Shown piece after piece: positions 1 through 42,576 of a stretch of DNA of 42,576 nucleotides. A program made the translations under genes and the position numbers. This DNA comes from an uncultured Eubacteriales bacterium (GTDB lineage: Bacteria > Bacillota > Clostridia > Oscillospirales > Acutalibacteraceae), in NCBI GenBank assembly GCA_900317025.1, contig ONFG01000010.1:1-42576 (forward strand), read 5' to 3'. A model generated the notes under the pieces. The model was given only the letters and a program-made list of their open reading frames with translations. It was not told the DNA's origin and ran no database searches. Position 1 is the first letter of the stretch, and each line of letters starts with the position of its first letter.

Positions 1-344
1 ATGTCATAGGCGAGAACGATTCTGCCGTCCTCCGGCTCGCTCTCCTCCTGAGGCTCGTCGTCAGCCAATGGCTGCTCAGATTCGCCGCTTACGGGGTACG
101 CCTTGACTTCGGCGCCCTTCGGCATAGCTCCCGAGAGCGTTATCTCGGTCTGATCGTCCAAAAGCTGCGAGTAGGACTCGTCACTGTAGACTGCTGCCGT
201 GAGCGTTTGCTCGATCAGCTCCGTTTGCTTGTCGGGCGACAGATCGTCAGCAAACGCCGTCGTCGCAAAGGACGACAAAACGTATAAAAGGATAAAAAGC
301 GATGCCGTTACAACGGACACTCCTCTTTTAAACACTCTGGTCAT
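1..344 (-). CDS. Secreted protein of unknown function, C-terminus cut by window edge
   Basis: The start is the ATG at 344-342, with a GGAAG Shine-Dalgarno about ten bases upstream. The first 114 codons are visible. Residues 1-32 form a signal peptide: basic MTRVFKRG, a hydrophobic stretch, then an AFA|DD-type cleavage site. The mature part is acidic and polar, with a Glu/Asp/Pro-rich linker around residues 90-108. It is therefore probably exported. No recognisable domain lies in the visible part, so no function is assigned. The AT-rich region upstream has no convincing promoter. Confidence 0.7.
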   Translation of the reverse strand, partial: MTRVFKRGVSVVTASLFILLYVLSSFATTAFADDLSPDKQTELIEQTLTAAVYSDESYSQLLDDQTEITLSGAMPKGAEVKAYPVSGESEQPLADDEPQEESEPEDGRIVLAYD

Positions 345-950
345 ATCGGCATCACTTCCTTCCCATACCGACACACACATTTCTCTTCTTTATTCAAAAA
401 AACAAAATCGAGGGCACGAACTCAGTATATTCAAGACAGCCCAATAAAATAACCTAAACGTTACATAAAAACAAACTGCCGAAATACAAAATATAGTCGA
501 TTGCCCTCTAATAAACATTATTAAATTCTGAAAAACATCCTGCAAAAGTAGACGACTGAGCTTGATACGCCGCCGACACAAAAAATACTATTGTCACATT
601 CTGCGAATAATATGGCAATGATAATTCACCCTACTATCATTTATTTATTTATATAGTACCACATAATGATACCGCAGTCAATAGAATTACAATAGTTGTA
701 ATAATCTTCGACATATTTACCAGTTTTTCAAATAAATATATATGTATATATACAAAATACATTGTCATACGATATCCCAAAGACAAGGAACGGTGTGTAT
801 TTGGTCATTTTTCAACTATTATTATGTCGTAAATACAGCGTTGCCAAAAACATAGGAAAACTCTTATTGAATTGCAGCTCACGAAAACACAAGTTCCAAC
901 TGTTGTTCAGGCTATTTCTTCTTGATTTTTTATCGGTAAATTTACTGATA
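345..950. other. AT-rich non-coding stretch
   Basis: About 600 bases separate two minus-strand genes and are clearly more AT-rich than the rest of the window. Short open frames occur but lack ribosome binding sites and family resemblance. I see no tRNA, riboswitch or repeat here. It probably holds the promoter of the secreted-protein gene that starts at 344; a weak TATACT-like box reads leftward at 424-429. Confidence 0.5.
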
Positions 951-986
951 ATCAAAAAAACAGCTTCCCGCCGCTGAACGGGAAGC
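951..986 (-). terminator. Intrinsic terminator of the NSS transporter gene
   Basis: On the minus strand GCTTCCCG, an eight-base loop and CGGGAAGC are followed by a run of T (complement of the A run at 953-960). It lies about 50 bases after the transporter stop codon. Confidence 0.85.
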
Positions 987-1038
987 CGTAATAATTGTTA
1001 CAAAATTTTTCCGTATATAATGGCAAGACGATGCCGAT

Positions 1039-2418
1039 CTATTTGACGATGCCGAGCGAGCCGAGGAAGAGAACAAACAGCAGTACGGGTGCGATGAATT
1101 TTATCATTGCGACATACAGATGTTTTCTGCCGAATTTTTCCCCGTTTTTCGTTGCCTCGGAGATGACCGTCTGCGGCTTGACTATCCAGCCGACGAGAAT
1201 ACACGTTCCGATAGCGACTACAGGCATAAGTATATTGTTGCTGATGTAATCCATGATATCGAGTATCTGCGCCGATGCGCCGTTCGGGAGCGGAAGCTCG
1301 AAATAGAATACGTTATAGCCCAGGCAGATAACAACGCCGATCACCAGCGCGATAACGCTTTCGATGATCGTCGCCTTGCTGCGCGACCAGCCAAAGCTGT
1401 CCATCATTGAAGCCACGACCGTCTCAAGCACCGACATTGCGCTTGTAAGCGCTGCGAGCAGCACCATAAAAAAGAATATGCAGCCGACGGCATTGCCTAT
1501 CGCGCCCATTTGCGAAAAGACCTTCGTCAGCGCAATGAACATCAGCCCGGGACCGGAGTTCTGCATACCCTCTTCTCCGAGGAAGACGAACACTGCGGGG
1601 ATTATCATTACGCCCGCAAGGAAAGCGACAACGGTATCGAAGATCTCAATCTGGTTTACGGACTTAATGAGATTGCTGTCGTCCTTGAAATACGATCCGT
1701 ACGTTACCATGATGCCCATAGCCACGCTGATGCTGTAGAAGAGCTGCCCCATTGCATCGAGAACGACGATAAATAGGTCGTGAGCCGATTTACCCTTTAT
1801 CGAGGGGATAATGTAGACTTTCAGTCCTTCAAGACCGGTTCTGCCTTCGCCGCCATGTATCGTGAGCGAGAATAATGCGATCGCCACCACAAAGACGAGC
1901 AGCAACGGCATGAGCACCTTGGAGATCGACTCGATACCCTTGTTGACGCCCCTGTAAATGATGATCGCGACGGCGGCAAGGAATACCGCATCGAAGACAA
2001 TCGGCTGAAAATAGCCCGTAATAAAAGAGGTGAAGTAGCCGTCGGCGGCTGTGTTCGCGCCGTCCCCAGTCAGGAAAGCCACGAAATATTTGAGTACCCA
2101 GCCGCCTATGATACAGTAATACGGCAGGATTATAAACGGGACAACGCTTGCGAAAACGCCGATCCACTTTGATCTCTTATGCAGTTTTTCGTAAGCAGTG
2201 AGAGCACTCTGCTTTGTTTTTCGTCCAATCGACACCTCCGAGACAAGCAACGTATAACCGAACGTCAGCGCCAGCACAAGATAGACTACCAGGAAGATAC
2301 CACCGCCGTCTTTTGCGGCAAGGTATGGGAATCTCCAGATATTCCCCAGACCGACCGCACTTCCCGCAGCCGCCAGCACAAAGCCCAGCGAGCTGGAGAA
2401 GGAACTTCTTTCTTTCAT
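1039..2418 (-). CDS. Neurotransmitter:sodium symporter (NSS/SNF) family transporter
   Basis: A 459-residue polytopic membrane protein. The N-terminal end carries the family signature: SSLGFVLAAAGSAVGLGN followed by IWRFPY, the unwound TM1 region that binds sodium and substrate in LeuT-type transporters. About eleven or twelve hydrophobic segments follow. Bacterial members import amino acids or similar amines with sodium, but the substrate cannot be read from sequence. I start at the ATG at 2418 because AAGGAG lies just upstream; an in-frame extension to 2481 would read through the promoter. It is a single-gene unit with its own promoter (2458-2486) and terminator (951-986). Confidence 0.93.
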   Translation of the reverse strand: MKERSSFSSSLGFVLAAAGSAVGLGNIWRFPYLAAKDGGGIFLVVYLVLALTFGYTLLVSEVSIGRKTKQSALTAYEKLHKRSKWIGVFASVVPFIILPYYCIIGGWVLKYFVAFLTGDGANTAADGYFTSFITGYFQPIVFDAVFLAAVAIIIYRGVNKGIESISKVLMPLLLVFVVAIALFSLTIHGGEGRTGLEGLKVYIIPSIKGKSAHDLFIVVLDAMGQLFYSISVAMGIMVTYGSYFKDDSNLIKSVNQIEIFDTVVAFLAGVMIIPAVFVFLGEEGMQNSGPGLMFIALTKVFSQMGAIGNAVGCIFFFMVLLAALTSAMSVLETVVASMMDSFGWSRSKATIIESVIALVIGVVICLGYNVFYFELPLPNGASAQILDIMDYISNNILMPVVAIGTCILVGWIVKPQTVISEATKNGEKFGRKHLYVAMIKFIAPVLLFVLFLGSLGIVK

Positions 2419-2457
2419 AAAAAAACTCCTTTCTTGCAAATATACTAACAGGATTCC

Positions 2458-2486
2458 ATTATACCACGTTTTCCCTCCCATTTCAA
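2458..2486 (-). promoter_or_regulatory. Sigma-A promoter of the NSS transporter
   Basis: Minus strand: -35 TTGAAA (2486-2481), 17-base spacer, -10 TATAAT (2463-2458) preceded by TGG, an extended -10. It lies 40 bases upstream of the transporter start. Confidence 0.85.
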
Positions 2487-2737
2487 CTTTTCTTCAGTTC
2501 GCGGGGTGTCCCCGCTGACAGTTCGCTTTTACTTTTTTGTGAAACCTAGCGGGTCTCCGTGCAAAGGCTGCCAACTAATATTATACAATTACTCAGTTCG
2601 CGTTATAAACTTGTCTTTACCACGGCTTCCGTCCAGCGCAACACGCCGCAGAAAACTGTTGGTCAGACGCGGGGACATTATGTTGACAGGCATAGGATAG
2701 GTTCGCGCGCGTACTGAAAAAACGTACTTAAAAAATC
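2487..2737. other. Non-coding spacer between divergent promoters
   Basis: This lies between the leftward transporter promoter and the rightward macrodomain promoter. A perfect 6-bp stem with a 3-base loop sits at 2501-2515 (GCGGGG/CCCCGC), without a T run. The octamer CAGTTCGC occurs three times, at 2495, 2519 and 2594. No gene was seen. Confidence 0.5.
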
Positions 2738-2766
2738 TTTACATTAATCTGCCGGGTATGTATAAT
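2738..2766 (+). promoter_or_regulatory. Promoter of the macrodomain gene
   Basis: -35 TTTACA (2738-2743), a 17-base spacer and a perfect -10 TATAAT (2761-2766), about 28 bases before the GTG start. Confidence 0.88.
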
Positions 2767-2794
2767 TAAGATATGATAAAGGAGGCGATGATCC

Positions 2795-3571
2795 GTGAAG
2801 CAGGAAGAACGACTGGATTATCTTATAAATGCATTGCTTGATGAGCGCGGTGAGGGCGGCGCGCCGCTGCCGCGGAGCATTACAGATCGCAAAAGGCTTC
2901 TCAGGGCGCTGTTCAATGTGAGAATGCCCGGCGAGATCGGCAAAGAATTCCTGAGAATACAAGACGATTACCTCGCCGAGGAGCTTCGACAAAAGGGCGT
3001 TACCTCGATAGATGATCTGACACCGGTCGAAGACGGCATTTACCTCTGGCAGGGCGACATCACTACGCTGAAATGCGGAGCGATCATCAACGCCGCAAAC
3101 TCACAGCTTCTCGGCTGCTTTTATCCATGTCACGGCTGCATAGACAACGCGATACATACCTTCGCCGGAGTTCAGCTACGCAGCGCCTGCAGCGAACTGA
3201 TTAAGGCACAGTGTCACGAAGAGGATACGGGAAAGGCAAAGCTTACGCCTGCGTTCAATCTGCCGTGCAGATACGTTATCCACACTGTAGGGCCTATCGT
3301 CGGATATCGCCTGACCGACGAGGACTGCCGTCTTCTTGAAAGCTGCTACGCCTCTTGTCTGGAGCTTGCTGAGGAAAACGCCATTGAAAGCGTCGCGTTT
3401 TGCTGCATCTCAACCGGAGAATTCCACTTTCCCAACGATAAGGCGGCAGAGATCGCGGTACGTACGGTGAGACGTTTTCGCAAGGGCGGCGGGAAGGTCA
3501 AGGTCATTTTCAATGTGTTCAAGGATATCGATCTTGAAATATACCACAGTCTGCTTGAGAGCGGTCTCTGA
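2795..3571 (+). CDS. Zinc-type macrodomain protein-ADP-ribose hydrolase
   Basis: 258 residues. The macrodomain fills roughly residues 75-258. GDIT (87-90) and AIINAAN (96-102) are ADP-ribose-binding elements. PCHGCIDNAIH (111-121) is the Cys-His-Cys element that binds zinc in the subclass found with sirtuin (SirTM) loci of staphylococci and streptococci, and a glycine/Ser-Thr loop (STGEFHFP) follows near 205. Family knowledge: these enzymes remove ADP-ribose from modified proteins. The start is GTG at 2795, because GGAGG lies nine bases upstream and the ATG at 2788 is out of frame and soon stops. In Firmicutes the family often sits beside a SirTM and a lipoyl carrier; here it stands alone with its own strong promoter. 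Confidence 0.9.
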   Translation: MKQEERLDYLINALLDERGEGGAPLPRSITDRKRLLRALFNVRMPGEIGKEFLRIQDDYLAEELRQKGVTSIDDLTPVEDGIYLWQGDITTLKCGAIINAANSQLLGCFYPCHGCIDNAIHTFAGVQLRSACSELIKAQCHEEDTGKAKLTPAFNLPCRYVIHTVGPIVGYRLTDEDCRLLESCYASCLELAEENAIESVAFCCISTGEFHFPNDKAAEIAVRTVRRFRKGGGKVKVIFNVFKDIDLEIYHSLLESGL

Positions 3572-3667
3572 TATATTTTTGATCTGAGCTATGGCAAAAA
3601 CGGCTGCACGATCATATTATGAAGAGAGGCGGGAACGCCTGCCATTTCATTGCGAAAGGAAGATCGT

Positions 3668-4513
3668 ATGGCTCAGTTTACGAATCAGGCACAGTTGACG
3701 TACAACAACACCGTCACTGTGTCGAACCTCGCCGTCGGAGAGATACAGGACGTTCTCTCGATCAGCAAAACGGCGGTAAGCGATTTTTACACCGGTGAAG
3801 ATACCGTGACTTATGCAGTGAACATCATCAACTCGGGGGCTGCCGACCTTACGGGGCTAACGCTCACCGACAACCTCGGGGCTTATGAGTTCGGAGCTTT
3901 GACTCTCGTTCCGCTGACCTACGTTGCGGACACGGTGAAGTATTTCAGAAACAACGTTTTGCAGGCTCCGCCGACTGTAAACGCTGCGGAGAACGGTCTT
4001 GTTATCACGAATTTCACCGTTCCGGCGAACGGTTCGGCAACGTTTATCTACGAAACTCAGACGAACGAGTACACGCCGCTTGAAGCCGGCAGCTCGATCA
4101 CGAACACTGCCGAGCTGACCGGAAACGTCACTGCGGCGACAGCCAGCGAAACTGTAGAGGTCAGCACCGAGCCGGAGCTTTCCATCGTGAAGTCCATCGC
4201 TCCGATACCAGTTATGGAAAACGGCACGGTGACGTACACCTTCGTCATAACAAACACAGGCAATGCGGCCGTCACCTCCGGCGCAGTCATTACGGACGAA
4301 TTCAACCCTATACTCACCAACGTTACGGCAACCTTCAACGGCACGGCGTGGGCACCGGAAACCGATTTCACCTACGACGAAACGACGGGTCTTTTTAGCT
4401 CCGCCGCCGACAGGGTAACGGTAGACGCCGCGTCTTACGAGCAGGATCCTGCGACCGGCGCGGTCTCGGTAACTCCCGGCACCTCTACGCTCATTATAAC
4501 GGGAACGATATGA
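3668..4513 (+). CDS. DUF11-repeat protein
   Basis: A 281-residue protein with two copies of the DUF11 conserved-repeat fold. The first (about 35-150) has TYAVNIINSG and TDNLG; the second (about 172-280) has SIVKSIAP, TYTFVITNTGNA and TDEF. These are beta-sandwich modules usually found in surface or extracellular proteins. There is no signal peptide, membrane segment or LPXTG sorting motif, which is odd for a wall protein; an internal or coat-like role, or non-classical export, is possible but unproven. The start is ATG at 3668 with AAAGGAAG upstream; the in-frame ATG at 3650 lacks such a site. It is followed by a strong terminator. Confidence 0.8.
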   Translation: MAQFTNQAQLTYNNTVTVSNLAVGEIQDVLSISKTAVSDFYTGEDTVTYAVNIINSGAADLTGLTLTDNLGAYEFGALTLVPLTYVADTVKYFRNNVLQAPPTVNAAENGLVITNFTVPANGSATFIYETQTNEYTPLEAGSSITNTAELTGNVTAATASETVEVSTEPELSIVKSIAPIPVMENGTVTYTFVITNTGNAAVTSGAVITDEFNPILTNVTATFNGTAWAPETDFTYDETTGLFSSAADRVTVDAASYEQDPATGAVSVTPGTSTLIITGTI

Positions 4514-4522
4514 CGCAAAAAA

Positions 4523-4556
4523 GCCGTCTCGCAAAAGCGGGACGGCGTATTTTTTA
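4523..4556. terminator. Bidirectional intrinsic terminator
   Basis: A ten-pair stem (4523-4532 with 4537-4546) and an AAAA loop, followed by T runs on both strands. It serves the DUF11 gene on the plus strand and the cohesin-like operon on the minus strand. Confidence 0.9.
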
Positions 4557-4576
4557 TGTTTGCAGACCAAAGGCAG

Positions 4577-5422
4577 TTAGTCCTTTGTCTTGTTTTTTGA
4601 AAGTATCGATATGACTATCGCAACGGCAAGCAGGAGCACAAAAACGGCTGCAACAATAACAACGACCGTCACCGAATTGTTCTTCGAGGGAGCGCTTTCG
4701 GAAGAAACAGTCTGCTGCGCGTACGATACGTCGGCGGCGCTTGAAGAGGCGGGCGACGCACTGCTGTCGGAAGCATCGACCGAAGACGCGGAGGCTGCCG
4801 ATGCCGCGGAGGCGATAAGCTCCTCCTTGTCGGTGCCGAGCATGACATTATCGAAATCGGTCTCGGAGGATTTCTGGTATTCTTCGAGAAGATTTGCGTC
4901 GTAGCCCGGATTGGGCGCATCGTTTACCGTATAGGTGTTGACCGTTGTGATCGAACGTGCGCTGTAATCCTTGTCGGTGAGGTCTTCCTCTTCGTTTACG
5001 AGCGTGAATATCTCGTCGTAGGTGTGTTCGATCGTAAGGTCGCCCTTGGCGCCGTCGAGTACCTTAAAGCTGAGCTTGACCATCATCTTCTCCTCGGATA
5101 GATCGAAGCCGTTTATAACGTCGATTGCCGAGTAGTAGATCTTTCCCGGCTCGATGTTGTACATCGCGTTATTGAGAACGTCGAAGCCGATAGAGCCATC
5201 GACATATTCGAGAGACGATGTGTCGTATTTGATGTATGCGCCTACTCCCTCGAGCGGGTCCTTTACATCGCCGAGGAAGACCTCGAGCGTTACCGTGTCG
5301 CCTTTTGATACGTCCTCGCCGTTGACCGTCGCGTCGGCTGCATAAGCCGTGAGCGGCAGGCAAAGCAAAAGCATCACTGCCGCAAAAGCGACAGCGAGAT
5401 TTCTAAAAATGCTATTTTTCAT
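4577..5422 (-). CDS. Membrane-anchored cohesin-like domain protein
   Basis: 281 residues. A signal peptide (1-28, ending AYA|AD) is followed by a cohesin/CBM-like beta-sandwich domain at about 30-165: a GDTVTLEVFLGDV strand, then YDTSSLEYVDGSI, then KIYYSAID and VKLSFKVLDG, the order seen in type I cohesins. Then come a Ser/Ala-rich linker (about 205-245), one transmembrane helix (about 253-275) and a short basic tail. It would display the domain on the outer membrane face. Cohesins bind dockerins, but no dockerin is in this window, and many stand-alone relatives have no known partner. It is the second gene of a two-gene operon, 12 bases after its paralogue. Confidence 0.8.
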   Translation of the reverse strand: MKNSIFRNLAVAFAAVMLLLCLPLTAYAADATVNGEDVSKGDTVTLEVFLGDVKDPLEGVGAYIKYDTSSLEYVDGSIGFDVLNNAMYNIEPGKIYYSAIDVINGFDLSEEKMMVKLSFKVLDGAKGDLTIEHTYDEIFTLVNEEEDLTDKDYSARSITTVNTYTVNDAPNPGYDANLLEEYQKSSETDFDNVMLGTDKEELIASAASAASASSVDASDSSASPASSSAADVSYAQQTVSSESAPSKNNSVTVVVIVAAVFVLLLAVAIVISILSKNKTKD

Positions 5423-5434
5423 AACTGCACCTCT

Positions 5435-6247
5435 TTATTCGGAATAGTGGCCGCCCTTGCTGCCATCTTCTTTAAGTATCACAAAAACAATACCGATAAG
5501 AACGACTATGCCCAGACCGCACAGGAAAATCGGCAGGTAGAAGCGGCTGCCGTCTTTCCGCGGTTTTGGCGTATCCGCCGTTTCAAGCCTGATCGCCTTA
5601 TCGCTCGGGATATCGTCAGTCTCGGTGACGACTGCGGCGCTTGAAGTCTGCGAAGAAGGCTCCGGGGCGATAGTTACCTCTACCTCGCCGTCGTCGGACT
5701 CGGTATCGGTTGTTTTATCGCCCGATTTTTCGGTAGACACCTTTGAAGAGGCGGCTTCGCTGCTTATGATAGCTGTACCGTCAAACGCTGCTTCGACCGA
5801 CGTGATGTCAAAGGTGTACGTATCTTTCAGCTCCGTTTTGCTGTCGTCGAGAAAGTTTTTCACCGAATAATACAGGGAAATATCGGAACTGAGGTCGTCG
5901 ATAACGGTGAAGCGAAGAGTCGCTAGAACACTGTCAGAGCTCAGGTCTATGCCTTCGAGAGAGATCGTGTTGAACCTCACCTCGCCGAGAAGCTCCGTAT
6001 TTGTGACAGCGCCCGGAAGCGCCGGCGTTTCCATACTGCCATCGACAAGCTTCAGAGACGTGCTGTCGTAGTAGATCGAAATATCGACCGCCTGCACCTT
6101 TTTCGGGCATGAGATAGAGTGAAGCTCGTAAACAACGGTGTCGTCAAGCTTGACCTCATGAGAATTGACCGACGCCGCGCCGCACGGCAGAGCCGCAAAA
6201 AGAAGCGCCGCGACAAGCGTAATGATAAATATAGAAAACCTTTTCAA
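5435..6247 (-). CDS. Membrane-anchored cohesin-like domain protein (paralogue)
   Basis: 270 residues with the same plan as the next gene downstream. There is a signal peptide (1-24, PCGAAS), a cohesin-like beta-sandwich (about 28-155, with YDSTSLKLVDGSM matching YDTSSLEYVDGSI of the neighbour), a Thr/Ser/Asp-rich linker, one transmembrane helix near 238-258 and a short cytoplasmic tail. The two proteins are clearly homologous but strongly diverged, so the duplication is old. An AGG-type ribosome site lies upstream of ATG 6247. The substrate or binding partner is unknown. It is the first gene of the pair, right after the secG terminator. Confidence 0.8.
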   Translation of the reverse strand: MKRFSIFIITLVAALLFAALPCGAASVNSHEVKLDDTVVYELHSISCPKKVQAVDISIYYDSTSLKLVDGSMETPALPGAVTNTELLGEVRFNTISLEGIDLSSDSVLATLRFTVIDDLSSDISLYYSVKNFLDDSKTELKDTYTFDITSVEAAFDGTAIISSEAASSKVSTEKSGDKTTDTESDDGEVEVTIAPEPSSQTSSAAVVTETDDIPSDKAIRLETADTPKPRKDGSRFYLPIFLCGLGIVVLIGIVFVILKEDGSKGGHYSE

Positions 6248-6265
6248 AAGGATACCTCCGTAAAT

Positions 6266-6297
6266 GAAAAAGCGAACTCAACGAGCCCGCCTTTTTC
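6266..6297 (-). terminator. Intrinsic terminator after secG
   Basis: Minus strand: an A-rich arm (AAAAAG) and a GC-rich core close on a three-base loop, with one bulged G, and the descending arm ends in CTTTTT. It lies between the secG stop and the cohesin-like operon. Confidence 0.7.
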
Positions 6298-6303
6298 ACG
6301 AAA

Positions 6304-6552
6304 TCACATAAAATGTTCAATGCCGTTGATGCCGAGAACCACAAGCACAAAGCCAATGACAAAAACCTTTGTCCAGCGCGAGAGGAACGCATCGAGCGAA
6401 CGAGCCTTATTTTTAGAAAGGAACGTGTCGGCACCGCCTGTAATAGTACCAAGTCCCTGGGTGTTACCCTCCTGGAGCATGATCACAACAACGAGTGCGA
6501 TCGCCAGGATAATAAGAATACCGCCAAGAACGAATTCGAGTATAAGCTTCAA
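6304..6552 (-). CDS. secG: Preprotein translocase subunit SecG
   Basis: An 82-residue two-helix membrane protein, an accessory part of the SecYEG protein-export channel. Helix 1 is LEFVLGGILIILAIALVVVI, followed by the family hallmark LLQEG-like segment MLQEGNTQGLG and TGGADTFLSKNKARSLDA, then helix 2. The best start is TTG at 6552, because a full GGAGG lies eight bases upstream (6561-6565). A GTG at 6573 would add seven residues but has only a weak site. The length fits the family, and the gene has its own promoter and terminator. Confidence 0.95.
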   Translation of the reverse strand: MKLILEFVLGGILIILAIALVVVIMLQEGNTQGLGTITGGADTFLSKNKARSLDAFLSRWTKVFVIGFVLVVLGINGIEHFM

Positions 6553-6586
6553 TTTTTCCACCTCCAAAGGCACTTACATCCTTTTC

Positions 6587-6615
6587 ATTGTACCACATTC
6601 AAATCAAAGTTGCAA
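6587..6615 (-). promoter_or_regulatory. secG promoter
   Basis: Minus strand: -35 TTGCAA (6615-6610), 17-base spacer, -10 TACAAT (6592-6587) with a preceding TGG extension. Confidence 0.85.
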
Positions 6616-6646
6616 GTATTATTACAAAAATATAATAAATTCATCA

Positions 6647-8125
6647 TCAATAAAGGACAATGATCGCGCCCGCGGGGACAGTTCCGCTGATCTTGCCGCC
6701 CGAAACGGTAAACTCGGTGTTTGTGACCTTGTCGTTATATGTACCGTCTGCAAGAACGCTCGGAGCGTCGAGTGCAAAATCAGAGGCGTTTGCGCTGACG
6801 ATAACGGCGCCTTTGTCTCCTCTCTCGATCATCAGTACCTTTTCGTCGGGGTTGGAAAGCGTTTCGCCAAGACCCGCCATCTCGTTTCTGAAATGGTTAA
6901 GAGCAGAAACGTTGTCGCTCTTGAAGCCGTCGGAGCCGACCTCTCCGATCTTGTTGTTGCCCCATTGGGAGTCGGTGCTGCTGCCTGCGGGTCTGCTGAA
7001 GAACAGCGGAGCGCCGCCTGCTCTTGCCGCGATAACCGCCCAGCCGTATTCGATCTCGGATTCCTCAAAGTTTTCCCAAGAGCCGTCGTTGCAGTAGTTG
7101 TCGTGAGACTCTACCCACGTTACGAACTTATCGTCTGTTACCTTGGATGAGCCGTAAGACTCGATATTGGAGACGCTCATGTTTCCGTTGCATACGCGTC
7201 TGATTGCGTCGCCGTAATTGGACGCGGTAACGCTCATCATCTCGGAGTATGCGTCGATACGGTCGTTCTCGCCCTGAAGGATCTCGCCGTACTGGAATTC
7301 GGCGCCGTTGTCGAGAACGGTCGGCCAGAAGTCTGAGGCGAATGTATCCTTGTCGTCGGGAAGCTCTATGTGCTTTGCGGCATCGTAGCGGAAGCCGGAA
7401 GCGCCGTCAGCAACTACAGTTTTGAGGTATTCAAGTTCGTACTCCTGAACAGCCTTTTCCTGTGTGTTGAGATCGTGAAGGCCAAGCAGATCGCCCTGGG
7501 TGACCTGCTTACGGCTCGAGTAGCTCGTGATCTCGCCCACCTCATGGAACGGTTCGTCACAAAGATTCTTGATATTATCGGAAACGACTTCCATGTCGCT
7601 CGAGACATGGTTGAGCGGAACGTCGACAATGATCTTCAGCCCGAGCTTTTCAGCCTCGGCGCAAAGCTCCTTGAACTCGTCCTCGGTCCCGAGCTGGTAA
7701 TTACCGACCTTGTAGTCGGTCGGCTGATAGTGGTAGTACCACTTGCCGTTGCCGTAAAGCTCCATGCCGCCGTCTTCGCCGACCTTACATTCGTTGATCG
7801 GGGAGGTCTGTATCGAGGTGTAGCCGGCGTCCTTGATAGCCTGGAGATTATCCTTGATCGTTTTGAACGACCAGCTCCACGCGTGAAGGATCGCGCCGTA
7901 GTTCATAGCGACAGAGCCGTCGTCTTTGAGCTGATAGGAGCGGTCGGCGGTATCGGTAACCGTCTTTGACGCTGCCGGAGCAGCTTCGGATGCCGCAGAG
8001 GAAGCGGCAGGCGCGGAAGAAGACGGAGTATCGGTAACAACGCCTGCAGGAGAGCCGCAGCCCGTTACTGTTACGCTTGCGGCGAGCAGAAATGCTGCAA
8101 AAACAGCGGTGGTTCTTCTTTTCAT
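6647..8125 (-). CDS. Lipoprotein alpha-amylase, GH13 (AmyE-like, subfamily 28 type)
   Basis: 492 residues from ATG 8125. A lipoprotein signal ends at VTVTGC (Cys23), followed by a Ser/Ala linker, so the enzyme is anchored outside the membrane. The (beta/alpha)8 domain begins near 72 and closely resembles Bacillus subtilis AmyE: GAILHAWSWSF, AGYTSIQTSPINE, IIVDVPLNH. The three catalytic residues are present: Asp248 in GFRYDAAKH, Glu281 in EFQYGEILQ and Asp342 in VESHDN. A C-terminal beta domain ends at GAIIVLY; no starch-binding module follows. It should hydrolyse alpha-1,4-glucans at the cell surface. Its start lies four bases after the phosphatase stop, so the two are probably co-transcribed. 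Confidence 0.94.
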   Translation of the reverse strand: MKRRTTAVFAAFLLAASVTVTGCGSPAGVVTDTPSSSAPAASSAASEAAPAASKTVTDTADRSYQLKDDGSVAMNYGAILHAWSWSFKTIKDNLQAIKDAGYTSIQTSPINECKVGEDGGMELYGNGKWYYHYQPTDYKVGNYQLGTEDEFKELCAEAEKLGLKIIVDVPLNHVSSDMEVVSDNIKNLCDEPFHEVGEITSYSSRKQVTQGDLLGLHDLNTQEKAVQEYELEYLKTVVADGASGFRYDAAKHIELPDDKDTFASDFWPTVLDNGAEFQYGEILQGENDRIDAYSEMMSVTASNYGDAIRRVCNGNMSVSNIESYGSSKVTDDKFVTWVESHDNYCNDGSWENFEESEIEYGWAVIAARAGGAPLFFSRPAGSSTDSQWGNNKIGEVGSDGFKSDNVSALNHFRNEMAGLGETLSNPDEKVLMIERGDKGAVIVSANASDFALDAPSVLADGTYNDKVTNTEFTVSGGKISGTVPAGAIIVLY

Positions 8126-8129
8126 CAGA

Positions 8130-8831
8130 TCACACATCCTTATCATTATTATTTTCGGTGTCGTCATATTCGTCAAAGTACGCAACGCTGTCTGCCTCGT
8201 CGTACTCATCGCGTTCCTTTTCATAGGGCAGGCGGGCGTAGACCTCCGCTACCCTGTCCCTCATCCAGAGCGACGGCATTATGCGCATCGAGAAACCGCA
8301 GCCGTCCTCCATCGCCCAGTCGAAGGGCTTTGCCTGCGGCAGACCGTAAACAGAGAGCAGCGTCATGATAACGCCGCCGTGGGTCACGATCACCGCGTTT
8401 GTATTGCCTGTTTTAAGCAGACCGTCGACTATATCCTGAAAGATATTGCAGATACGGCGCGTAAACTCCGCTCCGCTCTCGCCCTTCGGCGGCTTGACCG
8501 ATGTATCGCCTGCAAGCCATTTTTTGAAGTCTTCGTTTGACGAAAGGCTGTCGGCGGTTCGGCCCTCCCATTCGCCAAAGCTGCACTCGCGCAGCCCGTT
8601 TATAACTATCGGCTTGATCGCCGGGTAAAGTATCTCGCACGTTTGCAGGCAGCGCTTCAAGGGGCTTGTAAAAACAACCGCCGTGCCTGGGTAATCGTAC
8701 TCGCGGTCAAGCTTTTTAAGCTCCTTTATGCCGTCTTTGCCGAGAGGCACATCTTTTGTACCGATATAGACGCCCTTTCTCGTTTCGTCGCAGGCGCCGT
8801 GCCGTATAAAATGTATCTGATATGATTTCAT
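8130..8831 (-). CDS. Histidine phosphatase family protein
   Basis: 233 residues of the phosphoglycerate-mutase-like superfamily. The phospho-accepting motif is RHGA near residue 10; SPLKRCLQTCEIL carries the second phosphate-binding Arg; RECSFGEWEG resembles alpha-ribazole phosphatase-type members; VTHGG near 170 holds the second catalytic His. An acidic, Asn/Asp-rich tail (about 205-233) is unusual. The substrate is uncertain (sugar phosphate, ribazole phosphate or nucleotide). AAAGGAAA precedes ATG 8831. It is divergent from the XRE regulator gene and leads into the amylase. Confidence 0.88.
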   Translation of the reverse strand: MKSYQIHFIRHGACDETRKGVYIGTKDVPLGKDGIKELKKLDREYDYPGTAVVFTSPLKRCLQTCEILYPAIKPIVINGLRECSFGEWEGRTADSLSSNEDFKKWLAGDTSVKPPKGESGAEFTRRICNIFQDIVDGLLKTGNTNAVIVTHGGVIMTLLSVYGLPQAKPFDWAMEDGCGFSMRIMPSLWMRDRVAEVYARLPYEKERDEYDEADSVAYFDEYDDTENNNDKDV

Positions 8832-8854
8832 TTGATGATTTCCTTTGTTTGGAC

Positions 8855-8898
8855 TTTACAATTTGTAATAAACCAGGTATACTTATAGTATATACTTA
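8855..8898 (+). promoter_or_regulatory. XRE regulator promoter with overlapping direct repeats
   Basis: -35 TTTACA (8855-8860), 17-base spacer, -10 TATACT (8878-8883). TATACTTA is repeated at 8878-8885 and 8891-8898 (13-base period) over the -10 and start region. This is a plausible operator for autoregulation or for control of the divergent phosphatase gene. Confidence 0.7.
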
Positions 8899-8915
8899 CG
8901 GAAGGTCGTGAATTT

Positions 8916-9626
8916 ATGAATAAGATCAACAAGGATTTCCCCAGGGTGCTCACGCTCTTGCGCGAGGAGCGGGGCTTGAGTCAGAAAAAGGTAGCGGACG
9001 ATCTCGGTATATCGCAGCCGCTTCTGTCGCACTACGAAAAGGGTATTCGTGAATGCGGGCTTGACTTTGTGGTGAGGGCGGCAGACTACTTCGACGTCTC
9101 GTGCGATTATCTTCTAGGAAGGACCGCTAACAGGCGCACCGGGCAGATCGTCATATCAGACATTCCCGAGCCGGACGTCGGTACCGGCATCCTTTCAAAA
9201 AGCAAAAGCGGCATGATAAACGCGCTCAACAAAAAGCTAATCTTTAATTCACTGAACATCGTCTTCGATATTCTCGACAAGATCGACAATAAAGGGCTTT
9301 CCACGGAATGCTCCGGGTATCTCTCAAGCGCCGTTTACATGGTGTTCCGTCTGCTGTACTCGTCAAACCCGAAGAACTCGCAGAATATGTTCTCGGTCGC
9401 GGAGCATATCTACAAGAGCAAGACGAGGGCTCTACAGATCGTCAGCGAGAGCAATATCGAGAACATCGCGAACGGACTGCCGCTTGTCGAATACAGAAGC
9501 GTTGAGAGGACAAAGCGACCTGAGCTTTCACCCGACATCATTGACGAACAGTACACGACGCTTTCAAGCTCTCTTTTCAATCTTATCCAGAACACCGAAG
9601 GGCGGCTCGAAGTATCTAAAAACTGA
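8916..9626 (+). CDS. XRE-family transcriptional regulator
   Basis: 236 residues. An N-terminal helix-turn-helix of the Cro/C1 type spans about 9-66: LREERGLSQKKVADDLGISQ, then LSHYEKG, ending CDYLLGRT. The remaining 170 residues are helical with no recognised ligand domain. GGAAGG precedes ATG 8916. The gene diverges from the histidine phosphatase/amylase pair, so these and itself are possible targets. The direct repeats over its -10 box support autoregulation, but this is inference. Confidence 0.88.
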   Translation: MNKINKDFPRVLTLLREERGLSQKKVADDLGISQPLLSHYEKGIRECGLDFVVRAADYFDVSCDYLLGRTANRRTGQIVISDIPEPDVGTGILSKSKSGMINALNKKLIFNSLNIVFDILDKIDNKGLSTECSGYLSSAVYMVFRLLYSSNPKNSQNMFSVAEHIYKSKTRALQIVSESNIENIANGLPLVEYRSVERTKRPELSPDIIDEQYTTLSSSLFNLIQNTEGRLEVSKN

Positions 9627-9640
9627 CCCGTATTTTATAT

Positions 9641-9686
9641 AAGCACTGACAAGCGGAGCTATCGTCGTTTTGTCAGTGCTTTTTTC
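9641..9686 (+). terminator. Intrinsic terminator of the XRE gene
   Basis: A 12-base arm, AAGCACTGACAA (9641-9652), pairs with 9669-9680, followed by a T run to 9685. The loop is about 16 bases. Confidence 0.88.
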
Positions 9687-9692
9687 GTCTTA

Positions 9693-11414
9693 TTATTCTA
9701 TGGTCTCAGCCTCGGAGGACTCTGCGCCCTCTTCGCTGTCGGTATCTGTATCGGAACTTTTTCTCCTGTCGGAATCAGTCGCCTTGGAGCTTGTGTCGGC
9801 ACCCAGACTTACCTTGATTTCGATAGTCGAGCCGTACTCAAGCTTATCGCCCTCATTGTGGGCGTCGTAGCCGATGACGAGACCCTTCTTGATGGATTCG
9901 CTGTATTCAAACGACTGCGAGGTCACGAAGCTTTCGTCGCCGAGAAGCTGCGCCGCCTGGTCGACTGTCTTGCCCTGGATAACGGGAAGCTCACGCATCT
10001 TTGCGCCCTTACTAACGGTGATGTAGAGCGAGTAACCCTGCGTTTCCTCTGTGTAAGCCTCGGGGAACTGAGAAGCGATGTAGCCCTCGGGAACGTCGTT
10101 GCTGAATTCCTCTTCAACAGCCTTGAGAAGCTGGTAATCTGTCGTTTTTCCTGCCTTCTCGACAGCTTCCTCGTACTTCACGCCGACGAGATTCGGCACG
10201 GTCACTACCTCGCCGGTAACTCCCTCAACGTCTGAATCTGACGATGCGTCTGACGGCGAGAACATTGCCGCGAACGGGTTGCCCTGCAGCCAGTATGTGC
10301 CGACGATCACAAAGAGAACGAGTGACACTATGCATGAGATAACGCCGGGAAGAACGGAATTGCCCGAGCGCTTTTTCTTCTTGCTCTTCGGGATATTGTC
10401 GTCATCGTCGTCATCGTCAACATCAGGGCGCGAAAGCTCTTCCTGTATCGCCTTGACAGACGGCGCAGCAAACAGCTTTGCGCGAAGGTCGGCAAAGCTC
10501 TGAACGCGTTTCTCCTGCTCAAACTGGAGACCGCCGGCAAGAGCCGAGCGCACATAAGGCGGAAGCTTCTTGTTGATACCTGAGTTGATGAGAAGCTTGT
10601 TGTCGTTTCTGCGCTTTTCAACGTCGTCCGGAACAGTACCGGTTAGCGCATAGAAGAGAACCGCGGTGAAGCCGTAGATCTCGGTGCTCTCGTCGAGAAG
10701 CGAGAATTTATCGTACTGCTCCGGTGCGGAGCAGCCGGAGATGAGCATACTGCGAAGGTCCGTTCCGACCTTTCGCATATCTGCGATGCTGAAATTCTGG
10801 AGCATGAGCTTGCCGTCGGATGTCACCTTGACGTTGCTCGGACCTACACCGTAGTGAGAGATCCCGTTCTTGTGCAGCTCCTCAAGCGTTGTAAGCAGCG
10901 GCATAAAGAGGGGTTTAGCTTCGTCCCAGTCGAGGTGGCCGCCGTTTCGCCTTACGTAGTCGGTAAGGTTGGTCAACTCCTCCTGCTCCTCAACGACATA
11001 TGCCGTGTTGTTCTCCGTAAAGATGTCGAGGATATTGCAGGCAGCAGTGCAGTCTTTAAGCCTTGCAAGCGTTCTGTTATAGTCAAGGAACTTGTTGAGA
11101 AGCCTCTTGTAGACAGCCGTCTTCTCTGCCTTTACCTTGATGTCGCAGCCTTCCTTGCTTCTCGCGCACAGACCGTTCGGAAGGAACTCGCGAACGATAA
11201 CGGGAGTCTCGTGACGGGCGTCAAGCGCGATGTACTTTGTGCTCTCGTTGTTGCTCGAAAGCTTCTTTCCCACAAGGTACTTGCCGTCCTGGAGCTTTGC
11301 GCCGAGCGGCAAAAAAGGAAGGCTCTGACGAATGCTTCTGTCGAAGCCGCAGTTGGGGCATTTCTCGTCTTCGTCCCCAATTATGTTCATACAGCCATAG
11401 CAAATCTTAGACAT
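9693..11414 (-). CDS. Zinc-ribbon / pseudokinase / PASTA membrane protein
   Basis: 573 residues. Domains in order: a zinc ribbon with CxxC pairs at 5-8 and 19-22; a Ser/Thr-kinase-like fold at about 35-315; an Asp run and basic stretch (333-350); one transmembrane helix (about 355-377); two PASTA domains (about 403-470 and 472-538); an acidic Ser/Asp tail. The kinase fold lacks the catalytic residues: no Gly-rich loop (LSSNNESTKY), Arg75 in place of the VAIK lysine, HYG at 187-189 instead of HRD, and NFS at 207-209 instead of DFG. It is therefore probably a pseudokinase that binds partners and senses wall fragments through PASTA. No phosphatase partner is adjacent. The start is ATG 11414 with GGAG upstream. 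Confidence 0.88.
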   Translation of the reverse strand: MSKICYGCMNIIGDEDEKCPNCGFDRSIRQSLPFLPLGAKLQDGKYLVGKKLSSNNESTKYIALDARHETPVIVREFLPNGLCARSKEGCDIKVKAEKTAVYKRLLNKFLDYNRTLARLKDCTAACNILDIFTENNTAYVVEEQEELTNLTDYVRRNGGHLDWDEAKPLFMPLLTTLEELHKNGISHYGVGPSNVKVTSDGKLMLQNFSIADMRKVGTDLRSMLISGCSAPEQYDKFSLLDESTEIYGFTAVLFYALTGTVPDDVEKRRNDNKLLINSGINKKLPPYVRSALAGGLQFEQEKRVQSFADLRAKLFAAPSVKAIQEELSRPDVDDDDDDDNIPKSKKKKRSGNSVLPGVISCIVSLVLFVIVGTYWLQGNPFAAMFSPSDASSDSDVEGVTGEVVTVPNLVGVKYEEAVEKAGKTTDYQLLKAVEEEFSNDVPEGYIASQFPEAYTEETQGYSLYITVSKGAKMRELPVIQGKTVDQAAQLLGDESFVTSQSFEYSESIKKGLVIGYDAHNEGDKLEYGSTIEIKVSLGADTSSKATDSDRRKSSDTDTDSEEGAESSEAETIE

Positions 11415-11711
11415 TTTATCACTCCATAAACCATTTGCGGGAAAACACCTCTCCCCCGCTTGTTGTGAATCAAAACGGATATATAGGGCAGAATACGGGC
11501 TTTGACCGTTATTACACGAAAACGTGCGCCCATTATCTGCAAAATAGCATAATACGATATCTTATAGAATTATAACACAATGGATACTCTGAATACAACA
11601 TCATAGCTGTTAAAAGAGATTACAATTTTGTAACAATGCTTTTTGTTAAAAACCGCCTGAATTAGGCTTAAAAATAAAAAAGCTGCGCAAAAATTTGGGG
11701 AATATTGCAGA
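11415..11711. other. Non-coding spacer between divergent genes
   Basis: AT-rich, between the pseudokinase gene and the EEP gene. It holds no open frame of note, tRNA or strong hairpin. It must contain the leftward promoter of the pseudokinase gene, but I cannot identify its boxes with confidence. Confidence 0.4.
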
Positions 11712-11740
11712 TTGAAAGCGGAATGTGTATGTGATATACT
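11712..11740 (+). promoter_or_regulatory. Promoter of the EEP hydrolase gene
   Basis: -35 TTGAAA (11712-11717), 17-base spacer, -10 TATACT (11735-11740). The leader would be only about ten bases. Confidence 0.82.
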
Positions 11741-11757
11741 GGTCTGGGTGAATCAAG

Positions 11758-12474
11758 ATGCAGCTTAAGGTCGCTACGTACAATATAAGAGCCGGTGTGA
11801 GCGACGGCTATTTTAAAAAGAAGAACTATTACAAGGCCGCGCGGGCGATCTCGTCTATAGACGCCGATATCGTCGCGCTCAATGAAGTCGGGAAGCACGT
11901 CCCGAAGGAGATCAAGGAGCACGCGGGGTTCATAGCGGAGCAGTGCGGCTATCCGTATCACCACTTCGCACAGGCAACTACTTTCGGCAGCTTCCCTTAC
12001 GGCAATGCAATACTAAGCAAATACCCGATTGAAAAGCTTAGCGTCGTACCCGTTAAAAAGTTTGTACAGATCCTGCCGGGAATATACGAGCCGAGGTGCA
12101 TACTTTCGGCGCATGTGCACGCCGGGGTGCCGCTGAGGGTGATCTGCACACATCTGGGACTTATGCCCGACGAACAGCGGCTAGGTATAAAGAAGGTCGC
12201 CGAGCTTGTAGAAGCGTCGAGTGTGCCGACCGTCTTTATGGGCGACATGAACATCGACGGTTCACGCCCTATAATAACGGACAAACTCGGACTCCGGCTG
12301 CACGACGCCTGCGTTCTGACGAATACGCACCCCGTGACGTACCCTTCAGCAAGACCGCGAAAGCGGCTCGATTACATCTTCGTTTCCGAGGGCATAGAGG
12401 TGTGCGGCATTTACACCGCAAACGTTATCGCCTCCGACCATTTGCCGCTTGTAGCCGAGATAAATATACACTAA
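11758..12474 (+). CDS. Endonuclease/exonuclease/phosphatase (EEP) family hydrolase
   Basis: 238 residues covering the whole EEP fold. The metal and catalytic residues are visible: Asn9 in TYNIRAG, Glu43 in ALNEVG, His132 in CTHLGL, Asp163/Asn165 in GDMN, and Asp227/His228 in SDHLPL. There is no signal peptide, so it acts inside the cell. Members cleave phosphodiester or phosphomonoester bonds in DNA, lipids or inositol phosphates; the substrate cannot be read here. It is a single-gene unit with its own promoter, converging on malic enzyme. Confidence 0.9.
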   Translation: MQLKVATYNIRAGVSDGYFKKKNYYKAARAISSIDADIVALNEVGKHVPKEIKEHAGFIAEQCGYPYHHFAQATTFGSFPYGNAILSKYPIEKLSVVPVKKFVQILPGIYEPRCILSAHVHAGVPLRVICTHLGLMPDEQRLGIKKVAELVEASSVPTVFMGDMNIDGSRPIITDKLGLRLHDACVLTNTHPVTYPSARPRKRLDYIFVSEGIEVCGIYTANVIASDHLPLVAEINIH

Positions 12475-12511
12475 AAACGCATCTTCCGCTTTGTCTGCGG
12501 AGGATGCGTTT
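12475..12511. terminator. Terminator between EEP and malic enzyme genes
   Basis: AACGCATC plus a GC arm (12476-12489) pairs with 12497-12510. The minus strand continues with five T, so it mainly terminates malic enzyme; it may also act on the plus strand. Confidence 0.75.
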
Positions 12512-12533
12512 ACAAATCCGAATATATAGCTTA

Positions 12534-13712
12534 TCAGATCCTTGCGGCGCCCGTTTCCTTTGCGGCTTTGATAACGGCGTCTGCAACGGCTCTCGAGACT
12601 CTCTTGTCGAATGCAGCGGGGATCACGTAGTCGGGGTTCAGCTCTTCGTCGGAAACAAGCCCGGCAATAGCGTAGGAGGCTGCGACCTTCATCTCTTCGT
12701 TGATCTCTCTTGCACGGCAGTCGAGAACGCCCCTGAAAAGGCCGGGGAATACAAGCACGTTGTTGATCTGGTTCGGGAAATCGGAGCGACCGGTGCCGAC
12801 AACTGCCGCGCCTGCTTCCTTGGCAAGGTCGGGCATAATCTCGGGAACGGGGTTCGCCATAGCAAAGACGATAGCGTCCTTGTTCATCTTCTGAACCATT
12901 TCTTTTGTAAGTACGTTCGGGGCGGAAACGCCGAGGAACATATCGGCGCCGACCACCGCGTCTGCTAGAGTACCCGTAAGCTTCTCCGCGTTAGTTATTG
13001 CAGCCATCTCGTTCTTCGCGGCGTTGTTGTACTGATTGTCGCTGCAGAGGATACCGGAACGGTCTACCATCATGATCTTGGAGGCGTCTGCGCCTACGTT
13101 GATGAGGTGCTTCGTGATCGCAATGCCTGCCGCGCCTGCTCCGTTTACAACGATCTTTATATTGGAGAGATCCTTCTTGACTATCTTGAGCGCGTTGATG
13201 AGCGCCGCCGCAACGACTACAGCCGTACCGTGCTGGTCGTCATGAAAAACGGGGATATCGCATTTTTCCTTGAGCTTTCTTTCTATCTCGAAGCATCTCG
13301 GAGCGGAGATATCCTCAAGGTTGATGCCGCCGAAGCTGCCGGAGATCATGTAGATTGTATTTACGATCTCGTCAACGTCCTTCGACTTAACGCAGATCGG
13401 GAACGCGTCGACATCGGCGAAAGCCTTGAAGAGCGCGCACTTACCCTCCATTACGGGCATACCTGCCTCGGGGCCGATGTCGCCGAGACCGAGAACGGCT
13501 GTGCCGTCGGTAACGACCGCTACGAGGTTGTGTCTTCTCGTGAGATCGTAACTCTTGGAGATATCCTTCTGTATCTCAAGACAGGGCTGCGCAACTCCGG
13601 GCGTATACGCCGTCGAAAGACCGTAGGTGTCGCTGACGTCGCAGCGGGTCGTTACCTCGATCTTGCCCTTCCAGTCGTAATGAAGCTTCAAAGATTCCTC
13701 TCTTATATCCAT
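12534..13712 (-). CDS. Malic enzyme (NAD(P)-dependent, short bacterial type)
   Basis: 392 residues. Malic enzymes convert malate to pyruvate and CO2 while reducing NAD(P). The N-terminal catalytic domain has YTPGVAQPC, VTDGTAVLGLGDIGP and GKCALFKAFA; the metal-binding stretch is FHDDQHGTA; the Rossmann motif is VVNGAGAAGIAI. AMANPVPEI lies later. I place the start at ATG 13712, preceded by AAAGGAAG; the open frame runs 37 codons further upstream through AT-rich leader sequence and should not be used. It is monocistronic, and its cofactor preference is not decidable by eye. Confidence 0.94.
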   Translation of the reverse strand: MDIREESLKLHYDWKGKIEVTTRCDVSDTYGLSTAYTPGVAQPCLEIQKDISKSYDLTRRHNLVAVVTDGTAVLGLGDIGPEAGMPVMEGKCALFKAFADVDAFPICVKSKDVDEIVNTIYMISGSFGGINLEDISAPRCFEIERKLKEKCDIPVFHDDQHGTAVVVAAALINALKIVKKDLSNIKIVVNGAGAAGIAITKHLINVGADASKIMMVDRSGILCSDNQYNNAAKNEMAAITNAEKLTGTLADAVVGADMFLGVSAPNVLTKEMVQKMNKDAIVFAMANPVPEIMPDLAKEAGAAVVGTGRSDFPNQINNVLVFPGLFRGVLDCRAREINEEMKVAASYAIAGLVSDEELNPDYVIPAAFDKRVSRAVADAVIKAAKETGAARI

Positions 13713-13872
13713 TGCTATTCTTCCTTTCAATGAAAACATTTTCAAGCAAAGCCTATTATAGCATTTTGAAAATGAATATTCAAGTTTTTTTTGCGATGCC
13801 GCCGCATTTTGAGGAATTTTCATTTATTATAAAAGAAATTCCTGCTAACATATAGCGAAGTTTTCATTATCG

Positions 13873-13881
13873 TGATATAAT
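13873..13881 (+). promoter_or_regulatory. Extended -10 promoter of the small transporter gene
   Basis: TGATATAAT (TG-N-TATAAT) lies about 49 bases before ATG 13930. No good -35 is visible at the standard distance, as is usual for extended -10 promoters. Confidence 0.6.
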
Positions 13882-13929
13882 GAGAAAGATGTGCCGAGGG
13901 AAACCTCAAAAAAATCCGGGGAGGAAACC

Positions 13930-14358
13930 ATGCTAAACTACATCTGGCCGATCGGCCTCGTCGTCCTTTCAAATGTTATATATCAGATCTGCGCGAAATC
14001 TATGCCGGAGGACATTGACCCATTCGCTTCGCTAACCGTCACCTACGGTGTGAGCGCCGTCGTATGCCTTATCCTGTATTTCGCTTTCGGCAAGCAGACC
14101 GACCTGCTTCGCGAGTACGGGAAGCTCAACTGGGTGTCGTTTGCTTTCGGACTGGTACTCGTAGGACTTGAAGCCGGGTGGATATTCGCATACAAAGCCG
14201 GCTGGAAGGTCAGCACGGCGCAGGTTACCCAAAGCGCTGTGCTCGCCGTCGCGCTCATACTAGTCGGCGCCCTGCTGTTTAATGAGAAGATCGGGTGGAA
14301 CAAGATCGCAGGTGTTATCATCTGCATGGTGGGGCTGGTGTTTATAAATCTGAAATAA
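13930..14358 (+). CDS. Single-domain EamA/DMT-type membrane transporter
   Basis: 142 residues with four to five hydrophobic helices and a final helix motif, LFNEKIGWNKIAGVIICMVGLVFI, typical of one EamA half. Normal EamA proteins have two such halves, so this is a half-size form that probably dimerises. GGGGAGGA precedes ATG 13930. The substrate is unknown. No partner half lies next to it; the following gene is a lipoprotein with its own promoter. Confidence 0.85.
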   Translation: MLNYIWPIGLVVLSNVIYQICAKSMPEDIDPFASLTVTYGVSAVVCLILYFAFGKQTDLLREYGKLNWVSFAFGLVLVGLEAGWIFAYKAGWKVSTAQVTQSAVLAVALILVGALLFNEKIGWNKIAGVIICMVGLVFINLK

Positions 14359-14463
14359 ACCACGGTGCGATCCACGCCGTAAGTATTGATAAAATGTTTT
14401 AAAACACAATGAAATCAATAATGATTTTCAGAAAAAGTAACGGTAGCAAAACCGCCGCCGTTG

Positions 14464-14472
14464 TGGTATACT
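14464..14472 (+). promoter_or_regulatory. Extended -10 promoter of the lipoprotein gene
   Basis: TGGTATACT (TG-N-TATACT), about 60 bases before ATG 14532. No clear -35 box. Confidence 0.55.
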
Positions 14473-14531
14473 TTATAGGGTCAAAAGCCGCTTTGCAGCA
14501 GGCTATCATTTTAAGATTTGGAGAATCAACA

Positions 14532-15341
14532 ATGAAAATGAAAAGATCAATTACTATTTTTCTTGCGGCAGCCATCGCGCTTTCAAGCGCCGCCGCATTT
14601 TCAGGATGTCAGATAAAGGGTTCTTCTCCGGAGGACAGCTATTCATCTCCCATAGACCGCACGCCCGACGGAGCAGACTCTCTGAGTTCCGAACAGGAGA
14701 GCAAAGCAGACGAAAGCACCGCAGAAGAGAGCAAGGCTGAGGAAAGCGAAGCCGCTTCTTCCGAGGAGAAGAAGGACGATAAAAAGGACGCCTCCAGCAA
14801 AAAGGAATCGCCGATTTACCTGGACATGGTAAGCCTTATCAAGGACGAAAACGTTCTCGGCTACACGGTAACTAAGCTCGTAGGCTCCGACGACGAGCAC
14901 CTCATCATCGCATACGGTAAGAAAGACACCGGCAGGAAGGACGACACCGACACGTCAAACCTCATTATCCTCGATCAGGAGGCATACGAGAGCGAGCTTG
15001 CCGAGAAGGAAGCCGCAAGACAGGACGCGCTTGAAGCGACGAAGCTTTTCAGTGTATACAAGATTGCCGGCAACCAGGCAGTTCCCGAGGGCGACATCGA
15101 CGGCTACTACGCGACGCCCTATGTCTCCCCCAACACCTTGACTCCCGGTCTCTACTTCGCAAGAGGATCAGAGTGGAAGTACGGACTCATCGAGTTGACT
15201 AACGGCAGCGCGGCTGTCAACTACTCCAACGAAGGCTCGATCAAGGAAGAGGGCGACGTTTTCCCGCCTATGCCCGGCGACGAGGTTCGGTTCAGCGCTC
15301 CGGACAAATTCGACCTTTTGGAGAAATACAGATACAAGTAA
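14532..15341 (+). CDS. Lipoprotein of unknown function
   Basis: 269 residues from ATG 14532 (GGAG nine bases upstream). The signal peptide ends in a lipobox-like AAAFSGC near residue 24. Then comes a long, highly charged linker (about 40-95) rich in Glu, Ser, Lys and Asp, with repeated ESKA-type units. The C-terminal domain (about 100-269) has beta-rich stretches such as DGYYATPYVSPNTLTPGLYFARG and is not a family I recognise. It should sit on the outer membrane face on a flexible stalk. The next gene is also a lipoprotein, but a terminator lies between them. Confidence 0.8.
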   Translation: MKMKRSITIFLAAAIALSSAAAFSGCQIKGSSPEDSYSSPIDRTPDGADSLSSEQESKADESTAEESKAEESEAASSEEKKDDKKDASSKKESPIYLDMVSLIKDENVLGYTVTKLVGSDDEHLIIAYGKKDTGRKDDTDTSNLIILDQEAYESELAEKEAARQDALEATKLFSVYKIAGNQAVPEGDIDGYYATPYVSPNTLTPGLYFARGSEWKYGLIELTNGSAAVNYSNEGSIKEEGDVFPPMPGDEVRFSAPDKFDLLEKYRYK

Positions 15342-15344
15342 CAA

Positions 15345-15385
15345 ATGAGCGGGTGTCCACTTCGGGGTACCCGCTTGTTTTAAAG
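15345..15385 (+). terminator. Intrinsic terminator between two lipoprotein genes
   Basis: GAGCGGGT pairs with ACCCGCT around a short loop, followed by TGTTTT. Confidence 0.7.
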
Positions 15386-15427
15386 TACAGCTTTACGATA
15401 TGAAATCCAGATCGGAGTGATATACTT

Positions 15428-16579
15428 ATGAAAAAACTGATATCGGCGATGCTTGCCGCGGCGATGCTCACGGGACTTCCGGGCTGCTCGTCCGGTAAAG
15501 AAGCCATTTCCGAAATGCCCTCCGCGGCGGAAGTCTCGTCAAGCGAAGCACCTCAGCCAAAGGAGAACAAAGACTGCCAGAGCGTCCTCGACAGAGCCGC
15601 CGAGGAATTCGGCTTTGAGGGCGTCGTTTACGTTTCGCAGAACGGCGAGATGCTTTGCAGTTTCGCGGCAGGAAAAATGAACGCAGAGACCGACAAAGAG
15701 ATCTCGGTCGACTCGCAGTTCTGCATAGCCTCGCTTTCAAAGCAGTTTACTGCCTGCGCGATAATGCTTCTCAAGGAGCAGGGCAAGCTCGGCGTTGAGG
15801 ACACTCTCGACGTCTACTTTCCCGAATACGCCATTGGCAGGGACATCACCGTCAAGGATCTGCTGACGATGCGCTCAGGCATACCTGACTACTACTCTCT
15901 CGAGAGCAATACCACCCCGGAATACGGCGAAGAGCCGGAGCCGCTGCCCTTTGAGGTATACGCCGCAGCAGACGACTACAACAACCAGAAGGCGCTCACG
16001 GAATGGCTTTTCAATCAGCCGCTTGATTTCGAGCCGAACACCGATTTTGAATACTCAAACTCGAACTACCTGCTTCTCGCGCTGATCGTCGAGCAGGTTA
16101 CGGGCGGCGACTACAGAGATTTCGTTCGCGAAAACATATTTGAACCGCTCTCGATGAACGATTCGGGCTTCATCGACGACGTACCCGACACATCAAGGCT
16201 CGCGGAAAGCGTGACGCAGCTCGGTCTTGCCGGCTGCCCAGGCGTCATGGAGGGCGCCGGCGACATCGTCTCAACGGCAGGCGATATGGATTTATGGCTT
16301 TCGGCGCTCAGAGAGAACAGACTGATCTCCGCGGACTCATACTCCGAGATGATCGTGAACTACTCTGCGGATAACTCCATGAACTACGGCTACGGACTTA
16401 TGCCCGTCGACGACGGCGGCATTCAGCACACCGGCAGCATCGCCTCTTACCGTTCCTTCGACTATGCAAATCCGAAAACGGGCTACAATTATTTCGCCGT
16501 TACGAACAACGCAGACGCGCTGACTGACGATATCTCGTCCTTCTCACAACGGATCATCAACAGGACGATGAGCGAATAA
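15428..16579 (+). CDS. Lipoprotein serine hydrolase, beta-lactamase/PBP fold
   Basis: 383 residues. A lipobox, LPGC (Cys20), is followed by a short linker and a class C beta-lactamase-like domain (about 50-380). Active-site motifs: SxxK as Ser102-Leu-Ser-Lys105 in ASLSKQFT, YSN at 209-211, and HTG at 334-336. Members are D-Ala-D-Ala peptidases, esterases or peptidases rather than true beta-lactamases in most cases; attachment to the membrane suggests work on the wall or on external peptides. GGAGTGAT precedes ATG 15428. It is monocistronic, with a terminator after it. Confidence 0.92.
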   Translation: MKKLISAMLAAAMLTGLPGCSSGKEAISEMPSAAEVSSSEAPQPKENKDCQSVLDRAAEEFGFEGVVYVSQNGEMLCSFAAGKMNAETDKEISVDSQFCIASLSKQFTACAIMLLKEQGKLGVEDTLDVYFPEYAIGRDITVKDLLTMRSGIPDYYSLESNTTPEYGEEPEPLPFEVYAAADDYNNQKALTEWLFNQPLDFEPNTDFEYSNSNYLLLALIVEQVTGGDYRDFVRENIFEPLSMNDSGFIDDVPDTSRLAESVTQLGLAGCPGVMEGAGDIVSTAGDMDLWLSALRENRLISADSYSEMIVNYSADNSMNYGYGLMPVDDGGIQHTGSIASYRSFDYANPKTGYNYFAVTNNADALTDDISSFSQRIINRTMSE

Positions 16580-16629
16580 TCAACATATAAACGATAGGGT
16601 CATTTCTTTCAATGACTCGGCAAACCTAA

Positions 16630-16667
16630 CCCCCGTGCAGCGCTGCGGCCGCACGGGGGTGTTTTAA
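16630..16667 (+). terminator. Intrinsic terminator of the serine hydrolase gene
   Basis: CCCCCGTGC pairs with GCACGGGGG, followed by TGTTTTAATTT. Confidence 0.88.
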
Positions 16668-16684
16668 TTTGGATATCAAAGGGA

Positions 16685-17320
16685 TCAAAGCGCAGAATAG
16701 CCGTAGCTGTTTACGAGCGCTTCTATTTTTTTGCCCTCGTCGCAGAACGGGCAGCGGTTGGGCTTATAGCTCTGGTAATCCCCGAGATCGTTCGGATCGA
16801 AGATTGACTTTACGGGGTGATTATCGCACTCGCCGACCGTTGCGAAGATAGCGGCAACGCCGACGACCTTGCCCCCGTAATAATTTATGGCGTCCATAGC
16901 AGCAAGCGCGCTCTTACCGGTCGTAACGGAAGCCGCAAGAACGAGGACATTTTTGCCCGAAAGCATCGGCACGAGATTATCCCTGAACATCATTTGACCG
17001 CCCGAGATATACTCCGGAGAGAGGACGTAGATCGGGTGATTTGCGTTGATATTGAGGTAATGATCCTGCGTAAGCTCACTTGCCATGCAGGTACCGACTA
17101 CCTCCATGCCGTCAATGCAGAGAATGCTGTCGATGATCGTATTGGCGCGGTAGCTTTCGCAAAGCTCCTTAGCAACGGCCTTCGCCTCGGCGAGGTTCAT
17201 TTTCTGAGTAGTAACATCGACGAAGTAATTGGTATGGCTGTGCATCGTTGCAAAATGCCCCTTCTTCACACGCAGATAAACGTCGCTGTTTTTCGTTCTT
17301 ATCAAATATTCTTCTGCCAT
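16685..17320 (-). CDS. Atypical phosphoribosyltransferase-fold protein (OPRT-like)
   Basis: 211 residues. The central stretch LVLAASVTTGKSALAAMDAI (about 126-145) sits where PRTases have the PRPP loop, but the usual acidic pair (as in VDDVxTTG) is replaced by Ala-Ala. Proteins like this tend to be labelled orotate phosphoribosyltransferase, yet no other pyr gene is adjacent. The C-terminus has a CPFC pair (near 192-195) in a conserved-looking tail. A solitary, possibly regulatory or altered-specificity PRTase is as likely as OPRT. GAGGTGA precedes ATG 17320; the promoter is at 17361-17389. Confidence 0.7.
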   Translation of the reverse strand: MAEEYLIRTKNSDVYLRVKKGHFATMHSHTNYFVDVTTQKMNLAEAKAVAKELCESYRANTIIDSILCIDGMEVVGTCMASELTQDHYLNINANHPIYVLSPEYISGGQMMFRDNLVPMLSGKNVLVLAASVTTGKSALAAMDAINYYGGKVVGVAAIFATVGECDNHPVKSIFDPNDLGDYQSYKPNRCPFCDEGKKIEALVNSYGYSAL

Positions 17321-17360
17321 GGTTTCACCTCATTAACAAAACATTTTAGCTTCGTATTTA

Positions 17361-17389
17361 ATATTACTACACTTTCACAAATAAATCAA
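17361..17389 (-). promoter_or_regulatory. Promoter of the phosphoribosyltransferase gene
   Basis: Minus strand: -35 TTGATT (17389-17384), 17-base spacer, -10 TAATAT (17366-17361), about 40 bases from the start codon. Confidence 0.75.
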
Positions 17390-17634
17390 GAGATTTCTGT
17401 ACATTTTTTTGAGAATGAGGCAGAATAATAGGCAGCGTCTATGCCAGGAAGTGGAAATCCGCTCTTGCTTGAAAACGGATCTATCTTACATTCTATTGTA
17501 GTTATCCATTTCTTCCGATATCCTTTTCTCAGCATAAACGCGGTCTTTTTTAACTCCATCTCGAAGCAACTCTGTTAAACCGGAATGGTATACTAAAACT
17601 ACAGTCGACAAACACCTTGAAAGGAAAAAGAGCA
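17390..17634. other. Spacer next to the IS remnant
   Basis: About 245 bases, AT-rich, with no intact gene. On the minus strand a protein-like open stretch ending at 17486 (…ELLRDGVKKDR…SEEMDNYNRM) has no start codon and may be the tail of a destroyed gene or chance. An extended -10 TGGTATACT at 17586-17594 points right toward the transposase remnant. Confidence 0.4.
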
Positions 17635-17846
17635 ATGAAGTACAACAAAGAATTCAAGGCGGAAGCCTTAAAGCTATCAGGTAAAATAGGTGTTAAGAAG
17701 GCTGCACAGCAGCTCGGACTGAACTACTACACGCTCGCCGACCGGCGCAATGATAGAAAGGCGTATCCCTACTTACAAGTTGACCTGTGAGCAAGTTAAG
17801 ACAGAAATATTCAGATATATCTTTGATACTACAATACACTAAGAGT
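17635..17846 (+). pseudogene. Internally deleted IS3-type transposase remnant
   Basis: The ATG at 17635, after a good GAAAGGA site, opens 51 codons ending at 17790. The first 39 residues (MKYNKEFKAEALKLSGKIGV, then KKAAQQLGLNYYTLAD) are the helix-turn-helix start of an IS3-family OrfA. The reading then shifts: in another frame, from about 17752, RIPTYKLTCEQVKTEIFRYIF, and after a further shift YYNTLRV, resemble the C-terminal end of OrfB, the DDE transposase. The middle of the element, including the catalytic core, is therefore missing. The element is dead; terminal inverted repeats could not be identified. Confidence 0.65.
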
Positions 17847-17880
17847 GCAGCCGTGCGCTGACATAACGCACGCCTGCAGA
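17846..17880. other. Hairpin next to the stop of the 17885 gene
   Basis: GCAG(N)CGTGCG-type arms pair over 17847-17879 with one mismatch. There is no T run on either strand, so it may be part of the old IS end or a weak terminator rather than a clear intrinsic one. Confidence 0.4.
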
Positions 17881-17884
17881 TCAT

Positions 17885-18301
17885 TTATTGATCCTTTAAA
17901 ACGCCCTTGGAGATCGAGTACACCCTGAAATAGCGGCACCAATCGTCCGTTTCGATGAGCACATAAGTCTTGCCGCCGCTGCCTTCATAGATAAAGGCGC
18001 TGCCCATCCTGTCAACTCTTTTATAATCAGCCATGACCGTGGCATCAAAAAGCCAATAGCTTCTTGATAGAACATAGTCATATGTTTCGTTTCCGCCGAT
18101 CCTGACGTAGTCTTTAAGGTTAAGGTCGACCATCATAACGTCTTCATATGTGGCAGTGCCGGTATCGTAGACCTCGAGGTATTCTTCGATCTCGCTTTTG
18201 CTGTACAGCAGCATTACGAATATTAAGGCTTCGATTACAAGCACCGCCGTGAGGCAGATGAGCAGCGCTCTTTTTACCCTTTTTGCAATTATCTTTTTCA
18301 T
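17885..18301 (-). CDS. Small single-helix membrane protein, unknown function
   Basis: 138 residues. A basic N-terminus (MKKIIAKRVKRA) and one hydrophobic helix (about 12-32) are followed by an extracellular domain of about 100 residues with many Tyr and Asp (DYVLSRSYWLFDATVMADYK, later VLIETDDW). No known family is recognised. It starts 13 bases after the anti-sigma gene's stop, so it is likely the third gene of the ECF operon and may belong to the stress response that the sigma factor controls. Confidence 0.72.
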   Translation of the reverse strand: MKKIIAKRVKRALLICLTAVLVIEALIFVMLLYSKSEIEEYLEVYDTGTATYEDVMMVDLNLKDYVRIGGNETYDYVLSRSYWLFDATVMADYKRVDRMGSAFIYEGSGGKTYVLIETDDWCRYFRVYSISKGVLKDQ

Positions 18302-18314
18302 TGATGCTCACCCG

Positions 18315-19364
18315 TCAATATCGTTCGTTTTCCTTTATAAAGCTGAATTCGTAAAGAGGTTCGCCCATGTTTACGATGTCGTTCACAGGAAATGTGATGA
18401 AAGGGCTGTTACTGCCGTCAAAAATTAGCGAACAGCACAGCTCGTCAGTCCCGTCTTCTTTTTTTCGCGAGAAAAGCGAAGCCCTGCCGGAGATGCCCTC
18501 CTCGGAGGTCCCGTAAGCGGTAAACGAACCGTCGGGCGAAATGACGAGCGACGTTATCTTGCCGTAGCCACCGGCATTTTTGTAAACTCCGGCAAGCGAT
18601 CCGAAATATGCGGAAAGCTCGCCCGTTTCTTCAAATTTGTCGATAACGAGCGGAAGTCGGCGGAAGTATGCGCCCTTTGGCGACTCGTTTTCAAGGTCTC
18701 CCGACTCAGTATCCGAGCTTACGGGAAAGCTGTTCCAGAGAAGCTCGTCGTCGGTGTAAAAATTGAAAAACATTCTCGAAGCGCCGTTTTCACTCTCACC
18801 CTGTTCGATACGCACGCTGCCAGTCAGGGTGTGACCATCGTTTTCGTAGGTGAAGCTTCCGCTGTTGTCGATAGTCAGCTTATCGTTCCAAAGGCTGCTT
18901 TCGAGGTACCACGTCCCGGCGATGACGGAAACGTCGAGGTGTATGCTGTCGGGATCGGGCTGAGTGGTGTATGGCATATACCCGGAAGCGGTGTTTGCGG
19001 TGCCTGATGTGACCGCATCGTCAAAGGTCTCGGCGGGAACAGCTGCGATTGGTCTTTTCGGCAATACAGCGGCGCTCTTTATCGCAAACACCGCCGCTGC
19101 CGTTACAACGAGGCAGGCTGCCGCAGCTCCGATTCGCCTGAGCTTCAACGTGTCGGAAATATTGATGACACTGAGCGAGTTATCGAGCACTTGCCGGGGT
19201 GACGCACTTAAATACGTATCGGCAGCCTTAGCCTTGCGGACGCTCGCCTTATACATCGCGTTCCTGCACTTTCGGGAAATGTGCGGCTGCTTTTTTTCGA
19301 TCTCGCCGAGGACATCGTCGGGGGCGTTTTCAAGAAGCTTGAATATATCTTTAGTTTTACTCAT
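18315..19364 (-). CDS. Probable membrane anti-sigma factor
   Basis: 349 residues from ATG 19364 (AAGGGGGC upstream). The N-terminal cytoplasmic part (about 1-72) contains Lys/Arg-rich helices. One transmembrane helix (about 77-97) follows, then an extracellular region (about 120-349) with beta-rich repeats such as GTWYLESSLWNDKLTIDNSG and AYFGSLAGVYKNAGGYGKIT, lipocalin-like in feel but unassigned. Position decides the call: it starts 13 bases after the sigma gene stop, the usual arrangement for ECF sigma/anti-sigma pairs. I do not see a zinc (HxxxCxxC) motif. Confidence 0.72.
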   Translation of the reverse strand: MSKTKDIFKLLENAPDDVLGEIEKKQPHISRKCRNAMYKASVRKAKAADTYLSASPRQVLDNSLSVINISDTLKLRRIGAAAACLVVTAAAVFAIKSAAVLPKRPIAAVPAETFDDAVTSGTANTASGYMPYTTQPDPDSIHLDVSVIAGTWYLESSLWNDKLTIDNSGSFTYENDGHTLTGSVRIEQGESENGASRMFFNFYTDDELLWNSFPVSSDTESGDLENESPKGAYFRRLPLVIDKFEETGELSAYFGSLAGVYKNAGGYGKITSLVISPDGSFTAYGTSEEGISGRASLFSRKKEDGTDELCCSLIFDGSNSPFITFPVNDIVNMGEPLYEFSFIKENERY

Positions 19365-19377
19365 TTCTCTGCCCCCT

Positions 19378-19944
19378 TTACTGAGTGATGCCCGCCGCTT
19401 TAAGGCATTCACGAAGCCTTTTGAGCGCCCGGCTGCAGCGTGTTCGCACGGCTGTAGAGGTCATTGACAGGTCGGCGGCGATCTCCTTTGACGTACGGTC
19501 GAAATAATACCTTTGAAAGACAATTGTGGAATCCGGCTCCCCCAGGTCGCTTATCAGCTTTAAGACAAGCCTCTGAAGTTCCGAGCGTTCCGCTTCTTCT
19601 TCAAGGTCAAAGCCGGAATCGAGCGCCGACATATCGTCTTCGTAAAGCGAAACTACAGGAGGATTATTACCGGTAAGGCTTCTGTAGCGGTCTATCGCTC
19701 TGCGCTTTGCGAACGTAGAGACGAGCGGCTTCAGCTCTCCGTCGGTCATATCTCCGGGATCAAGCCTTCGGTACAGCTCGGCGAAGACATCGCTTACACA
19801 TTCCTCGACGTCCTCTTTGCGGGCGGTAAGACGCAGTCTGTTGTGCGCGACCGTATAGACGTAGGCACAGTATTCGTCGAAAAGCGCACGGTGCGCCTTA
19901 TTAGGCGATCTGCCGTAAAGCCTTTTATACTCGCTTCCTGTCAT
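19378..19944 (-). CDS. ECF (extracytoplasmic function) RNA polymerase sigma factor
   Basis: 188 residues. Region 2 spans about 20-90 (FDEYCAYVYTVAHNRL, EECVSDVFAELYRRL, then AIDRYRS); region 4 spans about 120-180 (LGEPDSTIVFQRYYFDRTSKE then IAADLSMTSTAVRTRCSRALKRLR). I choose ATG 19944 because GAGGTG lies seven bases upstream; a GTG three codons earlier would overlap the ribosome site. It would direct RNA polymerase to stress or envelope promoters and be held by the membrane protein encoded downstream. Autoregulation is usual but no promoter box is evident. Confidence 0.93.
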   Translation of the reverse strand: MTGSEYKRLYGRSPNKAHRALFDEYCAYVYTVAHNRLRLTARKEDVEECVSDVFAELYRRLDPGDMTDGELKPLVSTFAKRRAIDRYRSLTGNNPPVVSLYEDDMSALDSGFDLEEEAERSELQRLVLKLISDLGEPDSTIVFQRYYFDRTSKEIAADLSMTSTAVRTRCSRALKRLRECLKAAGITQ

Positions 19945-20160
19945 CGTCGTCACCTCTTCCCGAACTTACCTTGTCCAGAGTTTTCCATTTCAATTATACA
20001 CTATCGAAGTATATCAAACAACTGTTACAAATGCAAGCAATATGCGTTTATACTTTTTTGTGATCCTCCCCTGTCTCCACACCGAAAGCCGCTTGCAAAA
20101 TCTATACACTCAGAGAGTGAGTCGTAAAGCAGCGGCAGTCGGCTCTGTTTTCTCCGACAA

Positions 20161-20190
20161 AAAAGAGCGGTCAAAAGTGACCGCTCTTTT
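20161..20190 (-). terminator. Terminator of the nitrogen/DAP operon
   Basis: Minus strand: GAGCGGTCA, a CTTT loop and TGACCGCTC, followed by TTTT. It begins 17 bases after the dapL stop and so closes the long glnA-to-dapL unit. Also T-rich on the plus strand. Confidence 0.88.
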
Positions 20191-20206
20191 AGTATTTTGT
20201 ATTCCG

Positions 20207-21385
20207 TTATTTAAGACTTTCGGTTAGGCGCTGCATCGCTTCTTTCGTCGCTTCATAGCTTGCGAAGGAAGTAAACCTCATACAGCCCTTGCCGCATTCG
20301 CCGAAGCCCTCACCCGGGGTGGCAACGACGTTTGCCTTTTCAAGGAGAAAGTCGAAGAACTCCCAGCTTCCCATGTTGTTCGGGCAGGAGATCCAGATGT
20401 AAGGCGAATTTTTGCCGCCGGTGTATTCGATGCCGAGGGCGTCCATCGTCTGCATTATCAGGGAAGCGTTGCGCTTGTAATACTCGATGTTTTCCCTCGT
20501 CTGGCGCCGACCTTCGGGCGAGAATACCGCCTCTGCCGCGCGCTGCACGGGGTAGGACACGCCGTTGAATTTCGACGACTGGCGTCTGTACCAAAGCTTT
20601 CCGATACTGTGACCGTCGCGCTCCATCTCCTTCGGGATAACGGTGTAGCCGCAGCGAAGCCCGGTGAAGCCCGCAGTCTTGGAAAGAGAACAGAACTCAA
20701 TGGCGCATTGCCTTGCGCCCACGATGGCGAAGATACTTCTCGGCTTGTCGTCCGAGATGAACGCTTCATACGCACTGTCGTAGAGAATAATAGCATCGTT
20801 TTTGATTGCATATTCTACCCACTGCTCTAACTGTTCTTTTGTATACGCTGCACCCGTCGGGTTGTTAGGGGAGCAAAGGTAGATCACATCGGGGTGAATT
20901 GTCTCGTCCGGTGTTGCGCAGAAGCTGTTTTCCTTTGTAGACGGGGCGATTACGATCTTCCTGCCTGCCATAATATTTGTATCGACGTAAACGGGATAGA
21001 CGGGGTCGGTAACGAGGACGGTGCTGTCAGTCGAGAATATGTCGCCGATGTTGCCGCAGTCGCTCTTTGCGCCGTCGTTTACATATACCTCGTCTGCGCC
21101 GACAAGGACGCCGAACGAAGCGTAGTAGCCACTGATCGCCTTCCTCAGGAATTCATATCCTTCGTAACTCGGGTAACCCTTGAAGGTCTCGGCCTTGCCC
21201 ATCTCGTCGGCGGCTTTCTTTATCGCCTCAACAACAACGGGCGCAAGCGGCAGCGTTACGTCGCCAATGCCCATTCTGATGATCTTCTTGTCGGGATTAG
21301 CCGCCGCGTATTTCTCCGTTCTGTCGGCGACCTCGGCAAAGAGGTAGCTTTCAACAAGGTTATCAAAATTTCTGTTGATCTTCAT
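20207..21385 (-). CDS. dapL: LL-diaminopimelate aminotransferase
   Basis: 392 residues, a PLP-dependent class I aminotransferase. It converts tetrahydrodipicolinate directly to LL-diaminopimelate with glutamate as amino donor, bypassing the acetyl or succinyl route. Visible: GIGDVTLPL (39-47), the NDGAKSDCGNI stretch near 103-113, PNNPTGA, the SLSKTAGF motif with PLP-binding Lys236, and FTSFA near the end. The ATG at 21385 has GGAGGA upstream and lies two bases after the dapF stop, so the two are translationally close. A much longer frame upstream overlaps dapF and is not real. The length is near that of family members. Confidence 0.95.
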   Translation of the reverse strand: MKINRNFDNLVESYLFAEVADRTEKYAAANPDKKIIRMGIGDVTLPLAPVVVEAIKKAADEMGKAETFKGYPSYEGYEFLRKAISGYYASFGVLVGADEVYVNDGAKSDCGNIGDIFSTDSTVLVTDPVYPVYVDTNIMAGRKIVIAPSTKENSFCATPDETIHPDVIYLCSPNNPTGAAYTKEQLEQWVEYAIKNDAIILYDSAYEAFISDDKPRSIFAIVGARQCAIEFCSLSKTAGFTGLRCGYTVIPKEMERDGHSIGKLWYRRQSSKFNGVSYPVQRAAEAVFSPEGRRQTRENIEYYKRNASLIMQTMDALGIEYTGGKNSPYIWISCPNNMGSWEFFDFLLEKANVVATPGEGFGECGKGCMRFTSFASYEATKEAMQRLTESLK

Positions 21386-21387
21386 TT

Positions 21388-22197
21388 TTATTCCTCCACA
21401 ACACCGTCGAATACGAACTCGGCGGGGCCTGTCATGAGCACCTTCTCGTCGGTGTAGACAATAGTCAGTGTACCGCCGAGCAGGTGAACGTTTACAGGTT
21501 CGTTTTTCGGCACAAGACCGTTTGCGGCCGCCGCCGTCACGGTTGCGCAGGCGCCCGTTCCGCAGGCGAGAGTTTCGCCGCTGCCCCTCTCCCACACTCT
21601 CATGCGAAGGTCGTTCTTACCGAGGACGTTCACAAATTCCACGTTTGCCCTGTCGGGGAAAACTTTGTGGTTTTCAAGCGGTCTGCCGAGCTTTTCAAGC
21701 TCGAGAGACGTGGTGTCTTCCTCGGTAAAGATAACGCAATGGGGGTTGCCCATATCGACAAATGTATAGACGTACTCGCCATTTTCCGTCTTGATAGGCT
21801 CCGAGAGCGCTCCGATTATGGGCTTACCCATATCGACTGTAACGCTCTGCGCCTTATGGTCATTCCCGGTTATATCAAGCGTTTTTATGCCGGACTTCGT
21901 CTCGAGCGTGACCTTTGTCTTGTCGGTAAGACCGCGCTCATAAACGTATTTCGCGATACACCTTGACGCGTTGCCGCACATCGCACCCTCGCTGCCGTCG
22001 GCGTTGAACATTCTCATCCTGAAATCAGCCTTGTCCGAAGGCATGATAAGGACTATCCCGTCGCCGCCAACGCCGAAATGCCTGTCGGAAAGTTTTATAG
22101 ACAGCTTCTCCGGATCCTTCGGCTGCGCCTTGCTGACGCAGTCGAAGTAGATGTAATCGTTGCCGAGACCGTGCATTTTTGTAAACTCCAATGACAT
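21388..22197 (-). CDS. dapF: Diaminopimelate epimerase
   Basis: 269 residues. It turns LL- into meso-diaminopimelate for peptidoglycan and lysine. The two active-site cysteines are Cys74 in GAMCGNASRC and Cys212 in ETLACGTGAC; the N-terminal MHGLGNDY is also classical. I start at ATG 22197 because GGAG lies nine bases before it, while the ATG at 22206 directly abuts that site. It sits between gltD and dapL. The sequence-wise neighbour DapL makes its substrate, so the two last steps to meso-DAP are paired. Confidence 0.96.
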   Translation of the reverse strand: MSLEFTKMHGLGNDYIYFDCVSKAQPKDPEKLSIKLSDRHFGVGGDGIVLIMPSDKADFRMRMFNADGSEGAMCGNASRCIAKYVYERGLTDKTKVTLETKSGIKTLDITGNDHKAQSVTVDMGKPIIGALSEPIKTENGEYVYTFVDMGNPHCVIFTEEDTTSLELEKLGRPLENHKVFPDRANVEFVNVLGKNDLRMRVWERGSGETLACGTGACATVTAAAANGLVPKNEPVNVHLLGGTLTIVYTDEKVLMTGPAEFVFDGVVEE

Positions 22198-22233
22198 TTT
22201 TTCCATCTCCGTTTTTATGATGAACGATGATCG

Positions 22234-23721
22234 TCAGATCATGTTGGTGTAGCGCATGAGGAACTCGTCGACCTCACGTGCTGCGGCTCTTCCCTCCGAG
22301 ATCGCCCACACCACAAGGCTCTGACCTCTGTGCATATCTCCCGCGGTAAAGACCTTAGGCACGTTCGTCGAATAGCGGCCTTCTTCTGTTGCAACATTCG
22401 TTCTGGCGTTTGTCTCTACGCCGAACGCCATTGTTACATAATCGCACGAGCCGAGGAAGCCTGCGGCTATTAGCAGCATTTCTGCTTCTACCATTCTTTC
22501 GCTGCCCTCGACGGGGGTCATAACGGTGCGGGCCGTTTCTTCGTCCTTTTTAGGCTCGAGAGAGACAAGCTCTGCCGCTTTGAGGCAGCCGTTATCATCG
22601 CCGATAAGCTTTTTGATCGTCGTCTGATATACCCTCGGGTCGCTGCCGAAGACGGCCGCCGCTTCCTGCTGACCGTAATCGGTCTTGCAGACTCTCGGCC
22701 ACTGAGGCCATGCGTTGTCGTGCGTGCGCTCATCGGGAAGCTTCGGCATCATTTCAAGCTGCGTTATAGAGCGGCAGCCGTGGCGTATACAGGTGCCTAC
22801 GCAGTCGTTGCCGGTGTCGCCGCCGCCGACCACAAGGACGTTTTTATCCTTCGCGCTGATGAAGTTACCGTTTTCATATTCGCCATCGAGAAGCGCCTTT
22901 GTTGTTGATTTAAGGAAATCGACAGCGAAGTGGATGCCGGAAAGCTCTCTGCCTTCGACCTTGAGGTCTCTTGGTTTCGACGCGCCGCAGCAAAGAACGA
23001 CGGCGTCAAAGTTATCCATGATCTCGTCAGCGGAGACGTTTTCGCCGACGTCGCAGTTTGTTTTGAAGACAACGCCCTCGTTTTCCATGAGGCGGACTCT
23101 TCGCATAACGACACTTTTGTCGAGCTTCATGTTCGGGATACCGTACATTAGAAGTCCGCCTAGGCGGTCAGATCTTTCAAAGACCGTGACCTCGTGACCA
23201 CGCTTGTTGAGCATATCTGCGCAGGCAAGACCGGACGGACCCGAACCGATCACCGCCACACGCTTTCCGGAGCGCACCTTCGGCGGATCCGGCTTGATGT
23301 AACCCTCGGAGAAGCCGTACTCTACAATAGCAAGCTCGTTGTCGTGAACTGTAACGGGGCTGTCGTTTAAGCCGCAGGTGCAGGCGGCTTCACAGAGTGC
23401 CGGGCAAACTCTGCCGGTAAACTCCGGGAAGCTGTTTGTTTTGAGAAGTCTGCTCAAAGCGTGCTCCATGTGACCGTTGTAAAGCTCGTCGTTCCACTCG
23501 GGTATGAGGTTATGGAGCGGGCAGCCCGATACCATGCCGTGAAGCTTCATCGCGGACTGGCAGAAGGGTACGCCGCAGTTCATGCAGCGTGCTGCCTGGC
23601 GCACTCTCTCCTCGCGATTGAGCGGAGAGTGGAATTCGCTGAAATCCTTAATTCTCATTTCCGGTGAAACGGTGCCGTTGTTTTCCCTTTCATACTCAAG
23701 GAAGCCTGTAGGTTTACCCAT
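22234..23721 (-). CDS. gltD: Glutamate synthase small (beta) subunit
   Basis: 495 residues. It passes electrons from NAD(P)H through FAD and [4Fe-4S] clusters to the large subunit. The N-terminal cluster cysteines are in ARCMNCGVPFCQ, SGCPLHNLIPEW and GRVCPALCEAACTCG. The FAD-binding motif is AVIGSGPSGLACA (about 155-168), the NADPH one VLVVGGGDTGND (near 290). The end GDMHRGQSLVVWAISEGR is conserved. Its start overlaps the gltB stop by eight bases, so the subunits are translationally coupled. Confidence 0.97.
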   Translation of the reverse strand: MGKPTGFLEYERENNGTVSPEMRIKDFSEFHSPLNREERVRQAARCMNCGVPFCQSAMKLHGMVSGCPLHNLIPEWNDELYNGHMEHALSRLLKTNSFPEFTGRVCPALCEAACTCGLNDSPVTVHDNELAIVEYGFSEGYIKPDPPKVRSGKRVAVIGSGPSGLACADMLNKRGHEVTVFERSDRLGGLLMYGIPNMKLDKSVVMRRVRLMENEGVVFKTNCDVGENVSADEIMDNFDAVVLCCGASKPRDLKVEGRELSGIHFAVDFLKSTTKALLDGEYENGNFISAKDKNVLVVGGGDTGNDCVGTCIRHGCRSITQLEMMPKLPDERTHDNAWPQWPRVCKTDYGQQEAAAVFGSDPRVYQTTIKKLIGDDNGCLKAAELVSLEPKKDEETARTVMTPVEGSERMVEAEMLLIAAGFLGSCDYVTMAFGVETNARTNVATEEGRYSTNVPKVFTAGDMHRGQSLVVWAISEGRAAAREVDEFLMRYTNMI

Positions 23722-26700
23722 TTTGCTTCTCCCCCTTCTGCATCTCGTAAAACGCCTCGAGAACCGCCTGATCGTGGCTCAGGCCCTTCTCCTCGAAGCG
23801 CCCTATCTCGCCGAGCATTTTATTGTAATCGTTAGGCATTATCTTCTTGAAGTTCGGCAGAAAGCTCTCGAAGTCTGCAAGCATTCTCCCGGCAAGCGGC
23901 GAGTCTGTCGCTTCAAGGTGCTTTTCGATCATCGTGCGAAGCTCCTCGATGTCGTGCTTTTCGGTGACGTCGGTCATCGTTACAAGCTCCTTGTTGAGCT
24001 TTAAGTAGAAGTCGTGGCGCGCGTCATATACATAAGCAATGCCGCCGCTCATTCCTGCGGCGAAGTTTCTGCCGGTAGGTCCTAAAACGACTACCCTGCC
24101 GCCCGTCATATACTCGCAGCCGTGGTCTCCCACACCCTCGCAGACTGCGTATGCGCCGGAATTGCGCACACAGAAGCGCTCGCCTGCAACGCCATTGATA
24201 TATGCTTCTCCGCTCGTCGCGCCGTAAAGCGCAACGTTGCCAACGATAATGTTTTCTTCCGCCTTAAAGTCGCTGTCCTTCGGCGGGTAAAGGACGAGTT
24301 TGCCGCCCGAAAGGCCCTTGCCGAAGTAGTCGTTTGAATCGCCCTCGAGCCTGAGCGTCAGACCCTTCGGGATAAACGCGCCGAACGACTGTCCGCCGCC
24401 GCCCGAGCACTGCACGGTATAGAAATCGTCCTCGAGCGTCTCGCCAAATCTCTCGGTAATAACAGAGCCGAAGATCGTTCCAAGCGAACGGTCGGTGCTT
24501 GTGACGTTGACTCTGACCGTCTTTTTCGTGTGGTTCTTCATCGCCTTCGTAAACTCGGGAATAAGCTTGCTTTCGTCGATAGTTTTATCAAGACCGAAGT
24601 CGTAAACGTCGTTCGGGTCGAATCTCTTCTTCTCCTCGTTTGCGTATTCACGGCTGAGGATGCCGGCGAGGTCAACTTTTTCCGCTCTGTCGGTTACCTG
24701 CTTGCCTCTAACCTTCAGAAGGTCTGTTCTGCCGACAAGCTCATCGACCGTGCGGACGCCGAGCTTTGCCATGATCTCGCGAAGCTCCTCGGCGATAAAC
24801 ATCATGAAATTTACGATGTACTCCGGCTTGCCGCAGAAGCGCTTTCTAAGCTCAGGGTTCTGTGTAGCGATGCCCACGGGGCAGGTGTCGAGGTTGCAGA
24901 CACGCATCATCACGCAGCCCATAGTTACGAGCGGAGCCGTGGCAAAGCCGAATTCCTCGGCGCCAAGCATAGCGGCGATCGCAACGTCTCTTCCGCTCAT
25001 GAGCTTGCCGTCTGTCTCGATAATAACGCGCGAGCGCAGACCGTTCCGGATAAGTGTCTGGTGAGTTTCTGCAAGACCAAGCTCCCAAGGCAGACCCGCG
25101 TTGTGTATCGAGCTTACGGGCGCAGCCCCCGTGCCGCCGTCGTAGCCGGAAATGAGGACGACCTGCGCGCCTGCCTTCGCAACGCCCGCCGCGATAGTTC
25201 CGACGCCCGCCTCGCTGACAAGCTTTACGGAGATCCTAGCTTTTCTGTTGGCGTTTTTAAGGTCGTAAATGAGCTGAGCCAGATCCTCGATAGAGTAGAT
25301 ATCGTGGTGAGGCGGTGGAGAGATCAGCGCCACGCCCGGCGTTGAGTAGCGGTTCTTGGCGATCCACGGGTATACCTTCTTTCCCGGAAGATGGCCGCCC
25401 TCTCCGGGCTTTGCGCCCTGAGCCATCTTAATCTGTATTTCCTTGGCGCTCATAAGGTACTTGCTCGTTACGCCGAAGCGACCCGAGGCTACCTGCTTGA
25501 TGGCGCTGTTTTTGTCAGTTCCGAAGCGCTCGGGCATCTCGCCGCCTTCGCCGGAGTTTGACTTTCCGTGCAGGCGGTTCATAGCCTGCGCCATGCACTC
25601 GTGAGCCTCCTGGCTGATCGAGCCGTAGCTCATCGCGCCCGTTTTAAAGCGCTTTACGATCTCGCTCGCAGGCTCGACCTCATCGATCGGGATACTGCGG
25701 CTATCATCATAGTCAAGCTCCATCAAGCCTCTGAGCGTATGCGGTACGCTCTCGTTGTCGACCATAGCGGTGTACTCCTTGAAACGCTTGTAATCGCCCG
25801 TCTGAGTTGCCTCGCGGAGAGCGATGATCGTTTCGGGATTGTACATATGGTCTTCTTTATCGTGACCGGAGCGAAGCTTGTGGGAGCCTACGCTGTCTGT
25901 GGTCGTATCTACGCCGAGACCGAGCGGGTCGAATGCGTGGTCGTGGCGCCACTCGACGCCCTCGCCGATCTCTTCAAGTCCGATGCCTCCGATTCGGCTT
26001 ACCGTATTCGTAAAATACTTGTCGATAACGTCCTGCTTTATGCCGACCGCCTCAAAGATCTGAGACGACTGGTAGGAATGTATCGTTGAAATGCCCATCT
26101 TTGAGGCGATCTTGACGATTCCGTGAAGAACGGCGGAGTTGTAGTCCTTGATAGCGGTGTGATAGTCCTTATCGAGCAAACCCTTGTCGATAAGCTCGGT
26201 GATGCACTCCTGCGCAAGGTACGGGTTTACGGCTCTTGCGCCGTAGCCGAGAAGCGCGGCGAAATGGTGCACCTCGCACGGCTCTGCGCTCTCGAGGATT
26301 ATCGAAACGGCGGTGCGCTTCTTCGTTCTGATAAGGTACTGCTCCATCGCGGAAACGGCGAGCAGTGACGGGATAGCTACGTGGTTCTCGTCGACGCCTC
26401 TGTCGGAGAGCACGATGATGTTCGCGCCGTTTCTATACTCTCTGTCACACGAAACAAACAGCCTGTCAAGCGCGCGCTCGAGCGACGTGTTTTTATAGTA
26501 AAGCAGCGATACGGTCGCGACCTTGAAACCGGGGCGCTTGATCGCCTTGATCTTCATGAGATCGACGGACGTAAGTATCGGATTATGGATCTCAAGCATA
26601 TTGCAGTTGTCGGCCTTTTCCTCGAGAAGGTTGCCGTCGGAGCCGACGTATACGGTCGTATCGGTGACGATCTCCTCACGGATAGCGTCGATCGGCGGGT

Positions 26701-28312
26701 TAGTTACCTGCGCGAATATCTGCTTGAAGTAGTTGAAAAGCGACTGGTGCTTCTCGGAGAGGACGGCTAACGGGATATCCGTTCCCATTGCGGCAGTTGC
26801 CTCGCCGCCGTTTTTTGCCATCGGGAGGATCGAATCCCTTATCTGCTCGTAGCAGTAGCCGAACGCTTTATAGAGGCGGTCGCGCTGCTCCTGCGTATGG
26901 TTCTCGACCTTGTGGTTCGGGATCGGCAGCTCGCTGAGGTTTACGAGGTTCTGGTCCAGCCATTCGCCGTAGGGCTTTTCGAGGGCGTAGCGCTGCTTTA
27001 GCTCCTCATCGGAGATAACGCGCTGCTGTCTGAGGTCGACAAGGAGCATCTTGCCGGGCTGAAGGCGGCTTTTTTTAACGATCCTCTCGTTGTTAACCGG
27101 AAGAACACCTACCTCGGACGAAAGGATAAGCATATCGTCGTCGGTGATGTAGTAGCGTGAGGGGCGCAGACCGTTTCTGTCGAGCACCGCGCCGACCGTG
27201 TCGCCGTCTGAAAAGAGGATCGCCGCGGGACCGTCCCACGGCTCCATCATCGTGGAGTAGTAGTGGTAGAAATCACGCTTTTCGCGCGAGATAGTTTTAT
27301 CGTTCGAGTACGGCTCGGGGATAGCCACCATAACAGCCTTAGGAAGCTCCATGCCGTTCATCATGAGGAACTCGAGTGTGTTGTCGAGCATCGCGGAGTC
27401 GGAGCCGGAGCCGTTGATAACTGGGAGTATCTTGTCGATGTCGTCCTGCATTACGGGGCTTGTCATCGTCTCTTCACGGGCAAGCATTCTGTCGGCGTTG
27501 CCGCGGATCGTGTTTATCTCGCCGTTGTGGAGGATAACTCTGTTCGGGTGAGCGCGCTCCCACGAGGGGTTGGTGTTCGTCGAGAATCTCGAGTGAACCA
27601 GTGCGAGCGCACTTTCGTATTCCTCGCTCCGGAGATCGAGATAAAAGCGGCGAAGCTGGTTTACAAGGAACATTCCCTTGTAGACGATCGTTCTCGACGA
27701 GAAGGAACAGACGTATGTGTTGTCGTTGCTCTGCTCGAATTCGCGGCGGATCACGTAAAGCCGTCTGTCGAACTCAATGCCCTTTTTCACGCCTTCGGGC
27801 TTCTTAACGAAGCACTGCATTATACGGGGCATACAGTCGAGAGCCTTCTTTCCGATAGCGGCGCTGTCGGTCGGGACGTCACGCCAGCCGAGGAACTCTA
27901 CGCCTTCCTTCCGGGAGATGATCTCGAGCATCTTTTTTGCCTGGCTGCATTTAAGCTCATCCTGCGGGAGGAAGAACATTCCGACTCCGTAGCTTCTCTT
28001 TTCGCCGAGGTCTAACCCAAGCTCCGCGGTTGCCTTTTTAAAGAAGCCGTGGGAAATCTGGAGAAGTATACCTACGCCGTCACCCGTTTCTCCCGCTGCG
28101 TCTTTACCAGCTCTGTGCTCAAGCTTTTCAACGATAGAGAGCGCGTCGTTTACAACGGAGTGGGTCTGTTCGCCCTTGATGCTGACAACCGCGCCGATAC
28201 CGCAGGCATCATGCTCAAATTCCGGGCGGTAAAGCGCCGCACCTTCCTTTCTCTCGGGCATGAACAGGTCGCCCCTGCAGCCTTGCGCCGCTCTGTTATT
28301 AAGATCATTCAT
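23714..28312 (-). CDS. gltB: Glutamate synthase large (alpha) subunit
   Basis: 1532 residues, matching the usual length. With GltD it makes two glutamates from glutamine and 2-oxoglutarate. The N-terminal class II amidotransferase begins at Cys37 in HDACGIG, which should be exposed by propeptide removal. The central and FMN domains follow (GEGGEMPERFG, then AKPGEGGHLPGKK), with 3Fe-4S cysteines in CVMMRVCNLDTCPVG. The C-terminal GXGXG helix domain includes GSVITERFGE and ATSGEAYINGVAGERF. GAGGT precedes ATG 28312. An internal ATG at 28261 with a GGGG site could give a shorter propeptide. It is the central gene of the nitrogen operon. Confidence 0.97.
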   Translation of the reverse strand: MNDLNNRAAQGCRGDLFMPERKEGAALYRPEFEHDACGIGAVVSIKGEQTHSVVNDALSIVEKLEHRAGKDAAGETGDGVGILLQISHGFFKKATAELGLDLGEKRSYGVGMFFLPQDELKCSQAKKMLEIISRKEGVEFLGWRDVPTDSAAIGKKALDCMPRIMQCFVKKPEGVKKGIEFDRRLYVIRREFEQSNDNTYVCSFSSRTIVYKGMFLVNQLRRFYLDLRSEEYESALALVHSRFSTNTNPSWERAHPNRVILHNGEINTIRGNADRMLAREETMTSPVMQDDIDKILPVINGSGSDSAMLDNTLEFLMMNGMELPKAVMVAIPEPYSNDKTISREKRDFYHYYSTMMEPWDGPAAILFSDGDTVGAVLDRNGLRPSRYYITDDDMLILSSEVGVLPVNNERIVKKSRLQPGKMLLVDLRQQRVISDEELKQRYALEKPYGEWLDQNLVNLSELPIPNHKVENHTQEQRDRLYKAFGYCYEQIRDSILPMAKNGGEATAAMGTDIPLAVLSEKHQSLFNYFKQIFAQVTNPPIDAIREEIVTDTTVYVGSDGNLLEEKADNCNMLEIHNPILTSVDLMKIKAIKRPGFKVATVSLLYYKNTSLERALDRLFVSCDREYRNGANIIVLSDRGVDENHVAIPSLLAVSAMEQYLIRTKKRTAVSIILESAEPCEVHHFAALLGYGARAVNPYLAQECITELIDKGLLDKDYHTAIKDYNSAVLHGIVKIASKMGISTIHSYQSSQIFEAVGIKQDVIDKYFTNTVSRIGGIGLEEIGEGVEWRHDHAFDPLGLGVDTTTDSVGSHKLRSGHDKEDHMYNPETIIALREATQTGDYKRFKEYTAMVDNESVPHTLRGLMELDYDDSRSIPIDEVEPASEIVKRFKTGAMSYGSISQEAHECMAQAMNRLHGKSNSGEGGEMPERFGTDKNSAIKQVASGRFGVTSKYLMSAKEIQIKMAQGAKPGEGGHLPGKKVYPWIAKNRYSTPGVALISPPPHHDIYSIEDLAQLIYDLKNANRKARISVKLVSEAGVGTIAAGVAKAGAQVVLISGYDGGTGAAPVSSIHNAGLPWELGLAETHQTLIRNGLRSRVIIETDGKLMSGRDVAIAAMLGAEEFGFATAPLVTMGCVMMRVCNLDTCPVGIATQNPELRKRFCGKPEYIVNFMMFIAEELREIMAKLGVRTVDELVGRTDLLKVRGKQVTDRAEKVDLAGILSREYANEEKKRFDPNDVYDFGLDKTIDESKLIPEFTKAMKNHTKKTVRVNVTSTDRSLGTIFGSVITERFGETLEDDFYTVQCSGGGGQSFGAFIPKGLTLRLEGDSNDYFGKGLSGGKLVLYPPKDSDFKAEENIIVGNVALYGATSGEAYINGVAGERFCVRNSGAYAVCEGVGDHGCEYMTGGRVVVLGPTGRNFAAGMSGGIAYVYDARHDFYLKLNKELVTMTDVTEKHDIEELRTMIEKHLEATDSPLAGRMLADFESFLPNFKKIMPNDYNKMLGEIGRFEEKGLSHDQAVLEAFYEMQKGEKQNG

Positions 28313-28357
28313 TGATAATCTACCTCACTTTCGGATATCTTGCTCGTGATATACTCC

Positions 28358-29953
28358 TCATTTATCGGAAACCGCTTCAATAAGCCCCCTGAAGAGTGGG
28401 TGCGCCTTGTTTGGGCGGCTCTTGAATTCGGGATGGAACTGCACCCCAACGTAAAATCTGTTTTCCGGCATCTCTACCGTCTCGACGATCATGCCATCGG
28501 GCGACGTTCCACTTAAAACAAGCCCGCTGTTTACAAGCTGATCCCTGAATTCGTTGTTGAACTCGTAGCGGTGGCGGTGGCGCTCGATGATCTCGGATTT
28601 TCCGTAACACAGCTGCATCTTCGTGTTGTCGGCAATGCGGCATTTATAGGAGCCGAGGCGAAGCGTTCCGCCCTTGTTGATCTCGTTGTTCTGGTCAGGC
28701 ATGAAGTCGATGACCTTGTGGCTTGAGGAAGCATCAAACTCGCCGGAGTTCGCGTCGGCAAATCCACAGACGTTTCTCGCGAATTCGATAACGGCGATCT
28801 GCATACCGAGACAAATGCCGAGGTACGGCAGGTCGTTTTCTCTTGCGTATTTCGCAGCAGCGATCATGCCGGGAATACCACGCTCGCCAAATCCTCCGGG
28901 GACTATGACCGCGTCCAGCCCCCTCAGCTTTTCGGCTGCATTCTCATCGGTGATCTCTTCACTGTCAATCCACTCGATATTGGTGTGTACCTTGCAGGCG
29001 TAGCCCGCATGGTGTATCGCCTCGGCGACGGAAAGATACGCGTCGTGAAGCTGGACGTATTTACCTACGATCCCCACGGTGACGCTCTTATCACGCCCGC
29101 GAATATTTTCGAGCATCTCGTTCCAGTCGGAAAGGTCGGGCTGCTTCGCTTCGAGGCGGAGCTTTTTGAGAACGACCTCGGAGAAATGCGCCTTTTCAAG
29201 CATGATCGGCGCTTCGTAAAGCACGGGAACATTCGTATTTTCGATAACGCAGTCCTCGGTGACGTTGCAGAAGAGGGATATCTTTTTGAAGATATTGCTC
29301 TCGAGCGGCTCGTCGCAGCGAAGGACGATAATGTCGGGCTTTATGCCCATGCCTTGAAGCTCTTTGACGGAGTGCTGGACCGGCTTCGTTTTATGCTCGT
29401 CGGAGCAGTGAAGGTACGGCACCAGAGCGACGTGGATATAACACACATTTTCAAAGCCGACTTCAAGCCCTACCTGGCGTATCGCCTCGATGAACGGCTG
29501 GCTCTCAATGTCGCCCGTCGTGCCGCCGATCTCTGTGATGACGACATCGGCGTCGCTCATGCTTCCCACATTATATATGAAATGCTTTATCTCGTTCGTA
29601 ACGTGCGGTATGACCTGAACGGTCTCTCCGAGAAACTCGCCCCTGCGCTCCTTATTGAGGATATTCCAGTACACCTTTCCCGTTGTCAGATTGGAGTATT
29701 TGTTCAGATCCTCGTCGATAAATCGCTCGTAGTGGCCGAGGTCGAGGTCGGTCTCCGCGCCATCCTCCGTTACGAAGACCTCTCCGTGCTGATATGGACT
29801 CATCGTTCCCGGATCAACGTTGATGTACGGGTCAAGCTTCTGAGCGGCGATCTTTAAGCCGCGCGCCTTGAGAAGTCTTCCCAGTGATGCCGCTGTAATG
29901 CCTTTTCCAAGCCCCGAAACAACGCCGCCCGTAACGAAAATGTACTTTGTCAT
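28358..29953 (-). CDS. pyrG: CTP synthase (glutamine-hydrolysing)
   Basis: 531 residues. It aminates UTP to CTP using glutamine and ATP. The synthetase half starts with [20 protein letters not shown] (P-loop); [13 protein letters not shown] follows, with GGTTGDIES later. The glutamine amidotransferase half has the catalytic Cys in [17 protein letters not shown] and the His/Glu dyad in [16 protein letters not shown] precedes ATG 29953. A hairpin lies between the ANTAR gene and this one (29988-30008). Its place among glutamine genes fits its need for glutamine nitrogen. Confidence 0.97.
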
Positions 29954-29987
29954 ATCTATATCCCTCTTTGATGATCTTTATATATTC

Positions 29988-30008
29988 GCCGCCCGACAAG
30001 AGGGCAGC
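29988..30008 (-). other. Hairpin in the ANTAR-pyrG gap
   Basis: Minus strand: GCTGCCC, a seven-base loop and GGGCGGC. No T run follows, so it is not a terminator. It may stabilise or process the mRNA upstream of pyrG. Confidence 0.45.
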
Positions 30009-30020
30009 GTGAATTTGCTT

Positions 30021-30605
30021 TTAATCGTCCTCGTCGGACAGCTTAGCGATAACTCTTCTCGCCGCCTCGGACTTTTTGATCCCCGAGTCCATCGCCGCTT
30101 TTTCGATGAAGCGGTGCGCCTGCTCTTCCGTCATATCCCTTTCGGATATCAGCAGGCTTTTCGCCTTTGTAACAAGCCTTACTTCACGAAGCTTGCTCTC
30201 GAGCTTTTCGGTATCGTCGCGCAGCCGCCTCATCTTTGTTGCGGAGGCGAACATCACCATCATAGTCTGGTAAAGCACAGAGCGGTTGAGTACCTTTGAG
30301 AGCGTTACGACACCGTACTGCTCCAGCTTGAACGAAACCCTCTCGATCTGCTCCGGACTGACGATCGTGACAACGGCACATTCTCCCGACGAACTTACGG
30401 CAAGCTTCGTTCCAAATTCGTCGGAGAGCGGCATATTGATTATCATAATGTCGATCGGGGTTCTGAGCAGAGTACGGCGAGCCTCGGCTGCGCTCGAAAC
30501 GCAAAGCACCGGTGAAAACCGGCTTTGGGGTATCGCGGCTTTGATGAAATCGACTGCCCTGCCCTCCTTTGAAACTATAAGAACACTTCGACATTCGCCC
30601 TGCAC
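30021..30605 (-). CDS. ANTAR-domain antiterminator with degenerate receiver
   Basis: 194 residues from GTG 30605, chosen because GAGGTGATC precedes it at normal distance. The N-terminal half has the receiver fold, but the acidic pair after strand 1 is Ser12-Lys13 (VLIVSKEG), and the phospho-Asp position is Ile55 (IMIINMP), so phosphorylation control is unlikely. Lys104 of the fold is kept. Residues about 135-188 are the ANTAR RNA-binding domain (KAKSLLISERDMTEEQAHRF, then EKAAMDSGIKKSEAARRVI). Known ANTAR proteins such as EutV and NasT bind two hexaloop hairpins and prevent termination. It lies directly after glnA, whose leader has a candidate hairpin. Confidence 0.92.
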   Translation of the reverse strand: MQGECRSVLIVSKEGRAVDFIKAAIPQSRFSPVLCVSSAAEARRTLLRTPIDIMIINMPLSDEFGTKLAVSSSGECAVVTIVSPEQIERVSFKLEQYGVVTLSKVLNRSVLYQTMMVMFASATKMRRLRDDTEKLESKLREVRLVTKAKSLLISERDMTEEQAHRFIEKAAMDSGIKKSEAARRVIAKLSDEDD

Positions 30606-30644
30606 AAAGATCACCTCTTTTCGTCACGCTGACTGTTTATACGA

Positions 30645-31841
30645 TCATCTCAAAAAGCCCAGCGGAATGTTTTGCTTTATAAACTCACTGTTTCTTGCAA
30701 GCTCGGCTGCCGCCTCGTACGACCCCGGCAGGAGTTTAAGCTGCTTTGTCACGCTCTCGGGCGCTATGTAAAGGTTCACGTTCTGCGGCTCGGGCGGTTC
30801 AAGGCCGTTCTCTATGCCGTCCATTGCGGCACGGATGAGCAGCGCATAAGCCACATACGGGTTGACCGTCGGGTCGGGAGAGCGAAGCTCCAGCCTGCGG
30901 TACTCTCCCTTTGCTGCGGGTATACGCACGAGCTGAGAGCGGTTTTCGTGAGACCATGTGATGTATTTCGGCGCCTTGTCTCTGCCGAGGCGCTTGTAAG
31001 ATTCCTCGCAGGGGTTCAGAAACGCCGTCATCTCTGCAACATGGGCAAGAATGCCCGCAAGCATTCCGCGCGAATGATCCTTGCCGTCGGTCGACTTTAC
31101 CGACATATTTATATGCAAACCACTTCCGCTCTTTTCGGGCAGCGGCTTCGGTGAAAAGTCGGCGCAAAGACCGTTTACATCAGAGACGGACGCGACTACC
31201 TTTTTGAACGTTACGGCGTTGTCCGCGGAGGTAATGGCGTCGCTGTACTTGAAATCTATCTCGTTCTGACCGGGACCCATCTCGTGATGGGAGCTTTCCG
31301 GCATGATATCCATATTCAAAAGTGTGAAGCAGATGTCGCGCCTTACGTCCTCACCCTTGTCTTCGGGGGCGTTGTCCATGTAGCCTGCATTATCGAAGGG
31401 GATCTTAGTGTCGCAGCCGTTCTCGTCGCGCTTGAAAAGGTAGAATTCAAACTCCGCGCCGAAATTGAACGTGATGCCCTTTTTCTTCGCAGCATCGACG
31501 GCTTCCTTTAAAAGACGGCGGCTGTCAAGCTCGAAGGGCGTGCCATCAGGCTTGTATATGCCGCAGAACATTCTGGCGACCCTGCCCTGATCCGGTCTCC
31601 ACGGAAGGATCTGGATCGTCTGAGCGACCGGCTTTAAGAACAAGTCGGAGCTTACCTCGTCACCAAAGCCGTAAATGCTCGAGGCATCAAAGGCGATTCC
31701 GTCGGTGAATGCTCGTTTCAGCTCCGACGGCATAATTGAAATATTTTTTTGGATTCCTGCAATATCAACAAAGGAAAGACGGATAAACTTTATGTCCTCC
31801 TCTTCGATGAAATCCATTACGTCTATATATGAACAACACAT
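30645..31841 (-). CDS. glnA: Type I glutamine synthetase, short C-terminus
   Basis: 398 residues; typical type I enzymes have about 440-475. It joins ammonia and glutamate using ATP. Conserved parts: DIAGIQKN and FDASSIYGF near the start, AEFEFYLF (metal-binding Glu), PESSHHEMGPGQNEIDF, SGSGLHINMS, KAPKYITWSHENRSQLVRIP and ELRSPDPTVNPYVAYA. The family's last 35-45 residues are missing: the protein ends soon after LPGSYEAAAEL. GGAGG precedes ATG 31841. The ANTAR gene follows 39 bases later. Transcription starts at the promoter at 32048-32076 and must pass the leader terminator. Confidence 0.95.
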   Translation of the reverse strand: MCCSYIDVMDFIEEEDIKFIRLSFVDIAGIQKNISIMPSELKRAFTDGIAFDASSIYGFGDEVSSDLFLKPVAQTIQILPWRPDQGRVARMFCGIYKPDGTPFELDSRRLLKEAVDAAKKKGITFNFGAEFEFYLFKRDENGCDTKIPFDNAGYMDNAPEDKGEDVRRDICFTLLNMDIMPESSHHEMGPGQNEIDFKYSDAITSADNAVTFKKVVASVSDVNGLCADFSPKPLPEKSGSGLHINMSVKSTDGKDHSRGMLAGILAHVAEMTAFLNPCEESYKRLGRDKAPKYITWSHENRSQLVRIPAAKGEYRRLELRSPDPTVNPYVAYALLIRAAMDGIENGLEPPEPQNVNLYIAPESVTKQLKLLPGSYEAAAELARNSEFIKQNIPLGFLR

Positions 31842-31967
31842 GACGCTTTAACCTCCATATCTGCTATAGATTTTACCCAAGATATGCTCCAAAATTAAAA
31901 TAGCGTTTTCGGCGAAAATTATCAACCTGCTAAAAACGGCTTATTTCCTATAAATTTCGGACCTTTC

Positions 31968-32026
31968 AAAAAATAAAAGGCATCCACCGCAAGGGGACAC
32001 TTTCCCCCATTGCAATGAACGCCTTT
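31968..32026 (-). terminator. Leader terminator/attenuator of glnA with A1-G4 hexaloop
   Basis: On the minus strand a stem of 22 pairs (with GU pairs and one bulged T at 32009) runs from AAAGGC (32026-32021) to GCCTTT (31981-31976) and closes on the six-base loop AAAGTG (32003-31998). TTTTATTTTTT follows. A at position 1 and G at position 4 of the loop are the conserved bases of ANTAR target hairpins. It sits between the glnA promoter and glnA, so it can act as an attenuator, and would also stop readthrough from trpF. Confidence 0.85.
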
Positions 32027-32047
32027 GCCCATTTCTTCAATGAAGAT

Positions 32048-32076
32048 ATTGTACTAAAAAAAGCGCGTTTTGTCAA
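32048..32076 (-). promoter_or_regulatory. Promoter of the glnA operon
   Basis: Minus strand: perfect -35 TTGACA (32076-32071), 17-base spacer, -10 TACAAT (32053-32048). Transcription should start near 32041, about 15 bases before the attenuator stem, giving a leader of about 200 bases to glnA. Confidence 0.88.
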
Positions 32077-32150
32077 TAACACAAATCATGAAAACTTGTT
32101 GTACAAAGCGTGTTTTTTTGTTTTATTAGCTACATTAAAACGCGCGTTTT
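32060..32150. repeat. Three AAA-GCGCG-TTTT-like boxes upstream of glnA
   Basis: AAAGCGCGTTTT (32060-32071, inside the promoter spacer), AAAGCGTGTTTT (32105-32116) and AAAACGCGCGTTTT (32137-32150). They lie between the end of trpF and the glnA leader, with no gene here. They may be sites for a repressor or activator. Confidence 0.5.
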
Positions 32151-32169
32151 TGCAGGATTTTATTTCTGA

Positions 32170-32790
32170 TTATGCAAAGCTGCTCATTTTGGAAACCCTT
32201 TTCACCTCGAAAATGAAGCGCTCCATCTTAGCTCTGTCCTTTTTGCCGCCCGTTTCGATACCCGAGCTTACGTCAACGCCGAACGGGCGAAGCTTTGCGA
32301 CAGCCTCGGCCGCGTTGTCGGGAGAAAGTCCGCCCGCGAGCAGATAGGGCCTTTTTACGCTTTTAGCAAGGCTCCAGTCAAATGACGCGCCGCTGCCGGT
32401 GCCGGAATCAAGCAGGATAAGATCGGCGGGGCTTGCCTCCGCTTTTTTGCAGTCTTCAAGGCTCCTTACGCAAAACGCCTGGATTATCGGATTGCTTGTA
32501 AGCCCACGCAGCGTTTTGATGTAGTCGTCAGTTTCGGCTCCGTGGAGCTGGGCTTCGTCTATAATACCGCTTTCGAGAAGCCCGGCTACCGTCCCGGGCG
32601 CTTCGTTGACGAAAACGCCGACAGCTTTGACGCGGCTGTCAAGCAGCGCTTTGAGGCTTCTCGCCGTTTCTCGGTCTACAAAGCGCTTGCTTTTAGGCGC
32701 GAAGACGAAGCCGATGTAATCTGGCAAAAGCTCGTTTGCAGCCAGAATATCCTCGGGGCGCGAAAGCCCGCAAAGCTTTATCCTCGTCAT
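32170..32790 (-). CDS. trpF: Phosphoribosylanthranilate isomerase
   Basis: 206 residues, a (beta/alpha)8 enzyme converting phosphoribosylanthranilate to CdRP in tryptophan synthesis. Visible: IKLCGLSRPED at the start with the catalytic Cys, YIGFVFAPKSKR, VGVFVN, LHGAE, and LLAGGLSPDN with GVDVSSGIE near the end. It starts inside the trpC stop (ATGA overlap, 32787-32790), so it is translationally coupled. It is the last trp gene here; no trpB or trpA follows. Confidence 0.96.
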   Translation of the reverse strand: MTRIKLCGLSRPEDILAANELLPDYIGFVFAPKSKRFVDRETARSLKALLDSRVKAVGVFVNEAPGTVAGLLESGIIDEAQLHGAETDDYIKTLRGLTSNPIIQAFCVRSLEDCKKAEASPADLILLDSGTGSGASFDWSLAKSVKRPYLLAGGLSPDNAAEAVAKLRPFGVDVSSGIETGGKKDRAKMERFIFEVKRVSKMSSFA

Positions 32791-33569
32791 AGTTCACCCC
32801 GAAGCTCGGAAAGCTTCTTCTTCTTATCGGCGGATCTCATGAGCGATTCACCGACAAGCACCGCGTCAGCACCGACAAATTCCAGACGCTCTACATCTTC
32901 CCTGCAGGAAACGCCGCTCTCGGAGACAAACAAAACTCCCGGCGGGACAAGCTCGCGAAGTCTGTGGCTGTTCTCTGTGTCGACGGTGAAATCTTTGAGG
33001 TTCCTGTTGTTGACGCCGATGAGCCTTGCTCCAGCAGCGACAGCCGCTTTTACCTCGGCTTCGTCGTGCGCCTCAACGAGCGCCGAAAGCCCGAGCGTTT
33101 CGCATATGCCCAAGTAGCTTTCAAGCTGATTATCTGAGATTATCGAGCAGATAATCAGTACGGCGGACGCGCCGAGCGTTTTCGCCTCGTATATCATGTA
33201 TTCGTCGACGGTGAAGTCCTTTCTCAGGCACGGTATCGAAACGGCGCTTGCGATCTCACGAAGATATTCGCTGCTGCCGAGAAACCATTTCGGCTCTGTA
33301 AGTACGGAGATGCAGTCCGCTCCTGCAGCTTCGTATTCGCGAGCGATGTCGAGATACGGGAAATCCGGGGCGATAAGTCCCTTTGAGGGCGACGCCTTCT
33401 TGCATTCGCAGATGAACGACACGCCCGGCTTTTTCAGCGCGTTCTCAAATGTGAAGCCGCCCTTAGGGAGCGAGAGCGCCGCCGCCTTCATCTGATCTGC
33501 GCTGACGAACTTTTTCGCCTCTTCAGTGCGCCTTTTTGCATACTCCGAAAGCTCGTCAAGAATACTCAT
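32787..33569 (-). CDS. trpC: Indole-3-glycerol phosphate synthase
   Basis: 260 residues. It closes the indole ring of CdRP to give indole-3-glycerol phosphate. Motifs: [13 protein letters not shown] near 53, [53 protein letters not shown] and VSESGVS, then [12 protein letters not shown]. The start overlaps the trpD stop (ATGA at 33566-33569). TrpC and TrpF are separate proteins here, not fused as in enteric bacteria. Confidence 0.97.
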
Positions 33570-34597
33570 GCGTTTTCCTCCGAACGGTTGCTGACCTCTA
33601 TGAGCTTTTCGAGCGTTTCCAGTGCCTTGCCGGAGTCGATAAGGCTCGAGGCAAACTCGACGCCCTCTTTCATGCTGCCGGCCTTGCCACCGATGTAGAG
33701 CGACGCGCCCGCGTTCATGAGCACAGCGTTTCTCTTTGCGCCCTTCTCGCCCGAGAGGATCGCCCTTGTGATCTTTGCGTTTTCCTCGGGTGTTCCGCCG
33801 ACAAGCTCGCTCTTGTCGCAGCGCTCGAAGCCGAAGTCCTCGGGCTTGATCTCGTAGGATTTATACCAGCCGTTACTGATCTCGCAAACGGTCGTCGGGG
33901 AGCTTAAAGAGATCTCGTCGAGCTTATCCTGACCGAAAACGACCATACCCCTCTTAACGCCGAGGCTCACAAGAACCTGCGCCAGCGGCTCTACAAGGTA
34001 CTCGTCATACACACCGAGAAGCTGCATCGAGGGGGACGCGGGGTTTGTAAGAGGTCCAAGAATGTTGAAAACGGTGCGAAAACCAAGCTCTCTGCGGATA
34101 GCGCCGACGTACTTCATCGAGGAGTGGTACTCCTGCGCGAAGAAGAAGCACATTCCTGCCTCTTTAAGGAGCTCGACGCACTTGTCGGGCTTTTGCCTGA
34201 TGTTTACTCCGAGCGCTTCCAGACAATCGGCAGTTCCGCAAAGCGACGAAGCGGCTCTGTTGCCGTGCTTTGCGACCTTCATTCCACCGGCTGCCGCAAC
34301 GAGAGCCGACGTTGTGGAGATGTTGAAGCTGCCCGCGTTGTCGCCGCCCGTGCCGACGATCTCGAAGACGTCGAAGTCGGTCGTGACCTTCGTTGCGTGG
34401 TCTCTCATCGCTGCGGCGCAGCCTGCGATCTCGTCCTTAGTCTCGGCACGCGCGCTCTTGGTAGAGAGCGAAGCGAGGAACGCGGCGTTCTGAGTAGGCG
34501 TAGTCTCGCCGCTCATTATCTCGTTCATTACTGCGTACGCCTCGTCGTAGGTAAGGTCTTCCTTGTTTACGATCTTTACTATGGCTTCTTTTATCAT
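33566..34597 (-). CDS. trpD: Anthranilate phosphoribosyltransferase
   Basis: 343 residues. It joins anthranilate and PRPP. Motifs: [15 protein letters not shown] (PRPP/Mg loop, about 82-96), [54 protein letters not shown], and DEISL later. It is a pure TrpD, not fused to TrpG. GGAGAGG precedes ATG 34597, 24 bases after the trpG stop. The downstream end overlaps trpC. Confidence 0.97.
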
Positions 34598-34621
34598 GGT
34601 GTTCCTCTCCTTATATATATT

Positions 34622-35194
34622 TTATACTTTAAAGTCTATAAAGTTTTTGAGCATCATCTTTCCGTCGGGCGTCATGATCGACTCGGGGTGAAACTGCACT
34701 CCGAAGACCGGAAGGGTCTTGTGCTGTACCGCCATTACCTCGCCGTCTTCCGTGACGGCCGTTACCTCAAGCTCCTCGGGAAGCGATCCATCGTCTGCCG
34801 CGAGCGAGTGGTAACGCGCAACGGGCGCGCGCTCCGGGCAGCCCTTGAAAATCGGGCAGGAAAGATCAAGCTTTGCGATCGACTGCTTGCCGTGCATAAG
34901 CCGCTTTGCGTAGGTGACCTTGCCGCCGAAAGCCTCGCAAATCGCCTGGTGACCGAGGCAAACGCCGAGGATCGGGAACTCGCCGCCGAGTCTTCTTGCC
35001 GCCTCGACGATCACGCCGGCGTCCTCCGGTCTGCCGGGGCCCGGCGAAAGAATGATCCTTTCGGTATTTAACGCGCGTATCTCGGCTACCGTCAGCTCGT
35101 CGTTGCGGACGACCTTTATGTCGGGGTCAAGCTCGCCGACAAGCTGGTATAGATTATATGAAAAGCTGTCATAGCTGTCGATCAGCAGAGTCAT
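34622..35194 (-). CDS. trpG: Anthranilate synthase glutamine amidotransferase subunit
   Basis: 190 residues, a class I amidotransferase that supplies ammonia from glutamine to TrpE. Start motif LLIDSYDSFSYNLYQ; oxyanion PGPGRPEDAG; catalytic Cys in LGVCLGHQAICEAFGG; His/Glu in VQFHPESIMT. I start at ATG 35194, overlapping the trpE stop by four bases with GGAGGTGG upstream; a longer frame reaches into trpE and is not used. It may also serve para-aminobenzoate synthase, as in Bacillus, but no pab gene is present here. Confidence 0.96.
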   Translation of the reverse strand: MTLLIDSYDSFSYNLYQLVGELDPDIKVVRNDELTVAEIRALNTERIILSPGPGRPEDAGVIVEAARRLGGEFPILGVCLGHQAICEAFGGKVTYAKRLMHGKQSIAKLDLSCPIFKGCPERAPVARYHSLAADDGSLPEELEVTAVTEDGEVMAVQHKTLPVFGVQFHPESIMTPDGKMMLKNFIDFKV

Positions 35195-36657
35195 AAGTCC
35201 ACCTCCTGTGCAAGTTCGAGCGCCTTGAGCGAAGCCTTCGCCTTGTTGAGACACTCGTCGTATTCCTTATCCGGAATCGAATCGGCAACAATCCCCGCGC
35301 CGCTTCTTACAAACACCTTCCCGTTTTTCTTGTATGCTATCCTTATAGCGATGCACGTGTCCATGTTGCCGGTGAAGTCGATGTATCCGATAGCGCCGCC
35401 GTAAATTCCGCGTTTGTTGTTTTCAAGTTCGCCGATGAGCTGGCAGGCTCGGATCTTTGGCGCGCCCGAGAGCGTTCCAGCGGGGAGAACCGCCTCAACG
35501 GCGTCGAGTGCGTCAAAGCGACCGTCTATCTCTCCGCGGACAGTCGAGCCGATGTGCATAACGTGGGAGTAGCGCTCGATCGAATGAAGCTTTTCGACAG
35601 AGACACTGCCGAAGCGGCTGATCTTACCCAAGTCGTTTCTGCCGAGGTCCACGAGCATATTGTGCTCGGCAAGCTCCTTTTCATCGGCGAGAAGCTCCGT
35701 CTCGAGAGCTTTATCCTCCTCGGGCGTCTTTCCTCTTGGGCGTGTTCCCGCAAGAGGAAATGTATGGAGCACGCCGTTTTCAAGCTTCACCAGCGTTTCA
35801 GGAGAAGCACCTGCGACCTCAACATCGGTTCCCGAGAAGTAGAACATATACGGCGATGGGTTGATCGTTCTTAAAATGCGGTACGTGTTGAAGAGAGATC
35901 CTTCAAACGGTGCCTCAAGGCGGTTTGAAAGGACGATCTGAAAAATATCGCCCTCACGGATATGCGTTTTTGCCTTTTCGATCATTTCGCAGAAGCGCTC
36001 GCGGGAGAAAAGCGGCTTGACATCGCCGAGAAGCTTTCCTCCCGGTTCTCTGAGCTTTTCGCCGTTTCTCAGAAGTTCGGCAGTCTGTTTAAGCTCCATG
36101 ACCGCTTTATTGTAGCCGGCTTCTTTGTCGTCAAGCCTCATGTTGGCGATCAGCACGATTTTCTGGCTCACATTGTCGAAGGCTATTACCTTGTCGAAAA
36201 GCATGAGGTCAACGTCCTTAAACGCCTCGGTGTCTTCCGTTTTTACCCTTGCCGTAGGCTCGCTGTAGCCGAGGTAGTCGTATGAGAAATAGCCTACAAG
36301 CCCGCCCGTGAACGGCGGAAGGTAGTCAAAGCGCGGGCTTTTGTAGCCCGACAGAAGCTGACGGATACAGGAAGACGGGGCGTCGGTCGTCATTTTGATG
36401 CCGCCGGCAGAAAGCTTGCCATCGATACAGGTGATCTCCGTCTTCGGGTCATAGCCGAGGAAGGTGTAGCGGCCCCACGTTTCGTTTGCCTGTGCGGATT
36501 CGAGCATATAGCAGTGAGACGAGACGTTCTTTAGAATGCGCATCGCCTCGATCGGCGTAATAAAATCCGCAAGCAGCTCGCAGCTCAACGGCACGATGTC
36601 GTATTTTCCTTCTTCGCGGATACGAGTGATGTCGTCAAGACTTGGTAAGATCTTCAT
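35191..36657 (-). CDS. trpE: Anthranilate synthase chorismate-binding subunit
   Basis: 488 residues. It makes anthranilate from chorismate with TrpG. The N-terminal part has the tryptophan-feedback region MLESAQANETWGRYTFLG (about 52-69). The catalytic chorismate-binding domain contains IFQIVLSNR, AGASPETLVKL, PLAGTRPRG, HNMLVDLGRNDLG, GEIDGRFDALDAVEAVLPAG and GAPKIRA. It is the first gene of the trpEGDCF operon. AAAGGAGG precedes ATG 36657, just behind two successive terminators (36674-36758) in a T-box leader. Confidence 0.97.
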   Translation of the reverse strand: MKILPSLDDITRIREEGKYDIVPLSCELLADFITPIEAMRILKNVSSHCYMLESAQANETWGRYTFLGYDPKTEITCIDGKLSAGGIKMTTDAPSSCIRQLLSGYKSPRFDYLPPFTGGLVGYFSYDYLGYSEPTARVKTEDTEAFKDVDLMLFDKVIAFDNVSQKIVLIANMRLDDKEAGYNKAVMELKQTAELLRNGEKLREPGGKLLGDVKPLFSRERFCEMIEKAKTHIREGDIFQIVLSNRLEAPFEGSLFNTYRILRTINPSPYMFYFSGTDVEVAGASPETLVKLENGVLHTFPLAGTRPRGKTPEEDKALETELLADEKELAEHNMLVDLGRNDLGKISRFGSVSVEKLHSIERYSHVMHIGSTVRGEIDGRFDALDAVEAVLPAGTLSGAPKIRACQLIGELENNKRGIYGGAIGYIDFTGNMDTCIAIRIAYKKNGKVFVRSGAGIVADSIPDKEYDECLNKAKASLKALELAQEVDL

Positions 36658-36673
36658 GATCGTTCCTCCTTTA

Positions 36674-36712
36674 AATAAAAAAAGCTCCTCCGACCCATGC
36701 CGTCAGCGAAGC
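36674..36712 (-). terminator. Second intrinsic terminator in the trp leader
   Basis: Minus strand: GCTTC(N)CTGAC pairs with GTCGG(N)GGAGC around a seven-base loop, followed by seven T. It lies between the T-box terminator and the trpE ribosome site. Transcription must pass it after T-box antitermination. Confidence 0.75.
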
Positions 36713-36713
36713 C

Positions 36714-37020
36714 AAAACAAAAAAGCCCCTGACAGACCATAGATCTGATCTGTCAAGGACGAATAATTCTTTGAATATCCGCGGTGCCACCTTGATTTAC
36801 GGAGTACTCCGTACACTTAGCGGGATACCAACATATCCCCGGCAAATAACGCCTGCCCGGACGTCGCAGAATACTCGGCGGCTGCACAAACCTGCACCGC
36901 GCCTTTGACTGCGCCCTCAGCGGCCCATTTGACGATTTGTTTCCTACCCGACTCTCAGCATCGCGGGCTCTCTGTGAAGGCATCATCGCCGTTATCTCCG
37001 CTTCAACGGTTTAATATTCT
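36714..37020 (-). promoter_or_regulatory. T-box leader of the trp operon
   Basis: The minus-strand T-box sequence AAGGTGGCACCGCGG lies at 36793-36779. Stem I elements (AGAGAGCCC, GCTGAGAGTCGGG) lie upstream near 36950-36980. The terminator CCTTGACAGA…TCTGTCAGGGG with TTTTTTGTTTT lies at 36758-36714. A TGG triplet at 36927-36925, in the expected specifier region, would read tRNA-Trp, as suits trp genes. Uncharged tRNA would allow readthrough into trpE. Confidence 0.9.
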
Positions 37021-37029
37021 GATGTAGTT

Positions 37030-37058
37030 ATTCTATACCACAGATTCTCAAAAGTCAA
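37030..37058 (-). promoter_or_regulatory. trp operon promoter
   Basis: Minus strand: -35 TTGACT (37058-37053), 17-base spacer, -10 TAGAAT (37035-37030). It starts about 75 bases after the asnB stop, directly before the T-box leader. Confidence 0.82.
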
Positions 37059-37133
37059 TAAGCGAAACCAATTGTTCACAGAAAATTCATAATTAACTTT
37101 TACTCCCTGTGCCGATGCCCTTGCCTTCGTAAG

Positions 37134-38966
37134 TCAGACAAGCGTTACCTTGTATTTGCGAAGCCAATAGTCTACCTGCGCGATGTAGGCGAGTATCTGC
37201 GGCGCTTTCATAAGCTGACCGTACCACGGCGAAGGAATGCTCTCGGGGTCTTCGATTATCCTGCGAACGCCGTCATGGTCGAGCATCTCGTAAAGCGGCG
37301 ACATCTTGTCTGCAAACACCCTTTCGGCGCCCTCCGCGCAAAGCTTGTGGTAGATAGGGTTGTGAGTTTTCGGGTAGGGCGATTTCTTTCGCCACGCAAC
37401 GCTCTCGGGCAGTATATCCGAAAACGCTTCGCGGACTATCCCCTTTTCGCGCCCGTGAAGCGCTTTAAACTCCCACGGCATATTATAGGCGTACTGCACG
37501 AGCCTGTAGTCGCAAAACGGCACGCGCACCTCAAGCCCCGAGTACATCGAGCAGCGGTCCTTTCGGTCGAGCAGCGTCTGCATGAACCATCCGAAATTGA
37601 GCATGAACATCTCCCTCATTCGGCGCTTGTGAGGCGTGTCTGAGGGGAGATAATCGGTCGCTCTGACAGTCTGCTCGTAGCGGCTGTGAACGTACTCCTC
37701 TCCGCGCGGAAGGAAACCGGGCTTCAATACGGAGCGGCGGACCTCCTGAGAGCGCGACCACGGGAAGCACTCCTCAAAAAGAATCGCTTCGTTATGATAC
37801 CACGGATAACCGCCAAAAAGCTCGTCGGCACATTCGCCCGAGAGAGCTACGGTAAAATCGCGCTTTACCTCGCGGCAAAACAGCAGCAGCGAGGAATCGA
37901 CGTCGACCATGCCGGGAAGGTCACGCGCCTCGACCGCTTCAAAGAGCGCGCTGTAAAGGTCTTCGTTGTCGATCACGACGTTGTGGTGAGCCGAACCTAT
38001 CGCGTTCACCATCGTGTCGATGAATTCCTCGTCGGAATTCGGCTGAAAAAAGCTCTTCTTGAAGTATTTTGCGTTGTCGGTGTAGTTTACGGAGTACGTG
38101 TCGAGCGTATTGCCTCTCTTTCTGAAATACTCCGCGGCAACGGTCGAGATGATGCTGCTGTCAAGCCCGCCCGAAAGGAACGTACAGAGCGGAACGTCGC
38201 TGACGAGCTGGCGCTCTACCGCGTCGGTCAGCAGAAAGCGCGTGTACTCGACCGTCTGTGAGCGCGTGTGCTGGTGCTCATGCGCGGTAACTCGAAAATA
38301 GCGGCGCTTTATCAGCGTGCCGTTTTTGTATACGCCGCACTCGCCGGGCAGCAGCTCGTAAACTCCCCTGAAAACGCCGCTTCCGGGTGTTCTCCCGGGA
38401 CCGGTGAAGAAGACCTCCATCAACCCCTGCTCGTCGATCTCAGGCTTTACCAGCGGATTTGCGAGAAGAGTTTTGATCTCCGAGGCGAAGATGAAGCAGC
38501 CGTCCGGTTCGCTGTAGAAAAAAGGCTTTACACCGATCGGGTCGCGCGCGACAAAAAGCGAACGGTCACCGCTGTCGTAAACGGCAAAGGAGAATATCCC
38601 GTTTAAGCGCTCGGGGCATTTCTCTCCCCAGCAGAGGTACGATTTTAAAATCACCTCAGTGTCGGAGCGCCCGAAAAAGCTGAAGCCCTGCGACAAAAGT
38701 TCCCGCCTCAGCTCCTTCGTGTTGTAAAGCTCGCCGTTATAGACGAGAGTTACGGTGCGCCCGCCCTGCACTTCGCTCATGGGTTGCTTGCCGTCTTCGG
38801 GCGCTATGACAGTAAGGCGACGGTGAATGAGCGCTACGCTCTCGCCGACAAACATTCCGTGCTCGTCGGGACCTCGTCTTCTGAGGGTTTCGCTCATCGC
38901 CTCGAGAACGGGCGTATTGTCGATCATTTTTTCACGGTCGGAATACCAACCTGCGATTCCACACAT
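37134..38966 (-). CDS. asnB: Asparagine synthetase (glutamine-hydrolysing)
   Basis: 610 residues. It makes asparagine from aspartate, ATP and glutamine. The class II amidotransferase starts with the catalytic Cys2 in MCGIAGW; RRGPDEHG, VYNGELYNTKELR and GRSDTEV follow. The synthetase half has the PP-loop SGGLDSS at 265-271 and SGECADELFGGYPWYH further on; EVRVPFCDYRLV and RKKSPYPKTHNP are C-terminal. GGAGG precedes ATG 38966. No clear terminator is seen behind it, so some transcripts could read into the trp leader. It lies between the type III GS and trp genes. Confidence 0.96.
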   Translation of the reverse strand: MCGIAGWYSDREKMIDNTPVLEAMSETLRRRGPDEHGMFVGESVALIHRRLTVIAPEDGKQPMSEVQGGRTVTLVYNGELYNTKELRRELLSQGFSFFGRSDTEVILKSYLCWGEKCPERLNGIFSFAVYDSGDRSLFVARDPIGVKPFFYSEPDGCFIFASEIKTLLANPLVKPEIDEQGLMEVFFTGPGRTPGSGVFRGVYELLPGECGVYKNGTLIKRRYFRVTAHEHQHTRSQTVEYTRFLLTDAVERQLVSDVPLCTFLSGGLDSSIISTVAAEYFRKRGNTLDTYSVNYTDNAKYFKKSFFQPNSDEEFIDTMVNAIGSAHHNVVIDNEDLYSALFEAVEARDLPGMVDVDSSLLLFCREVKRDFTVALSGECADELFGGYPWYHNEAILFEECFPWSRSQEVRRSVLKPGFLPRGEEYVHSRYEQTVRATDYLPSDTPHKRRMREMFMLNFGWFMQTLLDRKDRCSMYSGLEVRVPFCDYRLVQYAYNMPWEFKALHGREKGIVREAFSDILPESVAWRKKSPYPKTHNPIYHKLCAEGAERVFADKMSPLYEMLDHDGVRRIIEDPESIPSPWYGQLMKAPQILAYIAQVDYWLRKYKVTLV

Positions 38967-39000
38967 AAATTACCTCCGGATCGAATTCTTAAAATGGTGC

Positions 39001-39014
39001 ATAGTAAATACTAT
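39001..39014 (-). promoter_or_regulatory. Palindrome in the asnB upstream region
   Basis: ATAGTA-AA-TACTAT, a perfect inverted repeat 35 bases before the asnB start. It contains a possible -10 (TACTAT) with a poor -35. It may be an operator or only part of the promoter. Confidence 0.4.
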
Positions 39015-39091
39015 TCGCCGAACGAAAAAAAATGACGGCAGCCGCGATATGGACGCTAACTTTTATATTCAGCGCCGCTCACGCGCAGGCG

Positions 39092-39127
39092 AGCAAAAAG
39101 CCCTCCACTAAGGGAGGGCTTTTTGCT
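39092..39127. terminator. Terminator after the type III glutamine synthetase
   Basis: A long A-rich/GC stem: AGCAAAAAGCCCTC pairs with GAGGGCTTTTTGCT around a short loop. It is symmetrical and can work on both strands. It separates the GS gene from asnB. Confidence 0.9.
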
Positions 39128-39145
39128 GTGTTATGTTCAAGTTTA

Positions 39146-41236
39146 TCAAACGCCGAAAAGGATCTCGCCGTAGGAAGGATAAGGCCATGCTTCGGCGGAA
39201 GTTTTCTTCTCCATGTCGTCACCGATGGTACGAAGTTCGCCCATTAGAGCAAACACCTTCTCGCGGTAATACATCGCAAGAGAAAGAACCTCAGTATAGG
39301 CTGCCGCACCGTAAACGGCTGCTTTCAGCTCATCCGTCTTCTTGACGAAGGCTTCAAGCTTTTCAGAAAGTTCCTGCGCGAGCGTTGTCTCTGCGTAAAC
39401 GGAAATCGCAGGAGAAAGCGCCTTCTTTGCGAGGGCAGCGTCCGCAAGGCGGTTTACAAAGCCGATGACTGCCGGAGTGATGTTCTTTTCCGCCATGTCG
39501 ATCATTGTAAGGGCCTCGATGCGGATCTCCTTTGAGTAGTGTTCAAGTTCTATCTCGTAGCGGGCGTGGATCTCCGCTTCGGACACGATACCGTTTCTTA
39601 CGAAGAGGTCAACGTTTTTCTTGTCTATATAATGAGACATCGCCTCGGGCATGGAACGGAAGTTGCAAAGACCTCTTCTCTCTGCCTCGGCTACCCACTC
39701 ATCAGAGTAGTTGTCGCCGTTGAAGATGATGTTCTTGTGTTCTGTAAGGGTCTTTCTGATGAGTGCCTTCATAGCGGCTTCGAGATCGTCCGCGTCTTTA
39801 AGCTCGTCGTAGAAGCCTGCAAGCTCGTCGGCTACCATCGTGTTGAGCATATAGTTCGGGCAAGCGATGTTGAGAGAAGAGCCAAGCGCTCTGAACTCGA
39901 ACTTGTTTCCCGTAAAGGCGAACGGAGAGGTGCGGTTTCTGTCGGAGGTGTCCTTTTTGAAATCGGGAAGCACATCTACGCCTGTAAGCATTTCGACCTT
40001 GCCGCTGCTGCGGTACTCCGTGCCGTTTACGATCGAATCAACAAGCGCGCCGAGGTCGTCGCCAAGGTACATCGAGATGATTGCGGGAGGCGCCTCGTTT
40101 GCGCCGAGGCGGTGGTCGTTGCCTGCGGAAGCGACCGTAAGCCTGAGCAGATCCTGGTATTCATGAACAGCCTTTACGATAGCTGCGAGGAAAAGCTGGA
40201 ACTGGAGATTGTTTTCGGGAGTCTTGCCGGGATCGAGAAGATTCTCGCCTGTGTTGGTCGAGATGGACCAGTTATTGTGCTTGCCCGAGCCGTTAACGCC
40301 TGCAAACGGCTTCTCGTGGAGCAGGCAGACCAGACCGTGCTTCTCGGCAGTCTTCTTCATTACCTCCATCGTAAGCTCGTTGTGATCTGTGGCGATATTA
40401 GAAGTCGCAAAGATCGGCGCCAGCTCATGCTGCGAGGGAGCGACCTCGTTATGCTTCGTCTTAGCCATAACGCCGAGCTTCCAAAGCTCCTCGTCGAGAT
40501 CGTTCATAAAGGCTGCCACTCTCGTCTTGATTGAGCCGAAGTAGTGGTCTTCAAGCTCCTGTCCCTTCGGAGCGGGTGCTCCAAAGAGCGTTCTTCCGGT
40601 GTAGATAAGGTCGGGGCGCTTGTCGTACATCTCCTTGTCGATGAGGAAATACTCCTGCTCAGGACCTACCGTAGTAGTAACGCGCGTTACGTCTTCCTTG
40701 CCGAGAAGATGAAGAACGTCTACGGCAACGCTGCTGAGCTTCTCCATCGAACGGAGCAGCGGCGTCTTCTTGTCGAGCACCTCGCCTGTATAAGAGCAGA
40801 ACGCCGTCGGGATATAGAGCGTTTTATCGCGGATGAACGCCGGTGAGGTCGGATCCCACGTTGTGTAGCCTCTCGCCTCGAAAGTAGCGCGGATACCGCC
40901 GGAGGGGAACGAAGATGCGTCCGGCTCGCCCTTTATAAGCTCCTTGCCCGAGAACTCCATGATGACCTGTCCGTCGCTTGCGGGATAGATGAAGCTGTCG
41001 TGCTTCTCGGCGGTAACGCCCGTCATGGGCTGAAACCAGTGGGTGTAATGAGTGCAGCCCATTTCGACCGCCCACTCCTTCATCGCGTTAGCAACACCAT
41101 TAGCTACGCTCAAGTCGAGCGGATCGCCGTTCTTGATCGTCCTCTTCAGCGCCTTATATGTCGCATGAGGAAGACGCTCCTCCATCTTGCGGTCATTAAA
41201 CACCATACTTCCGAAGAGCTCGGGAACATTTGCCAT
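39146..41236 (-). CDS. glnN: Type III glutamine synthetase
   Basis: 696 residues, the large GS form found in Bacteroides, cyanobacteria and Clostridia. Visible: [33 protein letters not shown] (metal-binding Glu), [24 protein letters not shown]-like [29 protein letters not shown] and [18 protein letters not shown] start at ATG 41236, with AGGAG nine bases upstream; an in-frame TTG at 41245 is too close to that site. A separate promoter and a leader terminator precede it. Together with glnA the cell has two unrelated GS forms, probably used in different nitrogen states. Confidence 0.96.
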
Positions 41237-41267
41237 AATAAACAACTCCTATTAACACAATTTGATA

Positions 41268-41314
41268 CAAAAAAAGACAAGAACGCCGAAAGCTGTAAGC
41301 TTGCGACGTCCTTG
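41268..41314 (-). terminator. Leader terminator/attenuator of the type III GS gene
   Basis: Minus strand: CAAGGACGTCG (41314-41304) pairs with CGGCGTTCTTG (41288-41278), with an inner AAGCT/AGCTT helix, followed by TCTTTTTTT. It sits between the promoter (41331-41359) and the GS start, so readthrough must be controlled or leaky. The loop does not match the ANTAR A1-G4 pattern. Confidence 0.8.
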
Positions 41315-41330
41315 CCGTATCTACGCTGTT

Positions 41331-41359
41331 AGTATACATCACTTTTTTTCTTCTGTCAA
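41331..41359 (-). promoter_or_regulatory. Promoter of the type III GS gene
   Basis: Minus strand: perfect -35 TTGACA (41359-41354), 17-base spacer, -10 TATACT (41336-41331). The transcript leader is about 90 bases. Confidence 0.9.
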
Positions 41360-41490
41360 TACTTTCTGAAATATTTTTTCGATTTCTTGCAAAAAGGAGC
41401 AAAACTACGGCGTGAAAGTCCAGTTTTTGCAGGATTTTAATAATCAAAAATCATTTTTGCATTTTACAAGGAAACGACGCGAAGATGTAC

Positions 41491-41530
41491 AGAAGAATAA
41501 AACGCACGGAGACACCTTTTCTCCGCGCGC
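41491..41530 (-). terminator. Terminator of rnpB
   Basis: Minus strand: an 11-pair stem (GCGCGCGGAGA with TCTCCGTGCGT, 41530-41520 with 41512-41502), then TTTTATTCTT. It lies 30 bases after the RNase P RNA. Confidence 0.85.
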
Positions 41531-41559
41531 TTTATTGATTGCGTTTTCAAAACAAAGGA

Positions 41560-41906
41560 GGACCAGACCTATAAGCCGAGTTCTGTTAAAAGCAGTCATC
41601 TATCTTGGCGCATCGTTACCGATGCGCTCACTGCCACCTCCACCGGACACGCCGGGCAAGCGTATTGTCCGTCCACGGTGTTGCTCTGAATAGGGTTTGC
41701 AGGGCCGCAGGCTTCCGCCTGCGCCGGTGAGCTCTTACCTCGCCTTTCCACCCTTACCTGCAAAAGCAGGCGGTATATCTCTGTTGCACTTTCCCTGAGG
41801 TCGCCCTCGGCGGCTGTTAGCCGTTATTCCGCCCTGTAGAGCTCGGACTTTCCTCGCATACAGCCTTTCGGCATAAGTACCCGCGACTGCTCAGTCTGCT
41901 CCGTCT
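41560..41906 (-). ncRNA. rnpB: RNase P RNA
   Basis: On the minus strand the conserved cores are all present: GAGGAAAGTCCGAGCTC near the 5' end, ACAGGGCGGAATAACGGC, GAGGGCGACCTCAGGGAAAG, GCAACAGAGA, GGTAAGGGTGGAAAGGCG, ACCCTATTCAGAGCAA, and the 3' core GAACTCGGCTTATAGG. The length of about 347 bases is normal. It is the catalytic RNA that matures tRNA 5' ends. The promoter at 41913-41941 fixes the 5' end near 41906; the exact 3' end is not certain. Confidence 0.96.
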
Positions 41907-41912
41907 GTTACA

Positions 41913-41941
41913 ATTATACACCATGCACCTGTTATTGTCAA
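41913..41941 (-). promoter_or_regulatory. rnpB promoter
   Basis: Minus strand: TTGACA (41941-41936), 17-base spacer and TATAAT (41918-41913), a perfect consensus, as expected for a strongly expressed stable RNA. Confidence 0.95.
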
Positions 41942-42347
41942 GGAATGGACCGTTAAAATCGTACACAAATCTTTTAAACCAATACTGTGCTAAGCGGCAA
42001 GCAGAGATTATTTCTTGCTCGCCGCTGATGTTATTTTATGCGTTTGTTTCGGCAGATGAATCCGTGTGTGAATTATGAGTGAGAGTATTGCTATACCCCT
42101 TAATTAATTCTTTACGTCTTGGAGTATAGTGAAAATAGCGGGTTTCTATTATCACATTAATAACAATAACCACAAACAATTCTGCCAAATAGGTAATTTA
42201 TTTCAGGGTATAAGGCTTATCCTATGGCTTTTATAATATGTAGAATAAAAAATGCAAAGATATCGCATAGTTTCCGCCCAAAATAGATCACGCAACTATA
42301 GAGCATCATAGTTCATAAAGCTGTTTATAAAAAGCTGTGCTACCATA
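41942..42347. other. AT-rich spacer upstream of rnpB
   Basis: No gene was seen. A ten-pair hairpin with one mismatch and a 12-base loop lies at 41993-42035 (AGCGGC…GCCGCT); TTATTTTATG follows on the plus strand, so it may be a weak terminator, but no plus-strand gene leads into it. The rest is AT-rich and featureless. Confidence 0.45.
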
Positions 42348-42576
42348 TTATTCCCCTTTTCCCTCCGCCATTTTCTCCAACGTGCGGAAATCTATCTTGC
42401 CCGAAGCGGTCAGCGGCATTTTGTCAATGAACTCGTATTCACTCGGCAAGCTGTATTGAGGCAACTCTGCTCTGCACATCTCACGCAGTTCAGTCTCAAT
42501 ACTATTGCTATCGCTGCGGTACTTCTCTTTCAGAACGACATACGCTTTCAGCTTTACAGTCGGGGCGTCTCCGCTG
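42348..42576 (-). CDS. AMP-binding (ANL) enzyme, C-terminal fragment
   Basis: The last 75 codons are visible up to the TAA at 42348; the N-terminal part lies beyond the window. The sequence fits the mobile C-terminal domain of adenylate-forming enzymes: VKLKAYVVLKEKY, then LREMCRAELPQYSLPSEYEF and the core motif PLTASGKIDFRTLEK with the catalytic Lys of motif A10. It could be an acyl-CoA ligase, an amino-acid-activating subunit such as DltA, or a peptide-synthetase module; the visible part cannot decide. Codon use looks more AT-rich than in the nitrogen genes. Confidence 0.82.
   Translation of the reverse strand, partial: SGDAPTVKLKAYVVLKEKYRSDSNSIETELREMCRAELPQYSLPSEYEFIDKMPLTASGKIDFRTLEKMAEGKGE

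Follow-up and report, generated by a model that had tools for sequence, protein, structure and literature searches.

A probable single-hexaloop ANTAR attenuator in the glnA leader of an uncultured member of the Clostridia

Does the ANTAR protein encoded behind glnA in an uncultured Eubacteriales bacterium control its own operon, and through which RNA hairpin would it act? ANTAR proteins bind hairpins whose six-base loops carry A1 and G4, and block transcription termination. The DNA analysed here (the window) is a stretch of 42,576 nucleotides (contig ONFG01000010.1) from an assembly of 1.83 Mb that is 92% complete (GCA_900317025.1), and the nearest named relatives of its GlnA, at 73–79% identity, come from rumen or gut metagenome-assembled genomes labelled Ruminococcus, Clostridiales or Clostridia. 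Judged from sequence, an ANTAR attenuator very likely stands before glnA. We propose that this leader is probably an ANTAR-controlled transcription attenuator with one hexaloop, and that such a single-hexaloop variant likely governs ammonium assimilation.

Published ANTAR attenuator models, in the parts of the cited papers available here, define the site as two hairpins (PMC3369931, PMC8164766), and EutV needed both hexaloops in vivo (PMC8934654). According to the available text of the EutV structure paper, single-hexaloop sites may exist where binding is free of the time limit that transcription sets; since a dimer can hold only one hexaloop, the paper leaves unanswered what the second is needed for, and it asks how widely single-hexaloop sites are used (PMC8934654). 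The terminator switch described here seems to make do with one. In the literature searched, which took in few subscription papers, no title or abstract opening pointed to a single-hexaloop ANTAR attenuator, and the term occurred only in PMC8934654.

Promoter and terminator of the glnA leader

The leader holds the following features:

32076-32048, minus strand: glnA promoter, TTGACA-17-TACAAT, with a predicted +1 near 32041
32033-32044, minus strand: TTC-ATTGAA-GAA, an earlier candidate for an upstream hairpin (P1)
32014-32033, minus strand: predicted antiterminator hairpin AATGGGC[AAAGGC]GTTCATT, seven pairs and an A1-G4 hexaloop
31968-32026, minus strand: intrinsic glnA terminator (stem-loop 32026-31976, U tract 31975-31968), which excludes the hairpin above
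31998-32003, minus strand: apical terminator loop AAAGTG

The first-pass annotation of this DNA had described a consensus promoter followed by a 22-pair hairpin closing on AAAGTG and a T run, and both descriptions hold. The promoter fits 11 of 12 consensus positions; promoter-like sites in the region number 5, against 2.1 ± 1.5 in shuffles. The leader from 31970 to 32041 (72 nt) folds at −33.4 kcal/mol (z = −5.3; equalled by 0 of 200 shuffles), with a stem that reads, in the predicted fold, as 17 + 5 pairs around a single bulge, and the stem-loop is followed by TATTTTTT at 31975-31968 (minus strand). A simple terminator scan of the region missed this terminator. The seven closest glnA relatives (L093–L099, which with the window make up the eight closest leaders) share the promoter and its spacing class.

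The trp gene row lies upstream (trpF ends at 32170); the terminator-like hairpin behind it (32150-32058, minus strand) takes in the −35 box of the glnA promoter, and the two signals thus overlap in sequence.

The conserved hairpin lies at the base of the terminator

The annotation had also proposed an ANTAR-type terminator switch before glnA, recognized through the apical AAAGTG. The switch stands, but the recognition loop was misassigned. T at position 5, as in AAAGTG, occurs in 0 of the 141 conserved loops described below. An apical A1-G4 loop on at least four pairs is present in only three of the eight closest leaders (the window, L093 and L097), and was not found in the terminators of L094, L095, L096, L098 and L099. 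AAAGTG sits within the terminator itself, so that a protein bound there would not prevent termination; the loop may be there by chance or as a local addition.

The hairpin AATGGGC[AAAGGC]GTTCATT, which the annotation overlooked, begins about 8 nt past the predicted start site. The 5′ arm of the terminator consists of the loop and 3′ arm of this hairpin, and the two structures are thus mutually exclusive. The hairpin has the A1-G4 hexaloop on a stem of at least three pairs by which published dual-hexaloop sites are defined and, again as published, lies at the 5′ base of an intrinsic terminator that it excludes; the latter also holds for 58 of 60 matches from outside the training set (see below). 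The first 31 nt of the leader form it at −5.3 kcal/mol, a value not unusual for their composition. The annotation had named loss of A1 and G4 in related genomes as a refutation: AAAGTG fails by this measure, and the promoter-proximal hairpin passes it.

All seven closest relatives share the order of promoter, 13–14-nt gap, hairpin and terminator. More widely, hairpin and terminator lie directly upstream of glnA in 24 of 78 named loci, and in 22 of the 24 the gap does not exceed 14 nt; the other 54 have no element directly upstream of glnA, often with another gene in front. (The 78 are drawn from 80 named loci, L170 and L171 being omitted because a contig end cuts glnA; among the 60 family loci first fetched, glnA was absent from the stretch in seven, L058, L064, L074, L086, L089, L090 and L091, and L057 and L080 were omitted as cut.) Among the forms listed for the relatives' leaders, ATGAGC[AANGGC]GTTCAT recurs right after the −10 box. 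A hexaloop scan that imposed no letters on 79 glnA leaders returned 20 promoter-proximal hairpins competing with a terminator, 17 of them with A1-G4 (16 leaders); dinucleotide shuffles, repeated over 20 rounds, yielded not a single hairpin, whatever its loop.

The element scan itself required A1, G4 and at least four pairs (the four inner ones), which therefore lend no independent support. Loop positions 2 and 5 were not imposed, and across 141 elements the loop reads AANGRN, with A at position 2 in 140 and a purine at position 5 in all 141. Pairs 5 and 6 were likewise free. Among 58 matches outside the training set, pair 5 forms in 45 (shuffled mean 29.4) and pair 6 in 33 (24.8), and among 25 glnA leaders each forms in 20 (14.3 and 13.3); the maxima of 300 shuffles were 37 and 33 for the matches and 20 and 18 for the leaders, so that two of the four counts were equalled. 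The scan found 89 elements, of which six with weak promoters or odd stems were dropped; 73 of the remaining 83 form alignment A1, in which stem covariation is 0.569 against 0.259 ± 0.019 in shuffles.

This covariation bears on whether the repeat acts as DNA. It follows closely on the −10 box and has dyad-like arms, as would suit an operator for a dimeric repressor, yet we consider this very improbable: pair 2 is G-U in 47 of 73 sequences, always with G on the 5′ side, which makes no DNA dyad; the arms vary through paired substitutions around an asymmetric loop that does not change; in the scanned elements one arm of the terminator falls on this repeat; and the elements associate with an RNA-binding protein family, the ANTAR proteins.

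A leader peptide MS(N/K)GVH, read from ATG AGC AAN GGC GTT CAT, a frequent form of the glnA hairpin, was also considered and rejected, since other leaders begin with GTG, TTG or ACG or have no start, and the letters follow from pairing. In L211 and L239, an open frame that begins within the hairpin, with ATG or GTG (MSKGVH..., VNKGVH...), continues into the amidotransferase gene.

One hexaloop or two

The annotation had conceded that no upstream partner P1 was clear, noting that its candidate TTC-ATTGAA-GAA overlaps the predicted start. That overlap is borne out (32044-32033), and the lack of a partner proves general. Over the 83 elements, the predicted RNA ahead of the hairpin has a median length of 4 nt and never exceeds 13 nt, which would leave hardly any room for P1 in so far as promoters are correctly predicted, and none of the 83 predicted 5′ ends holds a P1-like hairpin of at least three pairs. 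With promoters ignored, a search for an A1-G4 partner on the upstream side (at least four pairs, G-C closing pair, linker of 2–25 nt) found none in 128 elements. A control scan of 25 eutP loci gave four elements and no dual motif, so the argument against P1 rests mainly on the short distance between hairpin and promoter.

Two dual-hexaloop arrangements have to be weighed against the single hexaloop. In the classical one, transcription would begin farther upstream and include an unrecognized P1, for example TTC-ATTGAA-GAA, whose loop is A1-G4 on only three pairs. The start sites are indeed predicted ones, and an AAAGAG hairpin occupies a similar place in L093; however, the near-consensus promoters and their 13–14-nt gap in all seven closest relatives, together with the absence of partners in both scans, make this arrangement unlikely. 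TTC-ATTGAA-GAA would moreover leave a 3-nt linker, a length that drastically reduced induction in the eutP test as reported in the available literature.

In the other arrangement, the 5′ hairpin is P1 and the apical part of the terminator, GGGGG[AAAGTG]TCCCC, about 5 nt away, is P2. Both window loops have A1 and G4, and L093 and L097 carry apical A1-G4 loops too. Of 83 terminators, 11 have such a loop where mononucleotide shuffles give 3.2, though shuffling makes a weak control for sequences that are hairpins to begin with. Against this stand the five close relatives that lack the loop, the T at its position 5 and the inclusion of the apical hairpin in the terminator, with which it would not compete; furthermore, among 92 terminators that hold any hexaloop, A1-G4 (11) is matched by several other letter pairs, such as A1-A4 (13) and T1-T4 (10). 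We hold this layout, too, to be improbable, and retain the single promoter-proximal hexaloop.

The ANTAR protein and the glnA operon

Behind the leader, the genes are arranged as follows:

30645-31841, minus strand: glnA, type I glutamine synthetase (Gln-synt_C PF00120, Gln-synt_N PF03951)
30021-30614, minus strand: ANTAR protein gene (PF03861), with a receiver-like domain that lacks the phospho-acceptor Asp; proposed antiterminator
28358-29953, minus strand: CTP synthase gene (PF06418, PF00117), 67 nt behind the ANTAR gene
23714-28312, minus strand: gltB, glutamate synthase large subunit (PF00310, PF01645, PF04898, PF01493)
20207-23721, minus strand: gltD, dapF and DAP aminotransferase frames, named by inspection, which extend the gene row

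Pfam domains thus bear out the order of glnA and ANTAR gene behind the promoter and terminator that the annotation had given, and in each of the 80 named loci glnA is followed by an ANTAR gene. An ANTAR-type terminator switch at this place would make autoregulation likely, as the annotation had supposed, together with control of the genes read through from glnA: CTP synthase and gltB (by Pfam), and gltD, dapF and the DAP aminotransferase gene (by inspection).

The ANTAR domain of the window protein scores 50.6 bits (cut-off 27.3), and its predicted model best matches RNA-bound EutV (TM 0.80 to 6ww6_B), which has the same receiver-like and ANTAR domains. It differs from EutV at residues whose roles are described in the available part of PMC8934654. 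The phospho-accepting Asp is not kept (among 30 proteins the position is Asn in 28, His in one and Asp in one), and Tyr164 is His in the aligned ANTAR proteins, which retain Met172. With Asp replaced by Asn, a partner kinase seems unlikely; nitrogen might instead be sensed through glutamine synthetase, a guess by analogy with GlnR systems as described in the available text of PMC9249791. The same genome encodes a second ANTAR protein (L001 1474-2061, minus strand; G000:C12), behind a pheA-like gene and with Asn near the phospho-acceptor place.

We built a covariance model, R1, of promoter plus hairpin; its E-values are rough and, since it contains the promoter, some weak matches are promoters alone. 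Among 150 family genomes, 91 have a Pfam ANTAR match; the same search gave none in 14 control genomes, Bacillus subtilis among them. R1 matches at E ≤ 1e-3 occur in 58 of these 91 against 5 of the 59 without and, once the 13 training genomes are removed, in 46 of 78 against 5 of 59 (P = 4e-10). The five exceptions are G004, where the match sits at a contig end, G083, which has a partial relative of the ANTAR protein at a contig edge, G006, G072 and G148. In G148, which is 99% complete, a good element (L219, G148:C9) precedes an ATP synthase A-chain gene.

The exceptions, and the fact that ANTAR binding is here an inference, leave some room for another regulator on the same RNA, a riboswitch or a different RNA-binding protein, with the ANTAR gene a mere neighbour. 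We judge this quite unlikely in view of the association with ANTAR genomes; the C-G-closed A1-G4 hexaloop is, moreover, the ANTAR signature found by SELEX (available text of PMC7496416), and no Rfam family fits. In a search of the whole window with Rfam release 15, RNase P alone reached its gathering score, and the glnA leader and 15 related loci gave only chance-level matches below cut-off. The RNase P RNA, of bacterial class A, lies at 41556-41902 (minus strand), upstream of a second leader described next.

Sister elements before genes of ammonium assimilation

The four best R1 matches in the genome precede glnA (43.6 bits), a GSIII gene in the window (43.4), amtB (42.2) and a second GSIII gene (34.2); the fifth (30.5 bits) lies before apparent tRNA genes, and the scan shows no terminator that would compete with it. 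The GSIII leader of the window is organized like that of glnA:

41331-41359, minus strand: GSIII promoter, TTGACA-17-TATACT
41304-41317, minus strand: sister antiterminator hairpin CGGC[AAGGAC]GTCG
41269-41316, minus strand: GSIII leader terminator (stem-loop 41316-41276, U tract 41275-41269)
39146-41236, minus strand: GSIII, glnN-type glutamine synthetase (PF12437, PF18318), with its ATG placed at 41236 by inspection (41245 in the frame list)

The terminator folds at −28.2 kcal/mol (z = −6.05). An inverted-repeat finder returned nothing in this leader, the arms of the hairpin holding a G-U pair.

We examined the 60 best R1 matches in the family genomes (down to E = 2.9e-4) outside the window's own genome and the training stretches; G015, G095, G098 and G108 are among the genomes concerned and have training elements elsewhere. 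Hairpin and terminator are present in all but two of them (L205 and L228). The first downstream gene could be read for 58 (not for L193 and L251) and encodes a glutamine synthetase, class-II amidotransferase, Amt, GDH or AsnA in 50: 28 GSIII, 12 class-II glutamine amidotransferase domains, 4 ammonium transporters, 4 glutamate dehydrogenases, 1 AsnA and 1 type I glutamine synthetase. Further first genes encode asparagine synthase (perhaps within the twelve amidotransferases), PurC, GatC and a class IV aminotransferase; three, a MoxR-like ATPase, an ATP synthase A chain and a hydrolase, do not fit, and one short frame is without clear family.

Elements also occur in cultured Ruminococcus albus, strain 8 included, and Treponema porcinum (12 of 25 matches examined), where they precede CTP synthase, AsnA, GSIII, amidotransferase, amtB and glnA genes, named by inspection; a match in Treponema berlinense is without such a hairpin. 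The glnA-ANTAR pair itself is found in gut Treponema (L112–L160) as in Clostridia, in some cases with the same leader element, and its distribution suggests gene transfer.

Proposed mechanism and relation to known systems

In the mechanism that we propose, RNA polymerase would start at the TTGACA/TACAAT promoter and the first ~30 nt of RNA would fold into the small A1-G4 hexaloop hairpin. Left unbound, the hairpin would lose its loop and 3′ arm to the downstream sequence, and the strong terminator so formed would stop transcription. Active ANTAR protein from the same operon would hold the hairpin and so keep the terminator from forming, and transcription would run on through glnA, the ANTAR gene and the genes that follow. 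We infer that low nitrogen induces the system and that one hexaloop is enough. Since the same module stands before GSIII, amtB and other ammonium-assimilation genes, the ANTAR protein would govern a nitrogen regulon in which it also promotes its own expression.

We lean towards a broader reading as well, namely that Clostridia and gut Treponema share a widespread ANTAR regulon in which a single hexaloop at the 5′ end is a complete co-transcriptional antiterminator, with a reader that lacks the phospho-acceptor Asp, is encoded behind glnA and perhaps senses through glutamine synthetase, with no kinase. This would be a likely answer to how ammonium assimilation is controlled in Ruminococcus-like bacteria and gut Treponema. 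The single-hexaloop leader offers a natural minimal system for the question of why other sites have two, and R1 can serve to search for a class of sites for which the published dual-hairpin models were not designed.

Known systems share parts of this design, as far as the available texts describe them. The eut leaders of Enterococcus faecalis, read by EutV, likewise place a hairpin with an A1-G4 hexaloop at the foot of an intrinsic terminator, on its 5′ side (PMC3369931; PMC8934654; 6ww6), but have both P1 and P2, whereas the window element has one hexaloop, on a hairpin very close to where the predicted RNA begins. Klebsiella NasR, acting on nasF, prefers the same C-G closing pair and A1-G4 loop and does bind a lone hairpin, P2, though more weakly (about 12 µM), full affinity needing both hairpins; unlike the window protein, it has a nitrate-sensing domain (PMC7496416). 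NitR of Clostridium saccharobutylicum, also an ANTAR protein, is reported to act by antitermination and to induce GS/GOGAT genes when nitrogen is limiting; its RNA site, which the available part of PMC6316151 does not describe, may or may not equal the window element. Desulfotomaculum ANTAR regulons also place hairpins before glutamate synthase, ammonium transporter and other nitrogen genes, with several units per genome, but their sites were both defined and sought as hairpin pairs joined by a linker (PMC3369931). The RAT antiterminators of the Sac/Bgl family offer a precedent for a single protein-held hairpin overlapping a terminator, with other proteins and another RNA site (PMC3369931).

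In some leaders the whole unit is doubled. Tandem pairs of hairpin and terminator precede amtB in the window's own genome, in Treponema porcinum and in RUG10651 (among L175, L279, L287 and L293), and a further pair stands before a GSIII gene of Ruminococcus albus KH2T6, giving two gates in a row.
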